Below are positions 1-53,614 of a stretch of 53,614 nucleotides of DNA, piece by piece. The notes under the pieces were generated by a model, which saw only the letters and a list, made by a program, of their open reading frames with translations, had not been told where the DNA came from and did no database searches. Position numbers and translations under genes: made by a program. Source of the DNA: Candidatus Galloscillospira excrementipullorum (lineage in GTDB: Bacteria > Bacillota > Clostridia > Oscillospirales > Feifaniaceae); the NCBI GenBank assembly GCA_018714125.1, contig DVNV01000052.1, forward strand, positions 1 through 53,614, given 5' to 3'. Each line of letters starts with the position of its first letter. Position 1 is the stretch's first letter.

Positions 1-9
1 TCCCCCTGC

Positions 10-705
10 TCAGCCTCCCTGCGTCAAGGCGGTGCCCGCCTGTTTCACAACCCCTTGCGCCCAGTGCAGCAGCCGTTCGGAAAGGCCGTCAAACGCCTGC
101 TCCGTTTGGCAGGGGGCCTTCAAAAACGCCCTTGCCGCACAAAACACCTCAAGCTCCTCTCCCTGCAGCACCTTTTCCAAATCACCCGGGTGTAAAACCC
201 ACTGCCCCGTCCGGGCAAAGCAGGCGGCACGCAGCACAAAAACCGCCGACTTGCAGATTTCGCGCAGCGCATCGGCGCTGCGCGCATGCGCCCCATTGTG
301 CACCACCGCGTGGCAGACGCCGCAGGCCCCCTGCCGTACCGCCCGCAGCACATCTTGCGGGCCAAACAGGGAGCGCACAAACTCAAGGGAGCCAAACACG
401 GGCACCGTGTCGTGATAAAAGAAGACAAGCTCTCCCGCGTCCCAGGCGGCAAGCTCCTCCACCCCCGACACAAAGCCGCAGACAAGTTCCCTCAAAGGCA
501 GTTCTTCTATGGCGCGCCGATAGGTCAAAACGTCCTGCCAGCTCAGTTCGTCGAGCAGCAGCACCACGTCGATGTCGCTGCCCGGCCGTGCCTCTCCCCT
601 GGCGCGGCTGCCCTGGAGGCCCACAAAGCGCACCCGCTCCCCAAAGGCCTCCTGCACCGCCCGAAGGTAGCCCTGCATCCAGACTTCCATACACTCCCCG
701 CTCAA
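10..705 (-). CDS. Nucleotidyltransferase-domain (MNT/pol-beta fold) protein
   Basis: GSRARGEARPGSDIDVVLLLD matches the GSxARG-x(n)-SDxDxxV nucleotidyltransferase motif. Confidence 0.8.
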   Translation of the reverse strand: MSGECMEVWMQGYLRAVQEAFGERVRFVGLQGSRARGEARPGSDIDVVLLLDELSWQDVLTYRRAIEELPLRELVCGFVSGVEELAAWDAGELVFFYHDTVPVFGSLEFVRSLFGPQDVLRAVRQGACGVCHAVVHNGAHARSADALREICKSAVFVLRAACFARTGQWVLHPGDLEKVLQGEELEVFCAARAFLKAPCQTEQAFDGLSERLLHWAQGVVKQAGTALTQGG

Positions 706-751
706 AAAAAGCCCTCCTTTTCCCCTCGTCCGCCCCGTGGCCCGCAGGGCG

Positions 752-795
752 CAGACAGGCGCGCAAAAAGCCCTTTTTGCGCGCCTGTCTTTTTT
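752..795 (+). terminator. Long hairpin with T-tract on + strand (gacaggcgcgcaaaaag-ccc-tttttgcgcgcctgtc-tttttt)
   Basis: Near-perfect ~16-bp stem; T-tract only on + strand. Confidence 0.5.
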
Positions 796-842
796 CCTGT
801 TTTGCTATTGTCGTCCCGGTTTCCCCTGCAGCTGCCGCCTTG

Positions 843-2753
843 TCACTTGATGCTCTTGGTGTCAATCTCTTCGCGCAGCATGGCCGCAAAATCGTCCACC
901 TTCATGGCGCCCAGGTCGCCGCCGGCACGCGAGCGCACCGACACCTCACCCTGCTCGGCCTCCCTGTCGCCCACCACGAGCATATAGGGAATCTTGGCAA
1001 GCTGGGCCTCTCTGATTTTCAAGCCCATCTTTTCGCTGCGCAGGTCGTTTTCCACACGGAAGCCCGCGTTTGTCAGGCGCTCCTCAAGCTGCGCCGCATA
1101 GTCGTGATGCCGGTCTGCAATGGGGATGAGCTTGACCTGCACCGGGGCGAGCCAGGCCGGGAAGGCGCCGGCAAAATGCTCGGTCAAAATGCCGATGAAT
1201 CGCTCAATCGAACCGAAGGCCACGCGGTGAATCATGACGGGGCGGTGCTTCTCGCCGTCGGCCCCGACGTAGGTGAGGTCAAAGCGCTCGGGCATCTGGT
1301 AGTCGAGCTGGATGGTGCCGCACTGCCAGGTGCGTCCGATGCAGTCCTTGAGGTGGAAGTCAATCTTGGGACCGTAGAAAGCGCCGTCGCCGGGGTTGAC
1401 GACGTAGTCCATGCCGCGCTGCTCCATGACGCTGCGCAGCGCATCCTCGCTGGTCCTTCTCATCTCCTCGGTCCCGATGAAGTCCTCGGGACAGGTGGAG
1501 AGCTCCACATGATATTCAAAGCCGAAGACCTTATACACTGAGTCGATAAGCTCGATGACGCCGGCTATTTCCTGGGGAATCTGCTCCTCGGTCATGAAGA
1601 TGTGGGCGTCGTCCTGCGTGAAGCAGCGCACCCGCATCAGGCCGTGCAGCGCGCCCGACAGCTCGTGACGATGCACCAGCCCCAGCTCGCCCACGCGCAT
1701 GGGCAAATCCTTGTACGACCACATGCGGCGCTTGTAGGCCAGCATGCCGCCCGGGCAGTTCATGGGCTTGATGGCGTATGTTCCATCGTCAATGGTGGTG
1801 AAATACATGTTCTCCTTGTAATGATCCCAGTGCCCCGAGCGATGCCACAGCTCCTCGTTCAAAATCATGGGCGTTTTGATTTCCTCATAGCCCCACTTGC
1901 GGTGCAGGTCGCGCCAGTAGTTTTCCAGCTCGTTGCGGATGACCATGCCCTTGGGGAAGAAGAAGGGGAAGCCGGGGCCCTCGTCAAAGAGGGCGAAGAG
2001 GTCGAGCTCACGGCCCAGCCGGCGGTGGTCGCGGCGCTTTGCCTCCTCGAGCATGGTGAGATAGTCGTCAAGCTGCTGCTTCTTGGGGAAGGCGATGCCG
2101 TAGACACGCTGCAGCATCTTGTTGTTTGCATCGGCCTTCCAGTAGGCCCCCGTGACGTTGAGCAGCTTGAGCGCCCGCAGCGCCCCCGTGCGCATGAGGT
2201 GGGGGCCAGCGCACAGGTCGGTGAAGTCGCCCTGGCGGTAAAAGGAGATTTCCTCTCCCTCGGGCAGCTCCTCAATCAAAATAACCTTGTAAGGCTCTTC
2301 CATCTTCTGCGCCAGGGCGATGGCCTCCCCGCGCGGCAGCACAAACCGCTCCAGAGGCAAATCCTCCTTGACGATTTTGCGCATCTCCTCTTCGATTTTT
2401 TCAAGGTCCTCCCCCGTGAAGGGCTCGGGCGTGTCGATGTCATAGTAAAACCCGTTGTCGATGGCGGGGCCTATCGTCAGCTTGGCCTCGGGGAACAGCC
2501 GCTTGACGGCCTGGGCCAGCACATGCGAGCCGGTGTGCCAGAAGGCGTGCTTGCCCTGGGCGTCTTCAAATGTCAAAATTTCGAGTGCGCAGTCGGCGTC
2601 GACCACGGTGCGCAGGTCGCACAGCTCCCCGTTGAGCTTTGCTGCGCAGGCTTCTTTTGCAAGCGCCGGGGAGATGGCCTTGGCAATGGCGATGATGGGC
2701 TGGCCCGCCTCCACCTGGCGCACGCTTTGATCTTTGAGGGTGATGGAAATCAT
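843..2753 (-). CDS. thrS: Threonyl-tRNA synthetase
   Basis: 636 aa with TGS, HxxxH editing and class II aaRS motifs (PMNCPGGMLAYK, VNPGDGAFYGPKIDF, TWQCGTIQLDYQMPERF). Confidence 0.97.
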   Translation of the reverse strand: MISITLKDQSVRQVEAGQPIIAIAKAISPALAKEACAAKLNGELCDLRTVVDADCALEILTFEDAQGKHAFWHTGSHVLAQAVKRLFPEAKLTIGPAIDNGFYYDIDTPEPFTGEDLEKIEEEMRKIVKEDLPLERFVLPRGEAIALAQKMEEPYKVILIEELPEGEEISFYRQGDFTDLCAGPHLMRTGALRALKLLNVTGAYWKADANNKMLQRVYGIAFPKKQQLDDYLTMLEEAKRRDHRRLGRELDLFALFDEGPGFPFFFPKGMVIRNELENYWRDLHRKWGYEEIKTPMILNEELWHRSGHWDHYKENMYFTTIDDGTYAIKPMNCPGGMLAYKRRMWSYKDLPMRVGELGLVHRHELSGALHGLMRVRCFTQDDAHIFMTEEQIPQEIAGVIELIDSVYKVFGFEYHVELSTCPEDFIGTEEMRRTSEDALRSVMEQRGMDYVVNPGDGAFYGPKIDFHLKDCIGRTWQCGTIQLDYQMPERFDLTYVGADGEKHRPVMIHRVAFGSIERFIGILTEHFAGAFPAWLAPVQVKLIPIADRHHDYAAQLEERLTNAGFRVENDLRSEKMGLKIREAQLAKIPYMLVVGDREAEQGEVSVRSRAGGDLGAMKVDDFAAMLREEIDTKSIK

Positions 2754-2857
2754 AATGCTCTCCTTTCAAGACGCGGAAATTTTAGCAAATTTTTTATCGT
2801 TTGTTGTAAAATGCCGGTGACTGGCTCATAAAGCCGTGAGCGGTCGGCCGCAGCGTC

Positions 2858-3112
2858 AAAAAAGCCCCGAATCCCCTCCCGGGGATTCGGGGCGCACGGC
2901 AGGCGCGGTTCCACCCGAATTTCATGAAAGGGCGCAAAGCCCCCTTTCACCTCTTTGGCCGATAACGGTGCCGGCCGGCGGAGCATTTCCTCTCCGCAAC
3001 TCAGGAGCGGTATGTTCGGCATGTGCGCGGGCGGCTTTCAGCTTACAGCCTGCCCTCTCTGCTGCGCGCCTTTTTTCTCTCCGTCGCAGTTGTTGTGGCA
3101 TTTATTTTTATT
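2858..3112 (-). promoter_or_regulatory. T-box leader of thrS (antiterminator plus terminator)
   Basis: On minus strand: T-box core GGGTGGAACCGCG (2905-2917 region) followed by terminator CCCCGAATCCCC-gggag-GGGGATTCGGGGCTTTTTT; upstream stem I-like AGAGAGG...GCTGTAAGCTGAAAGC...GAACATACC with candidate ACC (Thr) specifier. Confidence 0.92.
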
Positions 3113-3118
3113 TTATAG

Positions 3119-3147
3119 ATTTTACTCCCGTGCGGCGCTCTTGTCAA
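3119..3147 (-). promoter_or_regulatory. Sigma-A-type promoter for thrS leader (TTGACA-N17-TAAAAT)
   Basis: Reverse complement of attttactcccgtgcggcgctcttgtcaa. Confidence 0.8.
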
Positions 3148-3152
3148 GCCCT

Positions 3153-3590
3153 TCAGACCCATTCCCCCGGCTTTCCCGTTTTGTCATATTCCTCCATGAA
3201 GGCCAGGATGCGGCGCTTGTAGTCCTGCGCCTGCTTTCCATAGTCGATGACGTCATACCGGTTGAAGTCCCTTGTCACCCTCTGCCGGTTTTTGAGCGGG
3301 CGCTTTGTCCCGCAGTTGGGGCACACCACCTTGCGGCTCATCATCCACAAATAGATGCCTCCCACCGAGAAGAAGATGACAAACCAGGCGATGGGGTCGG
3401 AGCCGCACACATAGTACCACAGCGCGCCGCCCGCCAGCAGCATGACCACCGACAGGGGAATGCGGATCAGGGGGCGCACGTTTTGCTTTGCGATGCCAAA
3501 ACAGCCCCGATAGCCGCACTCGTCGCACATCTCCTCCTGAAATCCGTCAAACTCCCGCAGGCGCTCCCTGATTTCATAGTTGCTGCTCAT
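3153..3590 (-). CDS. Small zinc-ribbon/two-TM membrane protein
   Basis: CDECGYRGC and CPNCGTK metal-binding pairs flanking hydrophobic segment; ATG at 3590 chosen over the 595-aa extension. Confidence 0.7.
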   Translation of the reverse strand: MSSNYEIRERLREFDGFQEEMCDECGYRGCFGIAKQNVRPLIRIPLSVVMLLAGGALWYYVCGSDPIAWFVIFFSVGGIYLWMMSRKVVCPNCGTKRPLKNRQRVTRDFNRYDVIDYGKQAQDYKRRILAFMEEYDKTGKPGEWV

Positions 3591-3762
3591 ACGGAACACC
3601 TCCAAAGCCCTGTGAAAGTACTGGTAGTATAGCGCAAACCCCCGGAAAATGCAAGCGTCAGGCAGCATCGCCCCTTCCTTGTGCCAGGAGAGCAAGCGGC
3701 ATGACGGCGGGCCTGCCCGGCAAAAGCTCTTTGCCCCACGGCCGGCTTGTGCCGGTTGCCGC

Positions 3763-3791
3763 TTTACTTCGCCTGCCTTGTGGGATATAAT
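3763..3791 (+). promoter_or_regulatory. Candidate sigma-A promoter (TTTACT-N17-TATAAT)
   Basis: Hexamers and 17-bp spacing upstream of asparaginase-family CDS. Confidence 0.6.
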
Positions 3792-3869
3792 GAGAAATAA
3801 CCAAAAAATCCATCCGCCCTCAGGCGGGCCCGCCGCCCGCCTGCCGTTCCCTGCAAAGGAGGTCTTGTC

Positions 3870-4865
3870 ATGGCGGCTCCCCAAATTCTCGTAAACGAAT
3901 ACCGTGGCGACACGCTCGAGTGCTTTCACTACGGCTCCATCGCCATCTGCGACGAAAAAGGTCTTGTCCGCAGCGTCGGCGACGCCGACTTCATGTGCTA
4001 CTACCGCTCCTCCTCCAAGCCCATCCAGGCTTTGCCCTTTCTGGTGCTGGGGCTTGACAAGAAATACGGCCTGACCGACGAGGAAATTTCCATCATGTCG
4101 GGCTCTCTGTGGTGCGGGCCGCGCCAGGTGGAGCTTGTCAAAAGCATCATGGAAAAGGCCGACATCTCCTATGACACGCTCATCATGCAGCCCTGCTATC
4201 CCATGGGGCACGACTATGAGCTCAAGCTGGTGGCGGCAGGGGAAAAGCCCAGCAGGCTCTACCACAACTGCATCGGCAAGCACCTCTCGCTCATTCTGGT
4301 GCAGCGGGAGCTGGGCGACGAGCGCGACTACTACAAGCCGGACAGCGCCGTGCAGCGCATGATTTTGCGCGACATCGCGGAATTTTCCGACTTCCCCGAG
4401 CAGCAAATCCGCATAGGGGTCGACGGCTGCGGTGTGCCGGTTTTTGCCGTGCCCTTGCACAACATGGCCACCTCCTATGTCAGGCTGGCGGCCCCCGACC
4501 TGCTCAGGACCCCCGCGCTGGCGCAGGCCGCCCTGCGCAATGCCGACATCCTCTCGCGCTACCCTCAAAATCTCATGGACGCCGCCGCCACCTGCGGCGT
4601 GCTGTGCCGCGACCCCAACATCATCGGCAAGGTGGGCGCGCAGGGGGTTTACACCTTTGGCCTGAAGAAAGAGCGCCTGGGCTTTGCCTGCAAGGTCTAT
4701 GACGGCATGTCGGCCTATTTCCCGCTCATCATCGCCCACACGCTCGAGCTGCTGGGCTATGACAACAAGGAGACCATCGAGCGGCTGCGCGCTTCCTTCC
4801 CCGACGAGGTCACAAACGCCACCGGCGCGGTGGTGGGCGTCAAAAAGGCCGTCTTTTCCCTGTAA
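3870..4865 (+). CDS. Asparaginase II family protein
   Basis: MCYYRSSSKPIQALPF, SGSLWCGP and GVDGCGVPVFAVPL typical of the Asparaginase_II family; RBS aaaggagg. Confidence 0.85.
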   Translation: MAAPQILVNEYRGDTLECFHYGSIAICDEKGLVRSVGDADFMCYYRSSSKPIQALPFLVLGLDKKYGLTDEEISIMSGSLWCGPRQVELVKSIMEKADISYDTLIMQPCYPMGHDYELKLVAAGEKPSRLYHNCIGKHLSLILVQRELGDERDYYKPDSAVQRMILRDIAEFSDFPEQQIRIGVDGCGVPVFAVPLHNMATSYVRLAAPDLLRTPALAQAALRNADILSRYPQNLMDAAATCGVLCRDPNIIGKVGAQGVYTFGLKKERLGFACKVYDGMSAYFPLIIAHTLELLGYDNKETIERLRASFPDEVTNATGAVVGVKKAVFSL

Positions 4866-5080
4866 GCGCCTCCCCGGCAGGCGCCCGCCGCCCTGCCGGC
4901 AAGAGAACGCCCCGGTGTTTTTCAAAGGCGCCCGCCGCAAAGCCCGCCTCTTGACTTTTCAAAATTTACAATTTTTTTGCGACTTTGCCCCCTCAGGCTG
5001 AGTATAATAAAACAACGCATCTGCATCTGCACGGAGGCTGCGGCCTGTCCGCAGTCCCGGAACATAAGGAGGCTTTCCCC

Positions 5081-5863
5081 ATGCAAATTCCCGTGAGCGG
5101 GACAACCATCCACTGTGAATTTTTGGGGGAGGGCCCCCGCACCGCCGTGGTGCTGCACGGCTGGGGCACGTCGATGGAGGTCATGCGCCCCATCACGCAG
5201 CACCTGGCCTCACGCGGCTGGCGCGTGCTGAGCCTCGACTTTCCCGGCTTTGGCCAAAGCCCCCCGCCGCCCGAGGCCTGGGGCGTCCCCGAGTATGCCG
5301 CCGCCACGGCGGAGCTGCTGGAGCGCCTTGACGTGCGCCGTCCCCTGCTGCTCGGCCATTCCTTCGGGGGCCGGGTCATCATCTATCTCATGGGGGCGCT
5401 CTCGTTTTCCGCCTTTCGCCTCGTTTTAGTGGGCGCTGCCGGCATCAAGCCGCCGCCCGGAAAGGCCAGCCGCAAAACCCGCCTTTTCAAGGCGGGAAAG
5501 GCCCTGCTCTCCCTGCTGCCCGCCTCCCTGCGCGAGCCGGCGCTCGAGAGGCTGCGCAACCACTTCGGCTCGGAGGACTATCGCGCCGCAAAGGGCGTCA
5601 TGCGCGAATGCCTTGTCAAATCCATCAATCTGGATTTGGCGCCTCTTCTGCCGGGCATTGACACCGAGGCCCTGTTGATTTGGGGCGACGCCGACACCGC
5701 CACCCCCCTGTGGCAGGGGCAGCGCATGGAGCAGCTTTTGCCAAACGCCGGCCTGGCCGTGATTCCCGGCGCCGGCCACTACACCTTCTTTGACAATCCC
5801 GCGCGCTTTTATGCCATCTTAGACAGCTATCTCTCGACGCTTCCAAGGGAGGACCCCTCATGA
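5081..5863 (+). CDS. Alpha/beta hydrolase
   Basis: HGWGTSMEVM, GHSFGG nucleophile elbow, catalytic H in GAGHYTFFDNP; RBS aaggagg before ATG 5081. Confidence 0.9.
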   Translation: MQIPVSGTTIHCEFLGEGPRTAVVLHGWGTSMEVMRPITQHLASRGWRVLSLDFPGFGQSPPPPEAWGVPEYAAATAELLERLDVRRPLLLGHSFGGRVIIYLMGALSFSAFRLVLVGAAGIKPPPGKASRKTRLFKAGKALLSLLPASLREPALERLRNHFGSEDYRAAKGVMRECLVKSINLDLAPLLPGIDTEALLIWGDADTATPLWQGQRMEQLLPNAGLAVIPGAGHYTFFDNPARFYAILDSYLSTLPREDPS

Positions 5864-7440
5864 CCGACGCACTGCTTCCCCGTCTTGCGCTGCTGGCCGC
5901 CGCAGCCGTCTGGCAGGCCGCCCGCAGCCGCCATTATTTCCACATGCTTCAGCTCAATTCCTACCGCAACGAGCGCTACGCCGCATGGCTCTCCAAAAAC
6001 GCGCCGCGTCTGTGGTTCTTTGCCGGCCTGCCCGCCGCCGTGGCAACCGCCGTGGCGCTCACCATGGGGCTGCCCGGCATGCTGGCGGCGGCCTTCGGCT
6101 ATGCCCTTGCCGCAGTTTACACGCTTTGCGCCAAAAAGCCCGAGAAAAAGCCCTTTGTCGTCACCGACCGCGTCAAGCGGCAGTTCCTGGCGGCGGCAGG
6201 GCTCCTGCTGGCGGCGCTGCTGCTCACCGCCCTTGTCTGGCGCGCCGCGCCCTATTGGGGCGCCGGCCTGCTGCTGCTTTTTGTGACGCTGCCGGTTCCC
6301 GTTGGGCTGCCGCCTGCGGCAAACCGTCTCATGGCAGGGCGCGAGCGGCGCATCGCCGACTCCTTTGTGCGCTCGGCGCAGCAAAAGCTGCAGTCTCAAA
6401 GGGATTTTATCGTCATCGGCGTCACGGGGAGCTACGGCAAGACCTCGGTCAAATATATCCTCTCGGAGCTGCTGCGCGAAAAATACAATACCCTCATGAC
6501 CCCCGAAAGCTACAACACCACCATGGGCGTGGTGCGCACCGTCAACGAGCAGCTGCGGCCGCAGCATCAGGTGTTTGTGTGCGAGATGGGCGCCCGGCAG
6601 GTGGGGGACATCAAGGAAATCTGCGATATCGTGCACCCGACCTACGGCATCATCACCTCGGTGGGCATCGCCCACCTGGAGACCTTCCGCACCACCGAAA
6701 ACATCCGCAAAACCAAATTTGAGCTGGCCGACAGCCTGCCGGAAAACGGCCTTGCCTTTCTCAATTTCGACAGCACGCCGGTGGCGTCGGCGGGCTACAC
6801 CCGCCCCCACGTCTCTTACGGGCTGACCCCGGGGCTCGACTGCTACAGCGACGACATCTCGGTCAGCGAGCAGGGCACCTCCTTCACGCTGCACTGCAAG
6901 GGCCACGAGCCCCTGCGCCTGACCACCCGGCTGCTGGGCCGCCACAACGTGCTCAACATCACGGGCGCCGCCGCCCTGGCGCTGCATCTGGGCGTCTCCC
7001 CCGCCGGCATCACGGCGGCGCTGCGCCGTTTGAAGCCCGTGCCCCACCGCCTGGAGCTCAAAAACAACGGCGGCGTGATTGTCATTGACGATGCCTACAA
7101 CTCCAACCCCGAAGGGGCCGCCGAGGCACTGCGCGTCCTTGGCAGCCTGCAGGGCCGCCGGCGCATCCTCATCACGCCCGGCATGGTGGAGCTGGGCGAA
7201 AACGAATATGCCGCCAACAGGGAGCTCGGCCGGGTGGCCGCGCCTCACTGTGACGACGTGATTGCCGTCGGCCGCGTCAGGGACGCCCTCTTTGAGGGGC
7301 TGGACAGCGAGGGCTTTCCCGAGCAGCGCCGCCACGCCGTCAAAAACCTGCGCGAGGCGCTGGCGCTGCTGCCGCAGCTTCTCACCGGCCCGAGCGCCGT
7401 TTTGCTGGAAAACGATTTGACCGACGACATGGAGAGCTGA
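5860..7440 (+). CDS. Mur ligase family protein, MurF-like with N-terminal membrane domain
   Basis: GVTGSYGKTS P-loop, IDDAYNSNPEG, ITPGMVELG; ~150-aa hydrophobic N-terminus; ATGA overlap with upstream hydrolase. Confidence 0.88.
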   Translation: MTDALLPRLALLAAAAVWQAARSRHYFHMLQLNSYRNERYAAWLSKNAPRLWFFAGLPAAVATAVALTMGLPGMLAAAFGYALAAVYTLCAKKPEKKPFVVTDRVKRQFLAAAGLLLAALLLTALVWRAAPYWGAGLLLLFVTLPVPVGLPPAANRLMAGRERRIADSFVRSAQQKLQSQRDFIVIGVTGSYGKTSVKYILSELLREKYNTLMTPESYNTTMGVVRTVNEQLRPQHQVFVCEMGARQVGDIKEICDIVHPTYGIITSVGIAHLETFRTTENIRKTKFELADSLPENGLAFLNFDSTPVASAGYTRPHVSYGLTPGLDCYSDDISVSEQGTSFTLHCKGHEPLRLTTRLLGRHNVLNITGAAALALHLGVSPAGITAALRRLKPVPHRLELKNNGGVIVIDDAYNSNPEGAAEALRVLGSLQGRRRILITPGMVELGENEYAANRELGRVAAPHCDDVIAVGRVRDALFEGLDSEGFPEQRRHAVKNLREALALLPQLLTGPSAVLLENDLTDDMES

Positions 7441-7558
7441 CGCTTTCCCCATGTCTTCCCCCCCCGCCCGGCCCCGTGGGCACAAGGGCGGCCCCAAGCG
7501 TCCCGCAACAGGAGGGAGTCCCCTCCTTTCCCACAACACGATAAGGAGGCAAGCAGCT

Positions 7559-8752
7559 ATGAAACTGTCCGTTGGCGTATTTTTCGGCGGGTGTTCCACC
7601 GAGCACGAGGTCTCGGTCATCTCGGCGGTGCAGGCCATGCACGCGCTGGACACCGAGAAATATCAGGTGACGCCCTTTTATACCACCAAGCAGGGGGTGC
7701 TCTACACCGGCGAGGCCCTGCTTCAGATTGAAAACTACCGCAACATCCCGGCGCTGCTCGAGCAGTGCACGCAGGCCGCCATCCTGCGCCGCAGCGAGTC
7801 GGAGGTCTGGGCCGTGCGCGCCCAGCCCAAGAAGTTCGGCAGCAACGACCTGGTGCGCCTTGATTTGGCCTTCCCCATTGTGCACGGCACCAACACGGAG
7901 GACGGCTCGATTCAGGGCTTCTTCGAGACGCTGCGCCTGCCCTATGTGGGCTGCGACGTGGCCTCCTCGGCGCTGGGCATGGACAAAATGGCCGCAAAGC
8001 AGGTGCTGGCGGCCGCCGGGCTGCCGGTGCTGCAGGGCGTGTGCTTCTACCACCGCGACTATCTGCTCGACGAGCAGGCCCACCTCGAGCGCATCGAGGC
8101 GCTGGGGCCCTACCCCATCATTGTCAAGCCGGTCAACTTAGGCTCCAGCGTGGGCATCAAGGTGGCCTCCGACCGCAGCGCGCTGCGCGAGGCCATCGAC
8201 TACGCCGCCGCCTTTGCCCCGAGGCTGCTGTGCGAGCGCGCCGTGACGGGACTGCGTGAAATCAACTGCGCCGTGCTGGGCGACGAGCAGGAGGCCACCC
8301 CCTCCCTTTGCGAAGAGCCGGTGACGGCCGGGGAAATCCTGTCCTATGCCGACAAGTATATGTCCCAGGGCGGGGCCAAGGGCATGTCGGGCGCACAGCG
8401 CCGTCTGCCGGCCGAGCTGAGCGCCGAAAAAACGCAGGAAATCCAGTCGCTGGCCGTTGACGCCTTCCGCGCCATCGGCTGCAGCGGGGTGGTGCGCGTC
8501 GACTTCCTCATGGACACCGACGACGGTGACAAGGTCTATATCAACGAGCTCAACACCATCCCCGGCTCGCTCTCCTTTTACCTCTTTGCACCTGCGGGGC
8601 TGCCCTACGAGGAGCTGCTCGACCGGCTCATCGACCTGGCCTTCAAGCGTCAGCGTCAGCGCGACGGCCTGACCTACAGCTATGAGACCAACATCTTCGA
8701 CACCAAGGCCACCGGGATGCTCAAGGGCACCAAGGGAATCAAGGGGCTGTGA
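7559..8752 (+). CDS. ddl: D-alanine--D-alanine ligase
   Basis: GGCSTEHEVSVISA, IVKPVNLGSSVGI, VRVDFLMD, ELNTIPGSLSFYL (ATP-grasp Ddl motifs); RBS aaggagg. Confidence 0.93.
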   Translation: MKLSVGVFFGGCSTEHEVSVISAVQAMHALDTEKYQVTPFYTTKQGVLYTGEALLQIENYRNIPALLEQCTQAAILRRSESEVWAVRAQPKKFGSNDLVRLDLAFPIVHGTNTEDGSIQGFFETLRLPYVGCDVASSALGMDKMAAKQVLAAAGLPVLQGVCFYHRDYLLDEQAHLERIEALGPYPIIVKPVNLGSSVGIKVASDRSALREAIDYAAAFAPRLLCERAVTGLREINCAVLGDEQEATPSLCEEPVTAGEILSYADKYMSQGGAKGMSGAQRRLPAELSAEKTQEIQSLAVDAFRAIGCSGVVRVDFLMDTDDGDKVYINELNTIPGSLSFYLFAPAGLPYEELLDRLIDLAFKRQRQRDGLTYSYETNIFDTKATGMLKGTKGIKGL

Positions 8753-8761
8753 GGCCCTTTT

Positions 8762-8803
8762 GCCCCTTTGCCGGACGGATACGGCCGGCAAAGGGGCTTT
8801 TTT
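8762..8803 (+). terminator. Intrinsic terminator after ddl
   Basis: gcccctttgccgg-acggata-cggccggcaaaggggc-ttttttt. Confidence 0.88.
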
Positions 8804-8894
8804 TCTCCTTTTTTGCCCGGTGCAACCAAAAGTTGCGGCCCCGGTTTCTGGCGCCCGGGCTTTTTTTCTGCTACGCTGTTTGCGGAGGTGACAC

Positions 8895-9680
8895 ATGATG
8901 ACTCTTTCGGAACGCATCCGGCAGTGCCGCCAGCAGGCCGGGCTGTCTCAGGAGCAGGTGGCGGAGCTTGTCGGCGTGAGCCGGCAGGCCGTTGCCAAGT
9001 GGGAGGCGGGGACAAGCGCCCCCAGCACCGAAAACCTGCTCAGGCTGGCGGGAATTTTCGGCGTAAGCGTGGACTCGCTGGTGCCCCAAAAGGCTTCCCC
9101 CGCTCCCTGTGCCCCCTGCGGCGCGACACCGCAGGAGGCCTCTCCCGCCCCGGCACGGGAGGCGGCCGGCACAGCCGGCGCCGCAAAGCGCGCCCTTTTG
9201 CGCCTTCTTGCCTGCGCCGGCTGCTACCTTGCGCTCTTCCTGCTGCTCAAGCTGCTCTTTGGCGACCTGCCGCAAAAAAGCCTCCTGGGCTGGCTGTTTG
9301 AGCCCGGCAGCTCCGACTACCTGTTTGGCTGGCTGCTGCAGCGAAAGCTCTTTTGGCTTTGCATGGGCATCTCCTGCCTGGCCGCCCTGCTCGGGAAAAC
9401 GCGTTTTGCGGCCGTCACCGTCATCTGCTTTGCGGCAGGGCTTGTGCTGGGGCAGCTTTTTGGCCCAAACCCCACCGGCGCCCCCTACGGGCACGGGCAC
9501 TACGGCTGGGCTATCTGGGGCGGCGTCTTTTTGCTCTCGCTTGTCATGGGCGGCCTTTTGGAGCGCCTGCACCGCAGGGGCATCCCCCTGCGCAGCCGTC
9601 AGGGGGCGCTGTGGGCCGCCGCAACCGTGGCGGGCTGGGTTTTTGTGGTGGTCTTTGTGCAGCTCTCCAAGCTGCGGTAA
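8895..9680 (+). CDS. XRE-family HTH regulator with C-terminal membrane region
   Basis: ERIRQCRQQAGLSQEQVAELVGVSRQAVAKWEAGTSAPSTENLLRLAGIFGVSVDSL HTH_3 pattern, then several hydrophobic segments. Confidence 0.9.
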   Translation: MMTLSERIRQCRQQAGLSQEQVAELVGVSRQAVAKWEAGTSAPSTENLLRLAGIFGVSVDSLVPQKASPAPCAPCGATPQEASPAPAREAAGTAGAAKRALLRLLACAGCYLALFLLLKLLFGDLPQKSLLGWLFEPGSSDYLFGWLLQRKLFWLCMGISCLAALLGKTRFAAVTVICFAAGLVLGQLFGPNPTGAPYGHGHYGWAIWGGVFLLSLVMGGLLERLHRRGIPLRSRQGALWAAATVAGWVFVVVFVQLSKLR

Positions 9681-9763
9681 CGCCGCCAAAGGGGCAAAAA
9701 GAAACGGCCACGCGCCCTGCTTTTGGGCCTTTTTCCCCATCTGCTCCCATCTGCCGCCAAATC

Positions 9764-9804
9764 AAAAAAAGAAGGGGCTTTTTAAGAAAGCCCCTTCTTT
9801 TTTT
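9764..9804. terminator. Bidirectional terminator between convergent genes
   Basis: caaaaaaagaaggggcttt-ttaag-aaagccccttctttttttg. Confidence 0.88.
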
Positions 9805-9829
9805 GAAAACTCCCGCCTTGGCGCCCGCC

Positions 9830-11494
9830 TTACCCCAGATAGGAGAAGACGGCAACGGCGCAAAGCTCCCCGTCAATCGTGTTGAGCAGCAGGTCGGCCA
9901 CATAGCAGCTGCCGCCGTCTGCATCCGAAACGCCGATGCTCTCCGCCGAGGCAATCGAGACGCCGGCCGCATCGTCCAGCGCCAGCAGCCCGTCCTCCCC
10001 GTCCTGCGGGAAGGCGTCCACGGTGTAGACGGCAGCCTGCTCATGCATCGGATAAACCGTGATGTCGGAATAAAAATCCTCTCCCGGCACGACCGTCCCG
10101 TCCTGCACGGTGTAGCCCTGCGAGAGCGAGATGCCCTTGCCGTCGCCGGGCAGCGCCGTCACAACGCCGCGCACCCACCGGGGCGTATCCTGTCCCGACT
10201 GCGACAGCTTGACAAGCTGGTCCACGGCGCCGTCCTGCCCGATGCGAAACCGCACATAGCTGCGCCCCGCCATGAGATAGTCCTCATCGCTGCCCTGCGG
10301 CGCAAAGAGGTCCCTGCCCGAGGAGGCCTCGGTCAGCAGCGTCATCTCCTGGCCCGCCGCCAGAACATTCAGCAGATAGCGGCTCTTACCGTTGTCGCTG
10401 ACCATGCTGGCGCTGTCAAGCAGTCCGTAATACACGCCCGTCATCGAGAGGTCGCCCGGCGCAGACACCAGCATGGCGCGCACGACGCCGTCCTCCTGCA
10501 CGCAGGTCAGCACCCTGCAGGTGGACACGCCGCTCCCCCCGTTTATCATGGGCAAATCGTCCCTGTCAATCACGGTGTAGCCTATGCCGGTGTCTTGGGT
10601 GCCAATCATCTGATAGACAACGGTATCCTCCGTCACCTTGGCCGTAACCTCCGGGCTGTCGGGGTTCCCCAGCCTGAGCTCATAGGAAATATTGCTAAAC
10701 TGCGTGGCAAGCTGCGAGGCGTCAATGCCCGTCTCAAGCCGGGCGGCCGGCGTCAGCGACAGCAGCATGCCGCCCTCCGTGGCGGTGTAGGAAAACAGCA
10801 CCCCCACCGTTTTTTCCGGCATCGAAAGCCCCGGCGCCGGCGTCAGCAGCAGCTTGCTGCCGTCTGCCTGGAGCAGGCTGAGCTTCCCGTTTTGCATGCC
10901 AAGCCCCAGCGCAAGCCGTTGCTCCTCAGAGGCAAGGCTGCGCAGGGTGTTCCAGGCCATCTGTGCCACGCTGCCCCTCGTGCAGCCCTCCTGCGGCACT
11001 CCCTCCATCAGGCCGGCCTCGCGTGCCGCCTCCAGGTACCCGTTGGGAAAGCTCAGGCTGTTGTCCGCCAGGCCCGAGGCAACCAGCAGCATCTTTGCCG
11101 CCTCCGGCAGGCTCACGGTGTCCTGCGGCCAGAACAGGCCGTCGTCGCGGCCCTCGATTGCCCCCGCCTGCACGGCCCAGGCAATGGCCGGTGCAGACCA
11201 TCTCCCCTGCTCCACGTCGGGGAAAGGCGCCTGCTCCACAGCCGTCTCCTGCTCCGCCGCCAGCAGCTTGTTCAAAAGCTGGGCAAATTCCTCTCTTGTA
11301 TAACTCTGCTCGGGACGATAGGTCCCGTCGGGGTATCCCTCAATCACGCCCTGCTCATACAGCGCGTCAATGGCCTGCGCGTAAGGCGAGGTCTCCTGCG
11401 TCACATCCGAAAAGGCCCCTGCCGATACGGGGGCCGCCAGCAGCAGCAGCAGCAGCGCCAGCGCCGCCGCCCCTGTTTTGCGCAACAACTTCAT
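9830..11494 (-). CDS. S-layer homology (SLH) domain surface protein
   Basis: Signal peptide then SLH repeats: FSDVTQETSPYAQAIDALYEQGVIEGYPDGTYRPEQSYTREEFAQLL and two further copies. Confidence 0.88.
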   Translation of the reverse strand: MKLLRKTGAAALALLLLLLAAPVSAGAFSDVTQETSPYAQAIDALYEQGVIEGYPDGTYRPEQSYTREEFAQLLNKLLAAEQETAVEQAPFPDVEQGRWSAPAIAWAVQAGAIEGRDDGLFWPQDTVSLPEAAKMLLVASGLADNSLSFPNGYLEAAREAGLMEGVPQEGCTRGSVAQMAWNTLRSLASEEQRLALGLGMQNGKLSLLQADGSKLLLTPAPGLSMPEKTVGVLFSYTATEGGMLLSLTPAARLETGIDASQLATQFSNISYELRLGNPDSPEVTAKVTEDTVVYQMIGTQDTGIGYTVIDRDDLPMINGGSGVSTCRVLTCVQEDGVVRAMLVSAPGDLSMTGVYYGLLDSASMVSDNGKSRYLLNVLAAGQEMTLLTEASSGRDLFAPQGSDEDYLMAGRSYVRFRIGQDGAVDQLVKLSQSGQDTPRWVRGVVTALPGDGKGISLSQGYTVQDGTVVPGEDFYSDITVYPMHEQAAVYTVDAFPQDGEDGLLALDDAAGVSIASAESIGVSDADGGSCYVADLLLNTIDGELCAVAVFSYLG

Positions 11495-11547
11495 GGCAAT
11501 TCCTCCTTGTCCTTCCTTTTCGAACCCGTCCCGTTTGCCCGGGTACC

Positions 11548-12339
11548 TCACTCCAGAGTCTCCACCGACTTGACCATCGGCAGCTCGCCCGAAAGGTCCA
11601 TCACGATGCGGCGCACGGCCGTCAGCGTGCTCTGCCCGGTCTCCACGTCATCCTGGTAGCAGTCCACCGTCAGCTCGACCGTGTCGCCCTCCACCTCACA
11701 GCTTTTGACCTTGGCATATCCCGCCACGTCGATTCCGTAGGAGGGGGCCGAGTAGCGGCTGGTGATGACATCAAATTTGAAGTCGCCAAACTGCTCAAGA
11801 GAGTGGTGGTTGAGCGCGCTGTCGTAGCCCAGCTCCTCCTTTGCCACCTTTTCCACCGATTCCGCCGTGACATACACGCGGTCTTCGCTGGCCACGGCGC
11901 CTCCGGCAAAGGCGGGATTTTTCAGGCTCTCCCACACGCCGTAAGCGATAATGTAGTCGTTTTCCACCGCCTTGATGTCGGTGAAATCGGGAAAGTTGAG
12001 CGATACCAGCGAGGCAATGGTGCCGGCATACAGCATGTCCCCCTCCATCAGAGAGGCATAGTCCACTTCCTGCCCGGTAAACATCTGGGCCACGCGCTCG
12101 GCCGTCGCCTCCTGTTGCCCCTGCTGCTGCGTTTGGTTGATGGTCTCCTCGTAACGGGCCGCCTCGTCCGTGCTTCCGGGCGGGAGCACCTCATCGGCCG
12201 ACCGCAGTGCACGCCATGCGGCACGCAGGCCAAAAAATGCCGCTGCCAATATCAAAATCCATGCAGCCAGCCCATACAGCAGCGTCTTTCCGAGCTGGCC
12301 CGTCATCTCGGGCTCCGGCGCCCGTCCATGCTTTGTCAT
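11548..12339 (-). CDS. Membrane-anchored hypothetical protein
   Basis: One N-terminal TM (LLYGLAAWILILAAAFFGL), acidic extracellular part; RBS ggaggaaaa before ATG 12339; same strand directly upstream of SLH gene. Confidence 0.65.
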   Translation of the reverse strand: MTKHGRAPEPEMTGQLGKTLLYGLAAWILILAAAFFGLRAAWRALRSADEVLPPGSTDEAARYEETINQTQQQGQQEATAERVAQMFTGQEVDYASLMEGDMLYAGTIASLVSLNFPDFTDIKAVENDYIIAYGVWESLKNPAFAGGAVASEDRVYVTAESVEKVAKEELGYDSALNHHSLEQFGDFKFDVITSRYSAPSYGIDVAGYAKVKSCEVEGDTVELTVDCYQDDVETGQSTLTAVRRIVMDLSGELPMVKSVETLE

Positions 12340-12509
12340 TGTTTTTTCCTCCTTGCACACAAAACGGCCAAAATGCCGCCAGACGCAAGACAAGGCGGGA
12401 GCCCCCGCCTTGCGCTTTGATGTTTCCGCATCGCCTCTCGGCTCCTGCTGAATTTAGACGGCGCCCCGCCGAGGGAAGTTCCCTCCCCCGCAGGCCCGCT
12501 CGACTCGCT

Positions 12510-12980
12510 TTACAGCTCGATGGGGAAATTGAGCTTGACCGTGGACAAAATAATTGCCGTCGACGTCTTGGATACGCCAACTGCCGCCTTGATGCGCGCA
12601 AGCAGCTGCTCCAGCGAGGCCGTCGACGCCGTGATAATCTTGAGCTGATAGTCGTACTCCCCCGTCACCGAGTAGCACTCCAGAACGTCGGGCTCGCTTG
12701 TCACCAGGTCGCGAAAAGCCGCCCCCACCGCCAGGTCGGGGTTGCCCATGGCCACCAGCATAATGGCCATCACTTCCTTGCCCAGCTTGGAATTGTTCAA
12801 AATGGCCGTGTATCTTTCGATAATACCTGCATTTTCCAGCTTGCGCAGACGTTCGCTGACCGCCGGCACCGACATGCCGATATTCTCCGCAATGTCCGAG
12901 GCCGTTGTCCTTGCGTTGATTTGCAGCAGCTTGATGATTTTTGTATCGACAGCGTCAATCTTTTTCGTTTTGTCGGCCAT
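12510..12980 (-). CDS. Lrp/AsnC family transcriptional regulator
   Basis: VDTKIIKLLQINARTTASDIAENIGMSVPAVSERLRKLENAGIIERYTAIL. Confidence 0.93.
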   Translation of the reverse strand: MADKTKKIDAVDTKIIKLLQINARTTASDIAENIGMSVPAVSERLRKLENAGIIERYTAILNNSKLGKEVMAIMLVAMGNPDLAVGAAFRDLVTSEPDVLECYSVTGEYDYQLKIITASTASLEQLLARIKAAVGVSKTSTAIILSTVKLNFPIEL

Positions 12981-13329
12981 AAACCCTCTGTTGCCTCCCT
13001 TACCCTCTTATTTCTTTAAGGTGCCCTGCGCCATGCACAGCACTATTTTTGCGCGGACTGCGGGCAGCCCGACGAACATGTCAGCCTTATTATAGAGGAA
13101 AATCCGTAAAATTTCAACGCTTTTTCGAAGTTTTTTGAAAAATGCCTAATTTTTTCAAATTGTATCCTGGAGAGTTTCATTCTTTCAAGGCCGCTTGTCC
13201 CTGAGCAAAGTCCTTTTGTCCTCCTCTCTGAGCCTTTTCCCCTGCATAACAGCCTGCTTTTTGTGCATGCTGACCTTCAGAGAACCGTCGGCGCATTCGC
13301 CAAACGGGTTTTGCGAAGGAGAGTTTTTC

Positions 13330-14220
13330 ATGCAGGAGTTTTCTTTTCTGAGCGGGCAGGAGCCCGCCCTCCCCGAGAGTGGGGGCGACAGGGCTGCAAA
13401 AGGCAGCCTCTCTTCCATTGAGGACTACGGCTCCATCACGCTGCGCACCGCGCGCGCCACCGTGCACATCATCACCATTGTGGGGCAAATCGAGGGCCAT
13501 ACCGCGCAAAATTCCTCTACCAAGACCACCAAATACGAGCACATCATCCCCCAGCTTGCCGCCATCGAGCAGTCGCCCAACATCGACGGCCTGCTCATCC
13601 TGCTCAACACGGTGGGCGGCGACGTGGAGGCCGGCCTTGCGATCGCCGAGGTCATCGCCTCCATGACAAAGCCCACCGTCTCGCTGGTGCTGGGCGGCGG
13701 CCACTCCATCGGCGTGCCGCTCACGGTGTCGGCCCGCCGGTCCTTCATCGTGCCCTCCGCCACCATGACGGTACACCCCGTGCGCTACAACGGCACCATC
13801 ATCTCGGCGCCCCAGACCTACCGGTACCTCGACCGCATCGAGGAGCGCATCGTGGGCTTTGTGGCAAGAAACTCCAAAATCACCCGGGAGCGCTATCTGG
13901 AGCTCATGAAAAACGTCGGCGAGCTGGCCACCGACATCGGATGCATTCTCAACGGCGAAGAGGCCGTGGCCGAGGGGCTTGTCTCCTCCCTGGGCGGCAT
14001 TGCCGATGCCTTTGAGGCGCTGTATGAGATGATTGAGCACGACGGGCAGGGCAAGGCATCCGCACGGCAGGCCAAAGGCGCCCCAAAAAGGGCATCGGCT
14101 GCGCCGCAGGAGACGGCGCCCCCTGCCCGAGGCAAACAAAGGCAACAGAAAGCGCCCCGGCAAAGCGCCCCGGAAGAGGCGCCCAAAACACGCCGCTCCC
14201 AAAAAGAGCCGCGCACCTGA
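13330..14220 (+). CDS. ClpP-fold serine protease, TepA-like
   Basis: LLILLNTVGGDVEAGLAIAEVI, GGGHSIGVPLTVSA (Ser), MTVHPV (His). Confidence 0.82.
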   Translation: MQEFSFLSGQEPALPESGGDRAAKGSLSSIEDYGSITLRTARATVHIITIVGQIEGHTAQNSSTKTTKYEHIIPQLAAIEQSPNIDGLLILLNTVGGDVEAGLAIAEVIASMTKPTVSLVLGGGHSIGVPLTVSARRSFIVPSATMTVHPVRYNGTIISAPQTYRYLDRIEERIVGFVARNSKITRERYLELMKNVGELATDIGCILNGEEAVAEGLVSSLGGIADAFEALYEMIEHDGQGKASARQAKGAPKRASAAPQETAPPARGKQRQQKAPRQSAPEEAPKTRRSQKEPRT

Positions 14221-14237
14221 CCCCCTTTGGGGAACTT

Positions 14238-14279
14238 AAAAAAGGCACCGCCCTTTTGCAAGAGGGCGGTGCCTTTTTG
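14238..14279. terminator. Bidirectional terminator
   Basis: aaaaaaggcaccgccc-ttttgcaa-gagggcggtgcctttttg. Confidence 0.9.
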
Positions 14280-14325
14280 CGGCCCTTTCCGGCAAACGCG
14301 GTGCGCGCACCGCTTCGTTTAGGCA

Positions 14326-15243
14326 TTATGCCTGCAGCAGCCCGCCGCACAGTGCCGCCATCAGGGGAATGCTTGCCATGCACAGCACGGTCGAAATGCA
14401 GACCTGCCCTGTGGCCTTTTCGTAGTCTTTGCCATACTGCTGGGCAAAAATGGCGCCTAAGCTTCCGGCAGGACAGGCGCTGGTGATGAAAAGCGCCAGC
14501 TTGAGCTCAGAGCTGCCCAGGGGCAGCGCCCGCAGCAGCAGTGCGCCGGCCAGGGGAATCAGCAGCAGCCGCACGAGGGACACCGTGTAGCTGGAGCGCA
14601 CGGCAAACACCTTTTTCAGGTCTGTCTTTGCCAGGTATGCGCCCAACAGCAGCATGGCAAGCGGCGTGTTCAAGCTGCCAACGGTGGAAAACACCGAAGC
14701 GGCAAGCGCCGGCTTGGGGATGTTCGCGGCGTACAGCGCCGTCCCCAGGGCCACAGACAGCACCACCGGGTTTTTGAGCACCGCCTTGAGCTTCATGGTG
14801 CCCTTGTCCCCCGTTATCATGACGAGGCCCACCGTGTACTGCAGCAGCCCTATCATGACAATCATGGCCGAAATCAGAAAGGCCGCGTCGCCGCCCAGCA
14901 CACTCTGCACCAGGGGGATGCCGATAAAGCCCGCATTGGAGAAAGCTGCGCCAAAGCAGGAGACCCCGTCTTTGGGAAAAATCAGCACCGCCGCCGCCAC
15001 CGAAAGCGCCATCAGCAGCGCCGACGCAACGGCCGACTGCACCAGCACCGCCGTTTTTTCGGCTGTCCTGTCTGCCCACAGGCTGTTAATCAAAATGACG
15101 GGGATGACAGCCAAAGTCAGCAGCCTGCCGATGTCGGCCGTGCCCTGCTCGCCGAGCAGCCCCTTGCGAAAGAGCACAAAGCCTGCCGCCATAAGCAAAA
15201 ACATCTCCGCAATCTTCTGCAGCAATATCATCGTCGTCTGCAC
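14326..15243 (-). CDS. AEC (auxin efflux carrier) family transporter
   Basis: Ten-TM hydrophobic pattern with AAFSNAGFIGIPLVQ and SACPAGSLGAIFAQQYG. Confidence 0.87.
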   Translation of the reverse strand: MQTTMILLQKIAEMFLLMAAGFVLFRKGLLGEQGTADIGRLLTLAVIPVILINSLWADRTAEKTAVLVQSAVASALLMALSVAAAVLIFPKDGVSCFGAAFSNAGFIGIPLVQSVLGGDAAFLISAMIVMIGLLQYTVGLVMITGDKGTMKLKAVLKNPVVLSVALGTALYAANIPKPALAASVFSTVGSLNTPLAMLLLGAYLAKTDLKKVFAVRSSYTVSLVRLLLIPLAGALLLRALPLGSSELKLALFITSACPAGSLGAIFAQQYGKDYEKATGQVCISTVLCMASIPLMAALCGGLLQA

Positions 15244-15456
15244 TGAAATCCCTCCCGGTTTTTTACGGGGTTTCGCCCCCTTGGTCTGACTTTATCATAG
15301 GGAGGAATTTCTGCTTTCACAAGTTGTCTGCAAATTGTTGAGCTGCTCATTTTTTTCATAGCGGCTCTGCAGGCGGCCGGGGGGCCTTCTGCTGCCGGAC
15401 GCCCCCTGCCGCGCGCCCTTTGGCCCGCACTGCACCTGCCTGCTGCGCCGTGGCCA

Positions 15457-15507
15457 GGGGGGCGCATTCCGGCAGTCCCCCTGGAAGACCGCCGGAATGC
15501 GCCCCCC
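15457..15507. repeat. 17-bp perfect inverted repeat (ggggggcgcattccggc / gccggaatgcgcccccc)
   Basis: Arms 15457-15473 and 15491-15507 read directly from sequence. Confidence 0.85.
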
Positions 15508-15570
15508 CTTTTGTTGCCTCCTTTGCTTTGGGGAAAGCCCGCCGCCCCCTGCCCCTGCGCGCGGGATAGG

Positions 15571-15604
15571 AAAAGCCCCCGTGCCGGACGCACGGGGGCT
15601 TTTG
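15571..15604. terminator. Terminator downstream of transporter
   Basis: aaaagcccccgtgc-cggac-gcacgggggctttt. Confidence 0.85.
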
Positions 15605-15642
15605 AGTTGTGAGAAATCCCTGAAAGACAGGGCTGCCTTTTG

Positions 15643-16863
15643 TCAGGCCCCCATGGCCATGACAACCGGAGCCAAAATGCCTGCGATAAGCACCGACACG
15701 ATGGACACGGCAATCACCGAGCCCAGAATCATCTTGGGCATCAGGTGATTTTCCACCGTCTCCTTGCGCTCCTCGGAGCACTCCAGCGAGGCAATACACT
15801 CTTTGACCAGAATAAAATTGTAGGGGAAGCCCAGGAAGCAGTTGAGGCCAACCGCAAGGGCCATGGGCTTGGAAAAACCGACAATCTTGGAGGTGCCCAG
15901 CAGGATAGAGCCGATGAAGATACCCACGGTGGCCAGCGCCAGGCCCGTGACCAGCGGCACAACCAGCGAAAGCAGCAGCTGCGCGGTGGCGGTCTTGAGG
16001 AAGCTCATGAAATAGGCGGTCAGCGCCCAGTTGAGGAAGCCGTAGGACTGCGCCTTGTTCATGGGCGAGGTGTCGATGATGCCGAGAGCGGCGGCCAGAA
16101 TACCAACCACGATACCCGTGATGGAGGTCGACCACAGGGTCGAGTTGAAGGTCGTGTTGAGGAAGTCGGAGAGCAGCTTGGCAATCCAGCCGTAAAAGCA
16201 CAGCTCCAGGATGTACCAGTAGTTGCCCTTGAGCTTCTCGGGCACTCTGTCAACCAAAGCCTTTTTCTGCTCGGACTCCTCTTTCTTCTCCTCCGCCACC
16301 CAGGAGCCCTTGTCTATCTCTCCCAGCACGCGGGTGGCCTCTTTCTTGAGGAAAAGGGCGGTGAGCGGGAAGCCCACAAATCCCTGCATGATAAAGCAGA
16401 TGGACGACAGGGTTCCCAGCGCCGGCATGCCTGCGGCATTGCCCGCTTCACCCATAATCAGAGCCGCCATCAGGCCGCCGGTAAAGGGCGGCGCCATGGC
16501 CAGGGCCTGCGCCTTGCCGACCCACGGGATGTACTGGCCAAGGAGGTAGACCGTGATGACGATGCCCACAACGGCCGCCAGCGTGATAACCACAACTTTC
16601 CACTCACTCTTGAGCTCACGCAGGTTAAACAGCGTACCAATGTGAACCATGATGACGAAATTGACAAACTGATAGAAATAGGTGATGAGTGCGATGTCGA
16701 GAAAATCCTGCGGCAGGATGGTCCAGTAGCCCACGACAAAGATAATTGCAATAATCAGGATGGACGGAACGCGGGCTTTTGTCAGCGATGCAACCACATC
16801 GCCGATCCAAAGCGCAATGGCAATAAACACCAGCGCGCTTTGCATGGTCCAGGCGATAGTCAT
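15643..16863 (-). CDS. Multi-TM secondary transporter (GltS-like sodium symporter fold, tentative)
   Basis: 406 aa, ~11 hydrophobic segments; FTGGLMAALIMGEAGNAAGM and symmetric C-terminal half. Confidence 0.6.
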   Translation of the reverse strand: MTIAWTMQSALVFIAIALWIGDVVASLTKARVPSILIIAIIFVVGYWTILPQDFLDIALITYFYQFVNFVIMVHIGTLFNLRELKSEWKVVVITLAAVVGIVITVYLLGQYIPWVGKAQALAMAPPFTGGLMAALIMGEAGNAAGMPALGTLSSICFIMQGFVGFPLTALFLKKEATRVLGEIDKGSWVAEEKKEESEQKKALVDRVPEKLKGNYWYILELCFYGWIAKLLSDFLNTTFNSTLWSTSITGIVVGILAAALGIIDTSPMNKAQSYGFLNWALTAYFMSFLKTATAQLLLSLVVPLVTGLALATVGIFIGSILLGTSKIVGFSKPMALAVGLNCFLGFPYNFILVKECIASLECSEERKETVENHLMPKMILGSVIAVSIVSVLIAGILAPVVMAMGA

Positions 16864-16991
16864 GATGATTATTCCCTCCTAAAAATGAACTTCTTTTTCG
16901 GGATCACTTACAGCCTTTTGATTCCTCCAAGTCGTTGTAACCCCTGCCTTCCGCCGAACTGAGGCAGGGTTTCCGCGAAGGTTTATGGGTT

Positions 16992-17021
16992 ATTATAGTA
17001 CGCAAGGGCCGTCCTTTTCAA
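16992..17021 (-). promoter_or_regulatory. Sigma-A-type promoter (TTGAAA-N18-TATAAT)
   Basis: Reverse complement of attatagtacgcaagggccgtccttttcaa. Confidence 0.7.
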
Positions 17022-17159
17022 GTGAATTTTTCACGGCAAAGCAAAATCGGGAAAATTTTATAGTTTTTGACAAAACAAATCTGTTTTTTTGCAAAATATG
17101 CCGATTTTTTTACGCCTTTTATGAAATTTTCAATGTTCACACCCCGCGCAACGCGGCAC

Positions 17160-18359
17160 TCACTGACTCAAAAAGTCGCTGACAAACTGCAGCGTGGCCG
17201 CAGCGCCGATGGAAAGCGCCTTCTCGTCGAGATCAAACTTGACATTGTGGTGGGCAGCGCCGCTGCCCAGCTCCTCGTTTTGAATGCCGACAAAGGCAAA
17301 CACGCCGGGCACCACGTCCTGATAGGCGCCGAAGGACTCGGACGCCATCCAGGCCGGCTCCTCCACCACGCCGCCCGGCAGCACCTTTTCCACGGCGGCC
17401 GCCGCAATTTTGGAGATGGCCGGGTTGTTGATGACGGGGTACATCAGCTTGGGCATGGTGATGTATTCCGCCTTGCAGTCGTTTGCCGCACACAGCGAGT
17501 CGGTGATGATGCGGATGCGCGAGACAATCTTTTCAAAATTTTCCACCGAGAAATAGCGGATGCCGCCGATGATGGTGCAGGTGTCGGGAATGATGTTCCA
17601 GGTCTCGCCGCCCTGCAGGCAGGACACCGTGACCACGCCGGCCTCGTCGGGCGCAATCTGGAGCGGCACGATGGTGTTGAGTTTTCCTGTGATTTCGGCC
17701 GCCGTCACCACGGGGTTGATGGACTGGTCGGGACGCGAGCCGTGGCCGCCTCTGCCGATAATCTTGATTTCAAAGGAGCCGGCGCCCGACATCCTGGGCC
17801 CGGGCTGCACCGAAACCGTGCCCGTCTTCATCATGGCATACAGGTGGATTCCCCAGATGACGTCGGGCTTTTGCTGCTTGAGCATCTCCACAATGGCGGG
17901 ATAGGTTGCAGTGGCAATCATCTCTTCGCTGGATTCGAAAATGAACATGATTTTCCCGCAAAGGGCGTCCTTGTGCGCCGTGAGCGCCTTGGCGGCCGCC
18001 AGCAGCATGGAGGTGTGGCCGTCATGCCCGCAGGCGTGGCACACGCCGGGCACCTTGGACACGCACACCTTCTTGCCCTTGAGGTTTTGCTCGTCCTCCG
18101 GCATGGAGAGCGCGTCAATATCCGCACGCAGCGCAACCGTCTTGCCGGGGCGTCCCGTGTCGAGCACATAGTAGGCCGCAAGCGGCTCCTTGATCCAGAT
18201 GGGCTCCATGCCCAGCTTCTTCATTTCTGCGGCAATAAAGGCAGCCGTTTTGAGTTCTGCCCCCGAGGGCTCGGGATTTTCGTGAAGCTTTCTGCGATTG
18301 GCAATCATCTCCTGCTCCAGCCCGGCGACGGTCTCCAGAATAACCTTGGTTTCCAGCAT
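17160..18359 (-). CDS. M20 family metallopeptidase/amidohydrolase
   Basis: ALRADIDALSMPEDE, GVCHACGHDGHTSMLLAAAKAL, EPAWMASESFGAYQ metal-ligand motifs. Confidence 0.92.
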   Translation of the reverse strand: MLETKVILETVAGLEQEMIANRRKLHENPEPSGAELKTAAFIAAEMKKLGMEPIWIKEPLAAYYVLDTGRPGKTVALRADIDALSMPEDEQNLKGKKVCVSKVPGVCHACGHDGHTSMLLAAAKALTAHKDALCGKIMFIFESSEEMIATATYPAIVEMLKQQKPDVIWGIHLYAMMKTGTVSVQPGPRMSGAGSFEIKIIGRGGHGSRPDQSINPVVTAAEITGKLNTIVPLQIAPDEAGVVTVSCLQGGETWNIIPDTCTIIGGIRYFSVENFEKIVSRIRIITDSLCAANDCKAEYITMPKLMYPVINNPAISKIAAAAVEKVLPGGVVEEPAWMASESFGAYQDVVPGVFAFVGIQNEELGSGAAHHNVKFDLDEKALSIGAAATLQFVSDFLSQ

Positions 18360-18500
18360 GATATCTCCTCACTTCCCCTTGTTGGTTTATCCTTTGTGGC
18401 GATACAAAAATTCTCCCGGCTTGCCTTTTTCATCCTTAAATTTATTATAATACAGTGCCCATTTTGGCGCAAGAGAAATCTGGCTCTCCCCCTTTTTTGC

Positions 18501-18529
18501 GCATAACGCCTGGCTTTTTGCAAATACTA
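18501..18529 (+). promoter_or_regulatory. Candidate sigma-G/F-type promoter upstream of spoVAC (GCATA-N17-AATACTA)
   Basis: Compared with Bacillus consensus gHATR-N17/18-CATWHTA: full -35, 6/7 at -10. Confidence 0.55.
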
Positions 18530-18567
18530 CGCCCATACAAATTGTACCGTTTGCGGAGGATTTGACC

Positions 18568-19023
18568 ATGAACATGAGCAAGCAGGCCTATCAGGCCTAT
18601 GTCAAAGAAATTTCTCCCCCCTCCCCGCTCGGCAAAAACATGCTGTGCGCCTTTTTGGTGGGGGGTGCCATCTGCACGGTGGGACAGTTCTTTTCCAACT
18701 GGTACACGTCCATGGACATGGGCAAGGACGCCGCCTCCACCGCCACCTCGGTCACGATGATTTTCCTGGGGGCGCTGCTGACCGCCCTCAACCTCTACGA
18801 CAACATCGCCAAATTCGGCGGTGCCGGCACCATCATCCCCATTTCGGGCTTTGCCAACTCCATCGTCTCACCTGCCATGGAGTTCAAAAGCGAAGGGCTG
18901 ATACTGGGCCTTGCCGCCAAGATGTTCGTGGTCGCGGGGCCCGTTCTGGTCTACGGCATTCTGACGTCCAGCGCCTACGGGCTGGTGCTCTTCCTCATCG
19001 GGTGGCTTGAGGGGGTGTCGTGA
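18568..19023 (+). CDS. spoVAC: Stage V sporulation protein AC
   Basis: GGAICTVGQFF...TMIFLGALLTALNLYDNIAKFGGAGTIIPISGFANSIVSPAMEFKSEGLILGLAAKMF. Confidence 0.95.
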   Translation: MNMSKQAYQAYVKEISPPSPLGKNMLCAFLVGGAICTVGQFFSNWYTSMDMGKDAASTATSVTMIFLGALLTALNLYDNIAKFGGAGTIIPISGFANSIVSPAMEFKSEGLILGLAAKMFVVAGPVLVYGILTSSAYGLVLFLIGWLEGVS

Positions 19024-20042
19024 TGATTCAAAAAGGAAAAACGCTACTGCTCGAAGGCGGCGCCGCCATTGTGCAAAGCGCGGCCGTGGCGGGAAAAAAG
19101 GAGGGCGAGGGGCCGCTTGCCGACACCTTTGACCGCATCGTGCGCGACCCCTACGCCGGGCAGAAGAGCTGGGAAAAGGCCGAAAGCGAGCTGCAGAAGC
19201 AGGCTGTCACGCTGGCGCTGCAGAAGGCGGGGCTTGAACCCGGTCAAATCGACCTCATGCTGAGCGGCGACCTCATCAACCAGTGCACCCCCTCCTGCTA
19301 CGCCGCCGCCCCGCTCGGCATTCCCATGCTGGGCCTGTTCGGCGCCTGCTCCACGGCGGCCGAGAGCCTTGCCCTGGGGGCGCTGCTGGTGGAGTCCGGT
19401 GCGGCAAAGCATGCGCTGTGCCTGACCTCGTCGCACTTCTGCACGGCCGAAAGACAGTTCCGCACCCCCCTGGCCTATGGCGGGCAGCGCTCCCCCACCG
19501 CCCAGTGGACGGTGACGGGGGCGGGCGCCTTTGTGCTGGGCCGGGAGGGGGCGGTCAAAATCAAGGGTGTGTGCGTGGGGCGGCCGGTTGACATGGGCAT
19601 CCGCGACGTCTCCAACATGGGCGCCGCCATGGCCCCGGCCGCCTGCGACACCTTTGCCCGCTTTTTCCAGGACTCCGGCAAAACCCCCGCAGACTTCGAC
19701 CTCATCCTGACCGGCGACCTCGGCTCGGTCGGCCACCGCATTGTCCTTGAGCAAATGCGCGCGCAGGGCATTCCCCTGGGAGACCGCTATCAGGACTGCG
19801 GCCTGCTGGTCTACGACGTGGAGCGGCAGGACATGCACGCCGGGGGTTCTGGCTGCGGCTGTTCTGCCGTGGTGCTGGCCGGACACGTCCTGCGCTCCAT
19901 GAGGGAGGGGCGCTGTTCCAACGTACTGCTGGCCGGGACGGGGGCCCTCATGAGCCCCATGTCGCTGCAGCAGGGCGACGCCATCGTGGGCATCGCGCAC
20001 CTTGTCTGGCTGAGTGCCGACGGGGGTGCAGGCCCCTCCTGA
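19020..20042 (+). CDS. spoVAD: Stage V sporulation protein AD
   Basis: Thiolase-fold SpoVAD: DRIVRDPYAGQKSWEKAESELQ, LFGACSTAAESLALG, SSHFCTAERQFRTPLAYGGQR; overlaps spoVAC stop (start 19020 GTG or 19023 ATG). Confidence 0.95.
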   Translation: MMIQKGKTLLLEGGAAIVQSAAVAGKKEGEGPLADTFDRIVRDPYAGQKSWEKAESELQKQAVTLALQKAGLEPGQIDLMLSGDLINQCTPSCYAAAPLGIPMLGLFGACSTAAESLALGALLVESGAAKHALCLTSSHFCTAERQFRTPLAYGGQRSPTAQWTVTGAGAFVLGREGAVKIKGVCVGRPVDMGIRDVSNMGAAMAPAACDTFARFFQDSGKTPADFDLILTGDLGSVGHRIVLEQMRAQGIPLGDRYQDCGLLVYDVERQDMHAGGSGCGCSAVVLAGHVLRSMREGRCSNVLLAGTGALMSPMSLQQGDAIVGIAHLVWLSADGGAGPS

Positions 20043-20113
20043 CCCTCAGGCAGCCCCTTTCCCCAAAAAAGGCCCCTCCGTTAAACGTGCGCACCCTCTT
20101 CCCTTTTTGCAAA

Positions 20114-20153
20114 ACAAAAAAAGCGCCTGCGGCCCCAAAGGTGCCGCAAGCGC
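20114..20153 (-). terminator. Minus-strand terminator of small ORF
   Basis: On minus: GCGCTTGCGGCACC-TTTG-GGGCCGCAGGCGC-TTTTTTTG. Confidence 0.7.
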
Positions 20154-20223
20154 CGGCAAAATGCGGGTGTTCTCTGTTGGAGGGCCGCCTCCCCCCTCTT
20201 TTTTGCCTTCTCCCCTTTTTCCT

Positions 20224-20430
20224 CTATCCGAACAGGCGGGCCAGCAGCAAAAACAAAAACTGCAGTCCGAACATGACTCCCGCCAAAAAGAGAATCAGGC
20301 GCAGCATACGCTGGTATTTCTTCTTTTTGAAAAAATCCCCCAACCCCTGCTTGGTGTCCTGCACAAATTCATGCCGGGAGAGCAGTTTGCGGTATCGCTT
20401 CATCTGCCGTCTTTCCTGTTCAGGGGTCAT
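20224..20430 (-). CDS. Small (68-aa) single-TM protein, antisense orientation inside spoVA cluster
   Basis: MTPEQERRQMKRYRKLLSRHEFVQDTKQGLGDFFKKKKYQRMLRLILFLAGVMFGLQFLFLLLARLFG; RBS gggagg; own promoter and terminator. Confidence 0.68.
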   Translation of the reverse strand: MTPEQERRQMKRYRKLLSRHEFVQDTKQGLGDFFKKKKYQRMLRLILFLAGVMFGLQFLFLLLARLFG

Positions 20431-20507
20431 CGCGTGTTCCTCCCCGTTTGGGCAGGGCATCGCCGGCCTGTGTGCGCCGTGCCGTCTGCCTGATTTTTGT
20501 TATCGTC

Positions 20508-20536
20508 ACTATACCAAATGTGAGCCGCCGCGTCAA
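20508..20536 (-). promoter_or_regulatory. Sigma-A-type promoter for small minus ORF (TTGACG-N17-TATAGT)
   Basis: Reverse complement of actataccaaatgtgagccgccgcgtcaa; 5/6 and 5/6 with 17-bp spacing. Confidence 0.65.
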
Positions 20537-20561
20537 GGCGACCATTAAGGAGGCTTTGCCC

Positions 20562-20924
20562 ATGTTGTTTCAAAACCTGCTGCCCGCCTTCGTGACGGGC
20601 GGCCTCATCTGCGCCGCCGCCCAGATTCTCATTGACAAAACCAATCTCACGCCGGCGCGCATCGTGGTTCTCTTCGTATCGCTGGGTGTTGTGCTGACCG
20701 GCCTTGGGCTGTATGACGCCGTCGTGGACTTCGGCGGCGCCGGCGCCACGGTGCCCATCGTGGGCTTTGGCTACGCCCTGGCAAAGGGCGTGGAAAAGGG
20801 CATTGCGCAATACGGGCTGGCCGGCATCCTGAGCGGCGGCATCACGGCTTCGTCGGCAGGCATCGCCGCCGCCGTCATCTTCGGCTGGCTGGCCGCCGTG
20901 CTCTCCAAATCCTCCGCAAAATAA
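20562..20924 (+). CDS. spoVAE: Stage V sporulation protein AE
   Basis: FVTGGLICAAAQILIDKTNLTPARIVVLFVSLGVVLTGLGLYDAVVDFGGAGATVPIVGFG; RBS aaggagg. Confidence 0.93.
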   Translation: MLFQNLLPAFVTGGLICAAAQILIDKTNLTPARIVVLFVSLGVVLTGLGLYDAVVDFGGAGATVPIVGFGYALAKGVEKGIAQYGLAGILSGGITASSAGIAAAVIFGWLAAVLSKSSAK

Positions 20925-20942
20925 CCTCTCCCCCTTACAGAA

Positions 20943-20986
20943 AAACAATCCGGCAGGCCGCATTGGCCTGCCGGATTGTTTTTCTT
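20943..20986. terminator. Terminator after spoVAE
   Basis: aaacaatccggcaggcc-gcatt-ggcctgccggattgttttt. Confidence 0.9.
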
Positions 20987-21012
20987 TTGAATGTATGTCT
21001 TCCGGGAAAACG

Positions 21013-21597
21013 TCAGCTCTCCGCCGGCCCCCCCTGCCCGCAGGCCTTTTCCCCTTCCGCCGCCAGCAGCTCCTGCGGCCGCACCAGGACGATGCGGCGC
21101 TTCCTGTCCCTTGCGTAACGCAGGGTGTATTCGGTGCCTCCGCCGGGCGCACCGTCATAAACGGCCAGCAGCGTCTGGGCGCGGTCCACGAGGTAGCGGT
21201 TCCTCTCCTGCATGCAGCCCGGAAAATAGCTGCCGTTGAGATAAAACGCCTCGTCGGCCTGCTCTAAAATTTTATGGTAGAGGCTGCGCTCACGCAGGGG
21301 CCAGCCTGCCTCCTGCCCGTAGCAGGGCAGCACGCAGTGCAGGGTCACCTCGGGCTTGTAGCGGCGCAGGCGCAGCACCTGCTGCGCATACCAGATATCC
21401 ACCCCTTGCGCCATGCCCGAAAAAAAGTGGATGATGCCGTGCTCATAGTACAGCGCCAGGATGTGCTGCCGCAGGCCTTCGGCCAGCGCCTTTGCGGCGG
21501 GGTCGCTGCTGCGGCGTATGCCAAGGCGCGCGGGACGGTGCCCCGTAACGGAGCAGGCCCTGCTCTCGTCAACCTTTTTCAGCGCCATACCTTCCAC
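21013..21597 (-). CDS. SLOG-fold (YpsA/DUF1273-like) protein
   Basis: CSVTGHRPARLG, FFSGMAQGVDIWYAQQVL, LLAVYDGAPGGGTEYTLRYA. Confidence 0.82.
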   Translation of the reverse strand: MEGMALKKVDESRACSVTGHRPARLGIRRSSDPAAKALAEGLRQHILALYYEHGIIHFFSGMAQGVDIWYAQQVLRLRRYKPEVTLHCVLPCYGQEAGWPLRERSLYHKILEQADEAFYLNGSYFPGCMQERNRYLVDRAQTLLAVYDGAPGGGTEYTLRYARDRKRRIVLVRPQELLAAEGEKACGQGGPAES

Positions 21598-21618
21598 CTC
21601 CTGCCGCCCGTTTCCCGC

Positions 21619-21957
21619 TCACAGCAGCACCACGGTGATGCCGTTGTTGTGCCGGTTCAAATCCTTGTCCCTTGACAGCTCACGGCAGGCCGACAGCAGC
21701 TTTTGCGTGTCCTGGTCGAAAATTTCAAACCGCTCCCCCGGCACAAACAGGCGGATTTCGCGCTTGTTTTGCAGCCGGGTCAGATATTTTTGCAGCTCCA
21801 CACGGATGCGCCCGCCGTTTCCCGACGAGCCATAGCCGTGAATGAATTTGATGGCGGTCAGCCCCATGCGGCGGCCGCTTTTGAGCTCGAAGGTGGCGCG
21901 CCGGATGGCGGCGTCGACCAGGGGCATGCCCTCTTCGAGGTTGACTGTTTTCAGCAT
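21619..21957 (-). CDS. Smr/MutS2 C-terminal-like domain protein
   Basis: VNLEEGMPLVDAAIRRATFEL...AIKFIHGYGSSGNGGRIRVELQKYL resembles Smr HGxGxGxLR pattern. Confidence 0.72.
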   Translation of the reverse strand: MLKTVNLEEGMPLVDAAIRRATFELKSGRRMGLTAIKFIHGYGSSGNGGRIRVELQKYLTRLQNKREIRLFVPGERFEIFDQDTQKLLSACRELSRDKDLNRHNNGITVVLL

Positions 21958-21960
21958 GGA

Positions 21961-22323
21961 CTATTTCTTGGGCACGAAGACGAACCTCTCGTGCGTCCCC
22001 TCTCCGATTTTCACGCCCTTGTCGTTTGTCACCACCACCGAAAAGGTCAGGCGGCGGCGATCCACTTCAATGAGCTCGGCCTCGCAGGTGATGGTCTGGC
22101 CCTCCACCGTGGCGGCCAGATGCCGGATGTTGACCGCCGTCCCCACGGTGGTCACGCCGGGCTCAAGCGCCGGCGCCACGGCGGCGGCGCAGGCCCCCTC
22201 CATCACGCCAATCATGGAAGGGGTGGACAAAATGCCGGGTGCGTCGGGGTTGGTGTGCTTGGTGCAAAGGTCAGGGGTGACAACTCTCTCCACGGTGTGT
22301 TTCATGCCAACAGTAATTTCCAT
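21961..22323 (-). CDS. FlK-like hotdog-fold thioesterase
   Basis: LSTPSMIGVMEGACAAAV...GTAVNIRHLAATVEGQTITCEAEL...GEGTHERFVF. Confidence 0.8.
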   Translation of the reverse strand: MEITVGMKHTVERVVTPDLCTKHTNPDAPGILSTPSMIGVMEGACAAAVAPALEPGVTTVGTAVNIRHLAATVEGQTITCEAELIEVDRRRLTFSVVVTNDKGVKIGEGTHERFVFVPKK

Positions 22324-22412
22324 TGTATTTCAGGCTCCTTTCAAAAGCGTGCTGTTTTGGTTTTTCATCGGGCTTTGCCCGCGCGGCGGGTTTTCCCCTC
22401 GGCAGGGGCGGC

Positions 22413-23126
22413 TCAGTCGGCAAAGCAGGCGGCGGTCTCAAGCGCAATCTTCATCATGTCCTGAAAGCCGGTCTCGCGCTCCTTGGCCGTGGTCTGCTCG
22501 GCAGAGCCGTCCACCATGTCGCTGACCGTCATTATGGCCAGCGCCCTGCCGCCGTAGCGCGCCGCCAGCATGTAGAGCGCCGCAGACTCCATCTCCACTC
22601 CCAGCACACCGTGCTGTCCCATCACCCGGGAGGCCTCGTCGGTGGGCTGATAAAAGGTGTCGGAGCAGAACACGGGACCCACATGGGGCGTGATGCCCAG
22701 CTCCCTGGCCTTGCGCACCGCCGTTTCCAACAGCTCAAAGTTTGCCGTTGCAGCGTAGTGCATGCCGTGAAAGACCGAGTCAAACATGGCGCTGTCGGTG
22801 GCGGAGGACATGGCCATCACAATGTCGCGCAGCTTGAGAGGGGCAAAGCCGCCGCACGAGCCGATGCGGATGATGTTTTTCACGTCGTACATGGTCAAAA
22901 GCTCGGTGACGTATATTGCAACCGAGGGCATGCCCATTCCGTGTCCCATGACCGAGAGCCGGTGCCCCCGGTAACTGCCGGTATACCCCAGCATGCCGCG
23001 CACCTCGTTGAAGCAGACGGGGTTTTCAAGATAGGTTTCGGCGATGTATTTTGCCCGCAGGGGATCGCCCGGCATCAAAACGGTGGAGGCAATATCGCCT
23101 TTGTTTGCACTGTTGTGAGGCGTCAT
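22413..23126 (-). CDS. deoD: Purine-nucleoside phosphorylase (DeoD type)
   Basis: VLMPGDPLRAKYIAETYLENP, GSYRGHRLSVMGHGMGMPS, GVEMESAALYMLAARYG. Confidence 0.95.
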   Translation of the reverse strand: MTPHNSANKGDIASTVLMPGDPLRAKYIAETYLENPVCFNEVRGMLGYTGSYRGHRLSVMGHGMGMPSVAIYVTELLTMYDVKNIIRIGSCGGFAPLKLRDIVMAMSSATDSAMFDSVFHGMHYAATANFELLETAVRKARELGITPHVGPVFCSDTFYQPTDEASRVMGQHGVLGVEMESAALYMLAARYGGRALAIMTVSDMVDGSAEQTTAKERETGFQDMMKIALETAACFAD

Positions 23127-23150
23127 ACGCTTCTTGTCTCCTTTACTCGG

Positions 23151-24326
23151 TTATTGTTCAAAAAGCTTTGGCAAAAAGCTGTCTGCCTGATAGCGCATGG
23201 GCAGCCCGAAAAAGTCTGCCACGCTTGCGGCCACAGCCGCAAAGGTGGGCAGCGTGCCCAGTGAAACGCCCCGCTCCATGGCCGGCGACCATGCCAAAAG
23301 CGGCACATATTCCCGCGAGTGGTCGGTGGAAGAGGTGGTGGGGTCGCAGCCGTGGTCGGCCGTGATGAGCAGCAAATCCTCCCTGCCCAGCGCCGCCATG
23401 ATGTCGGGCAGCGCCTTGTCAAACTGCTCCAGCGCACGGCCGTAGCCCTCGGCGTTGTTGCGGTGCCCGTACTGCGAGTCGAAGTCGACGAGGTTGACAA
23501 AGAGAAACCCGCTCTTCATCTCCCCCAGGTAGTCCAGCGTGGCCTTTACGCAGGCGGGGTTTCCCGCCGCGTGATTCGATTTTGCCAGCCCCCGGTGGGC
23601 AAAAATGTCTTCAATCTTGCCCACGCCGTAGGTGGGGATGCCGGCCGCCGTCAAATCGTCGAGCACGGTGTTCCCTACGGGCGGAAGGGAAAAATCCCGC
23701 CGGTTGCCCGTGCGCTCAAAGGCGCCCGGCCTGCCCACAAAGGGACGCGCTATCACGCGGCCCACGGCATGCTCCCCCTGCAGAACTTGCCGCGCCATGC
23801 GGCAGTACTCATAGAGCTGCTCCGGCGGTACAATTTCCTCATGCGCCGCAATCTGAAACACGCTGTCGGCCGAGGTGTAGACTATGAGGTCGCCCGTGCG
23901 CATGTGCTGCTCGCCCAGCTCCTCCAAAATCACGGTGCCGCTTGCCGCTTTGTTGCCCAGCACCCCGCGCCCCGTGGCGGCGCAAAAGGCGTCGATGACC
24001 TCGCGGGGAAATCCGTTGGGATAGGTGGGAAAGGGCTTGTCCAGCCGCAGCCCCGCCAGCTCCCAGTGGCCGGTGGTGGTATCCTTGCCCTTGGATTTTT
24101 CGGCCATGCGGCCGTAGCCGCCGCCGGGCTGTCCGGGGCAGGGCAGCCCCTGCACCCCCTCAATGCAGCCAAGGCCCAGCGCCGCCATGTTGGGCAGCGA
24201 AAACCCCTTTGTCTCCTTTGCCACATGCGACAGCGTGTTGCTGCCCTCGTCCCCGTACCGGGCGGCGTCGGGCAGCTCGCCCACGCCCACCGAATCCAGC
24301 ACAATGAGAACCGCTCGCTTGTTCAT
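23151..24326 (-). CDS. deoB: Phosphopentomutase
   Basis: [60 protein letters not shown]. Confidence 0.97.
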
Positions 24327-25717
24327 ACCGCTTTCTCCTTTCCGTCCCGATGCCCTTTGCGGCACGCCACGCCCGCCAGCATGAGCGCCGCCGCGGCCGC
24401 CACCCCCGTGAAGAGCGGGTCAAAGGGCGGATTCCACAGCAGCCGCACCAAAAGCACCGTCAAAGGCCCCGCCACAAGCGCCGCAAGCGCAAAGCGGGAA
24501 TCCACGCGCCCCTTTGCAAAGAGCGCCCCGCACAGAGGCGGGAAAACCATGGCGCCGCGCAGCGCCATGGACATAAAGCTCCAGTCCAAAATGGCGGCCG
24601 ACAGGCGCTCCCCCGTAAAGAGCAGCGACACCGCCAGCACCAGCGCAATAGACAGCCGCGTGATAAGCAGCGTTCCCTTGTCGCTCCTGCGGCGCGCCAC
24701 GCGGGGGTAGATGTCCTGCGAGGCAATGGCGCCCACGCCCAGCGCCAGGCCGGCGCCCGCCACCAGCACCGTGATGAGCAGCGTGGCCAGCACCACGCCG
24801 CCCAGCCAGTCGGGCATAAATTCCAGCACAAAGCGCGGAAATGCCTGCGCCGGCGTCATGTCGGGATGGCGCATGCGCATGACCATGCCCACCAGCGCAG
24901 AGCCCAGCCCGATGGGCGGAATGAGCAGCGCCGACCACAGCGCGCCCGACACGGCCACCCGGTCGCTGCGCCCGGCCAAAACGCTCTGCGCATAGGTCTG
25001 GGTCGACAGCACGCCGAGCACCAGCGAGAGTCCCGCGCCGGCGTCAATGCCCACGCCGCGCCCAAAGAGGTTGAAAAAACCCGGCAAGGCTTCTCCCATC
25101 GCCTGCCAGCCGCCCGCCTGAGACAGCGCCAGCACACCGCCGAACACCGCCGCCAGGCACAGCAGCACCGACTTGACGGTGCCAACCAGCCCCGCGCCCC
25201 ACACGCCGCCAAACAGCACATAGCACATCATGAGCACCACGCTGAGCACCGCGCAGGCAGAGGGCGGCAGGGGCAGCAGCGTCCCCATAAGCGCCATGGC
25301 CGAGAGCACCTGCGCCACGATGGAGAGCATGGTGCCCAAAATGCCAAGCACCGACGACAAAAACCCCGCCGCCGGGCCGTATTCCGTCGCCACCATCTGC
25401 TGCAGCGTCTTGCAGCCGCTGCGGCGCATGGGCCTGACAAAAAAGAGCGCCAGCACCAGGCAGCCAAGCCCTGCCCCCAGCGTAAACCACAGGGCCGAAA
25501 ACCCGTTGGTAAAGGCAAGCTGCGCCGTGCCGATGGTGGAGGCCCCGCCCACCAGCGTCCCCATGAGGGAGCCGATGACGATGGCCGTCCCCGCCTGCGA
25601 GCCGCCGGTCGAAAAGTCCTCCGCCGACGAAACCCTCCTGCCGGACCAAACGCCAATGCCGGTGATCGCCAGCAGCGTGCCCGCCAGTCCAATCAAATGT
25701 GCCATGCCAAGCTGCAT
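24323..25717 (-). CDS. Sodium:solute symporter (SSS) family transporter
   Basis: [65 protein letters not shown]; overlaps deoB start. Confidence 0.88.
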
Positions 25718-26053
25718 TGTCTTTTGCGCCTCCCGCAACAAAAAGTTTTCCGCGTCCCCCTTTCCACGGGGGAAGGGCGCTTTTCCCCTGTTTCCGAAAG
25801 CCGCCCCCTCCCCCAAAAGGCACAAGGGCAAAGGGGGGCGTTTGTCTTCCGTTCCATTATACCCTGCCCCCTCTTTCTTGGCAACTCCCGTCTTTGCGGT
25901 GCGCCGCCCCTTCCTTTGAAAAAGGCTGCCCTTCCCCCGTGCGCCGCCTTTTCCCTCTTTGCCCTGTCAAAGCCTTCTTCCCCCGCTTGCCTGCCGCCTC
26001 AAGCTGTGGTATCCTGTTGCAGAAGAAATCCTTTTATTAAGGAGGCTGCCGCC

Positions 26054-26575
26054 TTGGAATTTACCGTAACCACCCGCTACGACGGCCGCGCCATGGCCGC
26101 CCTGGCGCGCGCCTTGAGAAAAACCGTGCGCAAAAAGCAAAGCCGCCGCGCCCACGTCTTCGGCTGGATTGCCTTTTTCTCCGGCCTGCTGCTCGCCTTT
26201 TTCTCGGCGCTGGACGGGTCCTTTTTCACCTTTCGCTCCCTTGTGACCTGGTTTGCCGTTTTTCTCATTTTCGCCGCCCTCGTCTGGGAGGATGCGCTCA
26301 ACGGCCGCGTCGCCTTTCGCCGTATCCCGCCGGGCCTTGCCACCTCAAACACAACCTTTGACGAGCAGGGCTACCACAGTGTCACCGAGGTGGGGAGCTC
26401 GGACTTCCCCTATTCCAACATCGTCGCCCTTGCCCAGACAGAGGGATATTTTGTCTTTGTGTTTGGAAAAAACCACGGCCAGGTTTACGACAAGGCCGGC
26501 ATCTCGGGCGGGACGGCAGAGCAGTTTCGCCGCTTTATTGAGGACAAGACGGGGCAGGTCTTTGAATCGGTGTGA
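26054..26575 (+). CDS. YcxB-like membrane protein
   Basis: Two hydrophobic segments and a C-terminal TTFDEQGYHSVTEVGSSDFPYSNIVALAQTEGYFVFVFGKNHGQVYDKAGI...F pattern; TTG start after aaggagg. Confidence 0.65.
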   Translation: MEFTVTTRYDGRAMAALARALRKTVRKKQSRRAHVFGWIAFFSGLLLAFFSALDGSFFTFRSLVTWFAVFLIFAALVWEDALNGRVAFRRIPPGLATSNTTFDEQGYHSVTEVGSSDFPYSNIVALAQTEGYFVFVFGKNHGQVYDKAGISGGTAEQFRRFIEDKTGQVFESV

Positions 26576-26693
26576 GCCCCGGTGCGGACGTGCGGCCCTG
26601 CGGGGGCCTCTTTGGGGCACCGTGCCCCTTCTTTTCTCAAAAAACAGTTTCTGCCCCAGGCGCATCGGGCAGTAAAAAAGGAGCCCTTTTGTG

Positions 26694-27515
26694 ATGTTTG
26701 ACAACATGATTGCCTCCCTTCGGGAAAAATCCCCTCTTATCCACTGCATCACCAATTACGTCACGGTGTCCGACGTGGCCAACATGCTGCTGGCCTGCGG
26801 CGCCTCCCCCATCATGGCAGATGACGCCGCGGAAGTACAGGAAATTTCCGGCATCGCCTCCGGGCTGTGCCTCAATCTCGGCACGCTGCACCGGAGCACG
26901 GTGGACTCCATGCTGCTGGCAGGCCGCACGGCCGCCGAACGCGGCATCCCCATCGTGCTCGACCCCGTGGGTGTCGGGGCCGCCGCGCAGCGTGCGATGG
27001 CCGCGCAGGCCCTGCTGCGGGAGCTCCCCATCGCGGTGCTGCGCGGCAACGTCTCGGAGGTCAAGGCGATTGCCGGCGTGGCCTCCTCCACCCGGGGCGT
27101 CGACGCCTGCTCGGCCGACCTTGTGACGCCCGAGACGCTGCCCGAGCTTGCCGCCTTTGTCACGCGCCTGGCGCTTGCGCTGCACTGCACGGTGGCCATG
27201 TCGGGCGCCATCGACGTGATTTCGGACGGGCGGGCAACCTACGCCGTCTTTAACGGCCACCCCATGATGCCCCGCATCACGGGCTCCGGCTGCATGCTGA
27301 CCGGCGTGGTGACCGCCTTTGCGGCGGCAAACCCCGGCAGCGCGGTGCAGGCCTCGACCGCCGCCTATGCCGCCATGGGCCTGTGCGGTGAAATCGCCCA
27401 TGCCGCCCTGCGCCCCGGGCAGGGCACCGGCGCCTTTCGCAGCAACCTCATCGACGCCATGAGCCTTCTCGACGACGACGCACTGCGGCAGGGCATGAAG
27501 GTGTGCATTTTCTAG
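26694..27515 (+). CDS. thiM: Hydroxyethylthiazole kinase
   Basis: SPLIHCITNYVTVSDVANMLLACGASPIMADDAAEVQEI; LDPVGVGA; GSGCMLTGVVTAFAAANP. Confidence 0.95.
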   Translation: MFDNMIASLREKSPLIHCITNYVTVSDVANMLLACGASPIMADDAAEVQEISGIASGLCLNLGTLHRSTVDSMLLAGRTAAERGIPIVLDPVGVGAAAQRAMAAQALLRELPIAVLRGNVSEVKAIAGVASSTRGVDACSADLVTPETLPELAAFVTRLALALHCTVAMSGAIDVISDGRATYAVFNGHPMMPRITGSGCMLTGVVTAFAAANPGSAVQASTAAYAAMGLCGEIAHAALRPGQGTGAFRSNLIDAMSLLDDDALRQGMKVCIF

Positions 27516-27558
27516 CCCCGCTCCCCGCCATGCTTTTCCCCGGAAAGGAGGACCCGCC

Positions 27559-27870
27559 ATGCCGCCGGACAGCAACAGCTTTTGCGCCATCTGGGACATT
27601 GTCAGGTGCATTCCGGAAGGGCGCGTGAGCACCTACGGACGCATTGCCCGGCTTGCCGGAAACCCCCGATGGGCCCGCGTTGTGGGCTATGCCATGCGCG
27701 CCTGCCGGGACGGCAGCGTCCCCTGTCACCGGGTGCTGCACCGGGACGGCAGCCTTTCGGCGGCCTTCGGCCCGGGGCCCGAAAACCGCCAACGGCTGCT
27801 GCTTGAAAAAGAGGGTGTGCCCTTCCTGCCGGACGGCAGGGTAGAGCTCGCCCGATGCCTGTGGCCGTAA
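27559..27870 (+). CDS. MGMT-domain DNA alkyltransferase-like protein
   Basis: GRVSTYGRIARLAGNPRWARVVGYAMRAC...VPCHRVLHRDGSL; catalytic PCHRV retained. Confidence 0.88.
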   Translation: MPPDSNSFCAIWDIVRCIPEGRVSTYGRIARLAGNPRWARVVGYAMRACRDGSVPCHRVLHRDGSLSAAFGPGPENRQRLLLEKEGVPFLPDGRVELARCLWP

Positions 27871-28033
27871 CGGCCAAAGCCGTCCGCCGGGCGGCGCCGT
27901 GCTGCCGGTGCCCTTTTTTGCTCCCGGCAGGCCGTTTCCCTCCCTTTTTTGCCGAAAACACGCCGCATGCGCACATCCGGCACACGCTTTTCCGCCGTGC
28001 TGCCAAGTGTGCGCCGGACACTTTTGCCAAAAG

Positions 28034-28068
28034 AAAAAAGCCCGGGCGCATGCTGCGCCCGGGCTTTT
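28034..28068 (-). terminator. Terminator downstream of tRNA-Leu
   Basis: aaaaaagcccgggcgca-tgc-tgcgcccgggctttt. Confidence 0.85.
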
Positions 28069-28069
28069 G

Positions 28070-28158
28070 TGGTGCCGGAGACCGGGATCGAACCGGCACG
28101 GGTGTCGCCACCCACGGGATTTTAAGTCCCGGGCGTCTGCCAATTTCGCCACTCCGGC
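28070..28158 (-). tRNA. tRNA-Leu (UAA anticodon)
   Basis: Minus strand GCCGGAGTGGCGAAATTGGCAGACGCCCGGGACTTAAAATCCCGTGGG...GTGCCGGTTCGATCCCGGTCTCCGGCACCA; long variable arm, encoded CCA. Confidence 0.96.
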
Positions 28159-28311
28159 AATTGCTCGTTTCATTGTATCAGCCGCCTTGCACAAAGTCAA
28201 GAAGGTGGCCCCGTCCAGCCCCTCTGCCACGGCAAATCTGCCGGCAGAGGGATGCTTGTCATGTCCCGGGAAAAGTTTAGTCAGCTTCTGCCCTTCAAAT
28301 CCTGCCGTGCC

Positions 28312-29226
28312 TTAAAAGCCCGGCTCCTGGGACGGGGCGCTTTTTGCAGGCAGCACTCCCGTGCCGTCAAAGGCCGGGATGTGCCCCGTCCCCGCCGCCT
28401 CTCTGTCCTGAAGGTAGCCCTTCAGCCCCAGCCGTACGGCGGCGCCGGCCACCCTGTCATACTCAAAGGCGGTCAGCCTGCGGCCCAGCGCCGGGTGCCC
28501 CGCGACGGCGGGGGTGGGCGTATACTGCGCCATGATGCTGTAGCGCGTGCCGGCAGGCAGGTTGGCGGCACACCACTCGAGCAGCGCCACGCTGTCTTTG
28601 GAAAGGCCGGGCAGCACCAGATGGCGCACCAGCAGGCCGCGACGCAGCAGGCCCTCCCCGTCAAAGACGCAGTCCCCCGTCTGACGCGCCATTTCCAGCA
28701 GCGCGGCGCTTGCAACGGGGAAGTAGTCGGGCGAGCCGGAATAGAGCCCGGCGGCCCGGGCGTCAAAATACTTCAAGTCGGGCAAATAGACGTCCACCGC
28801 CCCCTCCAGCCCGCGCAGCTTTGGCACCAGCTCATACCCCGAGCTGTTCCACACCACCGGCAGGGGCTGGGGATTGTCGTGCAGCAGCCGCGTCAGCAGC
28901 GAGGTGTAGTGCGTGGGCGTGACCAGGTCCAGGTTGTGGGCCCCGGCCGCCGCAAGCTCTTTGAAAATTTCCAGCAGGCGCACCTCGTCAATGGTCTTTC
29001 CCCGGCACTCCCTGCTGATGACGGCATTTTGGCAATAGATGCAGCGCAGGCTGCAGCCCGAGAAAAAGACGGCTCCCGCCCCTCTCGTGCCGCTCAGGCA
29101 GGGCTCCTCCCCAAAGTGCAGCGCGGCGCGCGCCACGCGCGGTGCGGCGGGCGCGCCGCACAGGCCGGCAGCCCGGCTTCGGTCGGCGCCGCACGCTCTC
29201 GGGCAGTCAAAGCACGGGCCCGTCAT
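28312..29226 (-). CDS. Radical SAM protein (PflA-like)
   Basis: GAVFFSGCSLRCIYCQNAVISR CxxxCxxC; extra N-terminal Cys CFDCPRACG...LCG. Confidence 0.88.
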   Translation of the reverse strand: MTGPCFDCPRACGADRSRAAGLCGAPAAPRVARAALHFGEEPCLSGTRGAGAVFFSGCSLRCIYCQNAVISRECRGKTIDEVRLLEIFKELAAAGAHNLDLVTPTHYTSLLTRLLHDNPQPLPVVWNSSGYELVPKLRGLEGAVDVYLPDLKYFDARAAGLYSGSPDYFPVASAALLEMARQTGDCVFDGEGLLRRGLLVRHLVLPGLSKDSVALLEWCAANLPAGTRYSIMAQYTPTPAVAGHPALGRRLTAFEYDRVAGAAVRLGLKGYLQDREAAGTGHIPAFDGTGVLPAKSAPSQEPGF

Positions 29227-30232
29227 AGCCGAAAGGATTTTGGCTCTGCCAGTTCCATGCGTCCCGGCAGGCCTCCTCCATGGTGCGCAAGGGGCTCCAG
29301 CCAAGCTCCTGCCGCGCCCGCGTGATGTCGGCCCAGCAGGCCGCCAAATCCCCTTCGCGGCGCGGCCCCACCCTGCAGGGCACCGAAACACCGGTGGCCC
29401 GCTCAAAGGTGTCGATGAGCTCGCGCACGCTGACCGGCCGGCCCGCACCCAGGTTGCAGGTCAGCACGCCCGACGGCCGCCGCTCGAGCGCCTCGAGCGC
29501 CGCCACATGCCCCTGCGCAATGTCGCAGACATGCACATAGTCCCGCAGGCCGGTCCCGTCGGGCGTGGGGAAGTCGTCTCCCGCGATGACAAGCGGCGGC
29601 AGGCTGCCGGCCGCCGCCCTCGTCAGCCGGGGCAGCAGGTTGGAGGGCTCGCCCTGCGGCGCCTCGCCGATGCGTCCCGACTCGTGGGCGCCCACGGGGT
29701 TGAAATAGCGCAAAATCACCGCCGAAAAGTCGGGGTTTGCACGCGCTGCCGCCTCAATCATCTCTTCACAGGTCACCTTTGTCCTGCCGTAGGGCGAGCA
29801 GGGCCGCAGCGCCGCGCTCTCGTGCACCGGCTGCACCTCCTGCTCCCCATAGACGGTGGCCGAAGAGGAAAAGACCAGATAGGGCACCTTCTGCAGCGCC
29901 ATGACGCGCAGCAGCGTCAGCGTGCCGCCCACGTTGTTCTCATAGTATTCCAGAGGCTTTTCAAAGGATTCGGAAACCGATTTGAGCGCCGCGAAATGGA
30001 TGACGGCCTCCACATTGTTCTGCTCCACGACCTGCATGAGCTGCATGCCGTTTCGTACGTCGCACTCGTAGAGCTTGAAGGGCTGCCCCGTCAGCTCCGA
30101 GACGCGCTTGAGCGACTCCCGCGAGCTGTTGCACAGGTTGTCAACCGCCACCACCTCGTAACCCGCCTCCAGCAGGGCCAGGCAGGTGTGGCTGCCCAGG
30201 TATCCGCAGCCGCCCGTCACCAGCACGCTCAT
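29207..30232 (-). CDS. galE: UDP-glucose 4-epimerase
   Basis: VLVTGGCGYLGSHTCLALLEAGYEVVAVDNLCNS; SSSATVYG; YGRTK; RYFNPVGAHESG. Confidence 0.96.
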   Translation of the reverse strand: MSVLVTGGCGYLGSHTCLALLEAGYEVVAVDNLCNSSRESLKRVSELTGQPFKLYECDVRNGMQLMQVVEQNNVEAVIHFAALKSVSESFEKPLEYYENNVGGTLTLLRVMALQKVPYLVFSSSATVYGEQEVQPVHESAALRPCSPYGRTKVTCEEMIEAAARANPDFSAVILRYFNPVGAHESGRIGEAPQGEPSNLLPRLTRAAAGSLPPLVIAGDDFPTPDGTGLRDYVHVCDIAQGHVAALEALERRPSGVLTCNLGAGRPVSVRELIDTFERATGVSVPCRVGPRREGDLAACWADITRARQELGWSPLRTMEEACRDAWNWQSQNPFGYDGPVL

Positions 30233-30513
30233 AAAAGCCTCCTTGCCGCTTCCTGCAGCACCTCGAGCACCTGCCGCTTGGTCACGGTGCCCTCGTGCAC
30301 CTTGACGCCCTTGACATAAAAGGTGGGGACGTAGTAGTAGTCAAAGGTGTCGGCAAAGGCCGCCTCCTTGGATTCGTCAACTCTGCGAAAGCTGTCTGCC
30401 GCCTTGCGGTATTCGGGCATAATGCGGCAGATGTCTTCGATATAGCGCTCTGCCTTTTTGCAGTGGGGGCAGCCCGGCAGATAGAAATAGAGGTTTTCCC
30501 TTTCTTGAGACAT
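30229..30513 (-). CDS. Thioredoxin-like/glutaredoxin-like protein
   Basis: LYFYLPGCPHCKKAERYI CPHC motif; YVPTFYVKGVKVHEG cis-Pro region. Confidence 0.85.
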   Translation of the reverse strand: MSQERENLYFYLPGCPHCKKAERYIEDICRIMPEYRKAADSFRRVDESKEAAFADTFDYYYVPTFYVKGVKVHEGTVTKRQVLEVLQEAARRLL

Positions 30514-30531
30514 GGTCAACGCTCCTTTTGT

Positions 30532-31245
30532 TCAGGATTTTTTCAGACGCCGGCGGATGCGCAGCGTCTGCCTTGCCATGCGCAGCGAGTCCCTCAGCAG
30601 ATGGACGCTGGAGGCGCCGTGCGTCCGAAGCTGCACCGGAAGCTCGGCCCATCTGCAGCCCCTTTTGACGGCAAGCGCCAAAAACTCCATATCGCAGGCA
30701 AAGTCGTCCACGGTGCAGGCCGCAAACAGCGCGCGCCCCACCTCGCCCTTCACGGCCTTGAGGCCGCACTGCGTGTCGCTCATGGGCAGCCCCAGCACCG
30801 TCTTTTGAAACACGGCAAACCCCCGCGACGCCAGCTTGCGCAGCGGGGGATAGCCCTTGTCGCTTCCCGCACTCAGCCGTCTCGAACCGCACACGAGGTC
30901 GGCCCCGCTGCTGCGCAGCAGCAGACAGGCCTCCCTCAGTGCGTCGGTCCCGTAGGCGAGGTCGGCATCGGTCAAAAGCAGCACGTCTCCCTTTGAGGCT
31001 GCCGCTCCGGCGCGCAGCGCAAAGCCCTTGCCCCGGTTTTGCCCGTAGCTCACCACCGTCGCGCCGGCCTGCTTTGCCAGCTCCGCCGTATTGTCGGCAG
31101 AGCCGTCGTCCACAACGATGAGCTCCGTTTGCCCCGGAAAGTCCTCTGCGGCGGCCTTGAGCCGGGAAAGCGTATCCTTGAGTATTTTCCCCTCGTTATA
31201 ACAGGGAATCACCACGGAAATCAGCGGCGAATCTGTCAGCGCCAC
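30532..31245 (-). CDS. Family 2 glycosyltransferase
   Basis: ISVVIPCYNEGKILKDTL...ELIVVDDGSADNT...LLLTDADLAYG. Confidence 0.93.
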   Translation of the reverse strand: MALTDSPLISVVIPCYNEGKILKDTLSRLKAAAEDFPGQTELIVVDDGSADNTAELAKQAGATVVSYGQNRGKGFALRAGAAASKGDVLLLTDADLAYGTDALREACLLLRSSGADLVCGSRRLSAGSDKGYPPLRKLASRGFAVFQKTVLGLPMSDTQCGLKAVKGEVGRALFAACTVDDFACDMEFLALAVKRGCRWAELPVQLRTHGASSVHLLRDSLRMARQTLRIRRRLKKS

Positions 31246-32174
31246 TTTTCCACCTGCTCCAGCGCCGCCTCGCGGGCCTCCTGCATCATCCTCTCGATGA
31301 TTTCCCGGCAGGTGCCGCGCCGCACCACCGAGCCGGCCGACTGGCCGGCCATAAAGGTGGACTGCTCGGGGTCTCCGTCCTTCATGGCGTGGGCGAGGCC
31401 GCCGCCCATGAGCAGCTTGGCCTTGTCGTAGCCCTCTTCCTTGAGCACTTCAAAATACTTTTCCACCAGGGGGGAGGTCACGGTGCGCACGTTGCGCCCC
31501 GTGCCGGGATTGCGGTAGACGCGCGTGTCGCTCTCCAGCGCATTGACAATGGCGTCCTTGTAGCCGTCCGAAGCGTTGCACTCGTCGGCCACGATGAAGG
31601 CGGTGCCGCACTGCACGCCCTCGGCGCCCATGGCAAAGGCGCCCGCCACGCCGCGTCCGTCCCCGATGCCGCCGGCCGCCACAATGGGAATGGTGCACAG
31701 GCGATGGGCCACGGGAATCATGGCCATCGTGCTGACCTCGCCGATGTGGCCGCCGGCCTCCATGCCCGAGCACACCACGGCGTCGGCCCCCAAATCCTCC
31801 ATCTTCTTGGCCACCTTGGCCGAGGGCACCACCGGCATCACCTTGATGCCCGCCGCCTTCCAGGCGGCAATAAAGTTCTTGGGAGAACCCGCTCCCGTCG
31901 ATACCACCGGCACCTTCTCTTCGATGATGACCTGCGAAATCTCATCCACATTTTTCATGAGCAGCATGACATTGACGCCAAAGGGCTTGTCGGTCAGCTC
32001 TCTCACGCGGCGGATGTTCTCACGCAGTGCCTCGGCAGAGCCCACCGAGTTGAGAATGCCAAGGCCGCCCGCATTGCTGACGGCAGCCGTCAAATCGGCG
32101 TCGGACACGGCGGCCATGCCGCCCTGAATCACAGGATACTCAATGCCAAACAGTTCCGTAATGCGCGTTTTCAT
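31236..32174 (-). CDS. FabK-like enoyl-ACP reductase / nitronate monooxygenase family
   Basis: MKTRITELFGIEYPVIQGGMAAVSDADLTAAVSNAGGLGILNS; CSGMEAGGHIG; AAGGIGDGRGVAGAFAMGAEGVQCGTAF. Confidence 0.88.
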   Translation of the reverse strand: MKTRITELFGIEYPVIQGGMAAVSDADLTAAVSNAGGLGILNSVGSAEALRENIRRVRELTDKPFGVNVMLLMKNVDEISQVIIEEKVPVVSTGAGSPKNFIAAWKAAGIKVMPVVPSAKVAKKMEDLGADAVVCSGMEAGGHIGEVSTMAMIPVAHRLCTIPIVAAGGIGDGRGVAGAFAMGAEGVQCGTAFIVADECNASDGYKDAIVNALESDTRVYRNPGTGRNVRTVTSPLVEKYFEVLKEEGYDKAKLLMGGGLAHAMKDGDPEQSTFMAGQSAGSVVRRGTCREIIERMMQEAREAALEQVEKWR

Positions 32175-32188
32175 CCCAAATTTCCTCC

Positions 32189-32893
32189 TTACATCCGGGG
32201 CCCGCAGAGGCTCTCTGCCGCCCTCTCCTGTTCCCTTCCCGCCAGGCTGGGCCCTTCGCCCAACGCCTCCGAAGGGGTATTTCCACGGGGGCCTCCCCGC
32301 GTCACACGATGGATTTTGTGCGGTGAAACATCCGCCTGCCACAGCAGGTGCCTGCACAGCCCGTCAAAACGCCGGCGCACCGCCTCGGGCGGCTGCTCCC
32401 CGGTGTCCGGCAGGCGGCAGACCTCGGGCGCCGTGTCAAAAATCTTTACGTCATGCCGCAGCGCCAAAAATTCATAGTAGAGCATGGCATCGTCAATGCG
32501 GCGCACCAGCTCCCATTCGGCCGGCGTCAGCCCTTCGAGCCCGAAGGCCGAAAACACAACGGCGTCTATCCGCCGCTCGAGTTCGGCGTAGTCGGGCAGC
32601 AGCGCCTTGACCGGCCGGATGAGGTCGCTTAAGTAGGCCTCCCCGGCGTCGTGCAGCAGGCAGGCCAGCCGCACCGTGGGGCTCAGCCCCCGCTCCCAGG
32701 CCTCCGCCTCACAGTTGAGGCAGTGCTGCGCCACCGAATAAAATCTCTCAAAATGGCCTCCCGCACGGCACTGAAGGCTCAGCGCGTGCGACACGTCCAG
32801 CAGGCACACGTCCTCCTCACAAAAGGCCGAAAGGTCAATCTGCCTGCCGCTGATGGCGGCCATCACACAGCTCTTGCCGGCCGGCGCCTGCAT
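32189..32893 (-). CDS. HD-domain phosphohydrolase
   Basis: FYSVAQHCLNC...LACLLHDAGEAYLSDLIRPVK (H...HD...D). Confidence 0.87.
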   Translation of the reverse strand: MQAPAGKSCVMAAISGRQIDLSAFCEEDVCLLDVSHALSLQCRAGGHFERFYSVAQHCLNCEAEAWERGLSPTVRLACLLHDAGEAYLSDLIRPVKALLPDYAELERRIDAVVFSAFGLEGLTPAEWELVRRIDDAMLYYEFLALRHDVKIFDTAPEVCRLPDTGEQPPEAVRRRFDGLCRHLLWQADVSPHKIHRVTRGGPRGNTPSEALGEGPSLAGREQERAAESLCGPRM

Positions 32894-34107
32894 TACTCCT
32901 GGTCTCCCTGCCCGTCTTCGCCGCCGGTGCCCTCAGTGGTACCTTCGGTTTCCCCGGTGCTGCCGGTGCCCTCAGTATCGCCTTCGGTCTCCCCGGTGCC
33001 GCCGGTATTGACGTCGCCCTCGGTCCCGTCGGTCTCGGGCTCAGGCGGGGTGTAGGGATTTTGCTCCTCATAGTAGGCCACCAGCACCTCGAGCTCCTTC
33101 TGGTCGAGCTTGATTTCGTTGTTCTCCTTATAGGCGTTGATCTCTTCCAAAATCTTGTTCTCGGCCTTTTCCATAAAGAGCACGTCGCGCACGGTGGCGC
33201 CGGTGCCGTAGACATCAAAATAGGTGGACTCCAAATCCTCCTCCCGCAGGGGGAAGCGCTTGATGATGTGGTAGCCCGAGCTGCCCAGCGTCAGGTCATA
33301 CTCGCCCTCTTCCAGCGAAAAGGCCGTCTCCAGAAATGCGGGGTCAAAGCTGACGGCCTGGTCGATGACATACCCCTCCGGCTGGCTCACCATGCCGGGG
33401 TCTTCACCGTATTCGGCCATCAGCTCGTCAAAGTCGGCGCCTTTGTCAAGCTGCGCCACCAGTGCGGTGGCCTGGTTGCCCGCCGCTTCGATTCCATCGG
33501 CGTCCAGCGTCTGCCCCTCGTCGTCAATGGTCTTGATGAGGATGTGCTTGACACGGATAAAATCGTCCTGCGCCGCCGTCCAGATGTCCTCGTCGGTGCA
33601 GCCCTCTTCTCCCGCCATGCTGGCGGTCAGCTTGTCAATTCTCTGATAGGCATAGAGGTTTTCCTTGAAGAAGTCCATGCTCATGCCGGCGTCGGCAACG
33701 GCCTGCTCAAAGGCCTCCTCGCTGCCGTAGGCCGCAACGTAGCTGTCAATCTGGCTCTGCACTGCCGCATCGTCCTCTTCGGTTAGCTCCAGGCCGCGCT
33801 GCTCAAACAGCACGTTGATGACGGCCTGCGTCGCCGCCAAATCCAGCGCATAGTTGACCACTTCCTCGAAGTAGGTCCCGCTTTCCTCGTCCATCTTCTC
33901 GTCGCTGAAGGTGGAAAAGGCCGCCTGGCGCTGATCTTCAAAGCTCGAGACCAGGCTGGAATAATAGTAATAAAACTCCTCCGAGGACACAACGGCGTCG
34001 CCCAGCGTGGCAATGGGGTTCTTAAAGGGCGAAGCCGTGCAGGCCGCCAAAGAGAGGGCCATGACCAGGGCCATGGCTGCGGCAAGCATCTGTTTTACTT
34101 TTTTCAT
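32893..34107 (-). CDS. PrsA/SurA-like peptidyl-prolyl isomerase lipoprotein
   Basis: Lipobox LSLAAC; RVKHILIKTIDDEG...FDELMAEYGEDPGM parvulin pattern; Gly/Thr/Glu-rich C-terminal tail. Confidence 0.85.
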   Translation of the reverse strand: MKKVKQMLAAAMALVMALSLAACTASPFKNPIATLGDAVVSSEEFYYYYSSLVSSFEDQRQAAFSTFSDEKMDEESGTYFEEVVNYALDLAATQAVINVLFEQRGLELTEEDDAAVQSQIDSYVAAYGSEEAFEQAVADAGMSMDFFKENLYAYQRIDKLTASMAGEEGCTDEDIWTAAQDDFIRVKHILIKTIDDEGQTLDADGIEAAGNQATALVAQLDKGADFDELMAEYGEDPGMVSQPEGYVIDQAVSFDPAFLETAFSLEEGEYDLTLGSSGYHIIKRFPLREEDLESTYFDVYGTGATVRDVLFMEKAENKILEEINAYKENNEIKLDQKELEVLVAYYEEQNPYTPPEPETDGTEGDVNTGGTGETEGDTEGTGSTGETEGTTEGTGGEDGQGDQE

Positions 34108-34222
34108 TTCGTTCCTCCGTTCGGGGTGGCCGGAAAACCCTTCCGTGCCGGCGGGTTTCCTGCCTCCCCCGTCTTTTGCTCATGGCTTTTGTTATTATAC
34201 TCCAAAATAAAGGCGATGTCCA
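34094..34222 (-). promoter_or_regulatory. Promoter region of prsA-like gene (TGGACA-N17-TATAAT at 34194-34222)
   Basis: Reverse complement of attatactccaaaataaaggcgatgtcca. Confidence 0.6.
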
Positions 34223-34338
34223 GACGGCGCAGCAGGGGAATTGGCGCTGTCTTCCCGTCCCCCGCGCCCCGCTTTCCCGCCTTCCCTTGAGACGCGGCAA
34301 GTCCCCCACGGGTTCCCCTTCCCCGGCATCTCAAAATG

Positions 34339-34382
34339 CAAAAAAGCCGCTGCGAGTTCGGCGGTTCGCAGCAGCTTTTTTG
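34339..34382. terminator. Terminator downstream of NUDIX gene
   Basis: aaaaaagccgctgcga-gttcggcggt-tcgcagcagctttttt. Confidence 0.85.
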
Positions 34383-34491
34383 TTTGTGTACTCATTCAAA
34401 AAAGGAGGGGGATTCTCAACCTTCGCCTTTATTGTAACGGCTTATTATGTCTTCCACATGCACAAAATATGAACAGATTGTAAAAACAGTT

Positions 34492-35061
34492 TTATTTTTG
34501 ACGCATCGCCCAGACCTTGAGCACACCGGCCACCGTTTTGGAGTCGTCAATCTCCCCCGAGAGCACCTTTTGCACCAGCGCCTCGAAAGGCATGCGAAAG
34601 CCCGACAGAAACTCGTCCTCGTCGGGATGGTTCTTGCCAAAGGAGAGCTGCTCGGCCAGGTAGAGGTACAGCCTCTGGTCGGAAAAGCCGGGCGAGCACA
34701 GGATGGAGCCAAGGGAGGTGAAGCGGCCGGCCACCGCCCCCGTCTCCTCGGCCAGCTCGCGGATGCCGCACTCCATCGGATCCTCCCCCTTGGTCAGGGT
34801 GCCGGCCGGAATCTCGATGAGCTCCCTGCCGATGGGATAGCGATACTGGCGCACCAGCAGCACGTTGTCCTGCTCGTCGAGCGCCACAATGCCGACCCCG
34901 CCGATGTGTGACACCACCTCCCGGGTGGTGTGGTGCCCGCCGGGCAGCTCCACCTCGTCGCAGCGCACGCTGATGATTTTCCCGTCGTAAATGGGTCTGC
35001 TGCTCAGCGTCTTTTCAAAAAATTCGGCGGCAGCGCCCGCTCTTGTTTCAAACTGTTCCAT
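34492..35061 (-). CDS. NUDIX hydrolase (ADP-ribose pyrophosphatase-like)
   Basis: GTLTKGEDPMECGIRELAEETGAVAG Nudix box. Confidence 0.93.
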   Translation of the reverse strand: MEQFETRAGAAAEFFEKTLSSRPIYDGKIISVRCDEVELPGGHHTTREVVSHIGGVGIVALDEQDNVLLVRQYRYPIGRELIEIPAGTLTKGEDPMECGIRELAEETGAVAGRFTSLGSILCSPGFSDQRLYLYLAEQLSFGKNHPDEDEFLSGFRMPFEALVQKVLSGEIDDSKTVAGVLKVWAMRQK

Positions 35062-35210
35062 CTTTCAAAACGCCTCCGTTTTTTGGTGTGTTGCAGGGGG
35101 GTGGTGGTTGCCTTGCCTTTTTGCCGCTTCGTGCAGGAGGGGGTCACGGCGCCCGACGAAAAGAGAGGGCCCTTGCCGTCTCCCGCCTTCCGGCGCCGGG
35201 GCCGCCTTTT

Positions 35211-35861
35211 TCATCGGGCGGCGCCGTCTTGGGGCAGCTTGAACAAACGCTGTGCCAGCCGCAGCGTTTGCTGCACGCTTCGGCGCTCGTCCCGCAAAAT
35301 CACGGGAAACCCCGAATTCAAAAACTTCCGGTAATTTTCCTCGGAGTTGATTCTTTTCAGGCACTGCCTGAAGTTTTCCATCGCCTGCCCGGCATTGTCC
35401 TCCTCCTGCAGCAGGCGGTACAAAAACTGCTTTTCCCGGTCGGGACGGTCAAAAAAGCGATTCACAGAAATTTCGGGGTCTGCCAGCATAATCAGCACAT
35501 GGTCCCTGTCCGAAACCTCTTTGAGCACCTCAACGGGGATGTTGGTGTCAACAAACACCGGCCTGCCCTCCCGGTCCAGCCGCCTGAGTATTTGGAGCTC
35601 CAGAACGGTGCACTCCCTTATGCAGCCGGTTATCCAGGCCTCATACTCCCCGGGGCTCCTCCTGACAAATTCCCGCCAGTCCTTCAGGTCCCGCGAGTAC
35701 GTCAGGCAGGGGAATTCGTCCCGGCTCAACTGGCCCAGCAGCGCATCGTGATAATTTTCCTGGCAGGCAATGCCGCCGCAGGCCTCGGCCAGCAGCTTGA
35801 CCATGGTCGACTTCCCGGCGTATGCGGTTCCGTTGATAAAATAGACATTCTTGAATTTCAC
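35211..35861 (-). CDS. P-loop kinase/AAA-like protein
   Basis: FINGTAYAGKSTMVKLLAEACGG Walker A; GTG start at 35861 preferred. Confidence 0.7.
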   Translation of the reverse strand: MKFKNVYFINGTAYAGKSTMVKLLAEACGGIACQENYHDALLGQLSRDEFPCLTYSRDLKDWREFVRRSPGEYEAWITGCIRECTVLELQILRRLDREGRPVFVDTNIPVEVLKEVSDRDHVLIMLADPEISVNRFFDRPDREKQFLYRLLQEEDNAGQAMENFRQCLKRINSEENYRKFLNSGFPVILRDERRSVQQTLRLAQRLFKLPQDGAAR

Positions 35862-35951
35862 GGCTTCCCCCACGCTCCCGCGCCGTCCGGCCGGCACAAA
35901 AAGCCCCAAGCGGGGGCCTGCGCGCCGGCAGGCAAACCATATTATTCTATT

Positions 35952-35980
35952 ATGATAGCGCATTCCGCTTCAAATGACAA
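35952..35980 (-). promoter_or_regulatory. Sigma-A-type promoter (TTGTCA-N17-TATCAT)
   Basis: Reverse complement of atgatagcgcattccgcttcaaatgacaa. Confidence 0.6.
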
Positions 35981-36046
35981 CTCCCCTCAAGGCATCTGAC
36001 TTTTCCCGTCCGCGGCACCCCTTGCCGGCTCCCGCGTGTCTCGCGC

Positions 36047-36075
36047 GGGGCGGCAGGCCGGAGGCCTGCCGCCCC
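36047..36075. repeat. 13-bp perfect hairpin (ggggcggcaggcc-gga-ggcctgccgcccc)
   Basis: Direct reading; no T-tract. Confidence 0.85.
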
Positions 36076-36343
36076 ATCTTGCCTGCCCCCCCCGCATGTT
36101 TTCTTCACCCCGCGCTGCGTTTCCCTTTTGTTTGCCGGCCTGCCCCCGTCCCTCCGGCGTTTTGGCGCACCGCTCTCCCTTTCGACCCGTCTCACGCTTT
36201 GGCCTTCTCCTGCATAGGATGACGATACCGGAGGGGATTGGCTGCCTGTGCACGGGGGACGTCCCGGCACAGGGCCTTCCGTCCTCCCCGCATCCCGACG
36301 GTTTCACCAAACAAGCCTTCACAGAAAGGAGGCGAAACAAGCC

Positions 36344-36496
36344 ATGCCTTCTTATCGCGCCGGCTACTTTACATTATTTCATGCCATCACGCAGGCCCTC
36401 GAACAGATGGCGCACGGACACTGTGAGCAGGCGGCCGACCTTCTCCGGCTCGCCCAGCAGACGGCGGAGGAAACCTTTTTGCGCGACGGCGACTGA
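36344..36496 (+). CDS. 50-aa small protein
   Basis: MPSYRAGYFTLFHAITQALEQMAHGHCEQAADLLRLAQQTAEETFLRDGD; strong RBS agaaaggagg 5' of ATG. Confidence 0.62.
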   Translation: MPSYRAGYFTLFHAITQALEQMAHGHCEQAADLLRLAQQTAEETFLRDGD

Positions 36497-36576
36497 CCGG
36501 TTTGCAAAGCGGTGGCCGCCCCTTCGCCCCCGGCGCGCCGCAGTCCGCACCCTCCCCCGCACACCCCCCGCACATG

Positions 36577-36618
36577 CAAAAAGGTCTAGGATACGAGGCT
36601 GGTATCCTAGACCTTTTT
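36577..36618. terminator. Terminator of ribosomal superoperon and 50-aa ORF
   Basis: aaaaaggtctaggatac-gaggctg-gtatcctagaccttttt. Confidence 0.93.
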
Positions 36619-36642
36619 CTTTTTGTCGTTCCCTGCGGGTGA

Positions 36643-36987
36643 TTACTTCACCAGCTCCAAAATGGCCATTTCGGCTGCATCGCCGCGGCGCGGGCCGGTT
36701 TTAATCACGCGGGTATAGCCGCCGTTCCTGTTCTCGTAGCGGGGTGCAATCTCGTCAAAGAGCTTGCTGACCACTTCACGCTTGGTGATATAGGCAAGAG
36801 CCTGACGCTTGCTGTGCAAATCGCCGGCCTTTCCCAGAGAAATCATCTTGTCGGCCATTGCCGAGACTTCCTTTGCACGGGTAACGGTGGTTTCGATTCT
36901 CTCGTTCTCGAGCAGATAGGTCGTCATCGCTCTGAGCATGGCGCGGCGATGATCGGTCGGTCTGCCGAGTTTTCGGGTTCCGGGCAT
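36643..36987 (-). CDS. rplQ: 50S ribosomal protein L17
   Basis: [37 protein letters not shown]. Confidence 0.98.
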
Positions 36988-37019
36988 GTCTGTTACCTCC
37001 TTACGGTAAGATAGACGGC

Positions 37020-37970
37020 CTATTCCTCCTCTTTCTTGAGGGAGAGGCCGAGGCTCTCAATTTTGGAAATGACTTCCTCGAGCGACTTCCTGCCAAGGTT
37101 GCGCACCTTCATCATGTCTTCGTCGGTGTGGCTGATGATGTCCTCCACCGTGTTGATGCCGGCACGCTTGAGGCAGTTGAAGGAGCGAACCGAAAGGTCG
37201 AGCTCTTCAATGCTCATTTCCAGCACCTTTTCCTTGCGATCCTCTTCCTTGATAATCATGACCTCGGCCTTCTTTGCCTCGTCCGACAGGTCGATGAACA
37301 AATTGAGGTGCTCGCTCATGATTTTTGCGCCGAAGGACAGCGCCTCCTTGGCGGTGATGGTCTTGTTGGTCGTCACTTCAATGGTGAGCTTGTCGTAATT
37401 TGTGATTTGCCCCACACGGGTGGCATCCACAAAATAATTGACCTTGATGACCGGCGTGTAAATCGAGTCAATGGGAATCAGGCCAATCTCGGGGGGCAGC
37501 TCGCGCTTGTTCTGCTCGGCCGAAACATAGCCCCGGCCGTGGGACAGCGTAAGCTGCATGTTGAGGCTGCCTCCCTCGCCCACGGTGGCGATGTGCAGCT
37601 CGGGATTGAGGATCTCAACGTCGGAGTCGCAGATGATGTCGCCCGCTTTGACCTCACAGGGGCCCTCGGCCTCGATGGTGACCAGTTTGTCCTCATCGCA
37701 GTGCAGCCTGACAATGAGCTCCTTGATGTTGAGGATAATCTCGGTGACATCCTCCTTGACGTGCTCAACTGTGGAAAATTCGTGCTGAACTCCTGCTATC
37801 TTAACGGAGGTCGCCGCATAGCCGGGAAGCGAAGACAGGAGAATCCGACGCAGGGAATTGCCCAGCGTGGTACCATAACCCCGCTCCAGCGGAGACACGA
37901 CAAAACGGCCAAAGGAGCCATCCTCAGAGATCTGCTCTGTGTCAAGGCGCGGCTTCTCAATCTCAATCAT
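37020..37970 (-). CDS. rpoA: RNA polymerase subunit alpha
   Basis: [30 protein letters not shown]; alpha-[20 protein letters not shown]. Confidence 0.99.
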
Positions 37971-38088
37971 GAAAACCCTCCTTATTCAAATGGTGTGGCA
38001 CGGCGCGAAACACCCCCCGCGCCGCGGTGCTCCAATCAAATGCCCGCCACCGGATACGGACGCCGCCGCACACAGTGGCCTGTGTCTC

Positions 38089-38715
38089 TTACTTGGAGTA
38101 CAGCTCAACGATGAGGGTCTCCTGAATGTCAAGGTCGATCTGGTCTCTGGAGGGCAGGGCAACCACCTTGCCGCTCTGGTTCTCGCGGTCAACTTCCAGC
38201 CAGGCCGGAACCGGACGGTTGGCGTTGGCCTCGGCCACCACCTTGAACTTCTCGCTTTGCTTGCTCTTCTGCTGCACGGCAATCACGTCGCCCGCCGACA
38301 CGAGGTAGGAGGGGATGTTGACCTTCTTGCCGTTGACGGTGAAGTGCCCATGCACCACGAGCTGACGCGCCTCGGGGCGGCTCATGGCAAAGCCCAGGCG
38401 ATAGACCACGTTGTCAAGACGGCTCTCGAGAATCTGCAGCAGGTTTTCACCCGTAATTCCCGCTTTCCTCTCGGCCATTTCAAAATAGTGATGGAACTGC
38501 CCTTCCAGCACTCCGTAATACCGGCGCGCCTTCTGCTTCTCCCGAAGCTGCAGGCCGTATTCGCTGAGCTTCTTTCTGGCCTTGCCGTGCTGGCCGGGCG
38601 CAAAGGAACGGCGGTTGATGGCGCACTTGTCGCTGTAGCAGCGCTCGCCCTTCAGGAACAGCTTTTGTCCCTCTCTGCGGCACTGCCGGCAGACGGCGTC
38701 TGTATATCTTGCCAT
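38089..38715 (-). CDS. rpsD: 30S ribosomal protein S4
   Basis: [34 protein letters not shown]. Confidence 0.98.
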
Positions 38716-38733
38716 TTCGGTTACACCTCCTAG

Positions 38734-39132
38734 TTAAACTCTTCTTCTCTTGGGCGGCCTGCAGCCGTTGTGCGGAATCGGGGTCACGTCTTTGATCATG
38801 CTGACCTCGAGCCCTGCGGTCTGCAGTGCGCGGATGGCTGCCTCACGGCCGGCGCCCGGCCCCTTGACAAACACTTCCACACTCTTGAGGCCGTGCTCCA
38901 TGGCGGCACGGGCTGCGGTCTCCGCAGCGGTCTGCGCCGCATAGGGGGTGGATTTTCTGGAGCCGCGAAAGCCCAGTCCGCCCGAAGACGCCCAGGAAAT
39001 GGCGTTGCCATTCACATCGGTGATGGTGACGATGGTGTTGTTGAAAGTGGAGCTGATATGGACGGCGCCCCTTTCAATATTCTTTTTCTCACGGCGTCTT
39101 CTGGTGACACCCTTCTTTTGAACCTTAGCCAC
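38734..39132 (-). CDS. rpsK: 30S ribosomal protein S11
   Basis: [49 protein letters not shown] start. Confidence 0.98.
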
Positions 39133-39148
39133 GTTGCGTCTCCCTCCC

Positions 39149-39517
39149 TTACTTCTTCTTGTTCGCGATGGTCTTCTTGGGGCCCTTGCGGGTGCGCGCA
39201 TTGGTCTTGGTGCGCTGGCCTCTCACGGGCAGGCCTCTGCGGTGACGGATGCCGCGATAGCAGCCAATCTCGGTCAGGCGCTTGATGTTGAGCCCGTTTT
39301 CACGGCGCAGGTCACCTTCCACAGGATAGTTGTGGTCAATGCACTCACGCAGCTTCGAAACCTCGTCCTCGGTCAAATCCTTGACCCGGGTGTCGGGGTT
39401 GACGCCCGTGGCCGCCAGAATTTTGGATGCGCTGGTTCTGCCGATGCCGTAGATGTAGGTCAGACCAATCTCGACACGCTTCTCTCTGGGAAGGTCAACG
39501 CCAGCAATTCTTGCCAT
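39149..39517 (-). CDS. rpsM: 30S ribosomal protein S13
   Basis: [26 protein letters not shown]. Confidence 0.98.
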
Positions 39518-39591
39518 ATTTTCCGGTACACCTCCGTTAATACTTCTCGTGCGGGGCGGGCTGTGCCGCCCGTTCTCCTGCGGTCAGCGCG

Positions 39592-39705
39592 TTAACCCTG
39601 GCGCTGCTTGTGCTTGGGGTTCTCGCAGATGACCATGACTTTGCCCTTGCGCTTGATAATCTTGCACTTCTCGCACATGGGCTTGACACTGGGTCTCACT
39701 TTCAT
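39592..39705 (-). CDS. rpmJ: 50S ribosomal protein L36
   Basis: [37 protein letters not shown], translated by hand (below ORF-track cutoff). Confidence 0.97.
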
Positions 39706-39755
39706 GGTGTTATCCTCCTTACTTTGCAAAAGCCATCCCGGCTTTTGCATGGTGG

Positions 39756-39974
39756 CTATTTACCTCTCCATGTGATTCTCCCGCGCGTGGGATCGTAGGT
39801 GGAGACCTCCACCGTCACCTTGTCGCCCGGCAGAATCCGAATGAAATTCATGCGCAGCTTGCCGGAAATGTGGGCCAAAATCACATGCCCGTTTTCCAGC
39901 TTCACCTGGAACATTGCGTTGGGCAGAGCCTCCACGACCCGTCCCTCCAGCTCAAATACATCGTCTTTGGACAA
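39756..39974 (-). CDS. infA: Translation initiation factor IF-1
   Basis: [49 protein letters not shown]. Confidence 0.98.
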
Positions 39975-39996
39975 GCAAATACCTCCCTTTGCTTCC

Positions 39997-40272
39997 TCAT
40001 GGTGTTGGGCCGTCCGCCAGCGCGGACAACGCCTTTCGCAGCATTGCGTCGGTCAGGGGCGCTCCTCTTGACAAATGCTCCCGCACAACCGGGTTCTCGT
40101 ACGCGCTCGGGGCAACGTGCCTGCGGTTCTTGCGCTTGGGCCGCGCTACGCGCCGCACCCTGCCGTCGGCCAGCAGGGCCGCCTTATCGTCACACGACAG
40201 CACGAAAAACAGCCTGCCCTTGTCGCGTCCGCTCAGGGAAACCACCACGTCCCCCTCCTTGATGGGCGGCAT
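39997..40272 (-). CDS. KOW-domain RNA-binding protein (L14e-like)
   Basis: [48 protein letters not shown]. Confidence 0.85.
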
Positions 40273-40274
40273 GG

Positions 40275-41033
40275 CTATTCCTCCAGATTGCAGATTGTCA
40301 GAATTTCGGGCTCCCCCTTGGTGATGGCCAGCGTATTCTCATAGTGGGCGGACAGCTTGCCGTCGGCCGTGATGACCGTCCACTTGTCGGGCAGCACCTT
40401 CACGTCGAAGGTGCCCTCGTTGACCATGGGCTCCACGGCAATCACCATGCCGGGCAGCAGGCGAAGCCCCCTCCCCGGCATGCCGTAGTTGGGCACTTCG
40501 GGCTCCTCGTGCATCTCGGTCCCGATGCCGTGCCCCACATACTGGCGCACCACCGAAAAGCCGGCCTTTTCCACATAGCTCTGAATGGCAAAGCCGATGT
40601 CGCCCAGCCGGCAGCCCTCGCGGGCAAAGCGCAGCCCTTCGAAAAAGCTCGCCCGCGTCACCTCAATCAGACGCCGCGCCTGGGCCGATACCTGCCCGCA
40701 GGCAAAGGTCGCCGCACAGTCCCCGTGGTAGCCCTTGTAAATGGCGCCCACGTCGATGCTCACAATGTCGCCCTCACACAGCAGCCGCTTTCCCGGAATG
40801 CCGTGAATCACCTGCTCGTTGATTGAAATGCAGGCCGTGCCCGGAAAGCCGCCGTAGCCCAGGAAGGAAGGGGTCGCCCCCTGCTCCAGGATAAACTTGT
40901 GCATGGCGCGGTCGAGCTCTTTTGTCGAGATGCCGGGGCGCACCAGGCTGCCACCCAGACGCAGTGCCGCCGACGCAATGCGTCCGGCTTCACGCATGAG
41001 GGCAAGTTCACCCTCTCCTTTTAAGGTAATCAC
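40275..41033 (-). CDS. map: Methionine aminopeptidase type I
   Basis: YGGFPGTACISINEQVIHGIP; SIDVGAIYKGYHGDCAATF; GHGIGTEMHEEPEVPNYG. Confidence 0.97.
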   Translation of the reverse strand: MITLKGEGELALMREAGRIASAALRLGGSLVRPGISTKELDRAMHKFILEQGATPSFLGYGGFPGTACISINEQVIHGIPGKRLLCEGDIVSIDVGAIYKGYHGDCAATFACGQVSAQARRLIEVTRASFFEGLRFAREGCRLGDIGFAIQSYVEKAGFSVVRQYVGHGIGTEMHEEPEVPNYGMPGRGLRLLPGMVIAVEPMVNEGTFDVKVLPDKWTVITADGKLSAHYENTLAITKGEPEILTICNLEE

Positions 41034-41668
41034 TGCGCCGACCCCTCAATGGCGGCCATGATGAGCTTGGTGGTTCCTTCGATCCCGGAGCCGTGGATGA
41101 GCGCAAGCACGCCCTTGTCGCCATAGAAATCCTTGAGGCTCTCGGTCTGCTCGTGGTAGACCTTCAGGCGATCGGCCACGGTCTCGGGCTTGTCGTCGGC
41201 CCGGATGGTCAAAGGCTCTCCGCACTTGTCGCACTTGTCGCCGGCCGCGGAGGGCGCGTTCTTGACGTGGAAGGTGGCGCCGCACTTGAGGCAGACGCGC
41301 CGCCCCGACATGCGCTCCATAATCTCCTCGTCAGGCACCTCAATCGAGAGCACCAGGTCGATGTTCACGCCCATCTCCTCGAGCACCCGAGCCTGCGCAA
41401 TGTTGCGGGGAAATCCGTCGAGGATGAACCCGTTGGCGCAGTCGGGCTCGGCAATGCGCTCCTTGAGCACCGCAACCACCGTCCCGTCGGGCACCAGAGC
41501 GCCCGTGTCCATGTAGGACTTGGCCTCAAGCCCCGCCTTGGTGCCGGCCTTGGCGGCGGCACGCAGCAGGTTGCCCGTGGAAATGGTGGGGATGCCCAGC
41601 TTTTCGCTGACAATGGCTGCCTGGGTGCCCTTTCCGGCTCCCGGCGCGCCCAAAAAAATGATATTCAT
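41030..41668 (-). CDS. adk: Adenylate kinase
   Basis: FLGAPGAGKGTQAAIVSEKLGIPTISTGNLLR; zinc-type LID CLKCGATFHVKNAPSAAGDKCDKCG. Confidence 0.98.
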   Translation of the reverse strand: MNIIFLGAPGAGKGTQAAIVSEKLGIPTISTGNLLRAAAKAGTKAGLEAKSYMDTGALVPDGTVVAVLKERIAEPDCANGFILDGFPRNIAQARVLEEMGVNIDLVLSIEVPDEEIMERMSGRRVCLKCGATFHVKNAPSAAGDKCDKCGEPLTIRADDKPETVADRLKVYHEQTESLKDFYGDKGVLALIHGSGIEGTTKLIMAAIEGSAQ

Positions 41669-41762
41669 ACCGATTACCCCTTAACAATTCCCTGTTTCCC
41701 GCGCACGGGAAAATTCCCGTGCGCAGGGCAGCCTTTTTTCTCCCGCTTGCTCTGCGGCATGC

Positions 41763-43040
41763 TTACTCAAGGAAGCCCTTGTAGTGCCGCATGAGCATCA
41801 TGGACTCCATCTGCTTGACGGTCTCAAGCGCAACACCCACCAAAATGATGATGGTCGTGCCGCCCAGCGAGACGTTGACCGGCAAAAACCACGAGCAGGC
41901 GATGGGCAAAATGGCGATAAAGACCAAAAACCAGGAGCCGAAGAAGGTGATTTTGCTCAGAATACGGGAAATATACTCCGACGTGGGACGTCCCGGACGA
42001 ATGCCCGGCACAAAACCGCCGTTCTTCTTGAGGTTGTTGGCGATTTCCACGGGGTTGTAGGTCATGGAGATATAGAAGAACGAAAATCCGACGATAAAAA
42101 TGGTATACAAAATCGCATAGAACAGCGACGACGGCTGGAACGCCTTGAGCACCGCCTCCCAGAAGCCGCCCTCGGCGGGCGTGGGAAGGAAGGAGCCGAT
42201 GGTCGCGGGAATCGAGATGAAGCTCTGCGCGAAAATCACGGGCAGAACGCCGGTTCCGTTGACTTTGATCGGGATGTGGGTGGACTGTCCGCCGTAAATC
42301 TTGCGGCCCACGACCCTCTTTGCATACTGCACCGGAATGCGGCGCTCGGCATTGGTCACGAGCACCACCAGGGCAACCAGCAGCACCGCCACCACGGCAA
42401 TGCCCAGCACCACAAAAATGTTAAGCTGGCCATACTTGACGTAGCTGATCATGTTCGACAGCACAGAGGGCGCACGCGCCACAATGCCCGCAAACAGGAT
42501 GACGGAAATGCCGTTTCCGATTCCGTAGTTGTTGATTTGCTCGGCCATCCACATGAGCAGCGTGGTTCCGGCCATGAAGGTTCCCAAAATGATGATGCAG
42601 GTGAACCAGCCGGGGTTTTTCACCGCACCGCCGTTGTTGAGCACGGCATAGTAGCCGTAGCCCTGCAGCAGCGCAATGCCGATGGTCAGATAGCGGGTGT
42701 AGGCAGTCAGCTTCTTTCTGCCCTCAACGCCCTCTTTGGCCAGCCGCTCCAGGGCCGGAATGGCCACCGTGAGAAGCTGGATGATGATGGAGGCGTTGAT
42801 ATAGGGGCTGATGGACATGGCAAACACGGTGGCCTGAGAGAAGGCGCCGCCCGACAACATGTCAAGATAGCTGAAAATGGTGCCGCTGTTGATCTGCATG
42901 TAGGTCTGCAGCACGCTCGCATCCAAAAACGGAACAGGAATCTTGGCGCCAAAGCGGAAGAGCACGATGATGAACAGGGTGAACATCATCTTTTTGCGCA
43001 AATCGTCAATTTTCCATGCGTTTTTGATGGTTTCGATCAT
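41763..43040 (-). CDS. secY: Protein translocase subunit SecY
   Basis: Ten-TM protein; [21 protein letters not shown]-type C-terminal half. Confidence 0.98.
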
Positions 43041-43489
43041 AATTCAACCACCTCAGCCTTACCTCCGGCAGCCTCAATCTTCTGCTTGGCAGAGGCAGAG
43101 TAGCCCTGCAGCTTCACGTCGAGCTTCTTGGTCAGCTCGCCGTCGCCGAGCACTTTCACTCCGTCAAAGGTCTTCTTGACAAGACCCGCCGCCTTGAGAG
43201 CGGCCACGTCGACGGTGGCTCCCGATTCAAAGGCTTTGTTGAGATCCTCACAGTTGACATTGGCATAGGTCACGCGAAAGCGCGCATTGGTAAAGCCGCG
43301 CTTGGGCAGACGTCTTTGAAGCGGCATCTGTCCGCCCTCAAAGCCGGGACGAACGCTCCCGCCGGAACGTGCCTTTTGGCCCTTGTGGCCCTTACCCGCC
43401 GTTTTTCCGTTGCCCGTGCCGATACCGCGGCCCTTGCGCTTTCTCTCCTGCACGGCACCCTCGGCGGGGCTGAGTTCATGGAGCTTCAT
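43037..43489 (-). CDS. rplO: 50S ribosomal protein L15
   Basis: [41 protein letters not shown]. Confidence 0.98.
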
Positions 43490-43519
43490 TGCTGATTGCA
43501 CCTCCTTTGACGACTTGAT

Positions 43520-43696
43520 TTATTTCACTTCCACCAGATAGCGAATCTGCTCGATTTTCCCTCTGGTGGCCTCGTTGTCGGGTTGGACAACAACGTTTCC
43601 GGGACGCTTGAGCCCCAGCGATTTGGCAGTCGCAATGTGCTTTTGATGTCTGCCATTCAGGGATTTGACCAGCTTGATTTCCACGGTCTTGCTCAT
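43520..43696 (-). CDS. rpmD: 50S ribosomal protein L30
   Basis: MSKTVEIKLVKSLNGRHQKHIATAKSLGLKRPGNVVVQPDNEATRGKIEQIRYLVEVK. Confidence 0.97.
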   Translation of the reverse strand: MSKTVEIKLVKSLNGRHQKHIATAKSLGLKRPGNVVVQPDNEATRGKIEQIRYLVEVK

Positions 43697-43709
43697 TGCC
43701 GCTCCCTCC

Positions 43710-44210
43710 TTAACCGATAATCTCACCGACCGACTTGCCGCGCACGGCAGCCACCTGATCGGCATTCCGCAGGCTCTTGAGGCCCTCGAGCGTGGCGTTG
43801 ACCACGTTGCGCGGGTTGTTGGAGCGCAGCGACTTTGTGCGGATATCCTTGATGCCCGCCATCTCGACGATGGCACGCACCGCACCGCCGGCGATGACGC
43901 CGGTACCGGGAGCGGCGGGCTTAAGCAGCACCTCGCCGGCGCCGAACTTGCCGACAACCTCGTGCGGAATAGTGCTTCCCTTCAGGGAAATCTCCACAAT
44001 GTTCTTCTTGGCGTCCTCAATGCCCTTGCGGATCGCATCCGGCACCTCGGAGGCCTTGCCCAGACCGCAGCCCACATGACCGTTGCCGTCACCCACGACG
44101 ACGATGGCCGCAAACTTGAAAATTCTGCCGCCCTTGACGGTCTTGGAAACGCGGTTGATGGCAACAACCTTCTCCTGAAGATCCAGTGTTGCAGCGTCAA
44201 TTCTAGCCAT
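43710..44210 (-). CDS. rpsE: 30S ribosomal protein S5
   Basis: [43 protein letters not shown]. Confidence 0.98.
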
Positions 44211-44227
44211 TTGCGTTCTCCTTCCTC

Positions 44228-44587
44228 TTAGAACTTCAGGCCGCCCTCGCGGGCGCCCTCGGCAAGCTGCTGGATGCGGCCGCCATAGACATAGCCGCCT
44301 CTGTCAAAGACGACCTCGGTGATGCCGGCCTCCACTGCCTTCTTGGCAATGGCCAGGCCCACCGCCTTTGCCGCGTCCTTGTTGCCGCCGTAACCGTCAA
44401 AGTCCTTATCCAAAGAGGAGGCCGACGCCAGCGTGACACCCCTGACGTCGTCGATGACCTGCGCGTAAATATTGGCAAGAGAGCGGTACACGCACAGTCT
44501 CGGGCGCTCCGCAGTTCCGGAAATCTTGCCCCTGACGCGTCTGTGCCGTCTCTGTCTGAGTTTGTTGCTGTCCTTGCGGTGAATCAT
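44228..44587 (-). CDS. rplR: 50S ribosomal protein L18
   Basis: [61 protein letters not shown]. Confidence 0.98.
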
Positions 44588-44606
44588 AGCGCGTGCTCTC
44601 CTTTCC

Positions 44607-45149
44607 TTAAGCCTTCTTGCCCGCCTTGCCTTCCTTGCGGCGAATGACCTCGTAATCATACTTGATGCCCTTGCCCTTGTAAGGCTCCGGCGGACGCTTC
44701 TCGCGCACCTCGGCGGCAAACTGGCCCACCTTCTGCTTGTCGGGCCCGTGAATGATCACCTTGTTGGGCGCGGGCACGTCGATGGTGATGCCGGGAATCT
44801 CGTCAACCACCACCTGATGCGAATACCCCAGGTTCATGATGAGCTGCTTGCCCTGCTTTTGGGCGCGGTAGCCCACGCCGTTGACCTCCAGCGTCTTGGA
44901 AAATTCCTCGTGGACGCCGTGAACCATGTTGGCAATAAGCGAGCGGGTCAGGCCGTGCAGGGAGCGGTGCTCCTTGTCGTCGCTCGGACGCTCCACCGTG
45001 ATGACGCCGCCGTCAACCTTGACAATCATGTCGGGATGATGATCCATCTCCAGGGTGCCCTTGGGCCCCTTGACAAAGACGTGATTTCCCGTCACCTTGA
45101 CCTCGACGCCTGCGGGGACGGTGATGGGGGCTCTGCCGATTCTGGACAT
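44607..45149 (-). CDS. rplF: 50S ribosomal protein L6
   Basis: [43 protein letters not shown]. Confidence 0.98.
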
Positions 45150-45163
45150 ATTCTTCCCTCCCC

Positions 45164-45562
45164 TTACCAGACGTAAGCCATGACCTCGCCGCCGACATTG
45201 AGCTCCCTTGCCTTCTTGTCGGTGACGACGCCCTTGCTCGTCGAAACAATGACGACACCCAGGCCACGGATGACCTGCGGCATCTCCTTACAGCCGGAAT
45301 AAATGCGAAGCCCGGGCTTGGAAACGCGCTTGATGCCGGTGATGGCGGGCGTCTTGTCCTTGCCGTACTTCAAAGTGATTTTGATGGTGCCCTGACGGCC
45401 ATCCTCCACCACCTCGAAATTCCGGATATACCCTTCTTCCAAAAGAATCGAGGCGATGGCCTTCTTCATGTTGGAAGCAGGTACTTCGACAGTGGCATGT
45501 TTTGCCGCGCTGGCGTTGCGGATGCGAGTCAGCATATCGGCAATCGCGTCGGTTGTCTGCAT
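45164..45562 (-). CDS. rpsH: 30S ribosomal protein S8
   Basis: [42 protein letters not shown]. Confidence 0.98.
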
Positions 45563-46024
45563 TCTCTTTTCCTCCTGTTTCTTCAATCACGCAAAAGGGA
45601 AAGCCCCCTTTACGCGTCTTCTTCGTTAGCCCCGTCCTCGCCTGCATACCGCCCGGGACACCGGTCAAACGCCCTGTGTGGTATGTCCCCAAAAGCGATG
45701 TTTCTCTCTCGCCCATCAGCCCATCTGTCCGCAAACGGCACCACCTGGCGCCGTGAAGGGTCATACGGCATGTTGCTGCGAAGGAGAGCGCGTTGGCAAG
45801 ATCGCTTTTGACGAAATACCTCAAAAGGCACGCCCTGCGTCCCCTGCAAGAATGCGTCAAATCCGGACGGGTTTATACATGCAGCCTGTGCTGCCAGGCT
45901 GCGGGGTCTGCGGTTTTTCGGGGGCCATGCGGCACCCCCCGGCCCGCCCAAGGCCCACGGAAGGGGCCTTCGGACATGCGGGAGCCTGCCTGCGCGAAGC
46001 CGCGCCCCCGGCCTCTCTGCCCTT
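45563..46024 (-). other. 462-bp non-coding, hairpin-rich spacer inside ribosomal superoperon
   Basis: Hairpins: 45735-45754, 45805-45827, 45881-45902, 45950-45970; no credible conserved ORF. Confidence 0.6.
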
Positions 46025-46210
46025 TTACCAGCTCGCCTTGCGAACGCCGGGAATCTGGCCCTTGTAGGCCAGCTCACGGAAGCAGATGCGGCAGACGCCG
46101 TACTTGCGGAGGTAGGCGTGCGGCCTTCCGCAAATCTTGCAGCGGTTATACTCCCTGCTCGAAAACTTCTGCGGTCTGCTCTGCTTAATCTTCATGGATG
46201 TTTTGGCCAA
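46025..46210 (-). CDS. rpsZ: 30S ribosomal protein S14 type Z (zinc)
   Basis: [38 protein letters not shown]. Confidence 0.97.
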
Positions 46211-46224
46211 AGTGTGTTCCTCCT

Positions 46225-46764
46225 TTACTTGGCGAAGGGCGCGCCCATCAGGGTCAGCAGCTCCCGGGCCTCTTCGTCGGTCTTGGCAGTGGTGACAAAG
46301 GCGATGTCCATGCCTCGGATCTGGTCGACCTTGTCATACTCAATCTCGGGGAAAATGAGCTGCTCGCGAAGGCCGAAGGCATAGTTGCCGCGGCCGTCGA
46401 AGCCGTTGGCATTGATGCCACGGAAATCGCGCACACGAGGCAGCGCCACGTTGAAAAGACGGTCGATGAATTCAAACATTCTGTCCCCGCGCAGCGTGAC
46501 CTTGACGCCCACCGGCATTCCCTCACGCAGCTTGAAGTTTGCCACCGACTTCTTGGCCTTGACCACGACAGGCTTTTGTCCCGTGATGGCCGCCACGTCG
46601 TTGCAAATCGACTCAATGGCCTTGAGATTGTCCTTTGCGTCGCCGCAGCCCACGTTGACAACCACCTTGTCAAAGCGCGGAATCTCCATGGGGCTCTTGT
46701 AGGCATACTTCTTCATGAGCGCCGGGGCGACTTCCTTTTGGTAGAGTTCCTTTAACCGTGCCAT
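46225..46764 (-). CDS. rplE: 50S ribosomal protein L5
   Basis: [41 protein letters not shown]. Confidence 0.98.
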
Positions 46765-46787
46765 GTTACGCAAAACCTCCTTCTCGC

Positions 46788-47105
46788 TTACAGTTCTGCG
46801 CCGCAGTGCTTGCAGACGCGCACCTTGCTGTCGCCTGAAACCTTGTGGGCAATGCGGGTGGGCTTCTTGCACTTGGAGCAGTAGAGCATGACCTTGGAGG
46901 CGTACATGGCGCCGGGCACCTTCATGATGCCGCCCGCCTCGCCTTCACGGCGCGGCTTGACGTGCTTGGTCACGATGTTGATGTCTTCCACAATGATCTT
47001 GCCCTCTTTGGGGGAGACCTCCAGCACCTTGCCGGTCTTGCCCTTGTCCTTGCCGGAAATCACCATCACGGTGTCGCCGGTTTTGACGTGAATCTTCTTC
47101 TTCAT
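46788..47105 (-). CDS. rplX: 50S ribosomal protein L24
   Basis: [29 protein letters not shown]. Confidence 0.98.
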
Positions 47106-47120
47106 GTGACATTTCCTCCC

Positions 47121-47489
47121 TTACAGCACTTCGGGCGCCAGGGACAGAATCTTCATGTAGTCCCTGTCACGAAGCTCACGGGCAACCGGCCCAAAGATAC
47201 GGGTGCCTCTGGGGTTTTTGTCCTCGCGGATGATGACGGCGGCGTTCTCGTCAAAGCGGATATACGAGCCGTCGGCCCTCTGGGTTCCCTTGGCCGAGCG
47301 CACAATCACGGCGCGCACCACTTCGCCCTTCTTGACCATGCCGCCGGGTGCGGCCTTCTTCACAGAAGCCACCACGACATCACCGATCCCGGCATATTTC
47401 CTGCCGGTGCCGCCCAGAACCCGAATGCACATGAGCTCTCTGGCGCCGGTGTTGTCGGCCACCTTCAGTAAGGTCTGCATTTGAATCAT
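47121..47489 (-). CDS. rplN: 50S ribosomal protein L14
   Basis: [27 protein letters not shown]. Confidence 0.98.
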
Positions 47490-47541
47490 GGTGTTTCCTC
47501 CTTACCTTCCCTATCGGCCACAAATCTCGTGGCGGATCAAA

Positions 47542-47799
47542 CTACTTCGCCTTCTCCATAATCTCGACAAGGCGCCATCTCTTGTCCTTCGACAGAGGTC
47601 TCGTCTCCATCACGAGCACCTTGTCGCCGACGCGGCACTCGTTGTTTTCGTCGTGCGCCTTGAGCTTGTAGGTGCGCTTGACGATTTTCTTGTAAAGCGG
47701 GTGGGCCACGCGGTTTTCCACGGCCACCACAATGGTCTTATCCATCTTGTCGGACACAACCTTGCCCACACGGGTCTTTCGAAACGCTCTTTCGCTCAC
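47542..47799 (-). CDS. rpsQ: 30S ribosomal protein S17
   Basis: [44 protein letters not shown]. Confidence 0.98.
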
Positions 47800-47816
47800 G
47801 TTTTCTCCTCCTCCCC

Positions 47817-48017
47817 TTACGCCCTGGCCTTGAGCTCATTCTCTCTGAGAACGGTCATGATGCGGGCGATGGTCTTTTTGACCTCGGCAATCTTCAAAGG
47901 ATTGTCAAGCTGGTTGACGGCATGCTGAAAACGCAGGTTCATCAGCTCGCTCTTGGCATCCTTCAGGGAGTTCTGAAGCTCAGTGGGGCTGAGCTTGCGG
48001 ATTTCTTTCATTGTCAT
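47817..48017 (-). CDS. rpmC: 50S ribosomal protein L29
   Basis: [38 protein letters not shown]. Confidence 0.97.
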
Positions 48018-48448
48018 TACGCGTCACCCTCCACTTGCTGGTCTTCCCGCTTGACAAACTTGCACTTGACGGGCAGCTTGTGCATGGCAAGGCGCATGGC
48101 CTCGCGGGCGTCGGCTTCGGGAATCCCGCTAATCTCAAACAAAACGCGGCCGGGCTTGACCACCGCGACCCAGTATTCCGGGGAGCCCTTTCCGGAACCC
48201 ATGCGGGTCTCGGCCGGCTTCTCGGTCACGGGCTTGTCAGGGAAAATCTTGATAAACACCTTGCCGGCGCGGCGCGTAAAGCGGGTCAGGGCAATACGCG
48301 CGGCCTCAATCTGGTTGCTGGTAATCCAGCCGGGCTCGGTGGCCATCAGGCCAAACTCGCCCTGGCTGACCACGTTTCCGCGCGTGGCCTTGCCGGTCAT
48401 GCGTCCGCGATGCACGCGGCGATACTTGACTCTCTTAGGCATTAACAT
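48017..48448 (-). CDS. rplP: 50S ribosomal protein L16
   Basis: [36 protein letters not shown]. Confidence 0.98.
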
Positions 48449-49121
48449 GGCCCGCTCCTCCTTCCTTCTTCACCTGAGTGGTGCGCTTGACGGCGGGCAG
48501 AACCTCGCCCTTGTAAATCCACACCTTCACGCCGATGCGTCCGTAGGTCGTGTGCGCCTCGGCAAAACCATAGTCGATGTCGGCACGCAGGGTCTGCAGC
48601 GGGATGGTGCCCTCGTGGTAGCTCTCGCTGCGGGCAATCTCGGCGCCGCCCAGACGGCCGCCCACGGCCGTTTTGATGCCGCGCGCGCCCAGCTTCATGG
48701 CACGGCCGATGGCCATTTTCATGGCGCGGCGGAACGAAATGCGCTTTTCGAGCTGCGCGGCGATGTTCTCGGCCACAAGCTGCGCATTGAGGTCGGGGCT
48801 CTTGACCTCAACCGTGTCAAGCACCACGGGCTTGCCAATCATTTTCTCCAGGCTCTGGCGCAGCTTCTCAATCTCGGTGCCGCCCTTGCCGATGACCATG
48901 CCCGGCTTGGCACAGTGCACGATAATGTGAACCTTGCCGCCGGCACGCTCAATCTCGATGCGCGGCACGCCGGCATTGTAAAGCGTTTTCTTCAGATATT
49001 TGCGAATCTTGTCATCTTCCACCAGCAGGTCGCCGAACTTGCTGTCGTCGGCAAACCACCGGGAGTCCCAGTCTTTAATGACGCCCACTCTCAGACCGTG
49101 GGGATGCACTTTCTGTCCCAT
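48435..49121 (-). CDS. rpsC: 30S ribosomal protein S3
   Basis: [25 protein letters not shown]. Confidence 0.98.
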
Positions 49122-49136
49122 TCGTGAAGCCTCCTC

Positions 49137-49472
49137 CTATTCTTTCTCTTTGAGCACAACGGTGATGTGGGAAGTTCTCTTGTTGATCCGAAACACCCGA
49201 CCCTGTGCTCTGGGCATCACTCTCTTGAGAGTGGGTCCGGGAGATACAAGCGCCTGTGCGACATACAGGGCATCCCGATTCATGGAAAAGTTGTTTTCCG
49301 CGTTGGCGGCGGCGGACTTGAGCAGCTTGCCGATGGGCTCGCTGGCCGCCTTGGGCGTGTTCCTGACAATGGCCATCGCCGTCTCCAAATCCTTGCCGCG
49401 GATTAAATCCAGCACCACTCCCACCTTACGGGGCGCAATGCGGACGAATTGTACATTCGCTCTGGCTTCCAC
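49137..49472 (-). CDS. rplV: 50S ribosomal protein L22
   Basis: FVRIAPRKVGVVLDLIRGKDLETAMAIVRNTPKAASEPIGKLL. Confidence 0.98.
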   Translation of the reverse strand: MEARANVQFVRIAPRKVGVVLDLIRGKDLETAMAIVRNTPKAASEPIGKLLKSAAANAENNFSMNRDALYVAQALVSPGPTLKRVMPRAQGRVFRINKRTSHITVVLKEKE

Positions 49473-49500
49473 AGTGTTTTCCTCCTTTCAGCTCCAAGTC

Positions 49501-49782
49501 TTACTTTCCGGAATTGGACGTCTTGGAGCCGGCATGTCCCTTAAAGGTTCTGGTGGGGGCGAATTCGCCAAGCTTGTGGCCGACCATGTCCTCGGTCACA
49601 TAGACCGGCACATGCTTCCTGCCGTCGTGCACGGCGATGGTGTGGCCGACAAAATCGGGGAAGATGGTGGACGCTCTCGACCAGGTCTTCAGCACACGCT
49701 TCTCACCGGTTTCGTTCATTTCCTTGATTCTCTTGAGTAACACGGGCTGTACGAACGGCCCCTTCTTAACGCTTCTGCTCAT
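49501..49782 (-). CDS. rpsS: 30S ribosomal protein S19
   Basis: [42 protein letters not shown]. Confidence 0.98.
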
Positions 49783-49810
49783 GGGGTTACGGCCTCCTTT
49801 CGACCTTCTC

Positions 49811-50644
49811 TTACTTGCTGTTTCTGCGCTTGACGATGAACTTGTCGCTCGCGTTCTTCTTGGAGCGGGTCTTGTAGCCCAGCGTGGGCTTGCCCCAAGG
49901 CGTGACCGGACCCGGACGTCCGATCGGGGAGCGGCCTTCGCCGCCGCCGTGCGGATGGTCGACGGGGTTCATCACGGAGCCTCTGACGGTCGGACGGATG
50001 CCCATGTGGCGCTTGCGTCCGGCCTTGCCGATCGACATGTTCTCGTGGTCGATGTTGCCGACCTGGCCGACAACCGCCTTACACTCCAGACGCACCAGGC
50101 GAACCTCGCCCGAGGGCAGGCGGACCTGGGCGTATTTGCCCTCCTTGGCCATGAGCTGCGCCGAGTTGCCGGCGCTGCGCACGAGCTGCGCGCCCTTGCC
50201 GGGGTAGAGCTCCACACAGTGGATCACGGTGCCCACCGGGATGTTCTCAAGCGGCAGGCAGTTGCCGGGCTTGATGTCGGCCGTGGCCGAGCTGACCACC
50301 GTGTCACCCACCTTGAGGCCGTAAGGAGCAATGATGTAGCGTCTCTCGCCGTCCTCATACTCCACCTTGGCGATGTTGGCCGTGCGGTTGGGGTCGTATT
50401 CCAGCGTCAGCACCGTGGCGGGCGCGTCGATGCGGTCTCTCTTAAAGTCGATGATGCGGTACTTCTGCCGGTTGCCGCCGCCCTGGTGGCGCACGGTGAT
50501 GCGGCCGTAGCTGTTGCGGCCTGCGTTCTTCCTCTTCTTGGCAAGCAGGCTTCTCTCGGGCGCCACTTTGGACAGGCCTTCAAAGGTCGAAACCGTCATT
50601 TGTCTGCGGGCGGGAGAGGTGGGGTTAAATTTTTTCATTGCCAT
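49811..50644 (-). CDS. rplB: 50S ribosomal protein L2
   Basis: [57 protein letters not shown]. Confidence 0.99.
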
Positions 50645-50666
50645 TTTCTGTTACTTCTCCTTTCCG

Positions 50667-50960
50667 TTACATCATACCCTCGAAAAATTCGATGGGCTTG
50701 CTGTCGGCCGTGAGCTTGACGATGGCCTTCTTGCGGCGGGGGGTGAAGCCGGTGTGGACGCCCATGCGCTTCTCCTTGCCCCGAACGTTCATGGTGTTGA
50801 CGGCGTCAACCTTCACTTTGAAGATTTCCTCCACCGCCTTTTTAATCTCGTGCTTGTTGGCGTCAAGGGCGACCTCGAAGGTGTAGACCTTGTTCTGCAC
50901 GCCGGCAAGCGATTTCTCGGTGATGATGGGTCGGCGGATAATGTCGTGCGCGGTTTTCAT
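50667..50960 (-). CDS. rplW: 50S ribosomal protein L23
   Basis: [52 protein letters not shown]. Confidence 0.98.
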
Positions 50961-51583
50961 TACGCATACACCTCCTCGAGTTTTGCGACGGCATCCTTCA
51001 TCACGACAAAGCTGTCGCAGTTGAGGATGTCATACACGTTGAGCGTGCCCACGGGCGCGGTCTTCACGCCGGGGATGTTGCGCGCGGAAAGCACCAGGTT
51101 GGCGTCCACCTCGGGGGTGACCACCAGGGTTTTCCCGCCGGCGCCGATGGCAGACAGGAAGGCCACGGCGTTTTTGGTCTTGATTTCCTCAAACACGGCG
51201 CCGTCCACCACCTTGATGGAGCCGTCGGCCACCTTCGAGGAGAGGGCGCTGCGCATGGCAAGGCTTCTCTGCTTCTTGTTGAGGGCCATGCGGTAGCTGC
51301 GGGGCTTGGGGGCAAAGGCCACACCGCCGTGCGTCCACTGGGGAGCGCGGATGGAACCCTGGCGGGCTCTGCCGGTGCCCTTCTGGCGCCACGGCTTGGC
51401 GCCGCCGCCGCGCACCTCGGCGCGCGTGAGCGCGCTCTGATTTCCCTGACGCTGGTTTGCAAGATAGGCGACAACCGCCTGATGAAGAACGGCTTTGTTG
51501 ACCTCGGCGCCAAACACGCGCTCGCTGAGCTCGAGTTCGCCCGTGACCTTGCCGCTCATGTCTACAACGGATACCTTAGGCAT
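50960..51583 (-). CDS. rplD: 50S ribosomal protein L4
   Basis: [39 protein letters not shown]. Confidence 0.98.
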
Positions 51584-51607
51584 TTTCTTTTCCTCCTTCT
51601 TTCAGGG

Positions 51608-52240
51608 TTAGGCCTTGACTGCCGACTTGACAATCAGCAGTCCGCCCTTGGGCCCGGGCACGGCGCCCTTGACGATGAGCAGGTGGTTCTCGGCGTCAAT
51701 CTTGACCACGTCGAGATTCTGGATCGTGACCTGCTCGTTTCCGAGCTGACCGGGCATCTTCTTTCCGGGCATGATGCGGGAGGGGTCGGTGCCGGCGCCC
51801 ATGGAACCGGCATGACGGTGCACGGGGCCGCCGCCGTGGGTCTCTCTGCCGCGGCTGCCGTTGAACCGCTTGATGGTGCCGGCATAGCCTTTACCTTTGG
51901 ACACGCCGGTCACGTCAATCTTGTCTCCGGGCTCGAAGCTCTCAACCGTGATCACGTCGCCGAGGTTCTTGTCGGCCGCGTCGTCAAGCTGGAACTCCTT
52001 GAGATATTTCTTGAGGATGTCGCCGGCCTTGCCCAGGTGGCCCTTCTGGGGCTTGTTGAGCTTGCGGGCGGGAGCGTCCTCATAGCCGAGCTGAACGGCG
52101 TCATACCCGTCGTTTTCCACCGTCTTCTTCTGAACCACAACGCAGGGCCCTGCCTGGATGACGGTTACGGGAATGACCTTACCGGCCTCGTCGAAAATCT
52201 GCGTCATGCCGACCTTCTTGCCGATGATGCCTTTTTTCAT
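51608..52240 (-). CDS. rplC: 50S ribosomal protein L3
   Basis: [66 protein letters not shown]. Confidence 0.99.
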
Positions 52241-52375
52241 GGTGTGTACCTCCTGTTTGGTTATTGGTTGGGGCGGTTTGCCTCAACATGACCTGCGCCC
52301 TCTTCCACAGGGCGCGGGGAACGCGCTTGTTCTTTTTGCCGCAAAGGCGGCCTGCGGACGGGATGCCCCGGCCGT

Positions 52376-52687
52376 TTAGGCCTTAAGGTCGATTTCCACG
52401 CCGGCGGGAAGCTGCAGATTCATCAGCGCATCCACGCACTTGGCAGAGGGCCTCAAAATGTCAATCAGGCGCTTGTGCGTGCGCATTTCAAACTGCTCTC
52501 TGCTGTCCTTGTACTTGTGCACCGCACGCAGAATGGTGACAATCTCCTTGTCGGTGGGGAGCGGGATGGGGCCCGACACCTCGGCGCCGTTGCGCTTGGC
52601 GGTATCGACAATCTTCTCCGCCGCCTGGTCAATCAGCGTGTGGTCGTAGCTCTTCAGACGAATCCTGATTTTCTCGGTTGCTGCCAT
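52376..52687 (-). CDS. rpsJ: 30S ribosomal protein S10
   Basis: [48 protein letters not shown]. Confidence 0.99.
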
Positions 52688-53121
52688 TGTGTTTTTAGCC
52701 TCCTCAACAAATTTTGTGTTTTGTCCCCGTTTTGCGGGGCGGCAGGCGCCTGTTTTTTTGAAAAATTCCGCCTGCTTGTAGAGTCGGCGACTTTCGCGAT
52801 TTCTTAACACCCAGCCGAGTGTCTCACATGATGGCACAAAAAATCCGAAATTCCGCGGCTGGATATTTCGGACAACCAAACCCCTGCTCTCCCCTGCTCA
52901 TCGTGTGCCGCAAGGCACATTGCCGCCCGTGGGAAAGCGGTCGCATCACGGGGCGGAAGCTGCCTTCCGCCTTTCGCTGCTCGCTTATGTCGCGCCCGAT
53001 GACCGGACATACTCTGCGGAAATTCCCCGCGCAGCGCGCGGCAACCTCCCGCTTCATCGCATTTGACTCCTGGTCGTGCTCCTGGCAAAAAATGGCGCAA
53101 TTCGCCCCCTTTTGCCTAAGC
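52688..53121 (-). promoter_or_regulatory. Long structured rpsJ (S10 operon) leader
   Basis: ~430 nt between predicted TSS and rpsJ ATG, with multiple perfect hairpins and an internal terminator-like element. Confidence 0.65.
52838..52872 (-). terminator. Putative attenuator in S10 leader
   Basis: Minus strand TCCGAAATATCC-AGCCGC-GGAATTTCGGA-TTTTTTG. Confidence 0.7.
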
Positions 53122-53127
53122 TATATC

Positions 53128-53156
53128 ATTGTACTAAAAACCCTCCTGATTTGCAA
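53128..53156 (-). promoter_or_regulatory. Sigma-A-type promoter of S10 operon (TTGCAA-N17-TACAAT)
   Basis: Reverse complement of attgtactaaaaaccctcctgatttgcaa. Confidence 0.75.
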
Positions 53157-53202
53157 GACTTTTTTTGAGCAAAATTGAAAAATTTTCAGTCCATTTTTTG
53201 TG

Positions 53203-53389
53203 ATTTTTCACAATCAGGCGGCCTCCCCCCACGCTGCGGCCGGGCGTCCCCCAGCAAAGGCCTTCACAACGCTCGGTGGTTCACATAATTCGTTATTCAC
53301 GGCGATATACAGCCTCTTTCCCCGGCATTTCCACTCGGACAAAAGTTGAAAAGCCGGGGTTTTCCACATTATCCACAGGGTTTTCCACA
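53203..53389 (+). other. DnaA-box cluster / candidate origin region
   Basis: TTTTTCACA (53203), TTATTCACG (53293), TTTTCCACA (53360), TTATCCACA (53369, perfect), TTTTCCACA (53381), same orientation; AT-rich tract 53106-53215. Confidence 0.6.
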
Positions 53390-53491
53390 GGAAGGTCCCG
53401 CGAAATTTATGTCAACCTTTGCAACTTCGTCCCCTTTCCGGGGGGCTTTGGCGCATATGCAGAGGAAAAATCCCGGCATTTGGCCGGACGG

Positions 53492-53519
53492 GCGGCGCAT
53501 ACGCCTGCATATGCGCCGC
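53492..53519. repeat. GC-rich palindromic hairpin (gcggcgcata-cgcctgca-tatgcgccgc)
   Basis: 10-bp perfect arms followed by tttt on + strand. Confidence 0.7.
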
Positions 53520-53614
53520 TTTTGCATGGTGCATGCGCCTTTGCCCGCCCTTCCCGGCTCCTGCTTAAGGGGCCGCTTGACGGGCCGGTGGGTGCGCAGC
53601 CTGCCGCATCGCGT

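Follow-up and report, generated by a model that had tools for sequence, protein, structure and literature searches.

We found that the spoVA operon in the analyzed window is interrupted, between spoVAD and spoVAE, by a gene on the opposite strand with promoter and terminator sequences of its own, and conservation and coding selection indicate that this gene (hereafter the mini-gene) encodes a real small membrane protein. The window, a stretch of 53,614 bp corresponding to contig C36, belongs to a genome (G000) of 1.6 Mb in 99 contigs that is 97.6% complete; it was compared with G003, a sister species of the same genus, with the congeners G001 and G002, and with G004, from another genus of the same family. 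We proposed that a vegetative mini-gene was inserted antisense in the operon, that spoVAE would still be reached by read-through, and that the two transcripts would be mutually exclusive; we consider this combined account somewhat probable. The spoVAC-spoVAD-spoVAE genes are among the most conserved sporulation units, with the last two normally lying end to end in the order, and the operon loads spores with dipicolinic acid; at this locus, growth-phase and spore-phase transcripts should oppose each other.

Family models showed that spoVAC, spoVAD, and spoVAE all lie on the plus strand of the window, as the preliminary description had read them, and the wide spacing that it had noticed was measured at 519 bp between spoVAD and spoVAE, with spoVAC and spoVAD overlapping by 4 bp (table 1). 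Beyond the operon lies a convergent gene for a YpsA-type SLOG-family protein, which is fast-evolving (dN/dS 0.29 between G000 and G003).

Table 1. Positions of features in the window, with the basis for each assignment.
Feature	Position	Strand	Basis
Putative SigG/SigF-type promoter, CGCATA-N17-AATACTA	18500..18529	+	11/13 SigG positions; 2/200 shuffles as good
spoVAC	18568..19023	+	PF03862, E 2e-42; TIGR02838, 163.8 bits vs. cut-off 164
spoVAD	19020..20042	+	PF07451, E 8e-135; TIGR02845 above cut-off
Mini-gene intrinsic terminator (predicted), stem-loop then T7	20116..20154	-	Fold; minus-strand equivalents in G003 and G004; stem-loop ~20154-20122, T7 run 20122-20116
Mini-gene ORF, 68 aa	20224..20430	-	ATG at 20430; homologues at the equal site in G003 and G004; dN/dS 0.069
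Mini-gene RBS, GGGGAGG	20439..20445	-	Sequence; GGGGAGG in G003, AAGGGGA in G004
SigA-type promoter (predicted), TTGACG-N17-TATAGT, extended -10	20508..20536	-	10/12 matches; both hexamers identical in G003
spoVAE RBS, AAGGAGG	20547..20553	+	Sequence; ~10 bp from the mini-gene -35
spoVAE (spoVAEb)	20562..20924	+	PF03862, E 2e-32; TIGR02839, 127.9 bits vs. cut-off 131.1
Strong hairpin terminator, 3' end of the spoVA operon	20940..20984	+	20-pair stem
YpsA-type SLOG-family protein gene	21013..21597	-	
S10-Clostridia ribosomal protein leader, near the window end	52987..53065	-	RF03136, 46 bits

The self-contained antisense unit suggested in the preliminary description was confirmed as a predicted minus-strand unit that is complete within the gap, comprising a promoter, an RBS, an ORF with coding capacity, and an intrinsic terminator. 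The -35 hexamer (TTGACG, 20536-20531) and the -10 hexamer (TATAGT, 20513-20508) are separated by a 17-nt spacer, with a TG ahead of the -10, and an equally good promoter score was obtained in just 2 of 1000 shuffles of the 130 nt upstream of the mini-gene. An in-frame ATG at 20460 would give a 78-aa version of the protein; lying upstream of the RBS, this ATG is probably not the true start. The terminator fold has a free energy of -29.6 kcal/mol over 66 nt (z = -2.9), and no T run follows the stem on the plus strand; as the T run is present on the minus strand only, transcription of the plus strand should pass through the terminator. All three copies of the unit (G000, G003, and G004) retain the TTGACG -35 with a good -10 (TTGACG-N18-TACAAT in G004), an RBS, and a hairpin followed by a T run. 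The terminator sequences are entirely different among the three genomes; their direction is constant.

We addressed the reality of the mini-gene through its conservation and selection. Both G003 (85% identity) and G004 (31-35% identity) carry it in the spoVAD-spoVAE gap, oriented as in the window, so the positional check proposed in the preliminary description came out in its favor. The alignment of the G000 and G004 mini-proteins scored 84, compared with 65 for the best of 5000 shuffles in which the soluble and membrane parts were kept separate. Between G000 and G003, 29 of the 43 nucleotide differences fall at third codon positions, and the dN/dS of 0.069, the second proposed check, likewise favors a gene, being lower than the values for spoVAD (0.147) and spoVAE (0.106). 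The length of the ORF by itself is not significant (at least 68 aa in 142 of 1000 shuffles); despite this unremarkable length, conservation, codon-position bias, and dN/dS rule out a chance ORF. Coding in a different frame was also rejected: long plus-strand ORFs overlap the gap in the window, yet no frame showed a lower dN/dS, and the next-best one, an antisense frame (0.12/0.92), contains a stop codon in G003. An assembly artefact was ruled out, as the unit is common to three separately assembled genomes. Taken together, the same-site and same-orientation copies in G003 and G004, the dN/dS, and the codon-position bias indicate that the mini-gene is a real small-protein gene.

The 68-aa mini-protein of the window has a basic N-terminus (net charge +9) and one predicted C-terminal transmembrane helix; the N-terminal half is strongly basic (net +8 to +11) and is followed by a single hydrophobic C-terminal helix. 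AlphaFold2 predicted one long helix spanning residues 3-67 (pLDDT 81). Searches against Pfam, NCBIfam, PHROGs, and PDB sequences, including a PDB profile search, returned no meaningful match, and the Pfam and NCBIfam models gave no meaningful score for membership in the SpoVA families (SpoVAA, AB, AC, AD, AEb, AEa, and AF). The opposite strand and the SigA-type promoter are also not what would be predicted for forespore (SigG) expression in the operon direction. Cargo of a phage, plasmid, or other mobile element was considered and rejected, with a best phage match of E 0.7, no plasmid match, no relative on viral contigs, and nothing significant in PHROGs. By all appearances the mini-protein is thus an orphan small membrane protein, and the mini-gene would add an unannotated family of such proteins.

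The distribution of the mini-gene was surveyed across the order, using the 109 genomes in which the spoVAD-spoVAE gap could be measured. The median spacing was ~0 bp, and the gap was below 300 bp in 106 of these genomes, none of which carried an antisense gene there; gaps above 300 bp, and antisense genes of comparable size within them, were confined to G000, G003, and G004. This pattern indicates that contiguous spoVAD-spoVAE is the ancestral state. In the congeners G001 and G002, which lack the mini-gene, the gaps measure 46 and 85 bp, no remnant was detectable within them, and a search for a relocated copy in these two genomes found nothing convincing, even with a loose threshold. A profile search that covered 394 order-level and 391 class-level genomes returned marginal matches only, most of them inside long frames or with stops, and inspection of the best order-level match revealed no corresponding small gene; among named genomes, the single match was the G003 record itself (uncultured Clostridia bacterium). 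The mini-gene is therefore lineage-restricted, and young or patchy. In the rpoB tree and in the SpoVAD/SpoVAE trees, G004 falls outside G001, G002, and the G000-G003 pair, with the branching order of G001 and G002 not firmly resolved in the rpoB tree; the agreement of the rpoB and SpoVA trees suggests vertical inheritance of the operon. The most parsimonious history has a single insertion before G004 and the genus of G000 separated, followed by at least two losses; the alternative is transfer between lineages.

The same survey brought up other irregular loci. In G026 (locus L057), a 262-bp spoVAD-spoVAE gap is occupied by ATATCGA-type repeat units with no sizeable ORF, an insertion of another kind in this operon. 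Eleven genomes have spoVAD with no recognizable spoVAE in the 1.4-1.7 kb downstream (G118, G094, G029, G017, G081, G030, G048, G066, G131, G043, and G105; loci L007, L012, L060, L050, L035, L061, L068, L071, L116, L121, and L130), and in these spoVAE may be located elsewhere, diverged, or lost.

The preliminary description had vegetative transcription of the mini-gene diverging from, or interfering with, forespore transcription of spoVAE. One point needs correcting, in that the mini-gene promoter does not compete with a visible local spoVAE promoter: no convincing forespore or SigA promoter was detected on the plus strand of the gap in G000 or G004, and in G003 the region immediately ahead of spoVAE holds a weak SigG-like match (11/13 positions; 6 of 200 shuffles as good), so we rejected a forespore promoter of its own for spoVAE. 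Before spoVAC, the window carries the putative SigG/SigF-type promoter listed in table 1, and G002 has a perfect TGCATA-N18-CATACTA at the equal place (0 of 200 shuffles as good). The G000 genome encodes a SigG-like sigma factor, whose score of 402 bits falls short of the curated cut-off (457). In Clostridioides difficile, spoVAC-spoVAD-spoVAE is a SigG-dependent unit, with a SigG promoter before spoVAC (PMC3789822, PMC4959285). The gap showed neither a strong plus-strand terminator common to the copies nor a known RNA family. In the window, a poorly formed plus-strand hairpin (-20 kcal/mol) precedes a TTTTT near 20500, but G003 and G004 do not share it. Two of the three copies have a C-rich plus strand across the gap, so Rho could act there. 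Given the SigG-type promoter before spoVAC and the one-way terminator of the mini-gene, spoVAE is most likely still reached by read-through from spoVAC-spoVAD. As no local spoVAE promoter is visible, the conflict to be expected is with this read-through, and a conflict between mini-gene transcription and the spoVA message is plausible.

Building on the observed conservation, coding selection, and position of the mini-gene, on its promoter and one-way terminator sequences, and on the forespore-type promoter sequence before spoVAC, we infer how the locus may have arisen and how it would be transcribed. The common ancestor of a small group of Clostridia would have had spoVAC-spoVAD-spoVAE in uninterrupted order and would have received an antisense insertion, a small-protein gene equipped with a SigA-type promoter and a one-way terminator; some of its descendants would later have lost the gene. 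In growing cells, a short minus-strand mRNA would yield the 68-aa membrane-anchored basic protein, whose role is presumably vegetative and separate from that of the SpoVA channel. In the forespore, transcription would start at the SigG-type promoter before spoVAC, continue through spoVAD, cross the mini-gene, and enter spoVAE, so that the operon mRNA would include the full complement of the mini-gene mRNA. Polymerase collision and cleavage of double-stranded RNA, as in a noncontiguous operon, would then make the two transcripts mutually exclusive. Against this model, read-through of 519 untranslated bases could fail at the plus-strand hairpin near 20500 or through Rho, G003 has the weak SigG-like match ahead of spoVAE, and the presence pattern demands either one gain with at least two losses and no remnant in G001 or G002, or transfer.

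Our leaning is towards mutual exclusion, which would follow physically from the layout itself. The main rival reading is that a real vegetative small-protein gene landed here by chance and survived as its one-way terminator permits, with no regulatory role for the overlap. Such a tolerated passenger would fit the lineage-restricted presence with apparent losses, the self-contained unit, and the lack of any sign of the mini-gene in the rest of the genomes sampled from the family, order, and class. However, position and antisense orientation were kept across two genera despite a protein identity of 31-35%, although a kept position is also expected if nothing moved the gene; we regard this reading as possible but doubtful.

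The two roles offered in the preliminary description are disfavored. A membrane protein embedded in the spoVA operon and retained there in two genera might be taken for a partner or modulator of the SpoVA channel; however, spoVAD and spoVAE are adjacent, without the mini-gene, in G001, in G002, and in over 100 further genomes, its promoter is of SigA type rather than forespore type, and antisense transcription in the forespore would oppose the mini-gene, which makes a channel partner very unlikely. A unit acting mainly as a transcriptional insulator, in which minus-strand transcription halts leaky spoVACD read-through into spoVAE during growth, would make sense of a promoter directly before spoVAE that fires towards spoVAD. 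The strong purifying selection on the protein, which an insulator does not need, would be left unexplained, and the layout is missing from nearly all relatives; we consider insulation as the main function extremely improbable. Returning to the preferred model of antisense insertion with read-through and mutual exclusion, a further step would be a developmental noncontiguous operon with mutual silencing of the vegetative membrane-protein mRNA and the forespore spoVA mRNA through their antisense overlap; the orphan protein would thereby be off in the forespore, and the SigA-to-SigG switch would tune how much spoVAE is expressed. We put this forward tentatively and rate it as rather unlikely in this full form. 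More generally, a conserved antisense protein gene within spoVAC-spoVAD-spoVAE would represent an evolved noncontiguous operon with two promoters of different cell fates and, if confirmed, would mean that an opposing gene can be tolerated, or even exploited, within an important developmental operon.

A noncontiguous operon contains a gene that is read from the other strand, and the two messages regulate one another through polymerase collision and RNase III (PMC7154746); an example is menE-menC-MW1733-ytkD-MW1731 of Staphylococcus aureus (Saenz-Lahoya 2019, reviewed in PMC7154746). In its predicted organization, the spoVA locus matches the structural definition: operon genes on one strand are interrupted by an opposite-strand gene in three genomes, and the interspersed gene has its own putative promoter and, as judged from the RBS, terminator, and dN/dS, encodes a protein. 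As in S. aureus, a mid-operon gene lies on the opposite strand with its own promoter, and its mRNA would fully complement an internal untranslated stretch of the polycistronic message. Unlike that case, the present one is drawn from sequence alone, the operon is a spore operon whose opposing promoters would be separated by cell type, and the inserted protein is an orphan. The SigB-driven as-comK of Bacillus subtilis, described as part of a noncontiguous operon (PMC11633097), likewise consists of two overlapping opposed units under different sigma factors; in that system, experiments demonstrated an overlap that blocks a competence regulator, whereas here a spore channel operon is concerned and the argument is a genomic one. 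Genes, gene order, and a forespore-type promoter before spoVAC agree with the spoVA operons of C. difficile and Clostridium perfringens in the excerpted text of PMC4959285 and PMC3789822, which mentions no antisense gene. C. difficile has a 166-bp spoVAC-spoVAD gap with a suspected internal promoter, whereas a coding antisense unit lies between spoVAD and spoVAE here. Compared with these systems, the new elements are the setting in a spore operon, the pairing of promoters of different cell fates, and the orphan protein family.
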